A DNA stretch of 64,000 nucleotides, from assembly GCF_025340265.1 (NCBI RefSeq), contig NZ_CP022707.1, positions 1,302,501-1,366,500 of the forward strand, read 5' to 3'. The notes under the pieces were generated by a model, which saw only the letters and a list, made by a program, of their open reading frames with translations, was not told the origin of the DNA and ran no database searches. Numbering within the stretch: the first letter of the stretch is position 1; each line of letters opens with the position of its first letter. Positions 1 to 64,000 of this stretch are shown one piece after another. The position numbers and the translations under genes are program-made. Source of the stretch: Novosphingobium sp. 9 (GTDB taxonomy: Bacteria > Pseudomonadota > Alphaproteobacteria > Sphingomonadales > Sphingomonadaceae).

Positions 1-290
1 ACGGTGAAATGCGTCGCATCGTCGAACACAACCGCATATTCACCGATTTGGGCGGCAGGACCGACCGTGATCGCGCCAATCGTGCCGTTACCGGTGTTGG
101 TTTCCAGCGCGCTGGAAACAGCTGCGCCGCCGGCAGTCTCGCCGCCGAGCACGAGGCCAGCCGTGCAAAGGCCACTGCCTGCGATCAGGATGATTGCTTC
201 ACGCGTCAGCATGCCATCGGAGGGGTCCCAGATGACGTATCCGCCGGTGTGGCGGTTCTCGGTGATGGGGGTAACCTTGGGAGTGCCCAT
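1..290 (-). CDS. Phage head decoration protein, gpD-like (partial, C-terminus cut by window)
   Basis: The reverse strand is open from an ATG at 288-290 to the window edge, giving 96 residues that begin MGTPKVTPITENRHTGGYVI. The pattern of a 'GYVIWDPSDGMLTRE' strand, a glycine/alanine-rich middle and a 'TNTGNGTIGAITVGPAAQIGEY' segment is typical of the lambda gpD family, trimers that bind the outside of the expanded capsid. GGAG lies about seven bases before the start. It follows the S49 protease and the acidic scaffold-like gene on the same strand, the usual head-gene order; the major capsid gene should come next, outside the window. Confidence 0.85.
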   Translation of the reverse strand, partial: MGTPKVTPITENRHTGGYVIWDPSDGMLTREAIILIAGSGLCTAGLVLGGETAGGAAVSSALETNTGNGTIGAITVGPAAQIGEYAVVFDDATHFT

Positions 291-325
291 GGTAAGCTCC
301 TATTGAAAAGACAGGGTGTGGTGGC

Positions 326-1036
326 TCAGGCGCGCGGTGCGACGCCGAGTTTGGAGAAGGACCGCCCCCAGCTTGCGCCAGCCTTCGGCTTGTTTCCCGT
401 CGGGCCATCGGTCGCGCCGAGGTCAGTGTTGCGCTGCTCGCGGGACGAACGGGGCGGAGCGCTGCCCTGAGGCGAGCGATTGGCCTGCCCGCGCATGACG
501 GCGATCGCCTCCTGTCGGGTCATCGTGGTCTCGAACGCCAGCGACATCGCGAGAGGGATGTTGTTCGCCGCTGCCTTGTGCGCGAAGATGGCCGCGCAGC
601 GAGCTCGTTCACGGCGGCGAGCCGATGCCTTGGCGCTGCGGCCAGTCATCTCCTCCTTGTCGTCGTCGTCCTCATCGTCCTCATCGTCGTCGTCCTCATC
701 GGCCCGGCGCGATTTCCTGCCTTTCGATTTGGGCTCATCATCGTCCGCATCGTCGTCGGCACGCTTGGACTTTTTGCCCTTGGCGGCGTTGTCGTCGTCA
801 CCTTCATCGGTGTCGTCGTCATCGGCTCGCTTTGCCTTGCGACCCTTCTTGCCCTTGGCATCTGCCGGGCCGTCGTCGGTGTCGTCGTCTTCGGCATCCT
901 TGCCGTCATCGTCATCTTCGGCGTCGGTGGTGTCATCGTTCTGATCGTCATCGTCCGCAGCGCGGCGAGACTTGCGGGAAAGGCCGGCGAAATGCGCAAA
1001 ACGCCCCGCGCCCGCCGTCAAACGACTGGTGTTCAT
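326..1036 (-). CDS. Acidic, repetitive scaffold-position protein
   Basis: 236 residues from the ATG at 1034-1036, which has GGAG about seven bases upstream; an in-frame start 90 bases further upstream would add residues overlapping the S49 gene and has no such site. The first ~150 residues alternate short basic blocks (such as KGKKGRKAKRA, KGRKSRRA) with runs of Asp/Glu, four to five imperfect units. The C-terminal third is ordinary helical sequence. No family is recognised. It lies between the head protease and the decoration gene, where lambda carries the protease-linked scaffold Nu3, so a scaffold or capsid-assembly role is an inference from position. The Asp/Glu runs make the DNA a GTC-rich triplet tract. 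Confidence 0.8.
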   Translation of the reverse strand: MNTSRLTAGAGRFAHFAGLSRKSRRAADDDDQNDDTTDAEDDDDGKDAEDDDTDDGPADAKGKKGRKAKRADDDDTDEGDDDNAAKGKKSKRADDDADDDEPKSKGRKSRRADEDDDDEDDEDDDDKEEMTGRSAKASARRRERARCAAIFAHKAAANNIPLAMSLAFETTMTRQEAIAVMRGQANRSPQGSAPPRSSREQRNTDLGATDGPTGNKPKAGASWGRSFSKLGVAPRA

Positions 1037-1088
1037 ACTTTCTCCATCGTGATTGGCGCGAGGCCGCGCCGGGCCGGACCCCGGCGGA

Positions 1089-1934
1089 TCAATCGAGCTG
1101 CCTGAGCAGTTCCCGGAAGGCTTCATCAGGTGCCATGACGGCGTCAGCGAAACCGATTTCCACTCCCTCTTCGCCGAGGAAGGTTCCGGCCTGGGTGTTC
1201 CAGACCTGTTTGGGTTTCATGCCCCGATTGCGGGCGACCGTGGCATCGAACAGATCACCTATGGCCAGAACGTCGGCCTTGAGGCGCTTGAAGGCATCTG
1301 CCGACAGATCGAACAGATCAGAGCCTTCGCCCTTGAGTTCGCCCTTGGTGATGAGCGTGGGCTTGATGCCCGCTTTCTCCAGCGCACCCTGAAAGCTGAC
1401 GTGCATGTAGATGACGCCAACGGATCCCGTGCCGCCAGTGCGCGGCACGGTTACGACGTGCGCCGCAGATGCCAGAGCATAGGCAGCCGAGTAGGCATTT
1501 TCGCCCAGGATCGCCCAAATGGGCTTGATGGTACGGCCACGGAAGATCGTGTCTACGAGATCGAAACAGCCCGCGACCTCGCCGCCGGGACTGTCAATAT
1601 CGAGCGCAATGGCGTCGATGGCGTCATCAGCGAGGGCAGCCATGATCTGGGCGCGCAGGCGATCATATGCGGCAATGCCGCAGATATCGCCGATCGGCCA
1701 CCACGCCCCCAGACGCTGGACGAGCACGCCGTGGATCTTGATCACCGCAACGCCTGAGATCACCTCGAATAGCGATGCTTCGTCGCCATAATTGATCTGT
1801 GATTTCCATGCAGGGGGTGGGGCTCCCCAAGCTGGTTCACCGGCTTTGGCCTGTACGGTTACCGCCAGCGCGGATGCAGAGGGGAGAAGGGCGGCGGGCC
1901 TGTTGAACAAGCCGTCGAGGCTGTAGCCTGTCAT
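1089..1934 (-). CDS. Phage S49 family serine protease (gpC-like head maturation protease)
   Basis: 281 residues of the SppA/ClpP-like S49 fold. Seen: an oxyanion strand with DSPGG at about 114-118, the nucleophile region ENAYSAAYALAS with Ser149, a TGSVGV strand near 169, and Lys197 in ITKGEL, consistent with a Ser/Lys dyad. Phage members of this family (lambda gpC) cleave scaffold and portal during prohead maturation. Its start overlaps the stop of the next upstream gene by four bases, and the scaffold-like gene follows after 52 bases. At 281 residues it is a free-standing protease; the scaffold function would have to come from the separate downstream gene. Confidence 0.9.
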   Translation of the reverse strand: MTGYSLDGLFNRPAALLPSASALAVTVQAKAGEPAWGAPPPAWKSQINYGDEASLFEVISGVAVIKIHGVLVQRLGAWWPIGDICGIAAYDRLRAQIMAALADDAIDAIALDIDSPGGEVAGCFDLVDTIFRGRTIKPIWAILGENAYSAAYALASAAHVVTVPRTGGTGSVGVIYMHVSFQGALEKAGIKPTLITKGELKGEGSDLFDLSADAFKRLKADVLAIGDLFDATVARNRGMKPKQVWNTQAGTFLGEEGVEIGFADAVMAPDEAFRELLRQLD

Positions 1935-2251
1935 CGTCGTCCTCGATTACTGCCGCGCTTCGATGCGTTATGCTGGGACTGGGCAGGCGCTGCCGTACAG
2001 ACCGAAGCGGCGTCGGGCTGCTGCAGCGGCGGATCATATTCGATACGCCTGTTGTCGACCTGGATCGCACGAACCATCCTGACCGACGCCGTGCGTTCTT
2101 CGATATCGGCAGGCGTTTCATTTACGCGGATCGTCTCGCCACCGATCAGGTGAAGGGCGCTGCCGCCTTCGACCTGGTCGATATAGGCGATGGCGGCGAT
2201 GGCCACCCGCAGGAGCCGCATACCGCCGTAGCGGGTGACGTCGATAAACAT
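1931..2251 (-). CDS. Conserved phage head-cluster protein of unknown function
   Basis: 106 residues starting MFIDVTRYGGMRLL. The stop of the portal gene and this ATG share one base (TGATG), so translation is probably coupled; longer in-frame starts upstream would run inside the portal gene. The N-terminal half (DVTRYGG..., AYIDQ..., LIGGETIRVNET) resembles in pattern small FlbD-like beta proteins, but I do not claim homology. The C-terminus is hydrophilic. It lies between portal and protease, so a head-related role is likely; the function is unknown. Confidence 0.75.
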   Translation of the reverse strand: MFIDVTRYGGMRLLRVAIAAIAYIDQVEGGSALHLIGGETIRVNETPADIEERTASVRMVRAIQVDNRRIEYDPPLQQPDAASVCTAAPAQSQHNASKRGSNRGRR

Positions 2252-3945
2252 CAGGCCTGCTCTTTCTGGGGAGGCTGCGCTGCCTCCGTTGCGCTTTTGT
2301 CTTCGCCGAACCACTGGGGGCGCGGCAGACCAAGTTCGGTCATGCGATTGAATTCGATCGCGCGCTGGGCGAGGTTCTCTTCCCAGTCGACACCTTGGCG
2401 AGCGCATTCCTCTTCAAGGGTGGAGAGACCTGCGTCGAGGCCCAGGACCACACCCTGGCGCTCGGACACCGGATCGACAAAACCGCGCGGCGTGCCCAGC
2501 CAGCGGCAACGCGAGTAAGCCGTGCGCATTTCCATATATGCCGGGGCATTCCGAGGGAGGGGCAACTCGCCCAAATCGAACGGCTCTGCCAGCCAAGTCG
2601 CGTAGATCGGCGTCGCGGTGTTCGTCTGGAAATCCTGTTCGCGGCGGATGAACATCTTTTCCGATTCCGCCACGCCAGCGCGCGCCGATGACCAGCTCGT
2701 ATCCGACCAGTCGTTATGGGTCTGCTCGCCTGACAGGCCCACGCACTGGCCCACGCCTCGCAGCATCTCATGCGTGAAGGGACTGAAGTTGGCATTGGGC
2801 CGCTCGGCTGAAACCGTCTTGATCTCTTCGCCGGGCGCAAGGGTCGCCATGTTCACGCCGCTGATGGGCATGGTGCGATCCCGGTGGAAGTCGGACCGCA
2901 TATCCTGATACCAGCCGAAACCCGACTGTGCCGGATCGTCGGCCTCAACCTCTCCCTCGAGTGCAGCCCTCACCATCTCCAGATCGAACGGCGAGGTCAC
3001 ATAGAGCCCGAAATGAGAGGCCACCGTCGCGGCAGACAACTCGACGCCGTAATATTTGGCCAGCATCTTCAGGCGGCCGAGCACAGGGGCGAAAATGGAC
3101 ATGCCCCGGTTCTGGGCAAAGCGGTCCAGATCGTAATCGTGATAGACGCGCTGCCACCCGTCTTCCGGATCCTCTCGCAGGACACGGTCCCACTCCATGC
3201 TTTCGGTCGCATTGTACCAGTCGTACTGGTGGGCCTTGCGGATGTGGTACGCGATCGGCACCTCGTCCCGATCGATCTCCACGCCGCCGCGAAGGTATCG
3301 CGTATCCTGCTGCTGATAGGGGTTCGACAACCGATCGGGATCGACACCCTGAAAGCATGTGGCGTAGCGCGCCGCCGACGCTCCGACCCTGTCAGGCCGC
3401 CATTGTGCGACGATCAGGGATTCTCCATCAATCAGTTTGTGACCGAGGGCGACACGCCATTGCTGGGATACCGTCTGTTTCCGGCCGACGTCATTGTAGT
3501 GGCCGAGATCTTCGGCATAGTTGCGCCAATGTGCTTCGGCAGCACGGCGGAACTCGTCAGCCCAAACCGCATCGAATGCCTTGCTGTGATAAGAAAGGGC
3601 GCGCCAGTCGGGCTTGGCAACCAGTCGATAGGACGATCCGATCGTTGAATCGAGGATGCGGCCGACGATCCCTTTGGCCCAGCCGTCGTTGCGATACAGA
3701 TCACGGCCTCGCCCGACGATCCGGTCGCGATAGATGTTGATCTCGGAGTCCGGGGACCGGGTAATCGGATACCAGTCCCCATACTCCTGGCCGCCGATGC
3801 TTGCCGCATCGTAGGGGAAAAGCGATCGGTTAGGACCATCGAGAGACCCGCGCATCCCAGTGCGGGCGCGGGTTCTGATGCGCTCGATCGCTTGCGCCGG
3901 AATTTTGCGGCCCTGAGCATCCAGAATGGTGGAATGCGAAGCCAT
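2251..3945 (-). CDS. Phage portal protein, lambda gpB family
   Basis: 564 residues, the usual size for lambda-family portals. The N-terminus has the 'IYRDRIVGRGRDLYRNDGWA' region followed by 'IVGRILDSTIGSSYRL', and the centre has 'RTMPISGVNMATLAPGEEIK' plus 'FTHEMLRGVGQCVGLSGEQ', both characteristic of this family. The product forms the dodecameric vertex through which DNA is packaged and ejected. The gene overlaps the gpW-like connector upstream and the small gene downstream by one base each (TGATG), so the three are probably translationally coupled. Confidence 0.93.
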   Translation of the reverse strand: MASHSTILDAQGRKIPAQAIERIRTRARTGMRGSLDGPNRSLFPYDAASIGGQEYGDWYPITRSPDSEINIYRDRIVGRGRDLYRNDGWAKGIVGRILDSTIGSSYRLVAKPDWRALSYHSKAFDAVWADEFRRAAEAHWRNYAEDLGHYNDVGRKQTVSQQWRVALGHKLIDGESLIVAQWRPDRVGASAARYATCFQGVDPDRLSNPYQQQDTRYLRGGVEIDRDEVPIAYHIRKAHQYDWYNATESMEWDRVLREDPEDGWQRVYHDYDLDRFAQNRGMSIFAPVLGRLKMLAKYYGVELSAATVASHFGLYVTSPFDLEMVRAALEGEVEADDPAQSGFGWYQDMRSDFHRDRTMPISGVNMATLAPGEEIKTVSAERPNANFSPFTHEMLRGVGQCVGLSGEQTHNDWSDTSWSSARAGVAESEKMFIRREQDFQTNTATPIYATWLAEPFDLGELPLPRNAPAYMEMRTAYSRCRWLGTPRGFVDPVSERQGVVLGLDAGLSTLEEECARQGVDWEENLAQRAIEFNRMTELGLPRPQWFGEDKSATEAAQPPQKEQA

Positions 3946-4208
3946 CAGAAGCGCGGCCTGATTGCAGAGCGGGGCGTTTTGATCAGGCCGAGTTGCGCCT
4001 GAATTTGGCGGATCGCCATGGTCAGCATACCAATGTTGGCCATGCTATACGTGACGCTTTTCCCGCCATCTCCCTGCGTGTAGCTGGCAGTCTGAACTTT
4101 GCTGCCCGACATGATGTCCAGGTAGTCTTGCTGCATCTGGGTCAGGCGGGCCTGGAGCACAGATGTATCCATGCCAGCAAGGATGCTGCGGCTCGGATCA
4201 TAGCGCAT
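3945..4208 (-). CDS. gpW-like head-tail connector protein
   Basis: 87 residues, the size of lambda gpW. A short gene exactly between large terminase and portal is the gpW position, and the pattern of an N-terminal helix (LQARLTQMQQDYLDIMSG), a small beta hairpin (YTQGDGGKSVTYS) and a C-terminal helix ending QIQAQLG matches that family. gpW stabilises packaged DNA and provides the tail attachment surface. The ATG at 4206-4208 is kept; a second Met 12 residues in is possible. Confidence 0.85.
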   Translation of the reverse strand: MRYDPSRSILAGMDTSVLQARLTQMQQDYLDIMSGSKVQTASYTQGDGGKSVTYSMANIGMLTMAIRQIQAQLGLIKTPRSAIRPRF

Positions 4209-4220
4209 GGTCGAGCCTCC

Positions 4221-6389
4221 TCAGGCCAGCCGGCGGGTGAAGCCGGATCGTTTCTTATTCCGGGTGCCAGTGACTGGCATGGCGGGCGGCTGCTGGGGCG
4301 GATTCGCCGTGGCAGTAGATGAAGTAGGCGAGGGCAGGGCAGGGGATGCCTGTTTGTCGCCGTCGCTTTCGCCGTCGGTGGACCGATCTGCGCTCACTGT
4401 GAGTGCCGCGCCGACCTTATCGGCTTCCCGGTTCAGTTTCGTGCCCATGTGGATCAAGCCGCGCAGTGCGGCAAAGCCATAGACCCGGCAGTCGAGCCGC
4501 TCATTGGCCCGCCCTGGTATGGGCTCCCACTTTCGGACTTTCCTCGAGCCTTCGCCTTCGATCTTGATGCGCTCGGCCGTCAACTGTTCGAACGCCGCGA
4601 GATCCCAGTCGCCGTTGAAGTGCATGCAGCCCGGACCGTATTCTGTCCGGGGCAGGTAGCTGAGAAGAATAGCGTCCTTCGCAGCATTCACGCCCAAGAT
4701 GATAGGGCGGAATGTTTTCTTGCTTCGCGAACTCGGGCGCTTGGTCGGCCAAACTGGGTTCCGAAGGCCTGTGCGGGCACTTTCGCCTTTGATGGCCCAG
4801 ATCCGGCGTGCCAGCCGCTCCTTGGAGAACTGCATGACCGCATCGGTATGGTGGCCGCCGCTGTCATGGCACGCAGCAGAGATCGTGAAGGGACGGCCAT
4901 CGGCGCGGTAGAAAGTCCGCTTCAAGTACTCGTCCAGTTGATCGCGCGTTCGCGGGTCGGACATCTCGCCGTCAATGACGTGATGCTCGATCGACCAACT
5001 CTCTTCATCCCGGCCCCAGCCGACCACCTCGATTTCGATGCGGTAATCCTGCGTATCGATCCCAGCGGTCAGCAGTGCGACACCATCAGGCACAATGCCG
5101 GGCGTCCAGTTCTCACGCCGCGCCAGCAGTTCGTTGGGCTCGACTTCCTTCCCGCCATGGCGCCGGTATGGCCATGCAGCCTGGGTGTTCCACCAGACTT
5201 GCTTCTTGTCCTCATCATTGGCCGCAGCGAGGTACTTCTTGGCGATGTTCGCGGGGCTGTCTTTCGCCCACGGCGAGTAAAGCTTGCCCGCCTGGAAGCC
5301 AGCGTGCTCGTTCGGAACAGCCCATGTTCCGCAGTGCTTGCATCGTGCGCGGTATACCGCCCACCGATCACCTTCCCACCAATCCCAGACCCACTCGACC
5401 GGGTCGGTGCAATCGGACCGCCAAAGCAGTTCGTAGGCGTCGAGTGGAACTTGATGTTCGCCGCAGCAGTCGAAAGGGCGGGTCTGGTGCCACCGGATGG
5501 TGTTCAGCGCACGGCGGCGCTGGCCCTCACTCCACGGCTTTTGGCAGGCTTCGCAGTAGATCTGCGCGGTCTGCGACCGGTGAACCCGACCTTCGTCGTC
5601 CTTCTCCCATTCGACGTGCTTGAAGAAGTCAGGAAACTGGCGATGCCCACAATGCGGGCATTCCATCGATGCGCGCCGCTGATCCGATTCCAGCCAGCTT
5701 GCCTCAATCCGGCTGTCGCCCTTTACGGTAGGGGAGCAAACACGGATCGAAAGCCAGTTCGGAAACTTCGCCGTGCGCTCATCACCGATATCGAGCGGAT
5801 CTCCCTCGCGTGTGATCGGATATTTATCGACCTCATCGTACATGACGATGCGGACGGGGCGGCGCGCAAGGTTATCGGGGCTGCCTGCACCGACCAGCGC
5901 GAGAAAGCCGCCGGGGAAAGCCTTATAGAGCAGCGTTTCGTCGGACTTGCGGGTCTTCGAGGTGCCAACGATCTTTCGCAGGGCAGGTGTCGAGGCGATC
6001 AGCGGCGCGATGCGCTCTTTCGAGAACTGCTCGGCCGCATCTTCCTTCGGTTGGACTAACAGCATGTCGCATGGGTCATAGTCGGCATGGTAGCCGAAGA
6101 CGTTCTCCAGCAGTGTGGTCTTGAGCAGCTGCGTCGCCACCATCGCAGTGACGATGTGAACGCCCGGCTCGGTAACCGCCAGCATCGGCCCGCGCGCCAC
6201 TTCAACGGTCGCGGTCTGGAAATTACCTCCGTCCTTGAGCTTCCGGCGATCGTCCGCCCACTGCACGATGCTGACGCGCGGCGGCGGGGTCCAGCCGCGC
6301 TGTGCCGCCAGCGTTAAGCGGGCCTCGTTACTCTTCAGCGGCGAAATTGCCCTCTGGCGTACCGAGTTGCTCGAGTTCCTTTTGGACAT
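4221..6389 (-). CDS. Terminase large subunit, GpA family
   Basis: 722 residues. The packaging ATPase has a degenerate Walker A at about 85-92 (ATQLLKTT) and Walker B MYDEVDK at about 183-189. Paired cysteines near 244-247 (CPHC), 279-282 (CEAC) and around 309-350 suggest metal-binding insertions. The nuclease half begins near 440 with GIDTQD. This is the GpA family, which cuts cos ends and drives packaging with the small subunit. The ATG at 6387-6389 overlaps the small-subunit gene by 62 bases; a later start is possible but none is clearly better. The gpW-like gene follows after 12 bases. Confidence 0.93.
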   Translation of the reverse strand: MSKRNSSNSVRQRAISPLKSNEARLTLAAQRGWTPPPRVSIVQWADDRRKLKDGGNFQTATVEVARGPMLAVTEPGVHIVTAMVATQLLKTTLLENVFGYHADYDPCDMLLVQPKEDAAEQFSKERIAPLIASTPALRKIVGTSKTRKSDETLLYKAFPGGFLALVGAGSPDNLARRPVRIVMYDEVDKYPITREGDPLDIGDERTAKFPNWLSIRVCSPTVKGDSRIEASWLESDQRRASMECPHCGHRQFPDFFKHVEWEKDDEGRVHRSQTAQIYCEACQKPWSEGQRRRALNTIRWHQTRPFDCCGEHQVPLDAYELLWRSDCTDPVEWVWDWWEGDRWAVYRARCKHCGTWAVPNEHAGFQAGKLYSPWAKDSPANIAKKYLAAANDEDKKQVWWNTQAAWPYRRHGGKEVEPNELLARRENWTPGIVPDGVALLTAGIDTQDYRIEIEVVGWGRDEESWSIEHHVIDGEMSDPRTRDQLDEYLKRTFYRADGRPFTISAACHDSGGHHTDAVMQFSKERLARRIWAIKGESARTGLRNPVWPTKRPSSRSKKTFRPIILGVNAAKDAILLSYLPRTEYGPGCMHFNGDWDLAAFEQLTAERIKIEGEGSRKVRKWEPIPGRANERLDCRVYGFAALRGLIHMGTKLNREADKVGAALTVSADRSTDGESDGDKQASPALPSPTSSTATANPPQQPPAMPVTGTRNKKRSGFTRRLA

Positions 6390-6984
6390 AGACCGTGAGG
6401 GCCTCCACGACCTTGTCCGTCTCCAGGTCCAGATCAGCCGCTAGCATCGGCCCGACGCGCGTGGGGAACCCGAGCCATATGTCGCGCCATGAGCGCGCTG
6501 CCTCGAAAAAGATGGTCTCAGCCCTCGCGACCTCCACCAGATCACCGGCATCCTTACGGGCCGCGATCAGGTGCTTGGCCGCGAGGGCGTTTTCCTTGAT
6601 CTGCTCAGCGTCGCCGGTATCGCGAAAGCGACCCGCCAGCACGTCTATCAGGAAGCTGTCGGCCTCCTCGTCGGTCAGGCTCTCCAGCGCCTCGGCCACC
6701 TCTTCTTCAGCGGGTGCGGACACTTTGCGTGAGGTGCGGACACTGCGGACATTTGGTGCGGACACTTTTTGAATGTCCGCACCCTTTGCGGGCCCGGTGT
6801 CCGCAGACCGCGCGGCCCGTCGATTGGTCTTTCTCCAGTCCGATCCGACCAGCGCGGAGTCTATCCGTCCGTCCTCGGAAACCCGCAGCTTTCCTGACTT
6901 TACCGCGCGCCGCACCAGTTTGTCGTCGCAGCCGTCGCGGCGAGCAAACTCGCGGATCGAGATAAGCTCAGCGGGTGCGGACAT
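6328..6984 (-). CDS. Terminase small subunit, Nu1-like
   Basis: 218 residues. An N-terminal winged-helix DNA-binding segment (about 6-50, 'ISIREFARRDGCDDKLVRRAV') is followed by a low-complexity linker and a helical C-terminus with a phage Nu1-like pattern. The product would recognise cos and recruit the large subunit. The start codon at 6982-6984 is fixed by an in-frame stop just upstream. The linker repeats the tripeptide SAP after Lys/Val because the gene contains several copies of a GTCCGCAC DNA motif, and the start codon itself sits in one copy. It begins the packaging gene group. Confidence 0.85.
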   Translation of the reverse strand: MSAPAELISIREFARRDGCDDKLVRRAVKSGKLRVSEDGRIDSALVGSDWRKTNRRAARSADTGPAKGADIQKVSAPNVRSVRTSRKVSAPAEEEVAEALESLTDEEADSFLIDVLAGRFRDTGDAEQIKENALAAKHLIAARKDAGDLVEVARAETIFFEAARSWRDIWLGFPTRVGPMLAADLDLETDKVVEALTVYVQKELEQLGTPEGNFAAEE

Positions 6985-6997
6985 TTTGGTGCGGACA
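6714..6997. repeat. Eight copies of a TGCGGACA / TGTCCGCA motif in the terminase small-subunit gene
   Basis: The 9-mer GTGCGGACA occurs at 6714-6722, 6734-6742, 6756-6764, 6975-6983 and 6989-6997. A variant, TGCGGACA, is at 6744-6751. Inverted copies are at 6774-6782 and 6798-6806. They lie from just upstream of the small-terminase start codon into its first ~270 bases. In lambda the terminase small subunit binds repeated R sites (cosB) directly beside Nu1, so these are candidate cosB-like sites. The sequence shows the repeat; the role is inference. Confidence 0.65.
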
Positions 6998-7118
6998 CCT
7001 TTTGCAATTCATAGCTGGGGTGACATCGGGGCGCGCAATTACCCTCGACGCGTGAGGGGGCCGGAAGGACCCAAACGTTAACCTTGGAGGGTTTATTTCT
7101 GAACAATCGGCATCCCGT

Positions 7119-7403
7119 TCAGCTTATTTCGTCGTTCGATGAACGGATACGGGCGCCGCCGAGGTCAGACGCCTCGATCGCATGACTTTCGGTGCCGTGC
7201 GTCCAATCCGCATTCAGCATGCGGTCGCCTTTGTAAGGCGCCAACCGCTGCGGCCGGCGGGCGTTGGGATCACGCTCTATGAAGTGGATGCGATCCGCGC
7301 CCCACTGCCAGCTATTGCCGGTCGCCGAGACGTAGACCTCGTACCCGAAGAACCATGCAATGGCGCCGACGAGATTGACGATAAACCAAGGGATCATGCT
7401 CAT
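7119..7403 (-). CDS. Small phage membrane protein, unknown function
   Basis: 94 residues. The first ~26 residues (IPWFIVNLVGAIAWFFGYEVYV) form one convincing membrane segment; the rest is hydrophilic and ends before a 134-base gap to the terminase gene. Its ATG overlaps the stop of the upstream tail-type gene as ATGA, which supports reality and co-translation. No family recognised. Confidence 0.65.
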   Translation of the reverse strand: MSMIPWFIVNLVGAIAWFFGYEVYVSATGNSWQWGADRIHFIERDPNARRPQRLAPYKGDRMLNADWTHGTESHAIEASDLGGARIRSSNDEIS

Positions 7404-8062
7404 CTCCTCGCAGTCGACAGTGCCTGTCGCAGCGCTGCCTGAAACTCCGCAGCCGCATTCGCCCTCACGTAAGCCTTTGCCCGCTCGAAGAAGGGCAGGT
7501 GCTTCGGCGCCGGGGTTGTGTCCTCGAACTGGATCAGCAGCTTGAGGCCACCAGATGGCTTAGGCGCAGCCTTCTTGCCACGCTTGCCCGACGCTGCTGC
7601 GATCATCGGTCGCTGCCACACGCCACTGATTACCGCGCCCTTCTTGGTCTTGACCTTGCCGACGAACACGCCGGGCTTGCCTTTGAGGCTGGCCAGCTTG
7701 TTGCGCGTCAGGTTGCCGTACTGGTTCAGCGCCACATCGCGCGGGACGATCATCGCCTTCTTGTTGCCCAGCGATCGATCACCGCCGAACACGTACGGCG
7801 CGAGGTACTGCGCCGCGATGTCCTTAGCCATAACATAGGCTACGGGCTCGCTCTTCCTCGCAGGCTGCACGCGGAAACCCTTCTGAGTGAAGGGCGTCGG
7901 GTTATCGAACGTATCGATGACGGCCTGCGTCTCGGCTGCGGAGACGCCTTGTGCCAAGCGGGTCAGCGCAAGGGCGGTTGCGAAGGGCATCTGCTTGGCG
8001 CCGAAGGATCGAGCTGCTTTCTGAAGGCCGGTGAGGTTGAGGTCGGCATGGATGGCAAGCAT
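7400..8062 (-). CDS. Phage minor tail protein Z-like (putative)
   Basis: 220 residues with a basic, alanine-rich composition. The N-terminal pattern 'LQKAARSFGAKQMPFATALALTRLAQGV' followed by 'TQKGFRVQPA' and 'PRDVALNQYGNLTRNKLASL' resembles phage minor tail protein Z / tail-completion proteins. I call it on that pattern with moderate confidence. Its location upstream of the terminase genes, away from the tail module expected beyond the window, is unusual. The stop overlaps the next gene's start (ATGA). Confidence 0.6.
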   Translation of the reverse strand: MLAIHADLNLTGLQKAARSFGAKQMPFATALALTRLAQGVSAAETQAVIDTFDNPTPFTQKGFRVQPARKSEPVAYVMAKDIAAQYLAPYVFGGDRSLGNKKAMIVPRDVALNQYGNLTRNKLASLKGKPGVFVGKVKTKKGAVISGVWQRPMIAAASGKRGKKAAPKPSGGLKLLIQFEDTTPAPKHLPFFERAKAYVRANAAAEFQAALRQALSTARR

Positions 8063-8233
8063 CTCGCCCTCGCGATATTGAGGCGGTCAATACGCCCGGA
8101 ACGGGGCGTCCAACTTGTCGACCTGTGGAAACCATTCCTCTCGGCGGGCCGCTTAGCCGGGAACGAATATCCGCGAATTATCTTCACCGTGCATTGGCGA
8201 GCTCGCGCTCGCATGGACAGACGGTGATGCTCA

Positions 8234-8428
8234 GTGACAAACGTAATTGATCAGCTGGTGCGGCAGGCTCGGTATGAAACCCGCAGGGCAGACGAAGCGG
8301 TTCGTAAGGGTCGCAGCATGCTGAGCGTCTATGCGCACCGAGAGCGGGCAGTCGCGCTTTGTGCTCAGGCAAAGCTGCTTGAAAGCGGATACGATCCGGC
8401 TGACCCTCGCTTGGGTGAGACTATCTAA
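8234..8428 (+). CDS. Small hypothetical phage protein
   Basis: 64 residues from a GTG at 8234-8236, rich in Arg/Ala and mostly helical (QLVRQARYETRRADEAV). No family recognised. It is isolated and convergent with the gene at 8518-9114; a GC-rich inverted repeat around 8444-8471 (CGCCCGC ... GCGGGCG) may end transcription. The 170 bases upstream (8063-8233) hold a short inverted repeat at 8090-8107 and otherwise nothing I recognise. Confidence 0.45.
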   Translation: MTNVIDQLVRQARYETRRADEAVRKGRSMLSVYAHRERAVALCAQAKLLESGYDPADPRLGETI

Positions 8429-8517
8429 GCCAGATACAGCAACGCCCGCTCTCCGTTTCCGGCTGCGGGCGCAACTCTAATCATGTTTTTCCGACAATGG
8501 CACTTCCGGTATAGAAG

Positions 8518-9114
8518 TCAAGCGGCGTCGTAATACCTTTCGACAAGGATCACGCCTTGGCGACGTGCCGGGGCCAGAATGTCGAGAGCGCTGATTGCAG
8601 CATCCAGCAGAACCTTGTCGAGTGGATCGCTGCCACCATCAAGCAGCCGATCCAACCACGGCGGACCATGATCCGTATGCAGCGACGTGATGAGCTGATC
8701 AAAATATGGGCGGCACCCGGCTGTATCAAGCGAGGCCATCGCAGCAAAAAGCCACTCCTGGTCCCGAAGATCATGCTCAAGGCGGTCGAGGTCCGGCGCG
8801 ACATTTGCGGCGCCACGCGGCGACCGGTCGAGCGCGCACCTATATGTCGCACCGCCGACCACGCGATTGTACAACCGCGCGAACCGCTTGCCAGCCTGAT
8901 AGCGGTCAAGCGCCAGCGCTTCATCATCCGCCAATAGCCCAGCAGCGAATGCGCGCCCCAGCGCCGTGTTATAGTGCGTCCCGTACTTTGCGCGGCGAGC
9001 CTGTACCCATTCGGATCCTTTGTCATAGGCGAGCTCGAACCCGGCACTGCTGCGCTGGCGGCGTCCATTCTTCTCTCGCTTCCCGGCTTTGCTCGGTCTG
9101 CCCTTGCGCCCCAT
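8518..9114 (-). CDS. Hypothetical phage protein
   Basis: 198 residues with a strongly basic N-terminal tail (MGRKGRPSKAGKREKNGRRQR) suggesting nucleic-acid contact, then a helical body. No domain recognised. It stands alone on the leftward strand between the replication block and the tail-Z-like gene, and is divergent from the BrnT toxin gene with a 69-base shared upstream region holding two TGTATATACA palindromes, so both may be controlled together. Confidence 0.6.
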   Translation of the reverse strand: MGRKGRPSKAGKREKNGRRQRSSAGFELAYDKGSEWVQARRAKYGTHYNTALGRAFAAGLLADDEALALDRYQAGKRFARLYNRVVGGATYRCALDRSPRGAANVAPDLDRLEHDLRDQEWLFAAMASLDTAGCRPYFDQLITSLHTDHGPPWLDRLLDGGSDPLDKVLLDAAISALDILAPARRQGVILVERYYDAA

Positions 9115-9131
9115 CTCTAAATTCCCTCGCG

Positions 9132-9183
9132 TGTATATACAATTTGAATTGACGGCACGTTACTGAGTGTATATACAATCAGC
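9132..9183 (+). promoter_or_regulatory. BrnTA promoter with two identical palindromic operators
   Basis: The perfect palindrome TGTATATACA occurs at 9132-9141 and 9168-9177, within a longer direct repeat GTGTATATACAAT, 36 bp apart. A promoter fits: TTGACG at 9149-9154, 17-bp spacer, TATACA at 9172-9177, so the second palindrome covers the -10 box. The predicted transcript start is at or beside the brnT ATG at 9184 and no ribosome-binding site is visible, so the message may be leaderless. BrnT/BrnA complexes repress their own promoter; these palindromes are the obvious binding sites. Confidence 0.65.
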
Positions 9184-9432
9184 ATGAACATTGAATTCGA
9201 CCCCGCGAAAGACGCCAGCAACATTGTCAAGCATGGCATCTCGCTTTCGCGCGCGGTTGAGATGGACGGCGCGGTCTATGTCGAAGACGATCGGTATGAC
9301 GAGCCGCGCTTCCGGGTCTACGGTCTGATCGACGATGTTCCTCACTGCGCGGCGATTGCGATCCGTGGCCAGAACGTCCGCGTTATCAGCCTTCGCCGCG
9401 CTCATCGTAAGGAGTTCAAGCGCCATGTCTAA
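9184..9432 (+). CDS. brnT: BrnT family toxin (type II toxin-antitoxin)
   Basis: 82 residues with the BrnT signature: an N-terminal EFDPAKDASNIVKHGIS stretch, a central YDEPRFRVYGLID region and a C-terminal RVISLRRAHRKE strand. The family is a RelE-like ribonuclease that halts translation. The reading frame overlaps the start of the BrnA-type antitoxin by eight bases, the typical toxin-first order of this pair. It is carried by the prophage on the strand opposite the lytic genes, as addiction or superinfection modules often are. Confidence 0.9.
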   Translation: MNIEFDPAKDASNIVKHGISLSRAVEMDGAVYVEDDRYDEPRFRVYGLIDDVPHCAAIAIRGQNVRVISLRRAHRKEFKRHV

Positions 9433-9670
9433 GCAACCACCCGTCGTGATCGACGACGAAAACCCCGAATGGACCGAAGCTGACTTCGCGCGGGCAAAGC
9501 TCGTGTCGAAGCATCCTGTTTTGTCCAAGGTGTTCCGAGGCGCGCAGAAGGCACCGACGAAGCAGGCAGTATCGATCAGGCTGGATGCAGATGTGGTCGA
9601 AGCCTTGCGCGCATCCGGGCCCGGCTGGCAGGGCCGAGTGAACGACATGCTACGCGCCGCTGTTTTGTAA
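9425..9670 (+). CDS. brnA: BrnA family antitoxin
   Basis: 81 residues from the ATG at 9425-9427 inside the end of brnT. The middle (PEWTEADFARAK) is the toxin-wrapping segment and the C-terminus (KQAVSIRLDADVVEALRASGPGWQGRVNDMLRAAV) is a ribbon-helix-helix DNA-binding domain, as in BrnA. It should neutralise the toxin and bind the palindromes upstream of brnT. Its stop is 10 bases from the end of the convergent gene at 9681. Confidence 0.9.
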   Translation: MSKQPPVVIDDENPEWTEADFARAKLVSKHPVLSKVFRGAQKAPTKQAVSIRLDADVVEALRASGPGWQGRVNDMLRAAVL

Positions 9671-9680
9671 GGCGCCGCGA

Positions 9681-9878
9681 TCATCGGCCCGAACGCGCCC
9701 CATGTAACCGCCGGGCAATCGCCTCGACCAGCTCGCGGTCCATGCCGCTGACGTCGCCCGGCTGGATCACGACGATGCCGTGCCGGAGCCACGCTTCCTT
9801 CGCCGCACGGCGCGGCCCCTGCGGATCGGCATCGCGCATCTGCGGTGCGTAACGGGTGAGGCTGGTGCGGCTTCGCAT
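9681..9878 (-). CDS. Small hypothetical phage protein
   Basis: 65 residues from the ATG at 9876-9878, which shares one base with the upstream gene's stop (TGATG); an in-frame start 15 bases further upstream lies inside that gene. The segment 'EAWLRHGIVVIQPGDVSGMDRELVEAIARRLHG' looks like a small helical DNA-associated phage protein, but no family is recognised. Confidence 0.6.
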   Translation of the reverse strand: MRSRTSLTRYAPQMRDADPQGPRRAAKEAWLRHGIVVIQPGDVSGMDRELVEAIARRLHGARSGR

Positions 9879-10531
9879 CAGTCTCCCCCGCACTGGGAAG
9901 CGATGGGATTTCGCGGACGGCGCAGCGCGTAGCTACCGCAATCGCAGCGCCACAGCAGCGACCGCGTCTCCGCGATGCACTTCCACTGTTCCGGTAGGGC
10001 GTCGATCTCGTCCTGCGAGGCCTCACCGGCTGACAGGCGCTGCATGGCGTCGTCGAACCTGGCCTGATGCTCAGCGCGCGAGGCGGCTGCAGCGGCTCGC
10101 TGAGCAAGGGCGGCGCTATCCGCTCGCTCCCAGCGGCGAAGGATCTCAACGCATTCCGTCGTGCTGGGAAAGAACCGGCAGGATTGCAGGGCTTCCGTAG
10201 CCAAAAATTCGAGAGCCTGTCGCGAATATCGCCCGATCACCAGTTCGTAGGCACGGTGCCGAAGCTTCCCACCGACGATGTCATCGGCGCGGCGCGGAAG
10301 CATGTCCATCATTCGCAGGATCTGCGCGAGGAACACGTCATCGGCCATCTCCAGCGCAGGCAGCGGTGCCGCCGCCACAGTCATCGCGACGGCCAGCTCA
10401 TCATTGGAGAGGCGCGGCGCGGGAGCGGCCGCTGGCGATGGTTGCATCCAGTGATTGAGTGAACCCATCCCGCCTGTCAGGCTGGAAAGTGCTGGCATAA
10501 GCTCGCCCAGCTGCCGTGCCTCGATTCCCAT
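9878..10531 (-). CDS. Hypothetical protein downstream of the replication gene
   Basis: 217 residues. The middle is helical (EMADDVFLAQILRMMDMLPRR) and the C-terminus ends with an aromatic/Cys segment (WRCDCGSYALRRP). Position after an O-like gene suggests a loader or accessory replication role, but the sequence gives no direct proof. AGGA about nine bases before the ATG supports the start at 10531, though this makes a 131-base overlap with the replication gene. A later Met at 10447 would shorten the overlap but has no good ribosome site. Confidence 0.6.
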   Translation of the reverse strand: MGIEARQLGELMPALSSLTGGMGSLNHWMQPSPAAAPAPRLSNDELAVAMTVAAAPLPALEMADDVFLAQILRMMDMLPRRADDIVGGKLRHRAYELVIGRYSRQALEFLATEALQSCRFFPSTTECVEILRRWERADSAALAQRAAAAASRAEHQARFDDAMQRLSAGEASQDEIDALPEQWKCIAETRSLLWRCDCGSYALRRPRNPIASQCGGD

Positions 10532-11137
10532 TTCGTTCGGTCCTGTTCCGGTCTGCCTTGGCGATCCATGTGCGGAATGCCGCCTGCCAATCCTTGGTCA
10601 TTCGCTCGTTGCTCGCGGCATGGGCCTCGAAGGCCATGCGCTCCCGATCCAGCATCCCAGGCGGCCAGCCATCCACGATCCGCTGTGCGGCTGGCGTGAG
10701 GAGAGGCTCCCAGCCGTCGGGAAGAGGTGAGGGCTCGGCAACGGGGCGCTGCGGTTTGGCAGACTTGCTGCCGGAAGTCGGCTCGAGGCCATCCACCGAA
10801 CCCGAACCAGCCGCCTCGTGCGTGCCCGCATCGCTCGCGTGTGATTTCTCTTCCGGGTGGGTGGGGGTGGAGGGGTTAGAATTATTTTCATTGGGGAGGC
10901 GGGGAGGGAGGCCAAAGCGTCACTTCCGTCACAAACGTCACTTTCGTCACATGTGACGCTTTGCGACGTTTCGAGACGCTGCCTTTCGCGCCACTTCTGC
11001 GTGCGAACAGCGCCCGAACTGCGAGGCTTGGGCTCAGCGCGGACTTGCGCCTCCATGTCGGCGATTGCCGTCAGAAGCGCGTCACCGGTAATCCCAGCCG
11101 CAAGCAGGTGCTTCACGGCCGTGGCAATGACGCTCAT
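10401..11137 (-). CDS. O-like phage replication protein (one-base frameshift in this sequence)
   Basis: Two frames together make one ~245-residue protein. The N-terminal frame starts at 11137 (MSVIATAVKHLLAAGITGDALL), a winged-helix-like region with 'RSSGAVRTQKWRERQRLE'. The C-terminal frame reads from about 10900 and contains 'WPPGMLDRERMAFEAHAASNERMTKDWQAAFRTWIAKADR', a pattern I associate with phage replication/primosome proteins. One extra C in the run 10901-10904 joins them without a break. The middle holds a Pro/Ser/Asn-rich linker and an array of 9-bp direct repeats, a candidate origin. The start overlaps the RusA gene's stop by four bases. Alternatives are a real frameshift mutation or programmed frameshifting. 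Confidence 0.7.
10874..10958. other. Candidate phage replication origin: iterons plus AT-rich tract inside the replication gene
   Basis: Four consecutive 9-bp units start with CGTCAC: 10918-10926, 10927-10935, 10936-10944 and 10945-10953, the last extending into a perfect 14-bp palindrome CGTCACATGTGACG (10945-10958). Directly beside them lies an AT-rich stretch (10876-10892, TAGAATTATTTTCATT) that stands out in this GC-rich phage. Lambda has the same layout: four O-binding iterons inside gene O next to an AT-rich melting region. Function is inferred from layout. Confidence 0.65.
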
Positions 11138-11505
11138 TCCACACCGCCGATCTGGATCACGAACTCGCCTGTGCGCGTCTCTGCGAATTCGACGGTCGGC
11201 GTCTCGAAGTGTCTGTCGTCGATGCCCAACGCCTGCGCGATGCCGTCCTGATAGGACTTGATCGAGGCAACGACGTTATCCTTGTCGGGCATCGGGCCGC
11301 GCGGCTTTGCATGGACGATGATATGCAGGCCCACGCGAGTGCCAGCCGCAAAGCGCGCGCCGGTGGATAGCGCGGCGGCATAGCCCCACAGCTTGTGTTT
11401 CTTCACCTCTCTCGCGCGCAGATGGGTGCTGCGTGTCCGCCCGTTGGGCCAGAGCACCTTGTTCGGGTACGGGAGCGCCGGAAGGGTGACGCGCGCGCTG
11501 GTCAC
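11134..11505 (-). CDS. rusA: RusA family Holliday junction resolvase
   Basis: 123 residues from a GTG at 11503-11505. It shows the RusA core: 'LPYPNKVLWPNGRTRSTHLRAREVKK', a strand 'RVGLHIIVHAKP', then PDKDNVVASIKSYQDGIAQALGIDDRHF, where the Asp-x-Asp-Asn and the later Asp residues form the metal site. The enzyme resolves four-way junctions during phage replication and recombination. It overlaps the zinc-finger gene (GTGA) and the replication gene (ATGA) and so belongs to the early operon. Confidence 0.88.
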   Translation of the reverse strand: MTSARVTLPALPYPNKVLWPNGRTRSTHLRAREVKKHKLWGYAAALSTGARFAAGTRVGLHIIVHAKPRGPMPDKDNVVASIKSYQDGIAQALGIDDRHFETPTVEFAETRTGEFVIQIGGVE

Positions 11506-11789
11506 GGGCGCACCACGTTGCGGCCAATGCTGGCCGACAGGGCAAGGCGCTTGGGATGCTCGCGGTGCAGGGCGACCAGCAGCGCGCGAGTGCCAGCTGC
11601 GATGTCGGCCTCGCTCAACCCGTGAGCATGGAGACCCATGGCGAATTCTTTCTGCCTGGCTTCGACGCGCTTACGGCTGGCAGCATCATTCGTGCGTTTG
11701 CAGGTCCTGCATTGCCCGGACCGTTCTCGGCCGCGCGGGGACGTGTTCTCGGGCGTCTTGGGATGCCCACAGCGGAAGGTGGCAGTCAC
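11502..11789 (-). CDS. Small zinc-finger-like phage protein
   Basis: 95 residues starting at a GTG (11787-11789) that overlaps the stop of the tiny upstream gene; a TTG 12 bases further upstream is the alternative. It has FRCGHPKTPENT near the N-terminus and GQCRTCKR about 20 residues later, a C-x-H ... CxxC pattern like small HNH or zinc-ribbon phage proteins. The rest is helical and charged. Function unknown; nucleic-acid binding is likely from the motif. Confidence 0.65.
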   Translation of the reverse strand: MTATFRCGHPKTPENTSPRGRERSGQCRTCKRTNDAASRKRVEARQKEFAMGLHAHGLSEADIAAGTRALLVALHREHPKRLALSASIGRNVVRP

Positions 11790-11962
11790 AGATTTTTCCA
11801 ATCAATGGGCGGCATGCGCATCGCTGCGCGCATCTCGTCGACCTTCGCGCGGCGCTGGGCACGCGCGCGGTCGGCGCGGTGCCTGCTCAGCGCAGCAGCG
11901 GCGGTGCTGGCGGAAATGGCCGGGGCCTCCGGCTGCTTGCGGCTGAACAGGCGACGCAACAC
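11786..11962 (-). CDS. Very small basic early protein
   Basis: 58 residues from a GTG at 11960-11962, two bases after the DUF2303 stop, to a TGA overlapping the next gene's GTG. The product is Arg/Ala-rich and helical (SRHRADRARAQRRAKVDEMRAAM) and ends MPPIDWKNL. Tight spacing on both sides and clean codon use make it a plausible real gene although nothing identifies a function. Without it there would be a 162-base hole in an otherwise gapless operon. Confidence 0.55.
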   Translation of the reverse strand: MLRRLFSRKQPEAPAISASTAAAALSRHRADRARAQRRAKVDEMRAAMRMPPIDWKNL

Positions 11963-11963
11963 G

Positions 11964-12921
11964 TCAGGCTTCCGGCTGGCCGGCGAAGATCGGCAGCGCC
12001 GTTTCTTCCTTCACCTTGTCGAGCGCTTCATTGAACGCGGCCTCGAACGTCAGGTCGGGGCGCCACAGCTCATACCAGAACACCGGCTTGCCGCCTTGGA
12101 GGCGGTAGCGAAGGCGCGCGATGATGCGATACAGCACCGACGAGCGGGCGAAGATCGGAATGGTGATCGAGAACAGCTTGGGGAAGTCGACAGGCTTCCC
12201 ATCCGCGTCTCTGTGATCCGACACGAATGACAGCTGCGCCTCACCGCTGGTGAGGTTGACGGCCTCGCATGACTCCGCCGTCTCGTAGATGCGGAACTTG
12301 AGCGACATGTCGACGAGCCGCGTCGGAGTGGCGATCGCGGTGGGCGTGGTGGCACGGTTCGCCTTGGCGAAGCTCTGGGCCTGCGCCGACCACTGCGAAA
12401 CGTCGTCCTCGGACACATCGACGATGCGCGTTTCGAGGAAGGCCGCGAAATCGCCCATCGTCATCGCACTGGCGTTTTGGCCGAACCATGCCTTCCACTC
12501 TTCCGAGAGCGGAAAAGCATAGCGCGCCTTGTGGCGGCGGTTTTCAGCGGGGGCCAAGTGCCGTCCGCGTTGTCGGGGTGATAGTCGAAGATCGCGGTCA
12601 GTGAGGGCGAGTTGAAATTGTCGTCGGCGAAGATGGCCGAGTTGCTGAACTTGAAGCGGTTCACCAACGCAATGAACGAGGGGAGCTGGGTCAGCGTCGC
12701 GGTGCCGGAGCGGAACAGCGGGTTCAGCCGGAACGCATCCCACGAGGCGGCGGGGATCGGTACGGCAGCACCATTGATGAGCGCGAACGGCGCGGAGGTC
12801 TGATCGCGGGGTCCGCCACCTGGATAACCTCGGGGCGCATGTGCTGCTCGGCCTGCGCGAATGCGGTGGCCATGATCTCGCCGGTGCGGTCGGCGACGGT
12901 TGCTTCGGTAGTTGTGGTCAT
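11964..12921 (-). CDS. DUF2303 family protein (YfdQ-like), two one-base frameshifts in this sequence
   Basis: Three frames tile one ~319-residue DUF2303 protein: start at 12921 (TTTTEATVADRTGEIMATAF), a middle frame with 'ALVNRFKFSNSAIFADDNFNSP', and the C-terminal frame with 'RYAFPLSEEWKAWFGQNASAMTMGDFAAFLE' to the stop at 11964. Adding one C to the run at 12808-12811 and one to that at 12549-12553 restores a continuous frame. DUF2303 proteins are common in phage early regions, often near recombination genes; their function is not established. The breaks look like homopolymer errors; real inactivation is the alternative. Confidence 0.75.
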
Positions 12922-12937
12922 GATGAAACGCTTTCGC

Positions 12938-13360
12938 TCAGCCGCGAACGGTGCGGGCTTCGGTGGTGGTGACTTCGCGGATGGTGCCGAACAGGTTGCC
13001 TTGTCGGGGCTTGTTCGGGCTCAGGCGGCCATCGCTGGTGAACCAGGCTACGGTGGCGCCGTGCTTTTCGACCGGCAGCTTGAAGGCGAGGCTGGGCGTC
13101 AGCACCGAGAACTCGCGGTCGGGATCGAACTCGACGTCGATGGAAAGGGTGATCTTGCCCTTCACCTTCTTGCTGTTGTCGATGCCAGCCGCCTCGAGCT
13201 TCGTGGCGAACTCCTGCAGCGGTGCGCTGCTGTCGGCATTGAACTGGCCGTCCTTGAGCATGAGCATGAGGTCGGACAGGGTGGAGGCGGCCGGGTAGCG
13301 GGCACCGCCGTCGGCGCCGCGCTCCTCTATGACTTCTCCGGTTTCCGGGTTATGATCCAT
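12938..13360 (-). CDS. Conserved hypothetical phage early protein
   Basis: 140 residues from the ATG at 13358-13360, which has GGAG about nine bases upstream; a start seven codons earlier lacks support. The segment 'KKVKGKITLSIDVEFDPDREFSVLTPSLAFKLPVEKHG' predicts a beta-rich domain. Such genes often lie beside DUF2303 in phages, but the function is unknown to me. It is in the leftward early operon 16 bases before the DUF2303 gene. Confidence 0.65.
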   Translation of the reverse strand: MDHNPETGEVIEERGADGGARYPAASTLSDLMLMLKDGQFNADSSAPLQEFATKLEAAGIDNSKKVKGKITLSIDVEFDPDREFSVLTPSLAFKLPVEKHGATVAWFTSDGRLSPNKPRQGNLFGTIREVTTTEARTVRG

Positions 13361-13427
13361 GGTGTTCACTCCGGCGCGCACTTCGATCTTCGGTTCGGGG
13401 TGCGCGCCATCCCCCCGAGCGAAATCC

Positions 13428-13886
13428 TCAAGGGTGGGCGAGCCTCACCAGCTTGCCGAGCTGCGCTTCGATCGCGGCGCGGGCGCGCTCCAGCACGGCG
13501 CGGGCATCGCGCACTTCTTCCGGGCTGATCGCGCCGTCGTCTTCCAGCGCCTGAGACAGAGCGAGCGCGGCAGCGGATACGTCGGTCAGGGCGCGGCGGT
13601 CCTGCGGCGTCTCGGCGCCTGGGCGGCTCTCCACGCACAGACGGTCGAGCGCGCCGGTGAAACGACCGTTCCACTCGCGCGTGCCAGCCGCGAACGCGAC
13701 GATGCCCATCTCGGCGAGGCCTGCGCGGTACTTGGCCGCCTGGTCTTCGGATTTGCCCAGCACCCGGCCGATGTCGGCGTCGGTCAGGCCATCCTGCGCC
13801 TTGATGGCGGATAGCTCATTGGCGACGGCCTCAAGCACCGCCGAAGCGGAAAACACCGGGCGCATGGGGGTGGATTGGCGGGTCAT
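13428..13886 (-). CDS. Putative helix-turn-helix early protein
   Basis: 152 residues. The segment GLTDADIGRVLGKSEDQAAKYRAG (about 33-56) reads as a helix-turn-helix like those of small phage regulators; the second half is a long alanine-rich helix (VRDARAVLERARAAIEAQLGKLVRL). The start overlaps the previous gene's stop (ATGA). A DNA-binding role is likely from the motif; the target is unknown. Confidence 0.6.
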   Translation of the reverse strand: MTRQSTPMRPVFSASAVLEAVANELSAIKAQDGLTDADIGRVLGKSEDQAAKYRAGLAEMGIVAFAAGTREWNGRFTGALDRLCVESRPGAETPQDRRALTDVSAAALALSQALEDDGAISPEEVRDARAVLERARAAIEAQLGKLVRLAHP

Positions 13887-14161
13887 CGGCAGATTACTCC
13901 ACCGCTATGACGAACAGTTTGAGAAACGACCGCCCGGCAGCTCTGGGCATACCGGGCGGCAGGGGAGGGCGCCGCTTTCACCATGACAAGGGGCGGCGGC
14001 ACGCACGCTCGCCGCAAGGAGTGGAACGACCACCCAACTGTACGGGAGACAGCCGGAAGCGTGCTAGCCGCGCTGGTATGACGCAAATTATCGGATTCGC
14101 AAACGATCGCTTTGGAGGCCGAAATGGCAGAGGTCGATGAGACAGGTGAAGCAGACATCAT
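13883..14161 (-). CDS. Small hypothetical protein in a tightly coupled operon
   Basis: 92 residues. Both ends use four-base ATGA overlaps, with the gene ending at 14158 upstream and the one starting at 13886 downstream, which argues for a real gene. The composition is atypical (Ser/Ala/Val-rich, several Cys) with no visible domain, so it could instead be a non-functional filler frame. Function unknown. Confidence 0.45.
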   Translation of the reverse strand: MMSASPVSSTSAISASKAIVCESDNLRHTSAASTLPAVSRTVGWSFHSLRRACVPPPLVMVKAAPSPAARYAQSCRAVVSQTVRHSGGVICR

Positions 14162-14400
14162 GCGTCCTCGCCTTCGCTGTAGGTGCGAAACTCGGTGAGC
14201 GTCACGCGGCGCCAGCCGTGCTCGCGCTCGACGCGGACCATGCCCTTCTGCTCAAGGCGGCGCAGGGCAGCGGCACCAGCCGCAGCGCCGCGCGCACCGA
14301 TGGCGGCAGCGAGCTCATCGTTCGACGGGCAGCGGCTGCGCATTGCGAGCAGTTGGTATGCCGCGTGGTCGGTAGTGTCCTGGGTACGGGGGCGCCTCAT
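14158..14400 (-). CDS. Small winged-helix-like phage regulator
   Basis: 80 residues from the ATG at 14398-14400, chosen because it overlaps the upstream stop (ATGA); an in-frame start five codons earlier is inside that gene. The sequence CPSNDELAAAIGARGAAAGAAALRRLEQKGMVRVEREHGWRRVTL is a compact winged helix-turn-helix: recognition helix followed by a two-strand wing. It probably regulates phage genes; the target is unknown. Confidence 0.65.
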   Translation of the reverse strand: MRRPRTQDTTDHAAYQLLAMRSRCPSNDELAAAIGARGAAAGAAALRRLEQKGMVRVEREHGWRRVTLTEFRTYSEGEDA

Positions 14401-14585
14401 GCGGCAGCCTTCCACTCACCGCGACGCGTAAGCTCGGCGATCAGGTCAAAGGTGGGCGCAGCATGGAGAGGGCTGTGAACAGGCAGACCATCGACCCACT
14501 TGCGATAGGCCCGCTCGTCGCGATCCATTTCCCGGCGCTCGCGGAAGGTTTGCGCGCCAGTGCGCTTGATTGCTGCGCGCTTCAT
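14397..14585 (-). CDS. Very small basic early protein
   Basis: 62 residues, basic and helical at the N-terminus (MKRAAIKRTGAQTFRERREMDRDERAYRKWV). It overlaps its neighbours by four bases on both sides (ATGA at 14582-14585 and at 14397-14400). No family recognised. Confidence 0.6.
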   Translation of the reverse strand: MKRAAIKRTGAQTFRERREMDRDERAYRKWVDGLPVHSPLHAAPTFDLIAELTRRGEWKAAA

Positions 14586-14812
14586 GCGGCTTCTGCCCCA
14601 GCCTGGCGGGCCGCAGCAACCTCATCTGCAACGATGACCATCCGCTTGTGCAGCTTGTCCACCGTCTCGGGCCAAAGGCGCCGACCGTTGCGGATATCCC
14701 GAACAAAGTGCGGGTCGCTCATTGTTCTGCGGCCGAAAGTGATTTCCGACATTCCGGCGTCTGCCACGAATGCCTCAATCTCGGCGAGAAGCTCAGGGTG
14801 ATGCTTGGACAT
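14582..14812 (-). CDS. Cro-like transcriptional regulator
   Basis: 76 residues from the ATG at 14810-14812. 'LLAEIEAFVADAGMSEITFGRRTMSDPHFVRDIRNGRR' has the layout of a Cro/CI helix-turn-helix. It is divergent from the S24 repressor with a perfect 18-bp palindrome between them, which is the cro position. An upstream ATG at 14836 would lie inside the promoter spacer and is rejected. The predicted transcript start is within a few bases of the ATG, so this message may have almost no leader. Confidence 0.75.
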   Translation of the reverse strand: MSKHHPELLAEIEAFVADAGMSEITFGRRTMSDPHFVRDIRNGRRLWPETVDKLHKRMVIVADEVAAARQAGAEAA

Positions 14813-14820
14813 GCACACCC

Positions 14821-14860
14821 TTCTAAGGTAGGACATGTCCTACCGTCAATAGGATATGAT
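14821..14860. promoter_or_regulatory. Divergent cro/cI promoters with repressor operator O1
   Basis: The perfect 18-bp palindrome GGTAGGACATGTCCTACC occupies 14827-14844. On the leftward strand it fills the 17-bp spacer between TTGACG (14849-14844) and TTAGAA (14826-14821), so a bound repressor would block cro transcription. Rightward, a -10-like TATGAT lies at 14855-14860 with only a weak -35 inside the palindrome, as expected for an autoregulated repressor promoter. Confidence 0.75.
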
Positions 14861-14911
14861 GGGACTAATCCCAGCCTTCCCATTCTTAATGAGAAGTGGG
14901 ATGCGCCCTAC

Positions 14912-15649
14912 ATGCAAGAGGACATCACGCCCTTACAGCGCTTCATCCGCGCAGCCATCGATGTCTCGCCCGAGAAGCGCGATTTCTATGATAAGCTGCT
15001 TCAGGCCAAGCTCGGCACCAAGGGCAAGCCGATCTATGATATCGATCGCGGCAAGAGCAAAAACCCCAGCCTCGCGCAGCTGAATGCGATTTCCGAAGTG
15101 CTTAAGCAGCCGCGAGAGCTATTTGAGCGGGCAATTGCTGGCGAGGACGTCGAGCCGGTTCGAAGCGCGATCAGCCATGTCTATGCGCCGCCGGTCATGC
15201 CCGATATCCCGTTGACCCGGAGCATCAATGCGGACGAGCCTACAGTAGAGCTGGCATCCCTTGACCTCTCTTATTCGATGGGGCCTGGCACCGAGCTGGA
15301 AAGCTATATCGAGCAAGAGCCGATCCGCTTCGATCCGGTGTTCATTCGGCGCCTGACGCGCGCTCCTTATGAGCGCCTCAAGCTCGCGCGCGGTGTGGGC
15401 GACAGCATGCAGCCGACGCTTCTGCCGGGCGATGTCGTGATGATCGATACGACCCAGAACATGCTGAACATGTCAGATCGGGTATATGCCGTGGCCCTTC
15501 ATGGTGCGGCGGCGATCAAGCGTATCCGGCTAGATAAGGGCTGTAAGGTTCTCGTGGTTTCCGACAACCCTGCTGTCGAGAACTACACGATCGATGCCGA
15601 GGACGTGATCGTTCATGGACGAGTGATCTGGTTTGGCAGGGAGCTTTAG
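14912..15649 (+). CDS. CI-like phage repressor with S24 autocleavage domain
   Basis: 245 residues from the ATG at 14912. The N-terminal ~75 residues carry the DNA-binding part ('KPIYDIDRGKSKNPSLAQLNAISEVL'). The C-terminus is an S24/LexA-like domain with GVGDSMQPTLLPGDVVMID, nucleophile Ser165 and base Lys203 (AAIKRI). Such repressors maintain lysogeny and self-cleave after RecA activation. It faces the Cro-like gene across operator O1. Earlier in-frame starts run through the operator and cro region and are rejected. The ribosome-binding site is weak. Confidence 0.88.
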   Translation: MQEDITPLQRFIRAAIDVSPEKRDFYDKLLQAKLGTKGKPIYDIDRGKSKNPSLAQLNAISEVLKQPRELFERAIAGEDVEPVRSAISHVYAPPVMPDIPLTRSINADEPTVELASLDLSYSMGPGTELESYIEQEPIRFDPVFIRRLTRAPYERLKLARGVGDSMQPTLLPGDVVMIDTTQNMLNMSDRVYAVALHGAAAIKRIRLDKGCKVLVVSDNPAVENYTIDAEDVIVHGRVIWFGREL

Positions 15650-15666
15650 GGAGCAAGCTGTAGCCC

Positions 15667-15975
15667 ATGGCAAAACCCAAACCCAAGCCGGTCCACGAAC
15701 GAGCAGCCCGGGCGCTATGCCTGCTCGATAGCAACCCGCCCGATGCAACCATGGACGGCAAGCCGCTATGGATGGATTACCTGCCTGAGGTACGGGCGGT
15801 CCTTCAGGCTATCCGCGAGCCCGACGAGGCGATGATCGAGGCGGCGTCGCATATCTCGGCGGGCGAGATCAGCGCGGCAGATACCGACTTCCGCGATGGG
15901 TTGGATGCGGCTCGGGCCATGGTCGTCAAGGACTGGCTCAAGATGATCGACGCTGTACTGGGTGAAGCGGGGTGA
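15667..15975 (+). CDS. Hypothetical protein co-oriented with the repressor
   Basis: 102 residues. A basic N-terminus (MAKPKPKPVHERAARAL) precedes a helical body, with 'IREPDEAMIEAASHISAGEISAADTDFRDGLDAARAMV' matching short proteins often seen in sphingomonad prophages. It starts 17 bases after the repressor stop and is probably expressed with it in the lysogen. Function unknown. Confidence 0.65.
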   Translation: MAKPKPKPVHERAARALCLLDSNPPDATMDGKPLWMDYLPEVRAVLQAIREPDEAMIEAASHISAGEISAADTDFRDGLDAARAMVVKDWLKMIDAVLGEAG

Positions 15976-16044
15976 GGGCCCTTTCCGCCTTTTAACTTTG
16001 CGGGACTCGGGTGGGGCGGGTCTTAGGGGGTTTTGCGGGGGTGA

Positions 16045-16896
16045 ATGGTGCAGGCTGAACCGCGTTTCCACATATTCATCGACGAAGCTGGAGATCCCGG
16101 CGTTAAGCAGAAGTCTGGTGAGGAGCCGGACTGGACCGATTGGTTCGTAATTTCAGCCGTCGTAATGGATGCGCATCGCGAACAAGAAGCCAATGAGTGG
16201 ATAGCCGAGATGAACCAGGCTATCCGGCGCAACCCGCCCGCCTCGATCCATTTCAGAAATCTCTCGGATGCGAACCGTCGCCATGTGTGCCGGGTGATGG
16301 CAGAAAAGCCTTTAAGAATTTTCGTGGTCGCCTCGCATAAGACATCCATGAGGCGCCACGTAAGCAAACGCCTCGGCGTAGCAAAGGCGCAAGATTTCTA
16401 TAATTGGTGCGTTCGCTTATTGCTTGAGCGGGTCACTGAATGGTGTGCTGGATGGAGCAGGCAAGAGGGCCGTGATGTTCAGCCCGCGAGAATTGTCTTC
16501 TCTGAAAAGGGCGGGCACGATTATGGAGAGTTGAGAGATTATTTGCGCAAGCTGCAAGCGCAAACCCTCACTGGGAATCTGACTTTGGACCGGAAGGGTA
16601 TCACATTGGGCGTGATGAGAGATGATCTGATCGAAGTTATCGGCCATAACGATCTGGCTGGCCTACAGCTCGCCGATATAGCCGCCAGCGCATTTTTTCA
16701 GGCGGCGTGCTCGCCTCAGAAGAGGCATACCGTCGAATTTGCCACCAAGCTGATGGGAAGGGTGGCTCGTCAAGGCAGACGAAAATTTCCCGATCGGTTC
16801 GGCCTTATGCTGCTGCCATTCCCGCACCAAGGACAAATCCCTGTAGCTGATAGGCGAATATTCGAATTGGGCGGGTATCGCTTCCCGAAGGCGTGA
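16045..16896 (+). CDS. DUF3800 family protein
   Basis: 283 residues. The family signature is clear: 'FHIFIDEAGDPGVKQ' at the start with the conserved acidic pair, a central region with 'FSEKGGHDYGELRDYL', and 'GHNDLAGLQLADIAASAFFQA' near residue 200. DUF3800 is viewed as an RNase H-like nuclease fold, but its activity is poorly defined. It sits next to the repressor, where phages carry lysogen-expressed extra genes, and is less GC-rich than its neighbours, suggesting separate acquisition. An antiphage or host-interaction role is possible but unproven. Confidence 0.85.
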   Translation: MVQAEPRFHIFIDEAGDPGVKQKSGEEPDWTDWFVISAVVMDAHREQEANEWIAEMNQAIRRNPPASIHFRNLSDANRRHVCRVMAEKPLRIFVVASHKTSMRRHVSKRLGVAKAQDFYNWCVRLLLERVTEWCAGWSRQEGRDVQPARIVFSEKGGHDYGELRDYLRKLQAQTLTGNLTLDRKGITLGVMRDDLIEVIGHNDLAGLQLADIAASAFFQAACSPQKRHTVEFATKLMGRVARQGRRKFPDRFGLMLLPFPHQGQIPVADRRIFELGGYRFPKA

Positions 16897-17041
16897 CGAA
16901 CGCACCTGTCCATCGAAGCTGATAGGTCGGCATTCCTTGCGTCCAACCGTCTTCGGAACCGCCTCCCAGGGCGAAACTGGTACGTGCTGGAAGTACGTTC
17001 GTCAGCCTACGAGATATCACAGGCGATCGGTAGTGTGAATC

Positions 17042-17066
17042 CCCCGCCCGCTCCGGCGGGGCTTTT
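17042..17066 (+). terminator. Rho-independent terminator
   Basis: Stem CCCCGCC / GGCGGGG (17042-17048 and 17055-17061) followed by CTTTT. It probably ends the repressor/DUF3800 transcript about 145 bases after the DUF3800 stop. Confidence 0.6.
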
Positions 17067-17188
17067 CACATCGGCACGCGACATAGCCCCACATTCGCCA
17101 CCCTTTTTCCATTGCAGCAGCACAGAAAATAGCCATGATCGGCGTTCTGGCGCTACCCAGACGCGCTGGTTGTATTTTCCTTGCACTA

Positions 17189-17218
17189 GCCCTGCCTCTT
17201 CGGAGGCGGGGCTTTTTT
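17189..17218 (+). terminator. Rho-independent terminator with UUCG loop
   Basis: Stem GCCCTGCCTC / GAGGCGGGGC closed by TTCG and followed by six T (17213-17218). A classic strong terminator for rightward transcription. Confidence 0.75.
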
Positions 17219-17261
17219 GCCATATATGGCGAGTGCCAAAGCGGCCAGTGCGCTTTCTCAG

Positions 17262-17360
17262 CTATTTGCGGCGATCCCGGCTTCGCATGCCCAGCACCGC
17301 CATCACGCCCACAAGAGCGCAGATCACCAGCCCAAACCCCCAGCGGTCCGTCGTTTTCAT
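17262..17360 (-). CDS. Tiny single-helix membrane protein (paralogue B)
   Basis: 32 residues, MKTTDRWGFGLVICALVGVM followed by AVLGMRSRDRRK: one hydrophobic helix and a basic tail. GAGGAG lies nine bases before the ATG at 17358-17360; another Met two codons earlier has too short a spacing. It matches the 51-residue protein encoded just upstream over the first ~20 residues (MK-T/S-TD-x-WG), so the pair arose by duplication. Function unknown; holin-like or exclusion roles are guesses. Confidence 0.55.
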   Translation of the reverse strand: MKTTDRWGFGLVICALVGVMAVLGMRSRDRRK

Positions 17361-17448
17361 TGGCATAAACTCCTCGTCGCATAATGCCTCAGGAGCCAGA
17401 TCGGTTTCGACCTCTGGCGCGACTTGGCCTTTCTTGGGAGGCGGGGCC

Positions 17449-17604
17449 CTACCGCAGCGCGTGCCAGGCAAGGAAAGCCAGCACTAGCGCCGCCATGCCG
17501 ATATAGATCGCCCGGCGCCCAACGCCCTTCACGCCCGGTAGCACCACAACCGCCAGCACTGCATACGTCACCAGTGCCAAGCCCCACCAGTCGGTCGATT
17601 TCAT
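17449..17604 (-). CDS. Tiny two-helix membrane protein (paralogue A)
   Basis: 51 residues, MKSTDWWGLALVTYAVLAVV then a short basic turn and a second hydrophobic helix ending AFLAWHALR. A strong ribosome site (AGGAGGG, seven bases) precedes the ATG at 17602-17604. Its first helix is similar to the next leftward gene. A hairpin plus a shared GTCGC-containing element lies upstream of both. No family recognised. Confidence 0.6.
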   Translation of the reverse strand: MKSTDWWGLALVTYAVLAVVVLPGVKGVGRRAIYIGMAALVLAFLAWHALR

Positions 17605-17670
17605 CGGTATGCCCTCCTGTGGGTAGGATGCCTGTGGGTGGGGATGGAGTCGAGCCTCTGATGCGACGTA

Positions 17671-17696
17671 GCCCTGCTGGGAGGAGGGGCTTTTTT
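17671..17696 (+). terminator. Terminator-like hairpin upstream of the tiny membrane genes
   Basis: GCCCT ... AGGGGC stem with a purine-rich loop followed by six T (17691-17696) on the rightward strand. For the leftward tiny gene it would lie in the 5' leader, so it may be a terminator for rightward transcription, a leader structure, or both. Confidence 0.45.
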
Positions 17697-17713
17697 GTGC
17701 CTCCAGAAGAAAA

Positions 17714-17766
17714 GTAGGAGATATCCCACGAAATGCGTTGACGGGTAGGACCCATCCTACTATTCC
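17714..17766 (+). promoter_or_regulatory. Rightward early promoter with repressor operators O2 and O3
   Basis: TTGACG (17738-17743) and TATTCC (17761-17766) are 17 bp apart. The spacer is GGTAGGACCCATCCTAC, an imperfect copy of operator O1, so the architecture equals that of the cro promoter. A third site GTAGGA-GATA-TCCCAC lies upstream at 17714-17729. The promoter would drive the small genes, methyltransferases and integrase. Confidence 0.75.
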
Positions 17767-17825
17767 AGTCTTTATCAGCCCAACACCCCAATCCATCGGA
17801 TCGGGGTCGGGCAAAGGAGACAACC

Positions 17826-18029
17826 GTGCAACTCGCACCCCAACATCACAGTAATCCGGTAGCTCGCCCCGTAACCAACATTGCACTCGTGCCGGTTGAG
17901 CGCGCTGCTGCGCTGCTCAGTGATTTTCTCGCCGCTCTGGACGGCGAGCTTCAGCCGCATAGCGACCTGATGCTGTACGCCAAGGCCCGCGCCGAGCGGC
18001 AGCTAAAGGAATGGGGGATCGCCCGATGA
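17826..18029 (+). CDS. Small hypothetical protein, first gene of the rightward operon
   Basis: 67 residues from a GTG with AAGGAGA six bases upstream, about 55 bases after the predicted transcript start. 'VERAAALLSDFLAALDGELQPHSDLMLYAKARAERQLKEWG' predicts two helices. It overlaps the next gene by four bases (ATGA). Function unknown. Confidence 0.65.
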   Translation: MQLAPQHHSNPVARPVTNIALVPVERAAALLSDFLAALDGELQPHSDLMLYAKARAERQLKEWGIAR

Positions 18030-18268
18030 TCCGCCTCGCTGCTCTCGCCGCTGGCGCCACGGCTGGCATCCTGATCGCCGCCGATCGCTTCTCCGCCTGG
18101 CTGATGGCCACCGACGCAACGGCTCGCACCGTCGTCCAAGGCCCAGCCGTCACCGCGCTCGCGCTGATCGGCGCCGCTGCCGTCGCGCTCGCCACCTGCG
18201 CGGCTGGCATCCTTTTCATCACCGCCCGCCCGTCGGGTCGCACCGCGGCGCCGGAGGATCGCGCATGA
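18026..18268 (+). CDS. Small two-helix membrane protein
   Basis: 80 residues from the ATG at 18026 (ATGA overlap with the previous stop). Two hydrophobic segments, at about 2-20 (IRLAALAAGATAGILIA) and 42-67 (AVTALALIGAAAVALATCAAGILF), suggest an inner-membrane hairpin. It lies among early genes, not in a lysis module, so a holin role is unlikely; exclusion of other phages is one possibility, without direct evidence. Confidence 0.6.
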   Translation: MIRLAALAAGATAGILIAADRFSAWLMATDATARTVVQGPAVTALALIGAAAVALATCAAGILFITARPSGRTAAPEDRA

Positions 18269-18477
18269 CGAACCCCGGCGCCGCAACCACCGCTTCCGCT
18301 CTCACGCTGACCTTCGAGGAAGCCGAGGCCGTCGCAGCCGACCTGGCGCGCGTCTGGCCCGGCATGACCGGCATCGCCGCCGTGCCGAAGGTCGAGATGC
18401 TGGCCGACCTCGTCCAGCGCACCAACCGCAAATCGCGCGAGATCATCGTCGCACGGGAGACGTCCAGTGTCGTATGA
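18265..18477 (+). CDS. Small hypothetical protein
   Basis: 70 residues, ATGA overlap with the previous gene. One helical domain (LTFEEAEAVAADLARVWPGM and PKVEMLADLVQRTNRKSREIIV). No family recognised. Confidence 0.55.
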   Translation: MTNPGAATTASALTLTFEEAEAVAADLARVWPGMTGIAAVPKVEMLADLVQRTNRKSREIIVARETSSVV

Positions 18478-18706
18478 AGTCACGATCCGCTGCGGGGTCC
18501 AGAAGGGCGATCCTGCGGCCAAGATCCGCTGCCATTCCGATCCGCAGGCCCGCCAGCCGGTGCCCAGCGTCGAGAAGGGCACCAGCCGCGATGCGATCGT
18601 CGCGGTCGAAGCGAGGGCGCGCGGTCTCGACTGGGTGAACCGCCGCCGTATGTCCCGGCCCTCGATCTGGATCTGCCCTGCGTGCGTGGAGGCCGGACAT
18701 GGCTGA
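18467..18706 (+). CDS. Small hypothetical protein
   Basis: 79 residues from a GTG at 18467 inside the end of the previous gene. Three Cys and a C-terminal WICPACVEAGHG suggest a small metal-binding knuckle. The next gene begins before its stop. Function unknown. Confidence 0.55.
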   Translation: MSYEVTIRCGVQKGDPAAKIRCHSDPQARQPVPSVEKGTSRDAIVAVEARARGLDWVNRRRMSRPSIWICPACVEAGHG

Positions 18707-18980
18707 TGCTCCACACCAGTGCTTCACGGCCAGCGCGACCTCCTATTTGCGCAATATGGACCATGAGGACCGGCGCGAGCCGTGTTTCGCGGTACACTAC
18801 CAGAAGCCGCCCGAAGACGCGGGTAATGGCATGCGCTCGATCAGCCTCAATTTCCCTCTGCTCGTCGTGTCGCTCTACGCAGATGCGCCGAAGGACGTGG
18901 CGGAACGAGTGGCCCGCATTCTCAATGCGCACTGGGACAACCCGGAGTTCAATGAACTGACGGAGGCACCCCATGCCTGA
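18699..18980 (+). CDS. Small hypothetical protein
   Basis: 93 residues. 'ISLNFPLLVVSLYADAPKDVAERVARILNAHWDN' suggests an alpha/beta fold. It overlaps the genes on both sides (8 bases each). No family recognised. Confidence 0.6.
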   Translation: MADAPHQCFTASATSYLRNMDHEDRREPCFAVHYQKPPEDAGNGMRSISLNFPLLVVSLYADAPKDVAERVARILNAHWDNPEFNELTEAPHA

Positions 18981-19095
18981 GCCCGACCGCAAGATCCGGC
19001 TGCGCCTCGTCACCGGCCATCACGTCATCTTCGACAACATGATCGACCTCTTCGACTTCGTGGTCGAGCGCATGATCGCGCGAGGTGACCTGTGA
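18973..19095 (+). CDS. Very small hypothetical protein
   Basis: 40 residues, MPEPDRKIRLRLVTGHHVIF then DNMIDLFDFVVERMIARGDL. The ATG lies eight bases inside the previous gene and the stop overlaps a GTG of the next frame. GGAGGCACCCC is just upstream of the start. Size and overlap fit the operon style; function unknown. Confidence 0.55.
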   Translation: MPEPDRKIRLRLVTGHHVIFDNMIDLFDFVVERMIARGDL

Positions 19096-19136
19096 TCCAC
19101 CCCTTCACGACGTCAGTCCTACCGGAAAGGAAGCTC

Positions 19137-19241
19137 ATGTCCCCGGCTGAACGTCACCCCACCCGCAATCGTGCGGGAATTGGGCGCGCCTGGGGGCCGC
19201 GCGGGGAAGCCCCCACCATTTTCAGCAAGGATCGAGCATGA
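19137..19241 (+). CDS. Very small basic protein preceding the C5 methyltransferase
   Basis: 34 residues from the ATG at 19137-19139, which has AAGGAAG just upstream; the same frame is open from a GTG at 19092 that overlaps the previous stop (49 residues). It ends in an ATGA overlap with the methyltransferase start, so it may serve mainly to couple translation. Rich in Arg, Pro and Gly; function unknown. Confidence 0.45.
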   Translation: MSPAERHPTRNRAGIGRAWGPRGEAPTIFSKDRA

Positions 19242-21231
19242 CCGGCATTATCGTCGACAACTTCGCCGGCGGCGGCGGGGCATCCACCGGCATCGAAGCC
19301 GCGCTGGGCCGCGCCGTGGATATCGCCATCAACCATGACGAGCAGGCGATCCGCATGCATGAGGCCAACCACCCCGGCACCCTGCATATCCGCAACAACA
19401 TCTGGCAGATCGATCCTGTAGAGGTCGTGCGAGATCTTGTCGCCAAGCTGCGTGCTTCGGATCCTTCGCGCCACATCGAGATCAATCCGCTCACGCGTCT
19501 GCCGCGGGTATCGCTCGCTTGGTTCTCGCCGGACTGCAAACATTTCAGCAAGGCCAAGGGCGGCAAGCCGCGCGAGAAGTCGATCCGCGATCTCGCATGG
19601 GTTGTAGTCCTGTGGGCGAAGCGGGTGCAGCCAGACCTGATCCTGCTGGAGAACGTTGAGGAGTTCCAGACCTGGGGGCCGCTCTGCGATCAGGGCTTCC
19701 CGATCAAGGATCGCGCGGGCGAGACGTTCCGCCAGTGGTGCAGCGAGCTTCGCAAGCTGGGCTACAAGCTGCAGTTCCGCGAGCTGCGCGCCTGCGACTA
19801 TGGCGCGCCGACGATCCGCAAGCGCTTCTTCATGGTCGCGCGCCGCGACGGCAAGCCCATCGTTTGGCCGGAGCCGACGCACGGCAAGCCCGGCTCGCCC
19901 GAGGTGCTCAGCGGCAAGCGCCTGCCATGGCGCACGGCAGCCGAGACCATAGACTGGTCGATCCCGTGCCCGTCGATCTTCGAGCGAAAGAAGCCGCTGG
20001 CCGAAAAGACCCTGCGCCGCATCGCGCACGGCATCATGAAATTCGTGGTGAACAACCCGGCGCCGTTCATTGTCCCTGATGCTGCCCCGTTCTTCGCGCG
20101 CACAGCGCATGGCGATGTCGACAAGAATGGGAAGCGGCGCGGCCAAGGAAGCCATGGGCCGGAGGAACCGTTCCCAACCGTGACGCAAAGCGGCGATAGC
20201 GCGCTGATCGTCCCGCACATCACCAAGTTCCGCTCCGGCGCGATCGGGCATGATGTCGGCGAACCGCTGCACACCGTGACCGCGAACAGCTTCGTGAAGC
20301 GCCCCGGCGGCAGCGCGCCGCTGGGCGTGGTCGAGGCGGCCATCGCTCCATTCGCTACCTATGCCCAGCAGGGCGGCGCGAATCGCTCGCTTGAAGATCC
20401 GCCCCACACCGTGACGGCATCGAACAAGGATCAGAACTGCGTCGCGGCGGCGACGCTAGTGAAGCACAATTTCGGAGATAGTCCGGCCCAGGACCTCGAT
20501 GCGCCGTTGCACACGGTCACGACGCAAAGCAACAAGTTCGCGACAGTCACCGCCTTCATGCAGAAGTTCGCCCAGAACGGGCAGGGGATCGACCCGAGCG
20601 AGCCGCTCCATACGGTGATGGCTGGCGCGCCAAGGCATGCAGTCATATGCGCGCACGTCGAGCAGGCCAACGGCGGCCCGAACAATGAGAACCTGGCCGG
20701 TCGCGCTGCCGATGCCCCGCTGTCGACCATCGCCACGGCAGGCAGCCAGCAGCGCCTAGTGACGAGCAACCTGCTCAAGCTGCGCGGCACCAGCGACAGC
20801 CACATCGAAAGCAGCGCGAAGAGCGTCGAGGCCCCTCTCGACACCATCAGCGCCCGAGGCACGCACATGGCCGAGGTCCGCGCGTTCCTGATCAAGTATT
20901 ACGGCAACGAGCAGGACGGCCACGGCCTCGGTAATCCGCTCGGTACCGTCACCGTGCAGGATCGCTTCGGCCTCGTCACCGTGACGATCGCGGGCGAGGA
21001 ATATGTCATCGTCGATATCGGCATGCGCATGCTCACCCGCGCGAGCTGTTCAACGCGCAGGGCTTCCCCGCCGATTACCAGATCGAGACGGACGCCCACG
21101 GCCTGCCGATCACGAAGACCGCCCAGGTCGCCAAATGCGGCAACAGCGTCTGCCCGCCGATCGCGGAAGCTCTCGTACGTGCCAATATGGCTGGCGAGAT
21201 CGAGCAGGCGCAGGAGGCGCGGGCCGCATGA
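19238..21231 (+). CDS. Phage C5 cytosine DNA methyltransferase with a repeat-rich target region (one-base frameshift)
   Basis: About 664 residues after adding one C to the run at 21036-21038; without it the frame leaves the conserved end. Motif I is VDNFAGGGG (6-14); the catalytic motif is PDCKHFS (98-104, Cys100), a known variant of PPCQ; motif VI is ENVEEF (138-143). The restored C-terminus reads PRELFNAQGFPADYQ ... CGNSVCPPIAEALV. Between about 300 and 590 lie eight ~40-residue units, each with an E/D/A-PL-x-TVT-like core, where target recognition domains are expected. Probable role: modification of phage DNA against host restriction, or regulation. Confidence 0.85.
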
Positions 21232-22592
21232 CCGCCATCGCTCTTCCGACCACTGTCGCCGACATCATCGACGAGTACGCAAGCAAGGATGCCGCGATCG
21301 AGGACGCCATCGCAGGTTTCTCGCGCGCTTACGACCTCTTGGGCATGTCTGCCACGGTGCAGGGCGTGTTCGTCGAAAACGTGGCCTCGCGCCCGTACCT
21401 GCATGCCAGCAGCCTGCGCCGCAACCTGCTGAAGTCGGGCTGGCGCGCGGTCTACAACCGTCTGCAGATCGAGAGCATCACCAGCGCCAAGGACCGCAAG
21501 CTGTTCGACCAGGCGCTGGCCGACCCGCCGCCGCTGACCATGGAGACGGCCAAAGCCACCTTCGGTGATTATCTCACCCGCCCGCGCTTTCATATCCTGC
21601 GCGGCCTGGCCGAAGCCTTTACCCAGCTGGACCCCGCCTACAAGTCACACACCAAGGTGCGGATCGGTGCAAAGGGGCTGCCCAAGCGTGTCATCCTGAG
21701 CAACTGGGGCGGCTTTTCCAGCACCTATGGTCGCGATCTGTTCAAGAACATGGCGGATGCGCTTGCCGCCGTGCGCGGCCAGTCGGCGGTCGAGTGGTGC
21801 GAGATGCTGGACATCGATGAGCAGCACAAGGTGGGCGGTGATGCGGTGATGAATGGCCGGACCCTCAAGCGCTTTCGCGCAGGCCAGCCGGACGAACCTT
21901 TCGCGGCGCCCGATCGCGGCCTGACGATCCGCCGGTTCGCGAATGGCAACGCGCATGTATTCTTCGACCGGGATGCGCTGGTCGCCGTCAACCGCGGGCT
22001 GGGCGAATTCTATGGCGAGGTGTTGCCGGACGCGGAAGAGGAGGGCGTGAAGCCCAGCGCCAGCACTGCCGTATCAAAAGACCTGCAGTTCTACTGGTCG
22101 CCGCCAGCGGTGATCGAGGCTGCGCTGGAGTTCGCTGGCGTGCCGAGCCCCGCGCACTACCGTTCGGGCTATCACAAGATGCCGGTCCAGCGGGTGCTCG
22201 AGCCATCGTGCGGTGACGGGCGCATCCTCGATGCTCTGCGCGAGCGCGGACACCGGGCGCTTGGTATCGAGTATCACCCGGGCCGTGCCGCCGAAGCACG
22301 CGCGAAGGGGCACGCCGTGTTGGTAGCGAACTTCCTGGAACACCCGGCGACGCCCGAGTTCGATGCGGTCGTGATGAACCCGCCGTTCTACGGTCGGCAC
22401 TACGTCCAGCATGTAAGGCACGCTTACACGTTCCTGCGCCCCGGCGGCACGCTGGTGGCGATCCTGCCCGCGACCGCGCGCTACGATTACGGCGAACTGG
22501 CGGGCGAGTGGCGGGATCTGCCTGTTGCGAGCTTTGCCGAGGCAGGAACGAACGTGCCCACCACCATGCTCAAGATGAGGGCACGTCCGTGA
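21228..22592 (+). CDS. DUF4942-type class I methyltransferase (NPPF motif)
   Basis: 454 residues from the ATG at 21228, which overlaps the previous stop (ATGA). The first half resembles DUF4942 regions found with phage methyltransferases. The second half is a Rossmann methyltransferase: 'RVLEPSCGDGRILDALRERGH' (SAM motif I) and DAVVMNPPFYG near residue 384, the NPPF catalytic motif of amino-methylating DNA enzymes. Likely an adenine N6 or cytosine N4 DNA methyltransferase; the target site is unknown. It is the second of three methyltransferases in a row. Confidence 0.85.
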   Translation: MTAIALPTTVADIIDEYASKDAAIEDAIAGFSRAYDLLGMSATVQGVFVENVASRPYLHASSLRRNLLKSGWRAVYNRLQIESITSAKDRKLFDQALADPPPLTMETAKATFGDYLTRPRFHILRGLAEAFTQLDPAYKSHTKVRIGAKGLPKRVILSNWGGFSSTYGRDLFKNMADALAAVRGQSAVEWCEMLDIDEQHKVGGDAVMNGRTLKRFRAGQPDEPFAAPDRGLTIRRFANGNAHVFFDRDALVAVNRGLGEFYGEVLPDAEEEGVKPSASTAVSKDLQFYWSPPAVIEAALEFAGVPSPAHYRSGYHKMPVQRVLEPSCGDGRILDALRERGHRALGIEYHPGRAAEARAKGHAVLVANFLEHPATPEFDAVVMNPPFYGRHYVQHVRHAYTFLRPGGTLVAILPATARYDYGELAGEWRDLPVASFAEAGTNVPTTMLKMRARP

Positions 22593-22600
22593 CCAGTCAT

Positions 22601-22825
22601 TCAGCCAAAATCGCGATACGCCGTAGCGGGATCGTTCATCGCTGGAGCAGCAGCATTCGCCTCGTCATGAAAGTATTGGAAACGCCGAGCGAGCAGGGTC
22701 GTGTCGACATTTCCCCTGTTGTTGATTGCTTCTTGAAGGCGTCGCAACGTGCGACGTTTGAGCACAGAGTATCGCAGGAATTTGCCTGTCGCCCCCATGA
22801 GCGCGAATTGCTCGGCTTTGGTCAT
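22601..22825 (-). CDS. Small hypothetical protein, antisense within the methyltransferase cluster
   Basis: 74 residues from the third of three consecutive ATG codons (22831, 22828, 22825), with AAAGGA just upstream. The product (MTKAEQFALMGATGKFLRYS ..., 'FQYFHDEANAAAPAM') is helical and plausible. The interval is visibly less GC-rich than its surroundings and carries no rightward gene. A separate, recently inserted lysogen gene is likely; function unknown. Confidence 0.55.
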   Translation of the reverse strand: MTKAEQFALMGATGKFLRYSVLKRRTLRRLQEAINNRGNVDTTLLARRFQYFHDEANAAAPAMNDPATAYRDFG

Positions 22826-22926
22826 CATCATTCCTTTATTTTAGCGCTCTGTCGGACGATTCCGAATCGGTCGCACAGCAAACCTCCGAGATTACAGGGG
22901 GGCCTGGCAAATCGGGCTGAGAGCGC

Positions 22927-23496
22927 ATGACATGGCCCTTCGGCGAAATGCGCCCCATGTCCTACGGCGCTCTGCTGGTCGATCCCCCTTGGCAATTCCG
23001 CAACTACAGCGCGAAGGGTGAAGCAAAGAACCCCGTGTCGCACTACGCATGCATGTCGCTTGCCGACATCGCCGCGCTGCCGGTCGCGCACCTCGCAGCA
23101 CCGGACTGCGCGCTGTTCATGTGGGCGACGGCGCCTATGCTGCCTGAGGCTATAGAGCTGCTCAAGGCATGGGGCTTCACGTACAAGTCGGGTGCGGCCT
23201 GGGCAAAGCAGTCGAGCACCGGCGCGCGCTGGGCGTTCGGCACTGGCTATGTGTTCCGTTCGGCGGCCGAATTTCTGCTGGTCGGAACGATCGGCAAGCC
23301 CCGCATTCGCTCGCGCCGCCAGCGCAACCTGATCGTCGCGCCGATCCGCGAGCACAGCCGCAAGCCTGACGACCAGTACGCCATGGTCGAGGCTCTTTAT
23401 GCCGGGCCTTACGCCGAGATTTTCAGCCGCTCGAACCGGCCCAGATGGGATTGCTGGGGTAACGAGGCGGGCAAATTTGAGCGAGGGATCGCATGA
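22927..23496 (+). CDS. MT-A70 family adenine methyltransferase
   Basis: 189 residues with the family hallmarks: LLVDPPWQFRNYS (DPPW at 19-22), 'DCALFMWATAPMLPEAIELLKAWGFTY', 'FGTGYVFRSAAEFLLVG' and 'RPRWDCWGNE'. MT-A70 phage members methylate adenine N6 in DNA. The start may instead be the Met at 22957, 10 codons later. Its stop overlaps the DUF4031 gene (ATGA). Confidence 0.9.
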   Translation: MTWPFGEMRPMSYGALLVDPPWQFRNYSAKGEAKNPVSHYACMSLADIAALPVAHLAAPDCALFMWATAPMLPEAIELLKAWGFTYKSGAAWAKQSSTGARWAFGTGYVFRSAAEFLLVGTIGKPRIRSRRQRNLIVAPIREHSRKPDDQYAMVEALYAGPYAEIFSRSNRPRWDCWGNEAGKFERGIA

Positions 23497-23855
23497 CCTG
23501 CTACGTCGATGACGTCCGACACCGCTTCGGCAACATGGTGATGTGTCACCTCTGGGCGGACACGCTCGACGAGTTGCTCGCCATGGTCGACCGGATCGGG
23601 GTGCAGCGGAAGTGGATACAAGGTCACCCGACCTTGTCTTTCGGCAAACACCGACATGCCAGCTGGGTACATTTCGATATCGCGCTTTCGAAGAAGCAGC
23701 TCGCAATCCAGGCTGGCGCGGTTCTCACTGATCGGTACGGCCCTGTTGAGCACACCGCGCGCCTTGCATTGCGCAGCGATGACGCTGACTGCCGTGAGCG
23801 AGCAGAGCGCAAACTGGCAACGATCGCCGAGATCCGTGGAAGGAATGACGCATGA
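23493..23855 (+). CDS. DUF4031 domain protein
   Basis: 120 residues. The N-terminus (CYVDDVRHRFGNMVMCHLWADTLDELLAMVDRIG) and 'ASWVHFDIALSKKQLAIQAGAV' match DUF4031, small proteins common in phages beside DNA-modification or replication genes; activity unknown. ATGA overlaps join it to the MT-A70 gene and to the next small gene. Confidence 0.8.
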   Translation: MTCYVDDVRHRFGNMVMCHLWADTLDELLAMVDRIGVQRKWIQGHPTLSFGKHRHASWVHFDIALSKKQLAIQAGAVLTDRYGPVEHTARLALRSDDADCRERAERKLATIAEIRGRNDA

Positions 23856-24133
23856 CCGCCCACAGCATCGCCCAGAAGTACCGTCGCGCGCTCCGCAACC
23901 AGACCGGCGCCACCTTCTCCCTCGCCCAGCTCCAGGAGCTCGCCGGTTATGGCGTGCTCGAAACCATCTCCCGAATCGAAGCGAACGAACTATGCCCCGC
24001 GACACCAGCCCCTACATCCTCGGAGATTACTGGCTCGACCAACGCCGCGATGGCCGTGCCCCCGGTATCTGGCAAATCGCAACCGCCCGTGGACGGTCGG
24101 TCGTTTATCGCAGCACTCGCAAGCGGTCGCTGA
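23852..24133 (+). CDS. Small protein in excisionase position
   Basis: 93 residues starting with an ATGA overlap. The N-terminal 50 residues (AQKYRRALRNQTGATFSLAQLQELAGYGVLETISRIEANEL) look like a genuine helical DNA-associated domain. The rest overlaps the integrase by about 140 bases and has biased composition, so the true protein may be shorter or the 3' part only tolerated. A gene directly before int is the usual place of an excisionase, but the fold is not proven. Confidence 0.5.
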   Translation: MTAHSIAQKYRRALRNQTGATFSLAQLQELAGYGVLETISRIEANELCPATPAPTSSEITGSTNAAMAVPPVSGKSQPPVDGRSFIAALASGR

Positions 24134-25254
24134 CCGAGGCCAAGGCGGTAATCGAAGCCTACGTCGCGGAGCTGCGCGCGCTTAATACGCGCCAGACGCC
24201 AGCGGAGGCGGGGGTGGGGGCCATTCTCGTCACGTACTGGAAGGAGAAGGGGCGCAAGGCGGTCAACAACGACCAGACCAGCCGATCCCTTCGTACCTTT
24301 CTGGCGTTTCTCCTGCAGGATGCAGTGGGTATTCAAGCCGTCGTGACGGATCTTACGCCCGCGCTGTTCGAACGCTTCCGCGAGTGGCGCATGGGGCCGC
24401 ACAGCTTCAACCTCGAGTGGTTTGGCGAGACGTTCGATTACAAGAGCGAGCAGGGCGTGAAGGGCGCGACGGTCCAGCGCAACATCAACGATGTGCGGGC
24501 GGCGGTTCATCATGCCGAGGCGAACATGCGAATCACCATCGCGCCGCGCATCCCTGACCTCGACGCGCGCTATCAGTCGCCGCTGCGCGAAAGGGTGCTG
24601 TCGATCGATGAGATGGCGCGGATCGCTTGGTACGCGAGCCACAACGCGGATCTGTTCCGATTCGTGGCACTACAGTTCGCAACCGCTGTCCGGCCACAGG
24701 CGGCGCTCAAGTTCGATCCGCGCACGCAGTTCGATGTTCGCACGGGCCTGATCGATCTCCAGCCGGGTGAGGCGGCGCAGACCAAGAAGCGCAATGCGAT
24801 CATTCCGGCGATCCGACCATTCCGGCATGTGCTGCGAAACTGGGCGCGAGACGGCGCCTCAGGCGCTGCCAGCCGCAAAACGGCGTGGCGAATCATGCGC
24901 CGAGCGCTGGGCCTCTCCGATGACGTCTTCCCGAAGACGATCCGCCATACGATCGCGACGATTCTCTATGCCGATGACACGGTGCCCGAGCGCGAGATCG
25001 TTGAGCTGCTGGGGCACGAGGGCAAGCTGGCGAGGACGACTCGGATCTATGCGAAGTACGACCCGAACCGGATGCGCAACCTCACGCGTGCGCTGACCAT
25101 TTTATGGGTGACGGTTCATCGCGAAGCGAAAGCGTTTAGTGCTGACCATTTGCTGACCACTACGGGTCAGGGCGGTCAGAATGTAGTGGCTGGGAAATCC
25201 AAGGGAACGAAGGTTTCCAGCCTATCTGAGGCTGGTGGGCGCGACAGGGATTGA
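23992..25254 (+). CDS. int: Tyrosine-type phage integrase
   Basis: 420 residues from the ATG at 23992. The N-terminal half carries the arm and core-binding parts. In the catalytic domain Arg234 (TAVRPQ), Arg318 (KTIRHT), His342 (LLGHEG) and Tyr353 (RTTRIYAKY) line up with the R-R-H-Y set, but the first His of the usual HxxR box is Lys315. It integrates the phage at tRNA-Val. The last seven codons and the stop lie within the tRNA gene's 3' half on the opposite strand, so the C-terminus (GGRDRD) is encoded by attachment-site sequence. Confidence 0.92.
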   Translation: MPRDTSPYILGDYWLDQRRDGRAPGIWQIATARGRSVVYRSTRKRSLTEAKAVIEAYVAELRALNTRQTPAEAGVGAILVTYWKEKGRKAVNNDQTSRSLRTFLAFLLQDAVGIQAVVTDLTPALFERFREWRMGPHSFNLEWFGETFDYKSEQGVKGATVQRNINDVRAAVHHAEANMRITIAPRIPDLDARYQSPLRERVLSIDEMARIAWYASHNADLFRFVALQFATAVRPQAALKFDPRTQFDVRTGLIDLQPGEAAQTKKRNAIIPAIRPFRHVLRNWARDGASGAASRKTAWRIMRRALGLSDDVFPKTIRHTIATILYADDTVPEREIVELLGHEGKLARTTRIYAKYDPNRMRNLTRALTILWVTVHREAKAFSADHLLTTTGQGGQNVVAGKSKGTKVSSLSEAGGRDRD

Positions 25255-25307
25255 ACCTGTGACCCCACCCGTGTGAAGGGTGTGCTCTACCGCTGAGCTA
25301 CGCGCCC
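25233..25307 (-). tRNA. tRNA-Val (anticodon CAC), phage attachment site
   Basis: Reverse strand: acceptor GGGCGCG/CGCGCCC, D arm GCTCAGCGGTAGAGC, anticodon stem CACCC/GGGTG with loop TTCACAC (anticodon CAC), T loop TTCAATC, discriminator A and encoded CCA (25233-25235). The 3' end faces the integrase, the usual orientation of a phage att site. The second att copy should be a duplicate of the 3' part beyond the window's left edge. Confidence 0.95.
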
Positions 25308-25387
25308 GCTGTTCCGTAGCGGAAGCGCGCCTCTAGATGAGTCGGATCGAATTGACAAGCCGGGATCGGGAATTAAATCGCGCAGCC

Positions 25388-25692
25388 ATGACCGAAGAGA
25401 CCAACTCGCCCGAACCGACCGCAAACGCGGGTCCGGATGTGCCCCCGATCGTATCGCGATCAATCCGCGCAGCCCCCATTTCGATGAGGCCAAGCTGATG
25501 CGCGGCATCGGCATCCGCTTCAAGGGCACGGTGCGCACCAATGTCGAGGAATACTGCATTTCTGAAGGCTGGGTGCGCGTTCAGGCCGGCAAGGCCGTGG
25601 ACCGTCGCGGGCAACCGCTGACGCTCAAGCTCGTCGGCCCGGTCGAGGCGTGGTACGAGGATCTGGGCGAGGACGCGCCCGTCGCGAAGTAA
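25388..25692 (+). CDS. DUF3297 family protein (one-base frameshift in this sequence)
   Basis: About 101 residues after adding one C to the run at 25442-25446. The start frame (MTEETNSPEPTANAGPDVPP) then continues as DRIAINPRSPHFDEAKLM, joining RGIGIRFKGTVRTNVEEYCI, the conserved core of DUF3297, a small proteobacterial family of unknown function. First host gene after tRNA-Val. The split is almost certainly a sequencing artefact, since both halves are well conserved in pattern. Confidence 0.8.
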
Positions 25693-25722
25693 ACCTTCCG
25701 GTTTTGCTCCGGCGGCTGACGA

Positions 25723-26355
25723 TCAATAGTCGCCGGAGAGAATCTCGCCAATCGCATCGCCATTGCGGCTCTTTGCAGGAGCGGCATCGGCCATCGCCAG
25801 CCGCGTTTTTGCCTGCATCATGTGCTTGCCCGGTTTGCCCGGATAGATGAAGCCCTCTACCGGCCAGTGCGCGGCGCCGAGGTTCTGGATCGGCGCATAC
25901 CATACGCGCACTTCGCTCCAGTCGTTGGCCGGTGACACGTCGAGCACCGTCACATTGCGTTCGATCTGCCCGCGCTCGCCGTCAATCGGCGACCAGTTCG
26001 CGTGGCTCACCAGAATGGTGCGCGAATCGATGATTTTGGTTACTGCCGCAACGTGGCCCAGCACTGAGTTGCGATAGGGCTGGAAGGCCATGACCGCGCC
26101 GACCTGCGGTGTGCTGCCGGTGGCATAGCGGCCCTGCGCCTGTCCCCACCAGGTCCTGGCATCGCCATAGAGCTTGATGCCGGTGGCCTTACGCGCGAAC
26201 GGCACGCATTCCAGATAGCCGGGGCTCTTTACATCGCTGCCGCCATCGCTGTCCGAAGGCGCGACGACCGTATCGATCCGTCCGCTGGCGTGAGCGGGAG
26301 CGATCATGGTCAGGGCGGAAAGGGCGAGAGTGGCGGTGGCGAAAAGGGCTTTCAT
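25723..26355 (-). CDS. Secreted CHAP-domain protein
   Basis: 210 residues from the ATG at 26353-26355; an earlier in-frame start would place 11 charged residues before a clean signal peptide (MKALFATATLALSALTMIAP, cleavage after AHA). The CHAP (NlpC/P60-like amidase) core shows Cys in YLECVPFARKATG and His in SVLGHVAAV, with 'SHANWSP' as the next conserved segment. Such proteins hydrolyse peptidoglycan or related amides in the periplasm. Convergent with DUF3297; upstream of der but on the opposite strand. Confidence 0.85.
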   Translation of the reverse strand: MKALFATATLALSALTMIAPAHASGRIDTVVAPSDSDGGSDVKSPGYLECVPFARKATGIKLYGDARTWWGQAQGRYATGSTPQVGAVMAFQPYRNSVLGHVAAVTKIIDSRTILVSHANWSPIDGERGQIERNVTVLDVSPANDWSEVRVWYAPIQNLGAAHWPVEGFIYPGKPGKHMMQAKTRLAMADAAPAKSRNGDAIGEILSGDY

Positions 26356-26493
26356 GCATGTATTCCTGCCTGCGGCGAGTTGCCGCACGCCTGCAAAGTG
26401 TGGTTAATGGTGCGGCAAGAATTGGTGAGTTCGCCTTAGGTTGCGTGCTCCCCGTTCCCAAACGCGCAGTTTTCGCCTAACGGACTTCGCGAA

Positions 26494-27870
26494 ATGCTTC
26501 CTCAGGTCATCATCATCGGTCGCCCCAATGTGGGCAAGTCAACCCTGTTCAACCGGCTCGTCGGCAAGAAGCTGGCGCTCGTCGACGATCAGCCCGGCGT
26601 CACGCGCGATCGCCGTTTCGGCGATGCCGAACTGCTCGGCCTCAAGTTCCAGATCGTCGATACGGCGGGCTGGGAGGATGAGGATGACGAGACGCTTCCC
26701 GGTCGCATGCGCAAGCAGACCGAAGCCGCGCTCGCGACAGCAGACGTCGCTGTCTTCGTGATCGATGCACGTGCGGGGCTGACCCCGCTTGACGAGGAAA
26801 TCGCCAACTGGCTGCGTGCTTCGCCGGTGCCGGTGATCCTGCTCGGCAACAAGGCAGAAGGGCGCGCGGCAGAAGGCGGGTTGCTGGAGTCGTACTCGCT
26901 CGGCCTTGGCGATCCGGTGGCGATCTCTGCGGAGCATGGCGAGGGCATGGGCGACCTTTTCGAGGCGCTTCTGCCCCATCTCGAACCGCTTCAGCCCGAA
27001 GAGATGGAAGAAGAGGAACTGGACGAGGAAGCGCTGTTGCGCGCCCCGCTCAAGCTCGCCATCGTCGGTCGACCGAACGCCGGTAAATCGACGCTTATCA
27101 ATCGCTTCCTCGGCGAAGATCGCCTGCTGACTGGCCCCGAAGCTGGTATCACCCGCGATTCGATCGCGATCGACTGGCTCTGGAAGGATCCGGCGTCGGG
27201 TGAGGATCGCGAGGTTCGCCTGATCGACACGGCTGGGATGCGCAAGCGTGCCAACGTGGTCGAAAAGCTGGAGCGCATGGCCGTTGCCGACGCGCGCCAT
27301 GCCATCGATTTCGCCGAAGTCGTGGTGCTTCTGCTCGATGCCACGCGCGGGCTGGAGCATCAGGATCTCAAGATCGCCTCGAAGGTCCTCGAGGAAGGTC
27401 GCGCGCTGATGATCGCGATCAACAAGTGGGACGTGGCGGAAGACGCCAGTGCGTTGTTCCAGGGTATCCGCAAGGCGCTCGACGAAGGTCTCGCGCAGGT
27501 GCGCGGTGTGCCCTTGCTTGCGGTCTCGGCGCGAACCGCCAAGGGGCTGGACGAGATGATGGCGGCAGCCTTCTCGCTGCGCGAGGCGTGGAGCCGCCGT
27601 GTGCCGACGGCTGCGCTCAACCGCTGGTTCGACGATGCGTTAGCCGCCAATCCGCCGCCAGCGCCGGGCGGTCGGCGAATCAAACTGCGCTTCATTACGC
27701 AGGCCAAGACCCGCCCGCCGGGCTTCGTGCTGTTCGGCACGCGTCTCGATATGCTGCCCGAAAGCTACAAGCGGTATCTTATAAACGGGATACGCCGCGA
27801 ACTGGGGTTTGATGCCGTGCCGATCCGTCTGCATCTGCGCAGCCCGAAGAACCCGTTCGCGGGTAAGTGA
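26494..27870 (+). CDS. der: Ribosome biogenesis GTPase Der (EngA)
   Basis: 458 residues with two tandem GTPase domains: GRPNVGKS at 9-16, DTAG at 56-59, then an acidic linker (EEMEEEELDEE) and GRPNAGKS at 192-199, second DTAG and NKWD near 310, ending in the KH-like domain 'LRFITQAKTRPPGFVLFGT'. Der is essential for 50S assembly. The length and domain order are normal. It converges on the AI-2E transporter gene seven bases away. Confidence 0.97.
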   Translation: MLPQVIIIGRPNVGKSTLFNRLVGKKLALVDDQPGVTRDRRFGDAELLGLKFQIVDTAGWEDEDDETLPGRMRKQTEAALATADVAVFVIDARAGLTPLDEEIANWLRASPVPVILLGNKAEGRAAEGGLLESYSLGLGDPVAISAEHGEGMGDLFEALLPHLEPLQPEEMEEEELDEEALLRAPLKLAIVGRPNAGKSTLINRFLGEDRLLTGPEAGITRDSIAIDWLWKDPASGEDREVRLIDTAGMRKRANVVEKLERMAVADARHAIDFAEVVVLLLDATRGLEHQDLKIASKVLEEGRALMIAINKWDVAEDASALFQGIRKALDEGLAQVRGVPLLAVSARTAKGLDEMMAAAFSLREAWSRRVPTAALNRWFDDALAANPPPAPGGRRIKLRFITQAKTRPPGFVLFGTRLDMLPESYKRYLINGIRRELGFDAVPIRLHLRSPKNPFAGK

Positions 27871-27877
27871 TCTGATT

Positions 27878-29029
27878 TCAGGAGGGATGAGCGGCGGCTT
27901 CGGTCGTCGCTTCCTCGCTGGTTCCCTGTACGATGGCATCGGGGCCGCCCGGTTCGACCATGCCGTCCTCGTCCTTGCTTTCCGAGACCAGATTCCAGGT
28001 CGCCATGAACAGCGCAGCGATCACCGGGCCGACGATCAGGCCATTCAATCCAAACAGTTCTAGCCCTGATAGTGTGGCGATCAGCACCACGAAATCGGGC
28101 ATGCGGGTGTCCCTGCCGACCAGCACGGGGCGTAGCACGTTGTCGACTACACCGATGACGAAGAAGCCTGCCACCAGCACGATCACCGCATGCAGGGTTT
28201 GCCCGGTGACGAACAGGTAGCCCGCCATCGGCACCCATACCAGACCGGAGCCTACGGCGGGCAGAAGCGAGCAGAACCCCATCAGAACGCCCCACAGCAT
28301 CGCGCCTTCGATGCCGAGCACACTGAACAGGATGCCGCCCAGAACGCCCTGAGCAATCCCGACGACGACCGTGCCTTTCATGGTGGCGCGCACGACGACC
28401 ACGAAGTGCTCGATCAGCTTGTCGCGCAGGGCCGGGCGCAGAGGTGCAGACCGGCGCACGATGTCGGCATAACGATCGCCGTTCCGCAGCAGGAAGTAGG
28501 TGAGGTAGAGCATCACGCCGAGCGCGGCGATGAAGTTGAACGCACCCTGGCCGACGATCAGCAGGCGACCGGCGACGTTCTGGAGCGCGCCGGAAATGTT
28601 CGATCCGAACATCTGGCGGATATTGTTGATGTCGAGCAGGTGATGCTCGTTGATGTAGCCATTGACGCTGCGTGGCAGCTCCGCGCGAAAGGAATTGACG
28701 ATCTTCACCGGGTCGATCTGGCCGCCCTGTATCTTCTGATAGATCGTCGTCGCCTCGTTCACGAGGCCGATGCCTAGGAGGATCGCAGGCACGATGAATA
28801 CGGCGATCAGGCCGAACAGCACGATCAGGGCCGCAGCCGTGCGCCGATCGCCCATCGCCTTGGCGAGGCGCAGGGTCAGCGGTTCGAACAGGATCGCGGC
28901 GACAAGCCCCCAGAGCACGGCGCCGAAATACGGCACCAGCAAGTAGAGGAAGCCCAGCGTCACCAGAATGACGAGGGCAATGAAGCCTCCATCTTCGAGG
29001 CGAAATCCGCTGTCCGACTTTTTGATCAT
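27878..29029 (-). CDS. AI-2E family transporter (PerM-like)
   Basis: 383 residues from the ATG at 29027-29029. About eight hydrophobic segments with the family's long amphipathic region between the third and fourth, and the conserved 'VGIAQGVLGGILFSVLGIEGAMLWGVLMGFCSLLPAVGSG' block. The C-terminus is acidic and Ala-rich. AI-2E proteins are membrane exporters of varied or unknown substrates; the name does not prove quorum-signal transport. Confidence 0.9.
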   Translation of the reverse strand: MIKKSDSGFRLEDGGFIALVILVTLGFLYLLVPYFGAVLWGLVAAILFEPLTLRLAKAMGDRRTAAALIVLFGLIAVFIVPAILLGIGLVNEATTIYQKIQGGQIDPVKIVNSFRAELPRSVNGYINEHHLLDINNIRQMFGSNISGALQNVAGRLLIVGQGAFNFIAALGVMLYLTYFLLRNGDRYADIVRRSAPLRPALRDKLIEHFVVVVRATMKGTVVVGIAQGVLGGILFSVLGIEGAMLWGVLMGFCSLLPAVGSGLVWVPMAGYLFVTGQTLHAVIVLVAGFFVIGVVDNVLRPVLVGRDTRMPDFVVLIATLSGLELFGLNGLIVGPVIAALFMATWNLVSESKDEDGMVEPGGPDAIVQGTSEEATTEAAAHPS

Positions 29030-29146
29030 CAGGCCCCCGTGTCCTTTGTAAATGCACAGGCGCAATGATTTACCGGGCGCACTGTTCCGCAGGCACGTTG
29101 GATTTTTTCCGGTGCCGGAGCAAGCGCGGCGCGCTGGCTGTCCCCG

Positions 29147-30229
29147 TCAGGAGCGCGAACCCGCTGCGATTTCCCGTGCCAGCAGGGCCACGAGATCGCC
29201 GGCAGGAAGGGCGCGGGCGAGCGGTGCGGCTTGTCCGGCCCATTGCGCATCGAACCCGAACTCTCCCTTGGCGCGAGCAGCGGCGGCAAGCGCCTTGCCG
29301 GCGTCGTAGGCGCGGGGATAGGCCGGGTTTGTCAATTCGACGTGGGTGTCACCCCACGCGGTGAAGGCATTGCCGAGGCAGCGTGCCGGTCGCCCGGAAA
29401 TGGCGCGGGTCATCCGTGTGGTGTGGCCGCCGGGGCCGGTTAGTGCGGCGCGATAGGCGTCGGAGGCTGCCGATTCGGGACAGGCAACGAAAGCGGTGCC
29501 AAGTTGTGCGGCTGCTGCACCAAGATCTAGCGCGGCGCGAATACCCGCGCCGTCCATGATCCCGCCTGCGGCGATGACCGGCAGGGGCTGCGACTGCACC
29601 AGCAGCCGCGTGAGCGCAAAAGTGCCGAGTTGTGCATCGGGAGCTTCGGGATCGAACATGCCGCGATGGCCACCGGCCTCCCAACCTTGCGCGACGAGCA
29701 CATCGATTCCCGCTCTTGCCGCAGCCTGCGCTTCGGCAAGGCTGGTGACGCTGGCGACGAGCAGGCAGCCCGCGCCTCGCAATGCGGCGAGGCGGGATGC
29801 ATCCGGAAGGCCGAAATGGAAGCTGACGACGGCAGGCGCTGCATCGACGAGCACGCACAGCATTGCATCGTCCTGAGCAAACGAGGCGTAGATCGTCTCA
29901 AGTGCCTTGGGCGATTCGGCGTCGAAGCTCGCGAACAGGGGCGTCAGTGCGTCCAGCCATGCTGCCTCTCCAGAGGGATCAGGCACCGGCGTTGCATGCA
30001 CGAAGAGGTTGAGATTGAACGGGCGTGCCGTTCGCGCCTTCAGGTCGGCGATGGTCGCGGCGGCCTGATCCGCAGTCATGGCGCCAAGGCCAAGCGAGCC
30101 GAGTGCCCCGGCCTCGCATACGGCCGCAGCCATGGCGGGGGTCGATACTCCCGCCATGGGGGCTTGAACGAGCGGAACGGAAAGGCCGAGATGTTCGACG
30201 AAATTCACGTACCGCTCGCTTGTCATCAT
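29147..30229 (-). CDS. Nitronate monooxygenase (2-nitropropane dioxygenase family)
   Basis: 360 residues from the Met at 30229, two bases before the bfr stop. TIM-barrel flavoprotein pattern: 'VPLVQAPMAGVSTPAMAAAVCEAGALGSLG' binds FMN at the N-terminus, with 'QGWEAGGHRG' and 'VIAAGGIMDGAGIRAALDLGAAAAQLGTAF' in the usual places. Family members oxidise alkyl nitronates such as propionate 3-nitronate. Adjacent and co-oriented to bfr. Confidence 0.9.
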   Translation of the reverse strand: MMTSERYVNFVEHLGLSVPLVQAPMAGVSTPAMAAAVCEAGALGSLGLGAMTADQAAATIADLKARTARPFNLNLFVHATPVPDPSGEAAWLDALTPLFASFDAESPKALETIYASFAQDDAMLCVLVDAAPAVVSFHFGLPDASRLAALRGAGCLLVASVTSLAEAQAAARAGIDVLVAQGWEAGGHRGMFDPEAPDAQLGTFALTRLLVQSQPLPVIAAGGIMDGAGIRAALDLGAAAAQLGTAFVACPESAASDAYRAALTGPGGHTTRMTRAISGRPARCLGNAFTAWGDTHVELTNPAYPRAYDAGKALAAAARAKGEFGFDAQWAGQAAPLARALPAGDLVALLAREIAAGSRS

Positions 30230-30231
30230 CG

Positions 30232-30714
30232 TCAGTCTTCGCCCGCTGCCTTGCTCTGGAGCTGGCAGTAGTTGGCGATGCCCATGCGCTCGATCATGTC
30301 GAACTGCTTCTCGATCCAATCGACATGCTCTTCCTCGTTTTCGAGGATACGCTCGAAGACTTCGCGGCTCACGTAGTCACGCACGGTCTCGCAGTAGGCG
30401 ATGGCTTCGCGCAGCAGCGGGATGGCCTCATGTTCCAGCGCGAGGTCGCACTTGAGGATTTCCTCGACCGTCTCGCCGACCTTGAGCTTGCCCAGGTGCT
30501 GGAAGTTGGGGAGACCATCGAGAAAGAAGATGCGGTCCGCCAGCGTATCGGCGTGCTTCATCTCGTCGATGGATTCGTGGCGCTCGTACTCGGCGAGCTT
30601 CTTGATGCCCCAGTTATCCAGCATGCGGTAATGCAGCCAGTACTGGTTGATCGCGGTCAGCTCGTTGTAGAGCGCCTTGTTGAGAAATTCGATGACCTTC
30701 TGATCGCCCTTCAT
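30232..30714 (-). CDS. bfr: Bacterioferritin
   Basis: 160 residues from the ATG at 30712-30714. The diiron ligands are all present: Glu18, Glu51, His54, Glu94, Glu127 and His130, with the haem ligand Met52. The product is a 24-subunit haem-containing iron store with ferroxidase activity. GGAGG is at the expected distance. bfd lies about 200 bases upstream on the same strand. Confidence 0.96.
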
Positions 30715-30918
30715 GACGAGCCGCCTCCTTGAAATGTTGGCGACCCGAATATGCCCGGGTAGAAGGCTTGGCAAGGCAGGGGGCGTATCAAAACGCCTTT
30801 GCGAATCGGCCTAAAACTGCGACAAAGTTGCAGTTGGCCCAGTTGTTTCTGCAAGACAGTCGCGGGATACTTCGTTTACGCTGCTGCGTGACAATCGCAG
30901 CGACACTGCGAGTACGTA

Positions 30919-31104
30919 TCAGGCTGCCTGTGCGACCGACTGAAACTCTTCCGCGATGATATCCTCGGCCTCGTCAAGGCACTGGCAGCACTGCGGAGTC
31001 CGGCCAAGCGAGGCATAAACGGCGTGCGCGTTCTGCTTGCCGCATTGGCGGGCGGCGCAGCGCAGATCGTTGTCGCGGATGGCATTGCAGATACACACGT
31101 ACAT
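30919..31104 (-). CDS. bfd: Bacterioferritin-associated ferredoxin
   Basis: 61 residues from the ATG at 31102-31104. Cys4, Cys6, Cys39 and Cys42 form the CxC...CxxC [2Fe-2S] site. Bfd docks on bacterioferritin and reduces it so iron can leave. A possible Fur-type sequence, TGATAATCAATCGCAA at 31143-31158, lies just upstream, as iron starvation normally induces bfd; the match to a Fur box is only partial. Confidence 0.9.
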   Translation of the reverse strand: MYVCICNAIRDNDLRCAARQCGKQNAHAVYASLGRTPQCCQCLDEAEDIIAEEFQSVAQAA

Positions 31105-31213
31105 GCTTCGAGTCCCTTGGCTATCCTCGGAATATACGCGGGTGATAATCAATCGCAAGTGATGTTGCGATGGATTTGCATTAACAAGGCTCGGTTCGTC
31201 GCATCGATGTTCG

Positions 31214-32461
31214 TCATTTCAGACGGTTGGAGAGAAATTTTTTCTCCGTGAGCGATCGCCATGCCCATTCGAAGGGGCCTCTGCGCCAGCGAATCAGCCA
31301 TAGCGGGCTCCAGATCAGCATCGCGGTCCATGCGGCCAGCACGAAAAGCCATTGTCCGGCGGCTCCGATTCGCCCGAACAGGTCGCCGCCCCAGCCCTGG
31401 AAAAGCACCGTCATGACGATGCTGGTGCCAAGGTAATTGCTGAATGCGGTCCGTCCGGCAGCAATTAGGCGATGGCCGATGCGGGTTTTAGCAAGGGCGG
31501 GAGACGCCACGATCAGCAGCAGGCCATAGCCGGTGGCCGCCAGAAGATTGGGCAAGGCAAGGCCGGCATCCAGCGCCGCGCGCATCGCCAGAGGGGGAAA
31601 GCCGTGCCGCCATGCCCAGATCGCGAAGCCAAGCGTCGGGGCAAGGCCCGCAAGGGTCAGGGCAAGACCGCTCCAGAGCAGCAGGCGGCGGCGTACGGAT
31701 TGCAGAATGCCGCTGCGATAGGCGGCCATGCCGATCAGCATCAGCGGAATGGTCTCCCCGGCGATGCTGCTCAGCATGTCGATCTGCCACAGGGGGCGCT
31801 CCGACAGCTTGGTGCCGATTTGCGTGAGCCACGGCAGATGGGCCTCGGCATTCTCCTGTGCCATCCAGGCCAGAGCGCGTGACTGCCAGCCTTCGACAAA
31901 GGTGATCTGGGAGGCGGAAGCGCTTCCGCTCGCGAGCGCCTGTTCGGCCCAGGCGTCCGGCAGTTCGGCAGCGAGTCCCCATAGGTGCCACAAAATGAAG
32001 ATTGCCAGGGCTATGGGCAGAAGCCGTCGCTCCGGCTGCTGCGAAATGACCAGCACACAGAGGCCGCAGACTCCGTAGACGAACAGGATGTCACCCCACC
32101 ACAGCAGGACATAGTGCGCAAAGCCGAAGCCGATCAGCCAGAACAGACGACGGATCTGCAACTGCTCGGCATCGCGTCCCGCGGCGGTCATGCGTTCGGT
32201 GAACAGCGCGAGGCCTGCACCGAACAGCATGGAGAACAGCGCGCGCATCTTGCCTTCAAAGAAGACGAGGCCAAGCGCGAAGGCGGCCTCGTTCAACGTT
32301 CCGGCAGGATGCGGCCAGTCAGGTGTGCTCGTACCCACAGTAGGCCCCGCAAAACCGGCAATGTTGATCGCCAGAATGCCGAGCACGGCAACGCCGCGGA
32401 TCAGGTCAAGTGTAACCAGCCGCTCTCCCGATCGCGCATGAACCGTGGCGGAGGTATTCAA
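31214..32461 (-). CDS. DUF418 family membrane protein
   Basis: 415 residues. The family start 'ERLVTLDLIRGVAVLGILAINI' is followed by about ten hydrophobic helices and the C-terminal DUF418 block 'GRTAFSNYLGTSIVMTVLFQGWGG'. I choose the TTG at 32459-32461, which overlaps the upstream stop as TTGA; an ATG at 32512 lies inside the upstream gene. The family's function is unsettled (acyltransferase-like fold, envelope role). Confidence 0.85.
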   Translation of the reverse strand: MNTSATVHARSGERLVTLDLIRGVAVLGILAINIAGFAGPTVGTSTPDWPHPAGTLNEAAFALGLVFFEGKMRALFSMLFGAGLALFTERMTAAGRDAEQLQIRRLFWLIGFGFAHYVLLWWGDILFVYGVCGLCVLVISQQPERRLLPIALAIFILWHLWGLAAELPDAWAEQALASGSASASQITFVEGWQSRALAWMAQENAEAHLPWLTQIGTKLSERPLWQIDMLSSIAGETIPLMLIGMAAYRSGILQSVRRRLLLWSGLALTLAGLAPTLGFAIWAWRHGFPPLAMRAALDAGLALPNLLAATGYGLLLIVASPALAKTRIGHRLIAAGRTAFSNYLGTSIVMTVLFQGWGGDLFGRIGAAGQWLFVLAAWTAMLIWSPLWLIRWRRGPFEWAWRSLTEKKFLSNRLK

Positions 32462-33569
32462 TCGCGGGTCGGCACGCAGGTAGTGAACCCTGCCGATTTC
32501 AGGCGTGAGCAAGCCGTGCTGGCGTCCGCTTCGCTGGCAAAGCCTCCGGCCTGGAGCTTGGTCAGGCGCCCCGCAGAGCTGACGATCTTGGGATGTCCCG
32601 CGAGTTCCGGGCGCTTTGCAAGCTTGCTCCAGAGCGCATCCACGTTGGAGGCGACGCCGAACGCGCCGAACTGAATACGCCAGGGGCCGGATGCAGGACG
32701 TGCCGGTTTCTGGCTGGCTTTAGGCTCGGGCTTGGGTCCGGGTTTCGGCTCCGGTTCGGCGGTCTGACTTACGACAGGGCGAGGTGCTGGTTGTGCCTTT
32801 GCCTGACTCGTCGCGACGCGAGGGCGGGCATAGTCGGCACCGGCAGTGGCGGGGCTGTCCATCTCGCCGGGATCGGCAGCGGCAATCTGAGGGCTGTCCT
32901 TCACCGCCGGTGCCGAGTGCGGCTTGGTTGCCGGGACGCGCGGAGAATCGGTGCCAAGCGACGCGGAGGTCAGTTGCTGGGCGCGGGTGGATTCGGCAGC
33001 GGATGCGATCTGGCTGGCGACAGGCACGCTCTGCTGGCGCTGGGCCAGCGGGATGTAGCTGTCCATCTGCGTCAGCGCGCGACCGGCCTGCGGCAGGCCC
33101 GCCTGTTGCGCCAGGCTGATGTAGGCATAGGCGCGGACCCAGTCCTTGGGCAGGAGATCGCCGTTGAAGTGGGCGATTCCCAGAATGTACCAGGCGCGCG
33201 GATCGCCGCGTTTGGCCGAGGCTTCCACATAAGGCAGCGCCTTCTGGCGATCCCCCGCTGGAACAGCAGCAGGCCATAGGTGTCGGCGGCCTGCACGTGA
33301 CCTTGCGCGGCGGCCTTGCCGTAGAGTTCCTCCGCCTTGTCGAGGTCCAGCGGGACGCCGCGTCCCATCTTGTAGGCTTGGGCAAGGTTGAACTCGGCGT
33401 CAGGGTCCCCGGCATCGGCGAGCGGTTTCCAGTCGCGAATCGCTGCGTCGTAGTTCCCGGCGGACCAGGCATCGACGCCTGCTTTCACATCGGCGAGGGC
33501 AGGGGCGGTTGCCGCGAGGATGCCGATGCTCAACGTTGCGAGCAGGGGCCGGGTGGAAAAGTGTCGCAC
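32458..33569 (-). CDS. TPR/Sel1 and SPOR domain envelope protein (one-base frameshift in this sequence)
   Basis: About 370 residues after adding one base to the run at 33252-33256. A signal peptide (LLATLSIGILAATAPALA) precedes Sel1-like repeats (GNYDAAIRDWKPLADAGDPDAEFNLAQAYKMG and later units), a Pro/Ala-rich linker and a C-terminal SPOR domain (IQFGAFGVASNVDALWSKLAKR ... 'GFASEADASTACSRLKSAGF'). SPOR domains bind denuded glycan at division sites. Overlaps the DUF418 start; divergent from the ParA-type gene. Confidence 0.82.
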
Positions 33570-33835
33570 GTCTTCAAGTCCTGCCTGTCGCCTGCCCGCC
33601 GTCGGGCGCCGTTAACTACCACGCGGGAATGGCATCGCCCAGTCGTTGCCTGACCTGAAAGGCCGGGGGATGGGCCCGTTTACCGCGCTTGCGTGGCTCT
33701 TACATGCCGCGTGGGGGTTAAGAAGTGGTGGTTATGCGTCAGGTTCCGACGCGGAAGCGATAATCCCGAGGATTAACCGGAAATTAGGAACGATCTGCGA
33801 TTTCCCGAAGCAGGGCACAGGCTCTTCGTTCTATT

Positions 33836-34582
33836 TTGCGGACGCACTCGGGGGTTCAGGCATTGCGCGTACTGGCATTGGCATCGCAGAAAGGCGGATC
33901 GGGCAAGACCACCCTGTCCGGCCATCTCGCTGTGCAGGCCGAGCGCGCAGGGGCAGGGCCGGTGGTGCTGATCGACATCGATCCGCAAGGCTCGCTGGCC
34001 GACTGGTGGAACGAGCGCGAAGAGGAAATGCCCGCTTTCGCGCAGACTACGGTGAATCGTCTGGCGGCAGACCTTCAGGCCTTGCGCCAGCAGGGGTTCA
34101 AGCTGGCGGTGATCGATACACCGCCTGCGATTACCATGGCTATTCAGAGTGTTATCTCTGTTTCCGAGCTTGTTGTCGTGCCGACGCGACCCAGCCCGCA
34201 CGATCTGCGCGCCGTGGGCGCCACGGTCGATCTTTGCGAGCGTTCTGGCAAGCCTTTGATTTTCGTAGTGAATGGCGCGACGCCCAAGGCGCGGATTACC
34301 GCCGAGGCCGCTGTCGCGCTGTCGCAGCACGGCACGGTGGCACCGATCACGCTGCACCAACGTACTGATTTTGCGGCCTCCATGATCGACGGGCGCACCG
34401 TGATGGAAGTCGACCCGCAAGGGCGGTCCTCGCAGGAAGTCGTGGCGCTGTGGAGCTACGTTGCCGACCGGTTGGAGAAGAATTTCCGCCGCACGATTTT
34501 CGCCGCTCCCAGCATTCAGCCCGCGCCGGTTGCCGTTGCAAGGGCGGCTGGCGGCTTCGGGCGACGGATTGCAGGTAACTGA
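33836..34582 (+). CDS. ParA family ATPase
   Basis: About 248 residues; the TTG at 33836 or a TTG nine codons later are the candidates because no ATG or GTG lies near. The deviant Walker A ASQKGGSGKTT, IDIDPQGSLADWW and VIDTPPAITM are ParA/MinD-type motifs. A solitary ParA between two SPOR-domain genes, with no ParB, suggests placement of envelope or division components rather than plasmid segregation; this is inference. Confidence 0.85.
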   Translation: MRTHSGVQALRVLALASQKGGSGKTTLSGHLAVQAERAGAGPVVLIDIDPQGSLADWWNEREEEMPAFAQTTVNRLAADLQALRQQGFKLAVIDTPPAITMAIQSVISVSELVVVPTRPSPHDLRAVGATVDLCERSGKPLIFVVNGATPKARITAEAAVALSQHGTVAPITLHQRTDFAASMIDGRTVMEVDPQGRSSQEVVALWSYVADRLEKNFRRTIFAAPSIQPAPVAVARAAGGFGRRIAGN

Positions 34583-34630
34583 CATGGTTAAATTTTACGC
34601 CTTCCAACGGCTGAACGAGGCAGGTGCCTG

Positions 34631-35998
34631 ATGGACCGTTCTGATCTTCACGCCCGTCGTGGCGGGTTCGCGCTGGCCAGTGCGATGGCTGCCGTTCTGG
34701 TGGCAGGATGCACGGGCCAGACCCATGTCGCCAGCGCCGGAGCGCCGGTTGGACAGAGCGCGACAGAGAAGGGGGCTAAAGGCCTTGAGACGGCTGAGAG
34801 CCGCGTTGCCAAGGCGCCACGCGATGCCGGTGCACGCGCTGCGCTGGCACAGGCCTATCTTGATGCCGGTCGCTTCGAATCGGCGGCGCAGACTTTCGAC
34901 GATGCCCGCTCGTTGGGCGACAAGAGTGCTTCGATCGCGCTGGGTTCCGTGCTCGCCTATATCGGTGCCGGGCGTCAGGAGGATGCGCTGCGGGTCCTGT
35001 CCGAATCCTCGCAGGTCATCCCTGTCAGCGACTACGGTCTTGCGCTGGCGCTGGCCGGTCGCCCCGACCAGGCGGTCAATATCCTGACCGATGCCGTGCG
35101 CGGTGGCCAGGCAAGCGCGCGGATGCGCCAGAACCTTGCCTATGCCTATGCCCTGTCCGGCAACTGGGGCGCAGCGCATGTCATCGCCTCGCAGGATCTG
35201 ACGCAGGATCAGGCGGATGCGCGCCTTGGCGAATGGTCGCGCGAGAGCGCGCCCGAGAACTATCGTTTACGCGTGGCAGGGCTTCTGCGCGCGCCGATGG
35301 TGAGCGACCCCGGCCAGCCCGAGGCGCTGGCACTCAACGGCCCGAAAGCGGATGCGCCGCGCATGGCGAAGGCCGATCCGGCCCCGACACCAGCGGGTGA
35401 ATTGCCCGCCGTGGGCGATGCCGCGATGCCTCTTGCCGAGGCCAATCCCGTTCCGCCCGCCCCCGTCGAAGCGAGGCCGATGCAGGCAGCGGTTACACCG
35501 ATGTCCGCACCACAGGCTGCTCCGGCACCGATGCGCATGGCCGCCTATGTCGCGCCGGTGCCCGAAGCCGTTCGCCGCGCGCCTGTACGTCCGGCTACGC
35601 GACCGGTTGCCGCCGAGTCCTTCCGTACCGCTTTCGCTGAACAGGGGACGATTGCCCCGCGCGGCAATCACCTGATCCAGCTTGGTTCGTTCCGTACCCT
35701 CGATGCGGCCAAGCGTTCGTGGGCGACCTTCGTGGCGCGCAATCCGCGCCTCAAGGGCCACCAGATGCGCATCACGCAAGCCGATGTGAATGGCCAGCGG
35801 TTCTACCGTGTCTCGGCTGAGGGCTTCGATGCCGGATCGGCGCGCACCATGTGCTCGGTCGTCAAGGGCAGGGGCGCGGGCTGCTTCGCCTATGCCGAGA
35901 GCAAGCCACTGCCCGGCGCCGTCCGCCGTTCCGCTGCGGCGCCCAAGTCTGGCGCTGACACCCGTTTCGCCGTCAACGATCCTCATTCGGGTCGCTGA
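34631..35998 (+). CDS. TPR and SPOR domain lipoprotein
   Basis: 455 residues. A lipobox LVAGC about 28 residues in marks an outer-membrane lipoprotein. Next come TPR-like helices (ARAALAQAYLDAGRFESAAQTFDDARSLG), a long Pro/Ala region and a SPOR domain (NHLIQLGSFRTLDAAKRSWATFVARN ... 'GQRFYRVSAEGFDAGSARTMCSVVK'). It starts 48 bases after the ParA-type gene. With the divergent TPR/SPOR protein it makes a pair likely acting at the division septum. Confidence 0.87.
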   Translation: MDRSDLHARRGGFALASAMAAVLVAGCTGQTHVASAGAPVGQSATEKGAKGLETAESRVAKAPRDAGARAALAQAYLDAGRFESAAQTFDDARSLGDKSASIALGSVLAYIGAGRQEDALRVLSESSQVIPVSDYGLALALAGRPDQAVNILTDAVRGGQASARMRQNLAYAYALSGNWGAAHVIASQDLTQDQADARLGEWSRESAPENYRLRVAGLLRAPMVSDPGQPEALALNGPKADAPRMAKADPAPTPAGELPAVGDAAMPLAEANPVPPAPVEARPMQAAVTPMSAPQAAPAPMRMAAYVAPVPEAVRRAPVRPATRPVAAESFRTAFAEQGTIAPRGNHLIQLGSFRTLDAAKRSWATFVARNPRLKGHQMRITQADVNGQRFYRVSAEGFDAGSARTMCSVVKGRGAGCFAYAESKPLPGAVRRSAAAPKSGADTRFAVNDPHSGR

Positions 35999-36043
35999 CG
36001 GCAACCACTGATCCTTCGGGACCAGTTCCATGTGAACCTCACG

Positions 36044-36076
36044 GGGCCTTCGTTTTCGGACGAAGGCCCTTTTTTT
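36044..36076 (+). terminator. Strong rho-independent terminator
   Basis: GGGCCTTCG / CGAAGGCCC stem followed by seven T (36070-36076), after the SPOR lipoprotein gene. Confidence 0.85.
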
Positions 36077-36080
36077 GGGT

Positions 36081-37334
36081 TCAGCTTCCCGATTTCTTGA
36101 TGCGGAGGACCGCGCCGCCCTTGAACAGCGCGAGCACGCGGCCCTGCACGGGCTGGCGATCGAACGGGGTGTTGCCCGCTGCTGCCGCCATCTTGTCCGA
36201 ATCGACGATCCATGGGCGGTCGATGTCGATCACCGCAAGGTCAGCCTCGGCGCCGACTTCGATCCGTCCGGCGGGAACGCCGAGCAGCCTGGCCGGGTTG
36301 GCCGCGAGCAGGTCGAAGGCGCGGGCAAGCGAGATGGTGCCTTCGCGAACGAGGTTGAGCGTCAGCGGCAGCAGCGTTTCCGCGCCCGCCATGCCCGGTG
36401 CCGAATCGGTGAAGGGCAGGCGCTTGTCCTCCGGCCCGCGCGGATCGTGGCCCGAACCGATGGTGTCGATGGTGCCGTCTGCCACCGCCTCGATCACCGC
36501 GCGGCGATCGTCTTCCGAACGCAGAGCGGGCGAGAGGTGGGCGAAAGTGCGGAAGTTCGCCAGCGCGAGATCCGACAGCATGAAGTAGGCGGGTGTCGTG
36601 CCCGCCGTCACCTTAAGGCCTCGCGCCTTGGCGCGGCGCACCAGATCGAGGCCTGCGGCGGTCGTCACGGTGCGGAAGTGGATCGCCGCACCTGCCAGTT
36701 CGGCAAGGGCGATGTCGCGTGCAATGGCGAGTGCTTCGGCTTCAGCAGGCGCTGAGGGCAGGCCGAGGCGCGTCGCCATCTCGCCCGAGGTCGCCACCGC
36801 CTTGCCGACGATCCCGGCATCCTCGGCATGGGTGATGACCGTCATGCCCAGCATCGCGCAGTAGCGCAGCAGGCGCAGCATCGTACCCGAATCACCGATC
36901 CAGTGGCGGCCCGTAGCGACAGCGCGGGCGCCAGCCTCGCGCATCAGCGCGATTTCGGCGAGCGATTCGCCCTTCAGTTCGCGCGTCGCGGCGGCGAGTG
37001 GGTGGACCCACAGGTCCGGCTTGCCCGACAGCGCGGAGTAGCGCACGCGGCTCGGCAGATCGAGGATGGTCGATTGGTCGGGCATCAGCGCGGCGCGGGT
37101 GATGCCGCCGAAGTGGAAGGCGGGCTTGTCGATCGCGAAGACGCCGATATCGACGAGCCCCGGCGTCACCAGACGTCCGCGCGCGTCGTGGACGGTATCG
37201 CCGTACTGCGGCGTCACATCGGGGCCGATAGCGGTGATGAAGCCGTTCTCGCAGCGCACCGCGCCCTGAACGGTAGAACCGTCCGCCAGCAGGATTTCGC
37301 CGCCGGTCACGGTGAGGGGGGGATGCATGCTCAT
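36081..37334 (-). CDS. Dihydroorotase-like protein paired with PyrB (probably non-catalytic, PyrX/PyrC' type)
   Basis: 417 residues from the ATG that shares a base with the pyrB stop (TGATG). The amidohydrolase frame is clear (RLVTPGLVD, VITHAED, 'GSGHDPRGPEDKRLPF'), but the metal-binding HxH after PGLVD is replaced (residues 62-66 read DIGVF). Loss of this motif is the hallmark of pseudo-dihydroorotases that in Pseudomonas pair with PyrB to form aspartate transcarbamoylase. Genomes with this form carry an active pyrC elsewhere. Confidence 0.88.
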   Translation of the reverse strand: MSMHPPLTVTGGEILLADGSTVQGAVRCENGFITAIGPDVTPQYGDTVHDARGRLVTPGLVDIGVFAIDKPAFHFGGITRAALMPDQSTILDLPSRVRYSALSGKPDLWVHPLAAATRELKGESLAEIALMREAGARAVATGRHWIGDSGTMLRLLRYCAMLGMTVITHAEDAGIVGKAVATSGEMATRLGLPSAPAEAEALAIARDIALAELAGAAIHFRTVTTAAGLDLVRRAKARGLKVTAGTTPAYFMLSDLALANFRTFAHLSPALRSEDDRRAVIEAVADGTIDTIGSGHDPRGPEDKRLPFTDSAPGMAGAETLLPLTLNLVREGTISLARAFDLLAANPARLLGVPAGRIEVGAEADLAVIDIDRPWIVDSDKMAAAAGNTPFDRQPVQGRVLALFKGGAVLRIKKSGS

Positions 37335-38314
37335 CAGGCCCAGCCCTCCACGCCGCGTGCTTTTCGGGTCAGGACTTCGAGGCACGCCATGCGCATGGCG
37401 ACGCCCATCTCGACCTGGGTGGTGATCAGCGAACGCTCGACATGGTCGGCCACGTTGCTGTCGATCTCGATGCCCCGGTTCATCGGCCCCGGATGCATCA
37501 CCAGCGCGTCCTTTTCAGCCAGCGCGAGCCGGTCGAGCGAGAGGCCGTAGAGGTGGCGGTATTCGCGCGGGGAGGGGATGAACTCGCCCGACATGCGCTC
37601 CAGCTGGAGGCGCAGCATCATCACCACGTCGGCGCCTTTCAGCGCGGCGTCGAAATCGTGGAAGACCTTGACGTTCATCTGCTCGATTGCCTCGGGCAGC
37701 AGCGCGGGCGGGGCGCAGACGCGCACTTCGGCGCCCAGCGAGGCGAGCGAGAGGATGTTCGAGCGGGCGACGCGGCTGTGCAGGATGTCGCCGCAGATCA
37801 CCACGCGCAGCCCGTTGAAGGCGCGCTTGGCATGGCGGATGGTCAGCGCGTCGAGCAACGCCTGCGTCGGATGCTCGTGCTGGCCGTCTCCGGCGTTGAG
37901 CACCGGGCAGTCCACCTTGTCGGCGATCAGGCCGACTGCGCCCGAACTGGCGTGACGGATCACGATGGCATCGGCGCGCATTGCGTTCAGCGTCATCGCC
38001 GTGTCGATCAGCGTCTCGCCCTTCTTCACGCTGGAATTGGCGACCGCCATGTTGACGACATCGGCACCGAGGCGCTTGCCCGCGATCTCGAAGCTCAAGA
38101 GCGTGCGGGTGGAGTTCTCGAAGAAGGCGTTGATGATGGTCAGGCCCGACAGGAGATCCCGCCGTTTCTGCGTCCCCCGGTTCAGCTCGACCCACTGCTC
38201 GGCTTCATCGAGCAGGAACCAGATTTCGTGCGGGGCAAGCGCCCCGATGCCTACGAGGCTGCGATGCGGAAACGCCAGTCGGCCTTCCGGATAAGTATAT
38301 TCTGGGGCTGTCAT
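37334..38314 (-). CDS. pyrB: Aspartate carbamoyltransferase catalytic chain
   Basis: 326 residues from the ATG at 38312-38314; a start 34 codons earlier would add a low-complexity leader overlapping the divergent sppA region and is less likely. Active-site motifs: [12 protein letters not shown] (carbamoyl phosphate), [16 protein letters not shown], and [11 protein letters not shown]. Second step of pyrimidine synthesis. Overlaps the pseudo-dihydroorotase gene. Confidence 0.95.
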
Positions 38315-38488
38315 CAAAGTCGAGGCTCTAGGAGCCTTGGGGGGAGTGCTCAAGCCGAAAAGCAGTGAGAAAGCGGTCGTGCTGTGTGCAGATGTGGAAA
38401 CTGGTTGCGCGCTCATGCTTTTTACGGCCTGCTGGGGCTAATAGCCGGGCAGGTTCCGGGTTCTCGAAAGTTGGCGGATAGGGCGACA

Positions 38489-40387
38489 ATGGTATTTGCG
38501 AAGAAGGTCTGGAAGCTGCTGGTGGCGATCAAGGACGCGCTGGCGCTGCTGTTCCTGCTGTTGTTCTTCGGCGCGCTCTATGCCGTGCTGGCGATGCGTC
38601 CGGCAGGCGGCAAGGTGGTCGACGGGGCACTGCTGCTCGATCTCGATGGCCGTGTGGTCGAGGAAAAGAGCCAGATCGATCCGGTGAACCTGCTGCTCTC
38701 GCGCAGTGCGCCGACCGGCGAGTTTCAGGCCCGCGATGTCGAGCGCGCATTGCGCCTTGCTGCGAAGGACCAGCGCATCAAGGTGGTGGTGCTCGGCCTC
38801 TCCGGTTTCCTCGGCGGCGGCTTCGTTCACATGCACGATATCGGGCAGGCGATCGATGTCGTGCGCAAGGCGGGCAAGCCGGTGCTGACCTATGCCAATA
38901 TCTATTCCGACGATTCGATGCTGCTGGCGGCCCACGCGAGCGAGGTCTGGGTGAACGGTATGGGCGGGGCCTTCGTTGCCGGGCCCGGCGGCACCCAGAT
39001 GTACTACAAGGGGCTGATGGACCGCTTCAAGGTGAAGGCGCACATCTACCGCGCGGGCACCTACAAGAGTTATGTCGAGCCGTACTTCCGCACCGACATG
39101 TCCGACCCCGCGCGTGAAGCGAACAATGAGCTGTACGGCGCGCTGTGGCAGGCTTGGCTGGCGGACGTGCGCACCGCGCGCCCGAAGGCGAAGATCGACC
39201 AGATGGTCTCCGATCCCATCGCCTGGGCCAAGGCTTCGGGCGGCGATTTCGCCAAGGGCGCGCAGATGGTCGGCCTTGTCGACCGGATCGGCGACGAAGG
39301 CGACTTCAACGCGCGGGTGGCGCAACTGGCAGGCGCGATCGATCGCAAGAACGATGAAGACGATCTGCCCTATGCCCACACCGACCTCGACGACTGGCTG
39401 CGCGCCAATCCGGTCAAGACCGATGGCGCGACCATCGGCGTGATCACCGTCGCGGGCGATATCGTCGATGGCGATGCCGGACCGGGCAATGCCGGGGGCG
39501 ACCGCTTGGCCGACCTGCTCGACGATCATATCGACGATGGCATGAAGGCGCTGGTGGTGCGAGTCGATTCGCCCGGCGGTTCGGCCATGGCAGCCGAGCA
39601 CATCCGGCAGGGTTTGCTGCGCTACAAGGCGAAGAAGATCCCGATCATCGTCTCGATGGGCAATATGGCGGCGAGCGGCGGCTACTGGGTCTCGACCGCA
39701 GGCCAGCGCGTGTTCGCAGAGCCGGGCACCGTCACCGGCTCGATCGGCGTCTTCGCGGTGATCCCCAGCTTCGAGGATACGCTCAAGGACTTCGGCGTGA
39801 CCACCGACGGCGTGCGTACCACGCCGCTTTCCGGCCAGCCTGACGTGGTGGGCGGTTTCTCGCCCGCCGTGGATGCGCTGTTGCAAGGCTCGATCGAGAG
39901 CACTTACGGCAAGTTCGTCGGCATCGTCGCCAAGGCGCGGGGCAAGACGCCGCAGCAGATCGACGCGATCGCGCAAGGGCGCGTGTGGCCGGGCAATGAT
40001 GCGCTGCGCATCGGCCTTGTCGACCAGATGGGCGATCTCGACGATGCGCTGGCCTATGCGGCGAAAGTGGCGGGTCTGGGCAACCAGCCCTGGCATGCGC
40101 AGTACCTTGCCTCGAAGACTACCGGCTGGAGCGCGCTGCTGGGTGGCGTGGAGAGCCGGGCGCAAGCACGCTCGGGCACTCCCTCGGTGGTGCTGGACTA
40201 TCCGGGCTTCGTCGCCGCGCGCCAGCAGGCGCAGATCACCCATGCGCTGGCCGATCTTGGCGGGATGATGCAGGCTCGCGATGCACAGGTCTACTGCATG
40301 GAATGCGCCGCACTCCCGGAAGGTGCGGCGGTCCGGCAGGCAGATGGCGACTGGGTCAAGGCCCTGGCGCGATATTTATTGAACTGA
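38489..40387 (+). CDS. sppA: Signal peptide peptidase SppA, 67K type
   Basis: 632 residues from the ATG at 38489. One N-terminal membrane helix (DALALLFLLLFFGALYAVLA) is followed by two S49 domains. The catalytic Lys lies in the first (AGTYKSYVEPY) and the Ser in the second (NMAASGGYWVS), as in E. coli SppA. It degrades released signal peptides at the membrane. Divergent from pyrB. Confidence 0.95.
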   Translation: MVFAKKVWKLLVAIKDALALLFLLLFFGALYAVLAMRPAGGKVVDGALLLDLDGRVVEEKSQIDPVNLLLSRSAPTGEFQARDVERALRLAAKDQRIKVVVLGLSGFLGGGFVHMHDIGQAIDVVRKAGKPVLTYANIYSDDSMLLAAHASEVWVNGMGGAFVAGPGGTQMYYKGLMDRFKVKAHIYRAGTYKSYVEPYFRTDMSDPAREANNELYGALWQAWLADVRTARPKAKIDQMVSDPIAWAKASGGDFAKGAQMVGLVDRIGDEGDFNARVAQLAGAIDRKNDEDDLPYAHTDLDDWLRANPVKTDGATIGVITVAGDIVDGDAGPGNAGGDRLADLLDDHIDDGMKALVVRVDSPGGSAMAAEHIRQGLLRYKAKKIPIIVSMGNMAASGGYWVSTAGQRVFAEPGTVTGSIGVFAVIPSFEDTLKDFGVTTDGVRTTPLSGQPDVVGGFSPAVDALLQGSIESTYGKFVGIVAKARGKTPQQIDAIAQGRVWPGNDALRIGLVDQMGDLDDALAYAAKVAGLGNQPWHAQYLASKTTGWSALLGGVESRAQARSGTPSVVLDYPGFVAARQQAQITHALADLGGMMQARDAQVYCMECAALPEGAAVRQADGDWVKALARYLLN

Positions 40388-40403
40388 GGGAGCAGGGGCT
40401 CCG

Positions 40404-40577
40404 TCAGACCTGCGAAGGCAGTTCGGCGGGGCCTTCGTCCGGGACATCGGTGTCCGGCCCCAGTGGGGGTAGTTCTCCGGGGGCGGAGGGCTCTGTCGGG
40501 TCGCCGGGCCGGGCGGGAATCTCGGGCGGAATATTTCCGGGATTGTCTGCCGGATTCGGGGCAGGTTGGGTCGCCAT
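40404..40577 (-). CDS. Small proline-rich acidic protein
   Basis: 57 residues, MATQPAPNPADNPGNIPPEI followed by more Pro/Glu/Asp-rich sequence, with AGAGGAA before the ATG at 40575-40577. Intrinsically disordered; no family recognised. It converges on sppA and is divergent from tRNA-Leu. Confidence 0.55.
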   Translation of the reverse strand: MATQPAPNPADNPGNIPPEIPARPGDPTEPSAPGELPPLGPDTDVPDEGPAELPSQV

Positions 40578-40747
40578 GATCGCGTTCCTCTCGTGTTTTC
40601 GTGTGTGCTTCGCGATTTGGGGTGCACATTCGCTCCGGCAAGGCTCCAAAAGCGCGGATGTTCCCGCCTTGCGACGAGTCGCGGCGCTTGCCCTTTTGCG
40701 CGCAGCCTTATAAGGGCACGTCCCTTGAAGTTTCAGTCTTCATCCAT

Positions 40748-40832
40748 GCGGGCGTGGCGGAACTGGTAGACGCAGCAGGTTTAGGTCCTGCCATCGCAAG
40801 ATGTGGGGGTTCGAGTCCCTTCGCCCGCACCA
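40748..40832 (+). tRNA. tRNA-Leu (anticodon TAG)
   Basis: Acceptor GCGGGCG/CGCCCGC, D loop with ACTGGTAGA, anticodon stem GCAGG/CCTGC with loop TTTAGGT (anticodon TAG), a variable arm ATCGCAAGAT typical of class II tRNA, T loop TTCGAGT, discriminator A and encoded CCA. Reads CTA. Confidence 0.96.
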
Positions 40833-40907
40833 GTGCTTCGCCCCGACCGGGATGAGTCAAGAAAATCGGCCGCAAGGCCTGCTTGAATTGCACAGGAAGG
40901 CAGCGAA

Positions 40908-42464
40908 ATGCAGATCGTCGAAACCACCAACGAGGGGCTGAAGCGCGCCTACACGGTGACCATCCCCGCTACCACGATTTCCGAGCGCGTCGAGGGCGAG
41001 ATCAAGAAGATCGCTCCGCAGGTGCGCATGCCCGGCTTCCGCGCCGGCAAGGTGCCCGCCAATCTCGTGCGCAAGATGCACGGCGAGGCGATCCACCGCG
41101 ACGCGCTGAGCACCGCGATCCGTGAAGCCATGGACAAGCTGGTTGCCGACAAGGCGCTGCGCCCCGCCATGAACCCCGATGTCGCGCTGGGCGAAGGCTA
41201 CGAAGAAGGCAAGGATGCCGAGCTGACCGTCAGCCTCGAAATCCTGCCCGAGATCGCGGCGCCCTCGATCGACGGTTTCAAGCTCGAGAAGCTGACTGTG
41301 CCCGTCTCGGACGAGGCCGTCACCGAATCGCTGGAGCGTATCGCCAGCCAGCAGCAGCGTTTCGAAGCCAAGGACGGCGCTGCCGCTGTCGGCGACCAGC
41401 TGATCATCGACTTCACCGGCAAGCTTGATGGCGTCGAGTTCGACGGTGGCAAGGCCGAGAAGGCTCCGCTGGTGATCGGCGCAGGCCGCTTCATCCCCGG
41501 CTTCGAAGAGCAGCTGACCGGCGCCAAGGCCGGTGACGAGCGCACCATCACCGTGACTTTCCCCGAGGATTACCCGGCGGAAAACCTGGCGGGCAAGGAA
41601 ACCACCTTCGACATCGTCGTGCACGAAGTGAAGGCGCCTTCCGAATCGAAGATCGACGACGACTTCGCCAAGGAACTGGGCCTTGAGAGCCTTGAGCAGC
41701 TCACCGGCCTGCTGAAGGGCCAGCTGGAGCAGGAGACCGCTGGTCTTACTCGCACCGCCATGAAGCGCTCGCTGCTCGATCAGCTGGCCGCAGGCCATGA
41801 CTTCGCGGTTCCGCCGACCATGGTTGAGGCCGAGTTCCAGCAGATCTGGCAGCAGCTGACCCAGGAAGCCCAGAACGAGGAAGACGCGGAAGCCGCGCTC
41901 GCCGAGATCGAGGCCGAGAAGGACGACTACCGCAAGATCGCCGAGCGCCGCGTGCGTCTGGGCCTGCTCCTGTCGGAAATCGGCCAGGCCAATGGCGTGG
42001 AAGTGAGCAGCCAAGAAATGTCGATGCTGATGAGCCAGGCTGCTCAGCAGTACCGCCCGGAAGACCGTCAGCGCTTCATGGAATACGTCGCCAACGATCC
42101 GATGGCCGCTGCCCAGCTGCGCGCTCCGCTCTATGAGGACAAGGTCGTCGACTTCCTCATCGAGAAGTCGGAAGTGACCGAGCGCGAAGTGACCCGCGAA
42201 GAGCTGCAGGCCGCCATCGAGGCCGATGCCGACGCGGACGCCACCGAAGAGAAGAAGCCCGCCAAGAAGGCACCGGCCAAGAAGGCTGCTGCCAAGAAGG
42301 ACGAGGCTTCGGCGGACGAGGCTGGCGAAGAGAAGCCCAAGAAGGCACCGGCCAAGAAGGCCGCTGCCAAGAAGGCTGACGACGCTGAAGCCGGTGAAGA
42401 AGCGCCTGCCAAGAAGCCGGCCGCCAAGAAGGCCCCGGCCAAGAAGGCTGCCAAGGAAGACTGA
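40908..42464 (+). CDS. tig: Trigger factor with a long lysine/alanine-rich tail
   Basis: 518 residues. Ribosome-binding domain with GFRAGKVPANLV near residue 45, an FKBP-type prolyl isomerase domain (LIIDFTGKLDGVEFDGGKAE ... 'GAGRFIPGFEEQLTGAKAGDE', ~160-240), and the C-terminal chaperone arms. The last ~75 residues are repeats like KKAPAKKAAAKK mixed with acidic patches, an extension not found in E. coli trigger factor. It folds nascent chains at the ribosome exit; clpP and clpX follow, the conserved bacterial order, here interrupted by a glycosyltransferase on the other strand. Confidence 0.96.
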   Translation: MQIVETTNEGLKRAYTVTIPATTISERVEGEIKKIAPQVRMPGFRAGKVPANLVRKMHGEAIHRDALSTAIREAMDKLVADKALRPAMNPDVALGEGYEEGKDAELTVSLEILPEIAAPSIDGFKLEKLTVPVSDEAVTESLERIASQQQRFEAKDGAAAVGDQLIIDFTGKLDGVEFDGGKAEKAPLVIGAGRFIPGFEEQLTGAKAGDERTITVTFPEDYPAENLAGKETTFDIVVHEVKAPSESKIDDDFAKELGLESLEQLTGLLKGQLEQETAGLTRTAMKRSLLDQLAAGHDFAVPPTMVEAEFQQIWQQLTQEAQNEEDAEAALAEIEAEKDDYRKIAERRVRLGLLLSEIGQANGVEVSSQEMSMLMSQAAQQYRPEDRQRFMEYVANDPMAAAQLRAPLYEDKVVDFLIEKSEVTEREVTREELQAAIEADADADATEEKKPAKKAPAKKAAAKKDEASADEAGEEKPKKAPAKKAAAKKADDAEAGEEAPAKKPAAKKAPAKKAAKED

Positions 42465-42509
42465 TTTCGGCTTGGGGGCTTTGATAGCCCCCACCGTTAC
42501 CGGTTCCTG

Positions 42510-42546
42510 AAAAGGCCCGCTGCGAGAGGATCGCGGCGGGCCTTTT
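42510..42546. terminator. Bidirectional terminator between tig and the glycosyltransferase gene
   Basis: AAAAGGCCCGC ... GCGGGCCTTTT inverted repeat, usable from both convergent genes. Confidence 0.8.
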
Positions 42547-42565
42547 CGTTGGTGTGACAGGTGTG

Positions 42566-44062
42566 TCAGTTTGCGGGGAGGGGATCGGCGACCGCGTACC
42601 AGCCAGAGCCGACGCGGTGGATCACGATGTGCCGGATCGGGAAGCCCATATCCCGGATATGCCGCAGGATATCGGGGGCACTCACTGGCTTCTTGGTCTG
42701 GTGCTCGGTCCAGAACACGGTCGGGCAGGTCTGGCTGATCGCGGTGGACCCGGCAGGCTCCACCGCGAAGTGCAGGCGGTCTGCCACATAGTGATAGGCG
42801 AAGGGATAGACCTGCGCATTGTCGGCAGGCTTCATGTTCATGACGTCCCGGTTCCAGCGATAGCCGGGGTGAACGACAGTGGTCGGGCAGGCCTTCACCA
42901 GAGCAGCGATGGGCTCGCCGGTCATCATCCAGCTGGGGATATGCGCGGCGGTGCGGACGTTGTGAACCATCGTGTAGCAGCTGTAGGCGAGGATCAGTGC
43001 GAGCCCGATGGCCGCCTGACGCGGCGATGCGATCTGCAGCAGGTGACCCGTCGCAAGTCCGGCGCCGAACAGGACCGCGCCGAACATTGCGGTCAGATAC
43101 TTCTCGACCAGCATCGGGTGGAGGAGATGGAGCGCGGTGAGGCCGACCGCCGTCAGAATCAGGCCAGCAGCCAGCAGGGCGAGGGCGCCCAGCTCTCCCG
43201 AAGGGCGACGGCGGAGGGCCACGTCGATCAGAAGCAGTGCCGATCCGGCGAGCGCGGCCAGCAGCAGCAGTGGATTGGCCTCGATCGTGCGCAGGATGCC
43301 CAGTTCGATAGACCATCGCGCGGTGGAAAAGCCCGGCTTGATCCAGAACACGCGGGTATTGTCCATCCACAGCGGAAACTGGACGCTGGTGATTGCGGCG
43401 AACACCAGCCCGCCGGCCAGCGGGGGCAGCGCGATGGCGCGTGCCTCTCGCCAGTCACGACGGGTGAGGGCGGCGAGCAGAAAGGGGGCGATCAACGCGG
43501 CGGCAGTCAGCGAGGTGACGATATGCGTGTTGAACGCCAGTAACGCCGTGATCCACCAGGCGGCCTGCCGCACAGGCGTTCCCGCCGAGCCGGTCAGACG
43601 GATCGCTGTCAGGCACAAGGGCAGCAGGATGCCGAGGCACAGCGACAGGAAGTAGGAACGCAGTTCGCTGCCTGAATGCACGGCATAGGAATTGCCGACG
43701 AGCCCTATGGCAACCGCGCAGGCCGCAGGGAGCAGGCGCGGCACGTCGCGGACTATCGCCGTCGCGCAGGCCAGCAGAGCTACGCCGAGCCCGAGGTTGA
43801 GCAGGCGGTGCGTGGAAATCGGGCCGAGCGAGTCGGTGGCGCGCGAAAGGGCGTAATAGAGCGGGGGGTGGTTATCGACGAGCCAGCTGTCGCGCATCGC
43901 CGTCCACCACGGCACGTCGGGCCGGGTAACGTACTGCGTGTAGAACTCGTCGTACCATGGCCCGCGCAGCAGGCAGGCGGCGATGATCGCCGCAGCGAGG
44001 ATCGCCAGGGCAAGCAGCGTGAACAGGCGATGGACGCGGCGGCTGGAAGTCGTCGTGATCAC
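42566..44062 (-). CDS. GT-C type membrane glycosyltransferase
   Basis: 498 residues from a GTG at 44060-44062; earlier in-frame codons run through the clpP upstream region. About eleven membrane helices. The first periplasmic loop has 'GPWYDEFYTQYV' and 'DNHPPLYYALSR', the acidic motif and NHPPLYY block of lipid-linked-sugar glycosyltransferases (family 39-like). Likely substrate: a polyprenyl-linked sugar transferred to lipid or polysaccharide; acceptor unknown. Confidence 0.8.
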   Translation of the reverse strand: MITTTSSRRVHRLFTLLALAILAAAIIAACLLRGPWYDEFYTQYVTRPDVPWWTAMRDSWLVDNHPPLYYALSRATDSLGPISTHRLLNLGLGVALLACATAIVRDVPRLLPAACAVAIGLVGNSYAVHSGSELRSYFLSLCLGILLPLCLTAIRLTGSAGTPVRQAAWWITALLAFNTHIVTSLTAAALIAPFLLAALTRRDWREARAIALPPLAGGLVFAAITSVQFPLWMDNTRVFWIKPGFSTARWSIELGILRTIEANPLLLLAALAGSALLLIDVALRRRPSGELGALALLAAGLILTAVGLTALHLLHPMLVEKYLTAMFGAVLFGAGLATGHLLQIASPRQAAIGLALILAYSCYTMVHNVRTAAHIPSWMMTGEPIAALVKACPTTVVHPGYRWNRDVMNMKPADNAQVYPFAYHYVADRLHFAVEPAGSTAISQTCPTVFWTEHQTKKPVSAPDILRHIRDMGFPIRHIVIHRVGSGWYAVADPLPAN

Positions 44063-44157
44063 GCGCGAAACATACCCTTGGAATGAAAAAATTGTCGGCT
44101 GAAGTGCCTGTGCTGGGGACAGTGATACACCGTGTCCCACCAATGGACAGTTAATCC

Positions 44158-44186
44158 CTTGAACTGTGCGCCCTGGCACGCGACAT
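44158..44186 (+). promoter_or_regulatory. Possible heat-shock (RpoH) promoter for clpP
   Basis: CTTGAA at 44158-44163 followed after 16 bp by a GCGACAT element. The -35 match is good, the -10 match weak. clpP is a classic RpoH target and rpoH itself lies at 55.2 kb. The start of clpP is 27 bases downstream. Confidence 0.3.
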
Positions 44187-44213
44187 AGGCGGTCCAACAC
44201 AAAGAGGATTCCC

Positions 44214-44882
44214 ATGCTCGACCTGTTTGGCGCTTCGGGCGCCCAAGGAAAGTTCACTACCGATCCCGTCACCGGCGCGCTGGTGCCGATGGTCGTCGAG
44301 CAGACCAGCCGTGGTGAGCGTAGCTTCGACATTTATTCGCGTCTGCTGCGCGAGCGCATCGTGTTCGTGACCGGTCAGGTCGAGGATCACATGGCCTCGC
44401 TGATCGTGGCGCAGCTGCTGTTCCTCGAATCGGAGAACCCGTCGAAGGACATCTCGATGTACATCAACTCGCCGGGCGGCGTCGTTACGGCGGGTATGGC
44501 GATTCATGACACGATGCAGTATATCAAGCCGCGCGTGTCGACCGTGTGCATCGGTCAGGCGGCTTCGATGGGCAGCTTCCTGCTGGCCGCCGGTGAGCCG
44601 GGCATGCGTATCGCGCTGCCGAATGCCCGCATCATGGTTCACCAGCCCTCGGGCGGTGCCCAGGGGATGGCCAGCGATATCGAGATCCAGGCCCGCGAAA
44701 TCCTGCGTATGCGCAAGCGGCTGAACGATCTCTACGTGAAGTACACGGGCAAGTCGCTCGACGAGATCGAGAAGGCGATGGACCGCGACACGTTCCTCGA
44801 AGCCGAGGAAGCGCTGGCGTTCGGTCTGGTCGACAAGGTCTTCGAGACGCGCCCTGACGCTGACAAGCCTTCCGAGGCCTGA
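44214..44882 (+). CDS. clpP: ATP-dependent Clp protease proteolytic subunit
   Basis: 222 residues from the ATG at 44214, with AGAGGA upstream; an in-frame start 16 codons earlier has no ribosome site. Catalytic triad Ser118 (GQAASMGS), His143 (MVHQPSGG) and Asp192. Forms the 14-mer chamber that works with ClpX or ClpA. ClpX follows after 154 bases. Confidence 0.97.
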
Positions 44883-45036
44883 CGGCAATAGAGCATTGAT
44901 CTGGAGGCGGCGGATCGTGAAAATCGCCGCCTCGCAGATTCAGTCCACGGCAACCAATTACGCCTAGGATTGCAAAACGGGTTTACGCCGGGGTAGACTC
45001 GACGAGTCGCCCCCGGCGAGACACAAAAGACGGAAA

Positions 45037-46299
45037 ATGACGAAATTGAGCGGATCTGACGCGAAAAGCACCCTGTACTGCAGCTTCTGCGGTAAGTCGC
45101 AGCATGAAGTGCGCAAGCTGATCGCGGGCCCCACGGTGTTCATCTGCGACGAATGTGTCGAGCTTTGCAACGACATCATTCGCGAAGAGACCAAGGCGGG
45201 TATCGCGGGCAAGAAGGACGGTGGCGTACCCAGCCCTCGTGAAATCTGCGAGACGCTGAACGATTATGTGATCGGTCAGGAGCGGGCCAAGCGCGTGCTC
45301 TCGGTGGCGGTCCATAACCACTACAAGCGTCTCAAGCACAGCGGCAAGCAGGGCGATGTCGAACTGTCGAAGTCGAACATCCTGCTGGTCGGCCCGACCG
45401 GTTCGGGCAAGACGCTGCTTGCACAGACGCTGGCCAAGACCTTCGATGTGCCCTTTACGATGGCCGACGCCACCACGCTGACCGAAGCCGGTTACGTGGG
45501 CGAGGATGTTGAGAACATCATCCTCAAGCTGTTGCAGGTTTCCGACTACAACGTCGAGAAGGCGCAGCACGGCATCGTCTACATCGACGAGATCGACAAG
45601 ATCAGCCGGAAGGCCGAGAATCCCTCGATCACGCGCGACGTGTCGGGCGAGGGCGTGCAGCAGGCGCTGCTCAAGCTGATGGAAGGCACTACGGCTTCGG
45701 TTCCGCCGCAGGGTGGGCGCAAGCATCCGCAGCAGGAGTTCCTGCAGGTCGATACGACGAACATCCTGTTCATCTGCGGCGGTGCTTTCGCAGGCCTCGA
45801 AAAGATCATCGGCGATCGCCTGCAGAAGCGTTCGATTGGCTTCGGCGCACATGTCGCCGATCCGGACAAGCGTCAGGTTGGCGAGCTGCTCCAGAAGGCA
45901 GAGCCGGAAGATCTCCTCAAGTTCGGGCTCATCCCCGAATTCGTGGGTCGTCTGCCGGTGATCGCGACGCTGGAGGATCTCGATATCTCGGCGCTGGTGA
46001 AGATCCTGCGCGAGCCGAAAAACGCGCTGATCAAGCAGTATCGCAAGCTGTTCGAACTGGAGGACGTGGAACTGACGTTCACCGAGGAAGCGCTTGAGGC
46101 GATTGCCCAGAAGGCGATTGATCGCAAGACTGGCGCCCGTGGCCTGCGCTCGATCGTCGAAGGGCTGCTGCTTGATACGATGTTCGATCTGCCGACCGAA
46201 AGCGACATCGCCGAAGTGGTGGTCGATGCCGATGTGGTGGCCGGTCGCAAGGAACCGGTGCGCGTCCTCAAGGGCGACAAGGCCGAAGCGGCGGCGTGA
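45037..46299 (+). CDS. clpX: ATP-dependent Clp protease ATPase subunit ClpX
   Basis: 420 residues. N-terminal zinc-binding domain with Cys15, Cys18, Cys37 and Cys40; Walker A GPTGSGKT at 119-126; Walker B around YIDEIDK near 188; C-terminal sensor-2 region '[12 protein letters not shown]'. Unfolds substrates for ClpP; in alphaproteobacteria it also removes cell-cycle regulators such as CtrA. Confidence 0.98.
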
Positions 46300-46336
46300 T
46301 CTGATACCGTACCTGTTCGCGGGAAACGGTCAGTGA

Positions 46337-46383
46337 CAAACGAAAGGGGCGGTTGCCAGTCCGGCAGCCGCCCCTTTCGTTTG
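46337..46383. terminator. Strong bidirectional terminator after clpX
   Basis: CAAACGAAAGGGGCGG at one side pairs with CCGCCCCTTTCGTTTG at the other across a short spacer; serves clpX and the convergent cation exporter. Confidence 0.85.
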
Positions 46384-46405
46384 CGTGGTGATGGTTTTGC
46401 GAAGG

Positions 46406-47397
46406 TCAGATTACCGTGGCGCTCTGGAGGGCGCAGGCGTGATCCTCGATACCGGTCTCGATCTGGATGGTCGGATGGCCGATCCCAAACGTGTGTTCGA
46501 GATCATGTGCGAGGCTGTGCAGGAAGGCGTCGCCGGGAAGGCCGGCAGGCATGACAAGGTGCGCGGTCAGGGCCGTTTCGGTGGTGCTCATCGGCCAGAC
46601 GTGAAGGTCGTGAACCTCGGATACGTCGGGGCGAGCTTTCAGAAAAGCGCGCACAGCGGCGATATCGACCCCGTCAGGAACTGCCAGCATTCCCATGCGC
46701 AGCGAATCGCGCAAAAGGCTCCAGCTTGACCATGCAATCGCGCCGGTAATGAGCAGCGAGGCGAGGGGGTCAAGGATCGTGTAGCCGGTCAGCTTGATGG
46801 CGATCCCTGCAACGACAACGCCAGCGGAAACGACCGCATCGGCCATCAGGTGTGTGAATGCCGCGCGCAGGTTCATGTCCGACTTGCTGCCGCTGGCAAA
46901 GAGCAGCGCGGAAAGCGCGTTGACCGCGATGCCAAGTGCCGCAACCACGATCATCGTCATGCCGGCGACAGGGGCAGGTTCTGCGAATCGCTGGATCGTC
47001 TCGACCAGAATTGCCCCGATCGCCACCCAGAGCAGAGTCGCATTGGCAATGGCTGCGAGGATCGAGGAGCTTTTGAGTCCGTAGGTGAACCGCTCGGAGG
47101 GGGGCGGGCAGCCAGCACGCTCGCGCCCCAAGCCAGCATCAACGACAGGACATCCGACAGGTTGTGTCCTGCGTCAGCCAGTAAGGCCATGGATTCGCTG
47201 ATAAATCCGGCGATTCCTTCGGCAATGACAAAGGCCAGGTTCAGAATGACGGCAATGGCGAAAGCTTTTGTTGCCGCACCAGGTGCCGGTGGGCCGTGAT
47301 GGTGATGGCCGTGAGAATGCCCATGGGAGTGTCCATGAGCATGGCCGTGACCGTGATTATGGCCGGTTCCGTGCGAATGTGTGTGCTGCGAGCCCAT
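46406..47397 (-). CDS. CDF family divalent metal exporter (one-base frameshift in this sequence)
   Basis: About 330 residues after adding one base to the run at 47099-47104. The N-terminus is a His-rich tail ([19 protein letters not shown] and more), probably cytoplasmic metal capture. The first frame then has [33 protein letters not shown], whose D/H-x-x-x-D set is the zinc transport site; the second frame supplies the remaining helices (second [12 protein letters not shown] site) and the C-terminal domain. Exports Zn or similar ions by proton antiport. Convergent with clpX. Confidence 0.83.
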
Positions 47398-47433
47398 GCC
47401 ATCCCTCTGCCATGCGCGGATTGCCCCCTGCAA

Positions 47434-47737
47434 GCTATGTCATAACGTTACGCTTAGTCCGATGCCGCCTGTCTGGATGTCAGACTGCAATCTTTCGCAA
47501 TAAATCGATCAAGCTTGCGAATGCATGTATTTGCTACATTGCAGCTCATAATCCTGAATTGCTTCAAAATTGATGCTTTGTTGCAACGCATATCGGAAAT
47601 TGCGCTGCACAGTGGCTCCGGGAATCGACACGGTAAGAAAGCTGTCACAAAGCAGTGCTCATAGCGGCCGCAGCAGACGGCCGACGGGGTAATCACCGGA
47701 AGCGCGCTACAGGCAACCTGAGCAACAGGGGACATAC
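47434..47737. other. TonB-receptor upstream region with an inverted repeat
   Basis: No gene seen; the stretch is more AT-rich than its surroundings. It contains an inverted repeat TTCGCAA / TTGCGAA at 47494-47500 and 47515-47521, two helical turns apart, a possible regulator site for the receptor that starts at 47738 with ACAGGGGACAT before its ATG. Confidence 0.4.
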
Positions 47738-50305
47738 ATGAAGTTCAATTCTATTCTTGCGACCGCGACGAGCACGCTCGCCGTCGGTATCGCGCTTATC
47801 GCTACGCCAGCGTTCGCGCAGTCGACCGGTTCGAACGAGTTCGACGGCGACGCCATCGTCGTTACCGGTGGTCGGGTTCAGGAGACCGTGGGCATTCACA
47901 CGCCGGATTCACCCAAGGCCAAGGTCGAACTGGACCAGCAGTTCATCAGCTCGCAGCGCGCTGGCCAGTCGGTCAATGAAATGATCAACATGGTGCCGGG
48001 CGTCAGCTTCACCAACAACGATCCCTGGGGCTCCAGCGGCGGTTCCTTCACGATCCGCGGCTTTGATTCGAGCCGTATCTCGCAGACCTTCGATGGTATC
48101 CCGCTGAACGACTCGGGCAACTATGCGATTTACACGAACCAGCAGGTCGATGCGGAGTTGATCGACAACGTTAACGTCAACCTTGGTTCGACCGATGTTG
48201 ACAGCCCGACGCCTGCGGCTGTCGGCGGCACTGTCAACATCAACACCAAGGTCCCCGACGACCAGTTCGGCGTCATGACCAGCATGACGTATGGCGACAT
48301 TGCGGCCAAGGGTTCGGGCGGTGAAGATCGTGCGTACCAGCGCTTCTTCGCCAAGGTCGAGACCGGCACCTTCACCCCGTTCGGCACAAAGGCCTGGTTC
48401 TCGGGTTCTTATGCCCGCAACGGCGCGACCTTTGCCAACTACGGCAAGGTTGAGAAGAAGCAGTTCAACGCCAAGATCTATCAGCCGATTGGCAGCAATG
48501 GCGATTTCGTGTCGATCGCCGGTCACTACAACGAGAACCGCAACAACTTCGGCGGTTCGCCGCTGAGCGCACAGGCGATCACGCTCGACAAGAGCGAACG
48601 CTTCTACGATGTCAGCACCGCTAACGGTGGCGGTTACCCTTGCCAGACCGGCACGCTGGGTGATGATCCCACCTATACCGGCACTACGCCGGGCGCACCG
48701 AACAACTGCGGCTCGGAGTTTGAGCGTCGTTACAACCCGTCGAACACCGGCAACGTTCGCCTCAACTCGCTGTTCCACCTGACCGACAAGCTGACTTTCT
48801 CGGTCGACGCGGCCTATCAGTACACCAAGGCAAACGGTGGCGGTACGTCGGTCGGCATCGAAGGCTACAACGCGCAAGGCTACACCGGCGTGTTCTATGG
48901 CACTTATGCTCCGGTCAGCAGCCGCGCAGGCACCTACTATTATTACGGCGATGTTGATCTCAACGGCGATGGCGTGAGCGGTTCGGGTGATGCGGTTCGC
49001 ATTCTGTCGCCCAGCCAGACCAACACCAACCGCTACGTCGCGATCGCCAACCTCGCTTACGAGATGGACGAGAACAACAGCATCCGCCTGTCGTACAGCT
49101 TCGACCGTGCACGCCACCGTCAGACCGGCCCCGGCGGTTTCCTGAAGCTGAATGGCGAGCCCTATGATGTGTTCCCGCTCAACGATCCGATCCTGGATGA
49201 ATACGGCAACCGCATCGACAAGCGCGATCGCCTGTCCTACGCGACGTTGAATCAGGTCTCGGCCGAATATCGCGGCAAGTACTTCGACGATGCCCTGACG
49301 CTGCTGCTTGGTGTCCGCGCGCCGTTCTTCAAGCGCGAACTTCACCAGAACTGCGTCACCACGGACGCCAGCGGCAACGTGAACTGCGTTGGTGCCAGCG
49401 AAATCGACGATTATCTGACGGCGAACCCTTCTGCTCGTGGCCCGATGTCGCGTACGCTGAAGTACGACAAGGTGCTGCCGAACGTTGGTGCCGTCTTCAA
49501 GCTGACCCCGACTGTCAGCATTGCCGGTAGCTATGCCAAGAATATCTCGGTGCCGAGCACCGATGCGCTTTACGGCACGTTCTACTTTGCTGCCAACGAT
49601 CCGCTGGCAAAGCGCGTTGCGGAAACCTCGGACAGCTTCGACCTCAGCCTGCGCTATTCGACTTCGATCGTGCAGGCATCGGTCACCGGTTGGTACTCGA
49701 AGTACCATAACCGTATCGTGACTGCGGTCGACATCGACGGTAACTCGACCGACACCAACCTGGGTCCGGTCAAGAAATATGGCGTAGACGCCAGCATCGG
49801 CGTGCGTCCGATCAGCCCGCTGTCGCTTTATGCCTTCGCATCGTACATCAAGTCGGAAATCCAGAACGATGCAGAAACCACTGCCTCGGTCTGCTCGGCC
49901 AGCCTCCAGGATGGCGGTTACTGCTATGCGCAGAACGGCACCTACTACCTGAACACCAGCGGCAAGCGCGAACGCGCTGCGCCGGACTGGCTGGTCGGCG
50001 GCCGTGCAGAACTGACACTGGGCGATTTCCAGATTGGCGCACAGGGCAAGTACACCGGCAACCGCTACCTGAACGACATCAACTCGGTGAAGTTCAAGAG
50101 CTACACTGTTGTCGACCTCAACGTGCGCTACAAGCTGGAGAGCCTGGGCCTCGACAAGAGTGAGATCCAACTGAACGTGACGAACCTGTTCGACAAGTTC
50201 TATGTGGGCTCGTTCAGCGGCGCGCTGGCAACGGCGGCAAGCTCGGCGTTCGTGAACTTCGGTTCGCCGCGTGCAGTCAGCGCCACTTTCGTCATGGGCT
50301 TCTGA
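47738..50305 (+). CDS. TonB-dependent receptor
   Basis: 855 residues. Signal peptide ending TPAFA, a plug domain ('INMVPGVSFTNNDPWGSSGGSFTIRGFDSSRISQTFDGIPLND') and a 22-strand barrel closing with the aromatic FVMGF end. The calcium-like acidic YYYYGDVDLNGDGVSGSGD loop is a notable extracellular feature. Substrate unknown; no transporter or regulator gene stands beside it that would tell iron from carbohydrate uptake. Confidence 0.9.
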   Translation: MKFNSILATATSTLAVGIALIATPAFAQSTGSNEFDGDAIVVTGGRVQETVGIHTPDSPKAKVELDQQFISSQRAGQSVNEMINMVPGVSFTNNDPWGSSGGSFTIRGFDSSRISQTFDGIPLNDSGNYAIYTNQQVDAELIDNVNVNLGSTDVDSPTPAAVGGTVNINTKVPDDQFGVMTSMTYGDIAAKGSGGEDRAYQRFFAKVETGTFTPFGTKAWFSGSYARNGATFANYGKVEKKQFNAKIYQPIGSNGDFVSIAGHYNENRNNFGGSPLSAQAITLDKSERFYDVSTANGGGYPCQTGTLGDDPTYTGTTPGAPNNCGSEFERRYNPSNTGNVRLNSLFHLTDKLTFSVDAAYQYTKANGGGTSVGIEGYNAQGYTGVFYGTYAPVSSRAGTYYYYGDVDLNGDGVSGSGDAVRILSPSQTNTNRYVAIANLAYEMDENNSIRLSYSFDRARHRQTGPGGFLKLNGEPYDVFPLNDPILDEYGNRIDKRDRLSYATLNQVSAEYRGKYFDDALTLLLGVRAPFFKRELHQNCVTTDASGNVNCVGASEIDDYLTANPSARGPMSRTLKYDKVLPNVGAVFKLTPTVSIAGSYAKNISVPSTDALYGTFYFAANDPLAKRVAETSDSFDLSLRYSTSIVQASVTGWYSKYHNRIVTAVDIDGNSTDTNLGPVKKYGVDASIGVRPISPLSLYAFASYIKSEIQNDAETTASVCSASLQDGGYCYAQNGTYYLNTSGKRERAAPDWLVGGRAELTLGDFQIGAQGKYTGNRYLNDINSVKFKSYTVVDLNVRYKLESLGLDKSEIQLNVTNLFDKFYVGSFSGALATAASSAFVNFGSPRAVSATFVMGF

Positions 50306-50336
50306 TCTTCCGGAACAGGCTCAAGCCACGATACGA

Positions 50337-50372
50337 AAAAGGGGGAGGGGCCAGCCGGCTCCTCCCCCTTTT
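50337..50372. terminator. Bidirectional terminator between TonB receptor and mtgA
   Basis: AAAAGGGGGAGG / CCTCCCCCTTTT inverted repeat. Confidence 0.85.
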
Positions 50373-50396
50373 CCTTTATGTTTGTCAGGCGCCTGC

Positions 50397-51061
50397 CTAC
50401 TTGTAGACGCAGGCATCGAAGCCGTTGTTGCGCACCACCGGGATACGGCGCGCGATGATGTTGCCCAGCTTGCGGGTGAAGCCCGAGGGGCCTTGACGCT
50501 GCGGGTCTTGGGGCTGGGCAGAGCAGCCGCCATGCGCGCGGCCTGCGAGGCGGAAAGCTGGGCGGACGAGGAACCGTAATAGCGCTGTGCACCGGCTTCC
50601 ACGCCATAGGTGCCGATGCCCGTCTCGGCGACGTTGAGGTAGACCTCCATGATCCGGCGCTTGCCCCAGATCGTCTCGATCAGGGTGGTGAAGTAGACCT
50701 CGAAGCCCTTGCGGATATAGCGGGTCCAGCCTTCGCCCTGCCACAGGAACACGTTCTTGGCGGTTTGCTGGCTGATGGTCGAGCCGCCGCGCAGGCGCTT
50801 GCCTTCGGCATTGGATTCCATCGCCATGCGGATCGCATTGGTATCGAAACCATGGTGCGTACAGAAATTGCTGTCCTCGCCGCCGATCACGGCATCCACC
50901 ATGTTGCGATCGATCCGCGAGAGCGGCGTCCAGTCCTTGGTGATGCCGTTGCCGTCCGTCAGCATGGTGACGGTGACGGGTGGGGGCACGAAGCGATAGA
51001 TCACCGTGATGCCGATGGTGACGATGAAGAACAGGGCGACGAGTTTGAGAAACAGGCGCAT
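50397..51061 (-). CDS. mtgA: Monofunctional peptidoglycan glycosyltransferase (one-base frameshift in this sequence)
   Basis: About 221 residues after adding one base to the run at 50487-50490, restoring LPSPKTRSVKAPSGFTRKLG to the C-terminus VVRNNGFDACVYK. One N-terminal membrane helix, then GT51 motifs: GGEDSNFCTHHGFD (catalytic Glu), 'RGGSTISQQTAKNVFLW', 'KRRIMEVYLNVAETGIGTYGVEAGAQRYYG'. Polymerises lipid II outside of the main penicillin-binding proteins. Normal length. Confidence 0.88.
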
Positions 51062-51128
51062 GGGCGAGGTCTGGCGTCTTTCGTGAAGAGATATGACGGG
51101 TATTCTAGGGCAGGAAGGCCCATATACG

Positions 51129-51509
51129 CTAGTCGCGGCTGTCGAATGCCGTTCGCGCTTGGTGGACGGTATCGATATGCTTCTCCGCCCAAAGCCACAC
51201 GCCGCAGAACGCTTCGCCCAGGCTGTGGCCCAGCGGCGTCAGGCGATAATCAACACGCGGCGGGATCGTGGCGTGGGCGGTGCGATCGACCAGCCCGTCG
51301 CGCTCCATCTGGCGCAGGGTCTGCGTCAGCATCTTCTGGCTGATGCCGGGAATCGCGCGGGCAAGTTCGGTGAACCGCAACTTTTCCACCTCCTCAAGCG
51401 CTTCGAGCAGCAGGAGAGTCCACTTGTCGGCAACGCATCCGATCAATTCATTGACCAGCGCGTCGACTTCGGGGCGATCCGAATATTCGGTGAGCAGTGG
51501 ATTTCCCAT
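51129..51509 (-). CDS. HxlR family transcriptional regulator
   Basis: 126 residues. Winged helix: 'CVADKWTLLLLEALEE' then LRFTELARAIPGISQKMLTQTLRQMERDGLVDR with the wing 'PRVDYRLTPLGHSL'. The single conserved Cys at the start (LIGCVADKW) is typical of redox-sensing HxlR members. It is divergent from the SDR gene with a ~105-base shared upstream region and probably controls it. Confidence 0.9.
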   Translation of the reverse strand: MGNPLLTEYSDRPEVDALVNELIGCVADKWTLLLLEALEEVEKLRFTELARAIPGISQKMLTQTLRQMERDGLVDRTAHATIPPRVDYRLTPLGHSLGEAFCGVWLWAEKHIDTVHQARTAFDSRD

Positions 51510-51614
51510 TTCTTACGCTCCGGTGCGTGACTGACGGCAAGGTGCCTTCTTTCCAGAAGAGAGTGGCACTCTAAATGAAAGTGCATACCTTCGACAATCA
51601 GAGGATCGAAACCC

Positions 51615-52364
51615 ATGAAGACCAGCGGCAACACCATCCTTCTGACCGGCGGCGGCAGCGGCATCGGGCGCGAACTGGCGCGGCGCTGGCACGATGCCGG
51701 CAATGTCGTGATCGTCACCGGGCGGACGATCTCCAGCCTGCAGGATACCGCATCGGGCTGCGAGCATATCTATGCCCGCCAGTTGGACGTGACCGATCCG
51801 GACGCGATCAGGGCTTTTGCGACAAGCATCGTGGAGGAGTTTCCCGCTCTCAACGTGCTGGTGAACAATGCGGGGATCATGCCGCTGGAGGATGTCTCGC
51901 AGCCGCGCGATCTGGCGCGCAGCGAGGCCTGCGTCACCACCAACCTCCTCGGGCCGATCCGCATGACCGACGCGCTGCTGGCGCATCTGAAGGGGCAGGC
52001 CGACGCGGCGATCGTCAATGTCAGCTCCGGCCTCGCCTTCGTGCCGCTGGTCCGCGCTGCTGTCTATTCCGCGACCAAGGCGGCGGTCCATTCGTGGTCC
52101 GAATCGCTGCGTTTCGCCCTGGACGGCGCCGTCGAGGTGATCGAACTGGCGCCGCCTGCAGTGCAGACCGAACTGACGCCGGGCCAGTCCACCCGCGAAG
52201 GGTACATGCCGCTGGAGGATTTCATCGACGAGGTCATGAGCCTTTTCGCGCAGCAACCCACGCCGCCGCTGATCGGTGTCGGGCGGCTTGGCTTCCTGCG
52301 CAATGCCGAGATCGAGGGGCGCTACGACCAGACTTTCGCCATGCTCAACGGTCCGCAGCACTGA
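51615..52364 (+). CDS. Short-chain dehydrogenase/reductase
   Basis: 249 residues. NAD(P) motif TGGGSGIGREL near the start, NNAG in 'VLVNNAGIMPLEDV', and the catalytic YSATK near 154. The middle (LTPGQSTREGYMPLEDFIDEVM) resembles DltE-type SDRs. Substrate unknown; paired with a redox-type HxlR regulator, so a role in electrophile or quinone stress is plausible, by analogy only. Confidence 0.9.
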   Translation: MKTSGNTILLTGGGSGIGRELARRWHDAGNVVIVTGRTISSLQDTASGCEHIYARQLDVTDPDAIRAFATSIVEEFPALNVLVNNAGIMPLEDVSQPRDLARSEACVTTNLLGPIRMTDALLAHLKGQADAAIVNVSSGLAFVPLVRAAVYSATKAAVHSWSESLRFALDGAVEVIELAPPAVQTELTPGQSTREGYMPLEDFIDEVMSLFAQQPTPPLIGVGRLGFLRNAEIEGRYDQTFAMLNGPQH

Positions 52365-52444
52365 GGTCTACCTTGCGGCTGTGACAATTTGCCCGGAGCG
52401 CAGGGCATGACTTGCCAGCCGGATTGCCCTAGGGCGATCCGGCA

Positions 52445-52870
52445 ATGGGCGGCATGCGATCTTTCCTGCGAGGACATCTGCGCTGGGCGATGGCGATCGT
52501 CGGGCTCGCGCTGTGCCTGAAAGCCCTGGTGCCCACCGGCTTCATGATCGGCAGCGAGAATGGCGGCGTGGGCATCGAGATCTGCGGCGGCCAGATGGGC
52601 GGGGCTGCGCTGCTGGAAGCGCTTGAGGCGCGCGGCGTGCATATGCCGATGGCGCACGGCTCCGCCGACAAGGCCTCCCACGAACGCGCCAGCCAGATGT
52701 GCCCTTACGGTGCGCTGGGCATGGCGATGGATACGCCACTACCGCCGGTGCTGCTGGCGCTGGCCATTGCCTTCCTGCTGGCGACAGGCTTCGCAGCGCA
52801 GCGCCGGATTACCCTCACCGCCTGGCGATACCGCAGTCCGCCGCCGCGCGGACCGCCCGTCCTGTCCTGA
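52445..52870 (+). CDS. DUF2946 family membrane protein
   Basis: 141 residues. An N-terminal signal/TM helix (MAIVGLALCLKALVPTGFMI), a Cys/Met/His-bearing middle (EICGG, 'GVHMPMAHGS', 'SQMCPYGALGMAM') and a second helix near the C-terminus fit DUF2946, a family often encoded with copper genes. It is 99 bases upstream of a copper-type TonB receptor, supporting a copper role. Confidence 0.75.
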   Translation: MGGMRSFLRGHLRWAMAIVGLALCLKALVPTGFMIGSENGGVGIEICGGQMGGAALLEALEARGVHMPMAHGSADKASHERASQMCPYGALGMAMDTPLPPVLLALAIAFLLATGFAAQRRITLTAWRYRSPPPRGPPVLS

Positions 52871-52969
52871 ACGTCCCTTCGCGGGGACACGCAACCTACA
52901 GACATGCGACTTTTGGCCGCGTGCGGTGCAGGATGTGCGCTGCACGGGCCTGTTCAGGACTATTCTTCG

Positions 52970-55123
52970 ATGCTTACTCACACGCGCATGCTGCGCGCCT
53001 TTTTGCTGGCGAGCGCCGGCCTCGTTCCGCTTGCGGCCCATGCGCAGGATGCGCAACCTGCCGGGCAGCAGGTCGATCTCCACTTCACGGTTACGAGAGA
53101 CGGCGGCCCGGCGACTATCGCGACGCAGCCGCTCAACGGGACTACGCAGGACCGGCGCGACTTTGCCCGCAAGGCAGCGGATACCAGCGACACCGCGAAG
53201 CTGCTCAGCGATTTTCCCGGCGTTGCGGTCAATACCGGCGGCGGGTTCTCGTCGATGCCCCGCATCCGTGGCCTGAGCGAGCAGCGTATCCGCATCGTTA
53301 TCGACGGTGTGACTATCGACATGGCCTGTCCGAACGACATGAACACGCCGCTGTCCTATACCGACCCGCAGACGATCGCCTCGATTGCGGTGGTGCCCGG
53401 CGTCGCCCCGGTAAGCATGGGCGGCGACAATATCGGCGGTGTGATCTCCGTTGACAGCGTGGGACCGCGTTTCAACGGGCGTGGCGGGGTGCAGCTTTCG
53501 GGCGAGGCCTCGACGTTCTATCGCAGCAACGGCGATGGCTTCGGTGGCGCGCTCAGCCTGACGGCGGCGGGCAAGAATGTCTCGCTGACCTACACCGGAT
53601 CGTACACCAAGTCGGGCAACTACAATGGCGGTGGCGATCTGGGCACCGTGCATTCGAGCGAATACGAGAAGACCGATCAGGCGCTGGCCCTGGCGGTCAA
53701 CAGCGATGCCGGGCTGTTCCAGTTGAAGGTTGGCTATCACCATTCGCCTTACGAGGGTTTCGTCAACCAGTGGATGGACATGACGAACAACACCTCATGG
53801 TATCTCAACGGGCGCTGGCGCAAGACGTTCGACTGGGGCGATCTCGACTGGACGGGCAACTGGCGGGACACGCGCCATGCGATGAACTTCCTGTCGGACA
53901 AGCAGCCCGGCGACATGCCGATGCGCACCAATGTCCACACGCTCGACACCGCGCTGAAGGCGACGCTGCCGATGGGCGGGCAGGACAAGCTGCGGCTGGG
54001 CGTGGAGGCGCATCACCAGTGGCTGAACGATTTCTGGCCCCCGGTTCCGGGCGATACCACGATGATGGGGCCGGATACCTTCGTGAACGTCAACGGCGCG
54101 CATCGCGACCGGATCGGCGCCTTTGCGGAAGTGGAGAAGCACTGGTCGGATACGCTCTCTACACTTGTGGGTCTGCGCTATGACCGGGTGGAGATGAACA
54201 CCGGCGATGTGCAGGGCTATGGCGACGGGATGATGCAGGCGGCCGATGCAGCGGCGGCGGCGGCGTTCAATGCCGCCGATCACCGCAAGGTCGATCATAA
54301 CTGGAGCGGCAGCGCGATGTTCAGCTGGGCGGCCAGCTCGCTGCTGACGGTGGAACTGGGCTATGCCCACAAGACCCGCTCGCCCAATATCTACGAGCGC
54401 TACACCTGGGGGCAGGGGGCGATGTCGAGCCAGATGGTCGGCTGGTATGGCGACGGCAACGGCTACTACGGCAACCTGAATCTCAAGCCCGAGCGCGCCG
54501 ATACCGTCAGTGCCGCAGTCCGGCTGGCCGGGCAGCTTTCCGGCGAACGGGACTGGTCGGTCAAGGTCTCGCCCTATTACACACACGTCAACGACTACAT
54601 AGACGCGCGCAAGGTGGCCGATTTGTCGAACGGCTTCGCGCAGCTCCAGTTCGATAACGAGCAGGCCGAGTTCTACGGCATCGACGGCACGGCTTCGGTC
54701 ACGCTGGCGAAGGGGCAGGATAGCGAGACGAACCTCGATCTCACCGCCTCATGGGTGCACGGCGAGAACCTGAGCGATGACACACCGCTCTATCATCAGA
54801 TGCCGTTCAACGCGAAGCTGGCGCTCTCGCACCGCCAGGGCGCGCTGGAAGCGGGCGCGGACCTGACTTGGGTGACGCAGAAGACCCGCGTCGATACGGC
54901 ACGCAACGAGCCGGAAACCGGGGGTTATGCGCTGGTCGGGCTCGATGTGGCCTACACGATCGCGGGCGTGCGCTTCAGCGTGTCGGCGGAGAACCTGCTC
55001 GATAAGGCCTATTATCTGCCGCTCGGCGGGATATCGCTGGGTGACTACGATGCGACCGGCGTGCTGCGCGCCGTGCCGGGCATGGGCCGTTCGGTGAACT
55101 TCGGGCTGAGCACCAGCTTCTGA
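52970..55123 (+). CDS. TonB-dependent copper receptor (OprC-like)
   Basis: 717 residues from the ATG at 52970; a Met six codons later is also possible. Signal peptide ending AAHA. In the plug, 'RGLSEQRIRIVIDGVTIDMACPNDMNTPLSYTDP' matches the Cys/Met copper-binding segment of OprC-type receptors. Barrel end LSTSF. Takes up copper through the outer membrane. Follows the DUF2946 gene. Confidence 0.88.
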   Translation: MLTHTRMLRAFLLASAGLVPLAAHAQDAQPAGQQVDLHFTVTRDGGPATIATQPLNGTTQDRRDFARKAADTSDTAKLLSDFPGVAVNTGGGFSSMPRIRGLSEQRIRIVIDGVTIDMACPNDMNTPLSYTDPQTIASIAVVPGVAPVSMGGDNIGGVISVDSVGPRFNGRGGVQLSGEASTFYRSNGDGFGGALSLTAAGKNVSLTYTGSYTKSGNYNGGGDLGTVHSSEYEKTDQALALAVNSDAGLFQLKVGYHHSPYEGFVNQWMDMTNNTSWYLNGRWRKTFDWGDLDWTGNWRDTRHAMNFLSDKQPGDMPMRTNVHTLDTALKATLPMGGQDKLRLGVEAHHQWLNDFWPPVPGDTTMMGPDTFVNVNGAHRDRIGAFAEVEKHWSDTLSTLVGLRYDRVEMNTGDVQGYGDGMMQAADAAAAAAFNAADHRKVDHNWSGSAMFSWAASSLLTVELGYAHKTRSPNIYERYTWGQGAMSSQMVGWYGDGNGYYGNLNLKPERADTVSAAVRLAGQLSGERDWSVKVSPYYTHVNDYIDARKVADLSNGFAQLQFDNEQAEFYGIDGTASVTLAKGQDSETNLDLTASWVHGENLSDDTPLYHQMPFNAKLALSHRQGALEAGADLTWVTQKTRVDTARNEPETGGYALVGLDVAYTIAGVRFSVSAENLLDKAYYLPLGGISLGDYDATGVLRAVPGMGRSVNFGLSTSF

Positions 55124-55145
55124 GTTCACGCCTGACGCCGATACG

Positions 55146-55184
55146 AAAAGGCCGGGCGTCCCTTGTGGGAGGCCCGGCCTTTTT
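55146..55184. terminator. Bidirectional terminator between copper receptor and rpoH
   Basis: AAAAGGCCGGGC / GCCCGGCCTTTT stem with a short GC-rich loop. Confidence 0.85.
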
Positions 55185-55207
55185 CATTAGCTTATGTCGA
55201 GGGCGGC

Positions 55208-56113
55208 TCAGCCTGCGGCGAGCATCCGTTTGTCCGAGGCGATGCGGTTCATCGCCTTCTGCAGCTTCTCGAAGGCGCGCACCTCGATCTGGCGCACGCG
55301 CTCGCGGCTGACGTGGTAGACCTGGCTCAGCTCTTCCAGCGTCTTGGGATCGTCGGTCAGCCGGCGTTCGGTGAGGATGTCGCGTTCCCGCTCGTTGAGG
55401 CCTTCCATGGCTTCGACGAGCATGTCGTGACGCACCGAAGCCTCTTCGGCATCGGCCACCGTCTCGTCCTGCAGCGGTCGGTCATCCTGCAGGATGTCCA
55501 TCCACTGGCCTTCGCCTTCCTCGCGCAGCGAGACGTTGAGCGAGGCATCGCCGCCCATCATCATGCGCCGGTTCATGTTGACGACCTCGGTCTCCGACAC
55601 GCCCAGCGTCGTCGCGATCTTGGCGACGTCGTCCGGGTGCAGATCGGTGTCCTCGTAGGCGTCGAGGTTCTTCTTCATGCGGCGCAGGTTGAAGAACAGC
55701 TTCTTCTGCGCAGCGGTGGTGCCCATCTTCACGAGGCTCCACGACCGCAGGATATATTCCTGGATCGAGGCCTTGATCCACCACATCGCATATGTCGCGA
55801 GGCGGAAGCCGCGATCGGGTTCGAACTTCTTGACGCCCTGCATCAGGCCGATGTTGCCTTCGGAAATCAGCTCGGACACCGGCAGGCCGTAGCCGCGGTA
55901 ACCCATCGCGATCTTCGAGACGAGTCGCAGATGGCTCGTGACGAGCTGGGCTGCCGATTCGGGGTCCTGATGGTCCTGATACCGCTTGGCGAGCATGTAC
56001 TCCTGCTCGGGCGACAGAAGCGGAAACTTACGGATTTCCGACAGATAGCGGTTGAGGCTCTGCTCACCACCCAGTGTCGGCACCGTCGGCAGGTTGCGTT
56101 GCTTGTTGCTCAC
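55208..56113 (-). CDS. rpoH: RNA polymerase heat-shock sigma factor
   Basis: 301 residues from the GTG at 56111-56113, preceded by AGGACGG; an in-frame ATG 12 codons earlier lacks a ribosome site. Sigma region 2 'LRLVSKIAMGYRGYGLPVSELISEGNIGLMQGVKKFEPDRGFRLATYAMWWI', the RpoH box QKKLFFNLRR that separates it from RpoD, and region 4 'LEELSQVYHVSRERVRQIEVRAFEKL'. Directs heat-shock genes, probably including clpP in this window. Confidence 0.95.
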   Translation of the reverse strand: MSNKQRNLPTVPTLGGEQSLNRYLSEIRKFPLLSPEQEYMLAKRYQDHQDPESAAQLVTSHLRLVSKIAMGYRGYGLPVSELISEGNIGLMQGVKKFEPDRGFRLATYAMWWIKASIQEYILRSWSLVKMGTTAAQKKLFFNLRRMKKNLDAYEDTDLHPDDVAKIATTLGVSETEVVNMNRRMMMGGDASLNVSLREEGEGQWMDILQDDRPLQDETVADAEEASVRHDMLVEAMEGLNERERDILTERRLTDDPKTLEELSQVYHVSRERVRQIEVRAFEKLQKAMNRIASDKRMLAAG

Positions 56114-56210
56114 GATAATCCGTCCTTTCCAAGGTCGGTCTGCGGTCAAAGACCCTTGCTAGGCATCTTAACTTGCAGCCACCTGTTCGCGTTAGCACAA
56201 ATCTTCGATT

Positions 56211-57155
56211 TCAGTGTCGCAATTCATCGATCAGTGCCTGCATGTCGGCAGGAACGGGACTGGTGAAATGGACCTTCTCTCCCTTAACGGGATGGAGGAA
56301 CCCGAGTTCCGCAGCATGGAGCGCCTGGCGGGAAAATTGCAGTCGCGAGAGCAACTGGCGAAGGGCGGAAGGGGTTCTGCCATAAACAGGGTCCCCCAAT
56401 AGCGCATGGCCGATTGACGACATGTGAACGCGTACCTGATGCGTGCGCCCGGTCTCCAGCCGGCACTCCACAAGGCTTGCGTTCTTGAGCTTTTCCATCG
56501 TCTTGAAGTGCGTGACGGCGTGCTTGCCGCGACCGTCCTCCACCAGCGCCATCTTCTTGCGGTCCGCAGTGGAGCGCCCGATCGCGCCGCGCACGGTGCC
56601 GGCCATCGGCATCGGATGCCCGCCGACGACGGCGTGATAGGCGCGCTCGATCGAGTGGTCGGCGAACTGCACGGCGAGGCCCTCGTGCGCCTTGTCGGTC
56701 TTGGCGACGACCAGCAGCCCCGAGGTGTCCTTGTCGATGCGATGGACGATGCCGGGGCGGGCAACGCCGCCGATTCCCGATAGCTGGCCCTCGCAATGGT
56801 GGAGCAGGGCATTGACCAGCGTGCCGTCGAGGTTTCCGGCGGCGGGATGGACGACGAGCCCGGCGGGCTTGTCCACGACGATCAGGTATTCGTCCTCGAA
56901 CACGACGCTGAGCGGAATGTCCTGCGGCTGAGCCTCGGCGAGGATCGCGGGCGGCACGTCGATAGCGAACACTGTTCCGGCAGCGATCTTGAGCGAGGCC
57001 TGCGCAGCGGGTTTTCCCGCCACCTGAATACGGCCTTCGCCCATCAGCGCCTTGATACGTTCGCGCGACAAACCGCTGGCTTCGGCGAGCGCCTTGTCGA
57101 GCCGCTGCCCGTCGCTGGCGATCACGCCTTCCAAGATACTTTCATGAGCCCCCAT
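56211..57155 (-). CDS. rluD: Ribosomal large subunit pseudouridine synthase D
   Basis: 314 residues from the ATG at 57153-57155. S4-like RNA-binding domain (RLDKALAEASGLSRERIKALMGEGRIQV), then the RluA-family catalytic motif GIVHRIDKDTSGLLVVAKT with the active-site Asp, and 'LETGRTHQVRVHMSSIGHALLGDPVYG'. Modifies 23S rRNA helix 69. Its start overlaps the divergent M67 gene's first ATG. Confidence 0.93.
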   Translation of the reverse strand: MGAHESILEGVIASDGQRLDKALAEASGLSRERIKALMGEGRIQVAGKPAAQASLKIAAGTVFAIDVPPAILAEAQPQDIPLSVVFEDEYLIVVDKPAGLVVHPAAGNLDGTLVNALLHHCEGQLSGIGGVARPGIVHRIDKDTSGLLVVAKTDKAHEGLAVQFADHSIERAYHAVVGGHPMPMAGTVRGAIGRSTADRKKMALVEDGRGKHAVTHFKTMEKLKNASLVECRLETGRTHQVRVHMSSIGHALLGDPVYGRTPSALRQLLSRLQFSRQALHAAELGFLHPVKGEKVHFTSPVPADMQALIDELRH

Positions 57156-57588
57156 GTCTCGATACCATGTGGGGATGCCCGTCACCCTGACAAGGTCCCT
57201 CCACGCGAATCTTCTGGAAGAAGCGCGCGACCATCATCCGCGCGAGTGTTGTGGACTGCTGCTGGGCGAGGGTGATCGCATCGATTCGCTGGTTCCGGCG
57301 CCCAACGTCGCGGCAACGCCTGAAACGCATTTCGAGATCGATCCGGTCGTTCTGCTGGCAGCGCATCGCCGTGCGAGGGAAAGTGCGGCGGCGCAGATCG
57401 TGGGCTATTATCATTCGCATCCCAACGGTTTGGCAGAGCCATCTGGCACCGACAGGCAACATTCCACCGGCGATTTGCGCATATGGGCGATCATCGCGGA
57501 CGGGCAGGTTGCATTCTTCCGCGATAGCGGGAATGGTTTTTCCAAGCTGGACGGATACGTCGCCGACGACGCCTGCACCGACTCGTGA
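57154..57588 (+). CDS. M67 family (JAB/MPN) metalloprotease
   Basis: 144 residues; a Met seven codons in (57175) is an alternative start. JAMM motif HSHPNGLAEPSGTD with the Glu in HPRECCGLLLGE. Bacterial members act on ubiquitin-like or sulfur-carrier proteins, or on peptide amides. The gene overlaps the divergent rluD start by two bases. Partner unknown. Confidence 0.87.
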   Translation: MSRYHVGMPVTLTRSLHANLLEEARDHHPRECCGLLLGEGDRIDSLVPAPNVAATPETHFEIDPVVLLAAHRRARESAAAQIVGYYHSHPNGLAEPSGTDRQHSTGDLRIWAIIADGQVAFFRDSGNGFSKLDGYVADDACTDS

Positions 57589-57676
57589 GTCGCCATGACT
57601 TTAGCAGTAGGGGAAGGGCGCCGCAGCAGTGGGTGCGATCCGCGTCAGGACAAGAATACGAAAGCCGGAACGTTTC

Positions 57677-58318
57677 ATGACGACAAGTCCCGTCGAACTC
57701 GCAAGTCTCCTGTGTTCCCGCCTTTGCCATGACATGCTCAGCCCGGTCGGCGCGCTCTCCAACGGCCTCGAACTGCTGCAGGACGAGAATGATCCGGAGA
57801 TGCGCAAACGCTGCTTCGAACTGCTGGAGCAGAGCGCCAAGGTTTCGACCGACAAGCTGAAGTTCTTCCGCCTTGCCTTCGGGGCTGCCGGGGGCTTCGG
57901 CGACATGGTGGCCGTGCGCGAGGCGCGTGAACTGGTTGATGCGCTGATCGCCAACAACGCGCGTATCTCGGTGAACTGGGTGCTGCGCAGCGAGCAACTG
58001 GCCAAGCCCGCGATCAAGACGCTGCTGAACTTCGCGCTGGTGGGTATCGATGCCCTGCCGCGTGGCGGTACGCTGGACATCGCCGCAGAGCTTAGCGGCG
58101 GTGTGACAGAGATCGCCATGCGCGCCAGCGGTCCGCGAATCGCTTTCGACCGCGACATCGGCCGCGCGCTGGAGGGCACGCTGCCCGATGGCGACCTTTC
58201 CAGCCGCACCGCGCCTGCCGCGATGGTGCAGCAACTCGCCAAGGCGCTGGGCGGTCAGGTCCAGTCGATGCTGACAGACGACGCGCTGGTGCTCGGCGCG
58301 GTGCTTCCTTCGGTCTGA
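57677..58318 (+). CDS. chpT: Histidine phosphotransferase ChpT
   Basis: 213 residues from the ATG at 57677. The phospho-accepting His is in LCSRLCHDMLSPVGALSNGLELL, the dimerisation helix of ChpT; the rest is a degenerate Bergerat-like domain without ATP motifs. In alphaproteobacteria ChpT passes phosphate from CckA to CtrA and CpdR. It supports the taxonomic call. The amidase gene follows after 19 bases. Confidence 0.88.
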   Translation: MTTSPVELASLLCSRLCHDMLSPVGALSNGLELLQDENDPEMRKRCFELLEQSAKVSTDKLKFFRLAFGAAGGFGDMVAVREARELVDALIANNARISVNWVLRSEQLAKPAIKTLLNFALVGIDALPRGGTLDIAAELSGGVTEIAMRASGPRIAFDRDIGRALEGTLPDGDLSSRTAPAAMVQQLAKALGGQVQSMLTDDALVLGAVLPSV

Positions 58319-58337
58319 GGCGGGGGAGGGCGGCAGG

Positions 58338-59072
58338 ATGAACAGCGGCCCGGTCAATCAGTGGCCCATCAATCGCTGGCTGGTCAACCGGATCGTCGCC
58401 TCGCCCAACCATAACGTCCGCAAGCGCCCGATCTCGATGGTCGTACTGCACTACACCGGCATGAAAAGCGCCGACGAGGCGCTGGAGCGGATGTGCGATC
58501 CCGAGGCGGAAGTCTCGGCGCACTACATGATCGACGAGGAAGGCTTGGTCACTTCTCTGGTGCCCGAGGAACGCCGGGCGTGGCATGCGGGGCGCTCGTC
58601 CTGGCGGGGTGAGACCGATGTGAACTCGGCCAGTATCGGTATCGAACTGGTCAATCCGGGGCACGAGTGGGGTTATCGCCCGTTCCCCGAGCCGCAGATG
58701 GATGCGCTGCTGCCGCTGTTGGCCGACATCATCGATCGCCACGACATTCCGCGTGCCAACGTCGTCGGCCATTCGGATGTGGCCCCGGCGCGCAAGACCG
58801 ATCCGGGCGAGTATTTCGACTGGGCACGTCTTGGCGAACTGGGGCTCGCGCTGGATATTCCGGCGGCGAAGATGAACCTTTTCTACGACAATCCCGGCGC
58901 CTTCTTCCTCGCGCTGGAGCGGTTCGGCTACGACATCTCCGACCAACCGGCCGCCGTCACTGCGTTTCAGCGTCGCTGGAGGCCGGAAATCATCGATGGA
59001 GAGGTCGATGGACAGATCGGCGGAATTCTCTTCGAACTGCTGTTGGAGCGCGACACGGGTCGTGCTAGGTGA
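58338..59072 (+). CDS. N-acetylmuramoyl-L-alanine amidase, AmiD type
   Basis: 244 residues. Amidase_2 domain with zinc ligands in 'ISMVVLHYTGM', AWHAGRSSW and GHSDVAPARKTDPG. C-terminal ~70 residues form a peptidoglycan-binding-like domain (PAAVTAFQRRW). No signal peptide is visible. Cleaves the amide between muramic acid and the stem peptide, typically in muropeptide recycling. Confidence 0.9.
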   Translation: MNSGPVNQWPINRWLVNRIVASPNHNVRKRPISMVVLHYTGMKSADEALERMCDPEAEVSAHYMIDEEGLVTSLVPEERRAWHAGRSSWRGETDVNSASIGIELVNPGHEWGYRPFPEPQMDALLPLLADIIDRHDIPRANVVGHSDVAPARKTDPGEYFDWARLGELGLALDIPAAKMNLFYDNPGAFFLALERFGYDISDQPAAVTAFQRRWRPEIIDGEVDGQIGGILFELLLERDTGRAR

Positions 59073-59078
59073 CCGCCC

Positions 59079-59523
<445 letters not shown>

Positions 59524-59570
59524 CCTGGGCCTTGTTTGGCCCTCTTTTCCAGAATCGTCGCGAGCCGTGG

Positions 59571-60371
59571 TCAGGCTGGCAGCAGTGCAGCTTCGACGGG
59601 GCCCTCGGCTGTTTCGCTCGCCTGGATCAGCCAGCGTTCGGAGCCTTGGAGGCCAAGCGCGGTTAGGCGACCGTGGACGTAGGAGCCGGTATCGATGCCG
59701 ATGCGATTGGGGCGAAAGTCGGGTTCTTCGAAGATCGTGTGGCCATGGACGATAACTGCGCCGAAATCACCGCGATGGCTGAGGAACGGTTCGCGGATCC
59801 AGCGGCAGTCCTGCGCCATCTGGCGTTCCAGCGGCACGCCGGGCCGGATTCCGGCATGTACGAAAAAGTAACCGCCGATAGCGTTAGAATTCCTGAACCC
59901 GTCGATGAACGCGAAATCCTCATCCGGGATAGCAATACACATTGCGCGCTGGATGTCTTCGAGGTCGCCGCCGTCTAGCAGGGCTTGCGGCACACCGTAG
60001 GAGCGCAAGGTCTCGAAACCGCCGAATTTCAGGAACATGCGCAAGGCGTCCAGATCGTCGCGGGCGCGGATCATCTGTTCTTCATGATTGCCCTTGATCA
60101 GTACCAGCGAACGTTGCGTGGACCATTCGCGGACCTTGCGAAGGACGCCAGCACTGTCGGGGCCGCGATCCACCAGATCGCCAAGCATGACGACGCTGAC
60201 ATGCGCGGACGGGCGACTGGCGTCGTCGCTCTCGATTGCGGAGATCAGTGTATCGAGCAAGTCCAGGCGACCATGCACGTCGCCGATCGCGTAAACGCGT
60301 TCACCGGGAGGGACTGTTGCGGTGATAGACCCTGCACGGGCGGGTTTGAAGCGGTTGAAAAAGCCTAGCAT
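59571..60371 (-). CDS. PPP-type metallophosphoesterase / serine-threonine phosphatase
   Basis: 266 residues with the full motif set: YAIGDVHGRLD, LGDLVDRGPDS, KGNHEEQM, FVHAGI and VHGHT. Binuclear metal enzymes; bacterial members dephosphorylate proteins or Ap4A. Single gene, between rnpB and the porin upstream region. Substrate not predictable. Confidence 0.9.
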   Translation of the reverse strand: MLGFFNRFKPARAGSITATVPPGERVYAIGDVHGRLDLLDTLISAIESDDASRPSAHVSVVMLGDLVDRGPDSAGVLRKVREWSTQRSLVLIKGNHEEQMIRARDDLDALRMFLKFGGFETLRSYGVPQALLDGGDLEDIQRAMCIAIPDEDFAFIDGFRNSNAIGGYFFVHAGIRPGVPLERQMAQDCRWIREPFLSHRGDFGAVIVHGHTIFEEPDFRPNRIGIDTGSYVHGRLTALGLQGSERWLIQASETAEGPVEAALLPA

Positions 60372-60613
60372 GCGTTCCAGAGACTATAGTGTTCGGTTAG
60401 CGATATGACAACATGCAAGCAAATCCTGCGCCCAGTGGCGTAAAATCAACACATTGTTGCACAAATGTAAGTCAAAAGCAGATTTTTCTTGTGCAGTGCA
60501 CTGGTGCGGTGCAGCATATGACCTGTCGACGGCAGGTGACGCCCAGCAAGAGGTGCAGTCCGGCGGCGCAGGTGGGACGAAGAACCCATAAAGAACATGT
60601 GAGGGAATACACA

Positions 60614-61378
60614 ATGCAGACGTCTGTCCGCGGCCTCCTGGCCGCCTGCCTTCTCGCGGGTACTGCACTCGCGGCAACTCCGGCGCTGGCCGATGACGCG
60701 GATGCTCCCAAGGCGATCACCATTACCGGCAACGTGGCGCTGACCACCGACTACCGCTTCCGCGGCGTGTCGCTGTCTGGCGGCGATCCGGCGATCCAGG
60801 GCGGTATCACGATTACCCATGAAAGCGGCTTCTATGTCAGCACCTGGTCCTCTTCGCTTCAGCAGACAGATGTCTATGGTAGCCAAGAACTCGATCTGAT
60901 CGGTGGCTGGAGCGGCAACATCGGTGGCGGGCTCAAGCTCGACGCGGGTCTGCTGTACTACGTCTATCCCAGCGGCCATGTCGGTAACGGCAACTATTGG
61001 GAGCCTTACGCTTCGGTCTCCGGCACCGTTGGTCCGGCCTCGCTCAAGGTGGGTATGGCATATGACTGGAAGCAGAAGGGCGTGACCACTTATGCAGGCA
61101 ACAAAGCCGACAACCTTTACCTTTACGGTAATGTCGATGTTGCCATTCCGAAGACCCCGCTGACGGTTTCCGGGCACCTCGGTTATACTGATGGTACGCT
61201 GGCTCCGGGTTATCTGACAGGCAACGGCGACAAGACCGGCTGGGATTATTCCATCGGCGCTTCGGCAACCGTCTATGGTCCGCTGTCGATCGGCGTGTCC
61301 TATATCGGCGTGAGCGGCCCTTCGGTGGACGGCTATACCGACGATACCGTGGTTGGGACGCTTACCGCATCGTTCTGA
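60614..61378 (+). CDS. TorF family putative porin
   Basis: 254 residues from the ATG at 60614 with GAGGGAA upstream. Signal peptide ending PALA, then beta-strand-rich sequence: 'NVALTTDYRFRGVSLSGGDPAIQGG' is the TorF-family start, and the C-terminus ends in Phe (TLTASF), as for outer-membrane barrels. The ~240 bases upstream are AT-richer, with a palindromic TGCAGTGCA element. Solute unknown. Confidence 0.85.
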   Translation: MQTSVRGLLAACLLAGTALAATPALADDADAPKAITITGNVALTTDYRFRGVSLSGGDPAIQGGITITHESGFYVSTWSSSLQQTDVYGSQELDLIGGWSGNIGGGLKLDAGLLYYVYPSGHVGNGNYWEPYASVSGTVGPASLKVGMAYDWKQKGVTTYAGNKADNLYLYGNVDVAIPKTPLTVSGHLGYTDGTLAPGYLTGNGDKTGWDYSIGASATVYGPLSIGVSYIGVSGPSVDGYTDDTVVGTLTASF

Positions 61379-61400
61379 TTTTTGCGATTTCCATGTGCGA

Positions 61401-61433
61401 AGCCCGCCCGGAGCGATCCTGGCGGGCTTTTGC
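61401..61433 (+). terminator. Rho-independent terminator after the porin
   Basis: AGCCCGCC / GGCGGGCTTTT hairpin, 23 bases after the stop. Confidence 0.7.
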
Positions 61434-61598
61434 TTATGGGTGTCATAACGCTGCGGGGGTGGAGTGAAGCGGTGGTTTGGGTTTAGATGGCCTGTCGATG
61501 GTGAACGGCACCGTGCCTTTGAGGCAATCCCATGGCCGGTTGCACCGCGTCACTGCCGGACGGGCCAGAACGGCCTGTCGAATCAGGGAACTAGCGCT

Positions 61599-62027
61599 TT
61601 GACCAAATATCTCCACAGCATGATCCGGGTGACTGACCCGGACGCTACGATTGCCTTCTTCGACTTGATTGGCGTGAAGGAAACGCGCCGTTTCTCATCA
61701 GAGCAGGGGCGCTTCACGTTGATCTATCTTGCCGCGCCGGGGCAGGATGCAGAGGTCGAACTGACCTATAACTGGCCGGCGGAAGGCGGCGCTGGCGAAA
61801 CGTATACCGGAGGGCGCAATTTTGGTCATCTCGCCTTCGAGGTCGAGGACATCTATGCGACCTGCCAGACGCTGCTGGATGCAGGGGTGACGATCAACCG
61901 TCCGCCGCGCGATGGCCACATGGCTTTTGTCCGCACGCCCGACGGCATCTCCATCGAACTGCTTCAGGACGGTCGCCTGCCGCCGCAGGAGCCCTGGGCA
62001 AGCATGGAAAACACCGGCACCTGGTAA
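61599..62027 (+). CDS. gloA: Lactoylglutathione lyase (glyoxalase I family)
   Basis: 142 residues from a TTG at 61599 preceded by AGGGA; the frame is open further upstream but the family starts here (KYLHSMIRVTDPDATIAFFD). Metal ligands His6 (LHSMIRV), a Glu in VELTYNW, His in NFGHLAFEV and Glu in SIELLQ. Converts the methylglyoxal-glutathione adduct to S-lactoylglutathione. Convergent with nhaA. Confidence 0.9.
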   Translation: MTKYLHSMIRVTDPDATIAFFDLIGVKETRRFSSEQGRFTLIYLAAPGQDAEVELTYNWPAEGGAGETYTGGRNFGHLAFEVEDIYATCQTLLDAGVTINRPPRDGHMAFVRTPDGISIELLQDGRLPPQEPWASMENTGTW

Positions 62028-62034
62028 GCCGAGT

Positions 62035-62069
62035 GCAGGGCGACGAGGTGCACGACCTCGTCGCCCTGC
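62035..62069. terminator. Long hairpin between gloA and nhaA
   Basis: A perfect 15-bp stem GCAGGGCGACGAGGT / ACCTCGTCGCCCTGC with a five-base loop; no T run, so it may act as a bidirectional terminator or transcript stabiliser. Confidence 0.55.
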
Positions 62070-62075
62070 GTTCGA

Positions 62076-63307
62076 TCAGGTTGAAGATGGAATCGAGGTC
62101 ACTGTCGTAGCGATGGCTTGCTTTGCCCCGTGTGACGGCGTCAGTCGCAGGATCACATAACCCAGCAGGGCGGAAAGAACCGAACCGGTCAGTACGCCGA
62201 GCTTGGCTTCCTCTACCAGATGAGGGTGATCGGGAAACGCCAGTGCAGCAATGAACAGGCTCATCGTGAAGCCGATCCCGCACAATACCGATAGGCCCCA
62301 TAGCTGGACCCATGTCGTCCCGGCAGGGCGCGGGGCGATCCCCAGCCGGTCCGCCACGACGATGGCAGTGAATATGCCGACCTGCTTGCCGAGAAACAGG
62401 CCTGCTGCCACGCCCAGCGGAACCGGGTCGAGCAGACCGGCCAGCCCGATACCGGCCAGCGCAACTCCAGCATTGGCAAATCCGAACAGCGGTACGATCA
62501 CATAGCTGTTCCAGGGCACCAGGGCATGTTCCAGTCTGAGCAGCATCGAATCGCCCTTGAGCGGGCGCAGCGGAATGCAGAAAGCGGCGAGAACTCCGGC
62601 GATGGTTGCATGGATTCCGGAATTGAGGACGCACAACCACAGCCCCAAGGCGAGCACCAGATAAGGCGAAGCGCTTGCCACGCCGCGTCGGTTGAGCAGG
62701 ATCAGGCCGCCCAGACACAGGATCGCCCCCAAGGCCCAGGCCATGGCGATTTGTGCCGTGTAGAACAGCGCAATGATGAGTACCGCGCCCAGATCGTCGA
62801 CGATGGCGACTGTAAGCAGGAACAGCCGCAGCGAGGGGGAATACGCTTGCCCAGCATGGCGAGCACGCCGACCGCGAATGCAATGTCGGTTGCCGCGGGT
62901 ATCGCCCAGCCGCGCGGGATAGGTGCAGCGGAGCCCGCGAAGCCAAGATAGAGCAGTGCCGGCCCGGCCATGCCGGCCATTGCGGCCATCACCGGCAGTC
63001 GCCGTCGAGCCGGGTTGGAAAGGTCGCCATCGAGCACCTCGCGCTTGATCTCGAGGCCGACGACAAAGAAGAATATCGCCATAAGGCCGTCGTTGATCCA
63101 GGCATGCAGCGTATTCAGCGCGGCAAGTGGCATCCACGCAAATTCGTGATGGAAGATGTCATGGTAAGCGCCGGAGGCAGCGCTGTTCGCCATGATCATC
63201 GCCAATACCGCAACGGCGATCAGCATCAGGCCTGCTGATGCTTCGCCTCCCATTAACTTTGTGAAACCGCGCGCGAGCGTGTTGGCCAAGTGGCGGCGCG
63301 CAGTCAT
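62076..63307 (-). CDS. nhaA: Na+/H+ antiporter NhaA (one-base frameshift in this sequence)
   Basis: About 410 residues after adding one base to the run at 62835-62839, which restores VLAMLGKRIPPSLRLFLLTV. The first frame has 'NDGLMAIFFFVVGLEIKREVLDGDL' and 'PAATDIAFAVGVLAML'; the second 'IVDDLGAVLIIALFYT', together carrying the ATDIAF and DDLGA motifs with the paired Asp of the ion site. Twelve helices. Exports Na+ at alkaline pH. Confidence 0.87.
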
Positions 63308-63418
63308 ACAGTTGTCCTCGGGTAAATACTGAGTTCGAGATTCTGGTTCATTGTCCGCAGCCTACCGTGTGCTTCGGCAAAGGACCAGCATTGCGGGTTC
63401 TGAATCGTCGGGGGCGGC

Positions 63419-64000
63419 TTGGATACAGCGAACATCATTGGCGCGGCGCTGGCGGCCTTGCAGACGCTCGAGCGCGAATTGCTGTTGTTTTCCGCGTTCT
63501 GGGTTCTGGTTGGTGCCTTCGACGATCTGGTGGTGGACGGAATCTGGCTTTGGCTCAAGGTCCGCGGTCGTACCTTTGAGCACACGCTGCGGGCAGGTGA
63601 AGCGCAAGCGGAACTGCAAGGTCATGCTGCGGTGTTGATCGCTGCCTGGCAGGAAGCGCAGGTCATCGGGCACACGATAGCGCATGCGCGCTTGGCCTGG
63701 GCCCAATCGAATATGCGCCTTTATATCGGCTGTTATCCCAACGATGCGGACACCATTATGGCGGCGATGGCCGGTGCAGGGGGCGATGCACGGATACGAA
63801 TCGTGGTTCACGATCAACCGGGCCCCACCACAAAGGCCGATTGCCTCAACCGTCTTTATGTAGCGCTTTGTGCGGATGAGCGGGCGCAAGGCATGCGTTA
63901 TCGTGCTGTGCTGCTGCATGATTCCGAAGATATGGTACACCCGGCCGAACTGGCAGTGATCGATGCCGCGCTTGACCGGCTGGATTTTGTCCAACTCCCG
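63419..64000 (+). CDS. NfrB-like family 2 glycosyltransferase (partial, C-terminus cut by window)
   Basis: 194 residues from a TTG at 63419 with a GGGGGCGG stretch upstream; a stop (TGA) lies six codons before. One membrane helix (ELLLFSAFWVLVGAFDDLVVDGIWLWLK) precedes the catalytic part: 'MRLYIGCYPNDADTIMAAM', 'PTTKADCLNRLYVAL' and 'VLLHDSEDMVHP', the pattern of phage N4 adsorption protein B, an inner-membrane polysaccharide synthase regulated by c-di-GMP. The rest lies beyond the window. Confidence 0.8.
   Translation, partial: MDTANIIGAALAALQTLERELLLFSAFWVLVGAFDDLVVDGIWLWLKVRGRTFEHTLRAGEAQAELQGHAAVLIAAWQEAQVIGHTIAHARLAWAQSNMRLYIGCYPNDADTIMAAMAGAGGDARIRIVVHDQPGPTTKADCLNRLYVALCADERAQGMRYRAVLLHDSEDMVHPAELAVIDAALDRLDFVQLP

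Follow-up and report, generated by a model that had tools for sequence, protein, structure and literature searches.

The closest described systems are the immunity regions of lambda and of the phages N15, phiKO2 and PY54. In lambda, CI bound to OR1/OR2 and OL1/OL2 is described as silencing both lytic promoters and as able to loop together the two regions, which lie about 2.3 kb apart (PMC5880393). The account of N15 and phiKO2 gives three OR sites between the repressor gene and cro plus two OL sites, with the N15 OL located upstream of repA, and describes 16-bp palindrome cores in immB of N15, phiKO2 and PY54; for PY54 it reports that OR3 directly precedes cI, that the mRNAs of cI and cro are leaderless, and that there is only one operator, bound by Cro (PMC4488713).

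The locus analysed here lies in a 64,000-nucleotide stretch of Novosphingobium sp. 9 DNA (the window) and is very probably the immunity region of a lambda-type temperate phage, built on the OR/OL plan (Table 1). As in lambda, cI and cro diverge, OR holds three sites, a further operator set lies past cI at another early promoter, and the repressor model has the two-domain fold; the map is that of lambda mirrored, with cro followed by OR, cI, the accessory genes, stems resembling terminators, OL and the early genes. It differs from lambda in its operator sequence, in having two rather than three OL sites, and in a Cro without a Pfam family. The 3+2 operator count and the 16-bp cores resemble N15 and phiKO2, and the OR3 abutting cI resembles PY54, whereas, unlike N15, the prophage is integrated rather than a linear plasmid, with an integrase gene beside tRNA-Val and with methyltransferase genes behind OL. 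This kind of switch is already well known, and the window with its relatives is a new member; together they define a family of immunity regions, from 15 or more phages and prophages, in which the operator code can be read and the spacing follows a 31/37/31-bp rule. A literature search turned up no work on operators of this type in these phages.

Table 1. Features of the probable immunity region and the genes beyond it (window coordinates).
Feature	Position	Strand	Remarks
cro-like gene, 76 aa	14582..14812	-	start codon 14-16 nt beyond OR1
PR -10 box TTAGAA	14821..14826	-	sequence
OR1	14828..14843		GTAGGACATGTCCTAC, core of 18-bp perfect palindrome 14827-14844
PR -35 box TTGACG	14844..14849	-	17 bp before -10
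OR2	14859..14874		ATGGGACTAATCCCAG, 31 bp from OR1
OR3	14896..14911		GTGGGATGCGCCCTAC, 37 bp from OR2, abuts cI ATG at 14912
cI repressor gene, 245 aa	14912..15649	+	N-terminal HTH, C-terminal S24 (LexA-like) peptidase domain
ORF after cI, 102 aa	15667..15975	+	without family match
DUF3800 gene between cI and OL	16045..16896	+	family match
Terminator-like GC stem, then TTTT	17042..17061	+	stem read by eye
Terminator-like 11-pair stem and T run	17188..17213	+	computed scan
Terminator-like stem and T run, just upstream of OL2	17670..17691	+	stem read by eye
OL2	17714..17729		GTAGGAGATATCCCAC, 31 bp from OL1
PL -35 box TTGACG	17738..17743	+	17 bp before -10
OL1	17745..17760		GTAGGACCCATCCTAC
Candidate PL -10 box TATTCC	17761..17766	+	sequence
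PL leader hairpin (predicted)	17768..17821	+	3' arm contains Shine-Dalgarno of first PL gene; z -5.3
First ORF after PL, 67 aa	17826..18029	+	GTG start
C5-cytosine DNA methyltransferase gene	19238..21568	+	family match
DUF4942/methyltransferase gene	21003..22592	+	start uncertain, overlaps preceding ORF
MT-A70 methyltransferase gene	22927..23496	+	family match
Integrase gene	23656..25254	+	PHROG 1; Pfam Phage_integrase just under cut-off

Operators and promoters in the window

An earlier note had proposed a family of three operator sites serving two promoters. All three are present as placed, namely a perfect palindrome between cro and cI (GGTAGGACATGTCCTACC, 14827-14844), a close copy at 17744-17761 (GGTAGGACCCATCCTACT, 12/12 half-site bases) and a degenerate copy at 17714-17729 (GTAGGAGATATCCCAC, 11/12), while the total rises to five with two weaker sites that had been overlooked. 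These were found by a scan with N4 spacing at 14859-14874 (8/12 half-site bases) and 14896-14911 (10/12). Neither is remarkable alone: on the scanned strand, the former is one among many window matches at four mismatches, and the latter one of two at two mismatches. Despite this background-level match, both were accepted because their 31- and 37-bp positions recur in 14 relatives. The resulting layout comprises three OR sites in steps of 31 and 37 bp and two OL sites 31 bp apart, the two sets being separated by 3 kb.

The palindromes fill the 17-bp spacers behind TTGACG, and both promoters, PR and PL, read as had been claimed, facing away from cI. Neither was listed by a sigma-70 consensus scan of positions 14500-25400; their -10 boxes are weak. 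The computed scan that gave the terminator-like stem at 17188-17213 returned 7 sites in the whole stretch against 7.7 expected from shuffles, and such sites are not commoner than expected.

A search of the complete host sequence (4,386,972 bp) located GTAGGA-N4-TCCYAC at the three reported sites and nowhere else, compared with one match per strand for the reversed-motif control; because the motif is restricted in this way, the sites are not attributable to chance, and the scattered copies that would have spoken against the proposal were not seen. Allowing up to one mismatch to GTAGGA-N4-TCCTAC gave five places, three of them the reported sites (reversed control, 8). Could the prophage instead have borrowed the targets of a host regulator? 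The overlap with promoters is all that speaks for it, and the idea is barely credible given that the motif is found nowhere else in the host genome, that the 31-bp operator pair, sought in 397 genomes of the family, occurs in the window's own genome only (a pattern that misses G046, with its 33-bp spacing), and that the other places found adjoin the same CI/Cro pair.

Conservation of the layout among relatives

The five-site layout is common to 14 other phage or prophage records, whose CIs are 36-73% identical to that of the window; relatives at 73, 58 and 54% CI identity carry the same five sites in 31/37/31-bp steps. The OL pair alone, used as a query on viral contigs, retrieved six contigs, four of them new (G400-G403) and all with an OR cluster. 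A query of OR1, OR3 and the ATG retrieved 13, of which seven were new (G404-G410), and all had OR2 at 31 bp together with an OL pair. The OR2 of G398 has more than two mismatches and so falls outside the 2-mismatch scan, being visible on comparison of the loci. Including the window, this gave 15 distinct loci, with G046 and G404, whose operator sequences are the same, counted once.

All 15 loci have three related OR operators in steps of 31 and 37 bp and, past cI, an additional operator set at another early promoter. One relative (G397) has two such sets, the second OL pair lying 3.9 kb beyond the first and preceding a methyltransferase gene. Every OL found has two sites, and no third was detected at up to two mismatches, a threshold that a strongly diverged site would escape. 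Among sites with at most three mismatches in the 15 loci, which excludes the window's OR2 (four mismatches), spacings of 31, 37 and 68 bp occurred 27, 14 and 15 times, respectively, and no other spacing in the 11-80-bp range occurred more than once; the 68-bp step was built into the search that gave G404-G410 and the 31-bp OL step into that for G400-G403, the remaining steps being free. In lambda, the operator steps are about 23-24 bp, compared with 31 and 37 bp here. The distance from OR1 to OL1 ranges from 0.8 to 2.9 kb across loci, with the second OL of G397 at 5.0 kb. The sole named host among the relatives is Novosphingobium indicum, and G046 and G139 belong to the window's family.

The promoter elements are conserved as well. 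TTGAC stands 1-3 bp ahead of OR1 and OL1 in all loci, and that of PR is present in 16/16 aligned rows. On inspection by eye, no convincing conserved cI promoter and no -35 box were found among the 15 loci; the right edge of OR2 reads TAnnnT in 10/15 loci and CAnnnT in the window and four others. The cro start codon lies 14-16 nt past OR1 in every locus (in G397, in-frame ATGs at +9 and +15 are both possible starts). Because this is about where the PR RNA should begin, the cro mRNA is probably leaderless.

CI, Cro and a proposed operator code

An S24 domain was identified in all 15 CIs. The window CI has no HTH Pfam match, and any single HTH family was matched by at most 5 of the 15 members; its predicted structure is two-domain and matches the LexA/lambda repressor, with the N-terminus matching CI/Cro HTH domains. 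Matches to CI were found in 69 of 50,697 phage records, all below 60% identity, and the best near-full-length match among 20 of the 69 matches listed was 34% identical. Cro matched no Pfam family; its AlphaFold model (pLDDT 87.7) has a helix-turn-helix fold, with middling fold matches and none at a Foldseek E of 0.001. The two genes are divergent in 15/15 loci, and the operators lie beside this pair in each.

CI, Cro or both may bind the sites. It is unlikely, in our view, that the palindromes are primarily Cro sites and that CI binds elsewhere or weakly: lambda biology requires PR and PL to stay shut in a lysogen without Cro, the best-matching sites (OR1 and OL1) sit inside the lytic promoters, and no other palindrome common to PR and PL was seen by eye in the aligned regions. 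We weigh this against a Cro that is about as conserved as CI (44-71% and 36-73% identity to the window across relatives, respectively), a confident HTH model for Cro, and the description of PY54 Cro as binding only the palindrome adjoining cI (PMC4488713).

The sites also differ from one another in their bases. Half-sites are perfect in OR1 in 16/16 rows, 7 of which the search had required to be so, and in all 16 OL1 sites. The consensus C is never the last base of OR2 in the aligned loci, and OR3 carries GTGGGA in 16/16 rows, this having been required by the search for 7 and not for the others. We hypothesize from these sequences an affinity code in which OR1 and OL1 would be bound most strongly and OR3 differently. 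The differences between OR1, OR2 and OR3 directly suggest hypotheses about the relative affinities of CI and Cro, and the code would allow superinfection immunity groups to be predicted.

In G139, whose CI is 50% identical, the geometry is kept with GTRGG-N6-CCYAC cores and other sixth-position bases at both OR and OL, one OR2 half being degenerate. Co-divergence of operator and repressor would produce such a pattern. A control took all in-frame starts of the CI relatives and scored how palindromic the sequence ahead of each was at the three OR positions. Out of 18, the 16 family rows scored 14-17 and G139 scored 12, and 26 more distant relatives, the majority matching CI in the C-terminal part only, did not exceed 10 (L011 had no usable start); shuffled upstream stretches scored 12 in 0.04% of 13,550 tries.

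Proposed switch

That one repressor controls two early promoters, as originally suggested, is supported in outline by comparative evidence, namely the 15-locus geometry, the position of the operators beside the CI/Cro pair, and the co-change in G139. The suggestion left out cI autoregulation, which belongs in the model because OR2 and OR3 are on the cI side. In the proposed arrangement, PR with OR1-OR2-OR3 would serve cro on one side and cI would be read on the other, followed by two genes, the terminators, OL2-OL1 with PL, and the early genes (methyltransferases and integrase). In the lysogen, a CI dimer on OR1 and on OL1, within the -35/-10 spacers, is predicted to silence the PR and PL transcripts. 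OR2 and OL2, each 31 bp (three helical turns) upstream of its promoter, would most likely permit cooperative pairing of dimers on one face of the DNA. OR3, 37 bp away (half a turn out of phase) and at the cI start, most likely tunes cI expression, and might be bound weakly by CI, bound by Cro, or serve both; the 37-bp step, at 3.5 turns, speaks against same-face pairing of OR2 with OR3. As in lambda, OL and OR may plausibly be joined in a loop. Once CI was cleaved or lost, PR and PL would be freed, and Cro would then take the same sites.

Genes behind PL

The far operon had been described as containing three methyltransferase genes and the integrase gene. Such genes do follow OL1 in the window, but the content varies between relatives, in which the first PL gene encodes Erf, an HNH protein, a methyltransferase or a product of no known function. 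The OL operon of G397 opens with genes for an Erf-like annealing protein, an exonuclease, SSB and NinB and in this resembles the PL operon of P22 and lambda, from which the window differs by its methyltransferase and integrase genes after OL. The end of the integrase gene overlaps tRNA-Val (25233-25307, minus strand), and the prophage is integrated in a 3.0-Mb contig. Since the integrase gene is reversed in 3/11 records and was not found in 3/14, it does not belong consistently to the presumed PL operon.

The methyltransferase genes bring up another reading, in which the HTH protein is a C-protein-like controller of them and the sites form a modification regulon rather than phage immunity. With the Cro model as query, Foldseek ranked a Silicibacter DNA-binding protein first, followed mostly by C.Esp1396I (E 0.29 and worse, TM ~0.55). 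Three methyltransferase genes lie downstream of OL1 in the window, another lies behind the second OL of G397, and the first PL gene of G404 and the window's DUF4942/methyltransferase gene match the same PHROGs. We nevertheless regard this as very improbable, as the divergent neighbour gene encodes a LexA/lambda-type repressor, the first PL gene is variable, and tblastn found none of the window's three methyltransferases in 13 loci (the G404 PL genes being outside this set). A phage immunity region remains the preferred reading.

A predicted PL leader hairpin

As a separate observation, the PL leaders are predicted to share a hairpin with covarying arms, in which the Shine-Dalgarno sequence of the first gene faces the leader start. 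Among 16 leaders (15 loci, G397 counted twice; Shine-Dalgarno sequences picked by script), at least partial pairing with the first leader bases was found in 15, the exception being G403, and folding z ranged from +0.03 to -5.3 (mean -2.4). Summed arm complementarity was 305; shuffling the 5' arm 1000 times gave 192.4 (sd 9.5) and never more than 225. Individually, 12/16 leaders reached P <0.05; the others were the window, whose outer stem is weak (P 0.32), both G397 copies and G403. A leader's own arms scored 19.1, versus 13.4 for arms swapped between phages. In the 15 anchored leaders (without G403), 118/150 cells pair, compared with 58-69/150 in slid registers, the anchors having been taken from predicted folds, which biases toward the unslid register.

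Fold-back inhibition is known from transposase genes and from certain genes of T4. It came under consideration here because a 17-18-bp spacer predicts the PL start about 12 nt after OL1, placing the 5' arm partly upstream of the RNA start. Pairing of the Shine-Dalgarno sequence was 0.85 in read-through RNA, 0.53 in RNA from +12 and 0.74 in the shuffled control, so that folding supports fold-back only partly. We tentatively raise, as doubtful, a second, RNA-level lock on PL, in which the full hairpin would silence read-through RNA arriving from the cI side, while PL's own RNA, without the 5' arm, would be translatable. Should the hairpin be real in vivo, the textbook switch would gain a translational gate.

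Early promoter and operator features

The leader of PL, the candidate second early promoter beyond the repressor gene cI, is predicted to form a hairpin whose arms covary across the window and 14 relatives. In this predicted structure, the Shine-Dalgarno sequence of the first PL gene pairs, at least in part, with the very first leader bases (15 of 16 leaders), and that gene is not the same from phage to phage. One relative, G397, carries a second OL operator pair and promoter 3.9 kb downstream of the first, with almost every base identical, an antirepressor gene immediately upstream and a methyltransferase gene behind.

The right edge of OR2, a putative repressor operator between cro and cI, reads TAnnnT in 10 loci and CAnnnT in the other 5, and the last OR2 base is C in none of the 15; judged from sequence, this motif is possibly the cI −10 box. 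In the family operator comparison, the N4 centre of OR3 (window 14896–14911, and relatives) was skewed to AGCG/TGCG, a skew absent from OR1 and OR2.

Location of the features
Feature	Position	Strand	Remark
Candidate cI −10 box	window 14872–14877		equal offset in relatives
PL leader hairpin	window 17768–17821	+	predicted; counterpart in PL leaders of 14 relatives
Second OL pair and promoter, G397	L004 10879–10925		near-identical copy of first OL
Two short membrane-like peptides	window 17262–17605	−	between DUF3800 gene and OL

Putative repressor cleavage site and small peptides

The scissile bond of S24 repressors is usually Ala-Gly. At residues 123–124 of the window CI, the corresponding position, Met-Gly (SMGPG) is found, with almost no variation across the family CI alignment and with serine and lysine retained. 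The two short peptides, MKTTDRWGFGLVICALVGV... and MKSTDWWGLALVTYAVLAV..., resemble each other and are encoded opposite to cI, the latter being part of a longer ORF.
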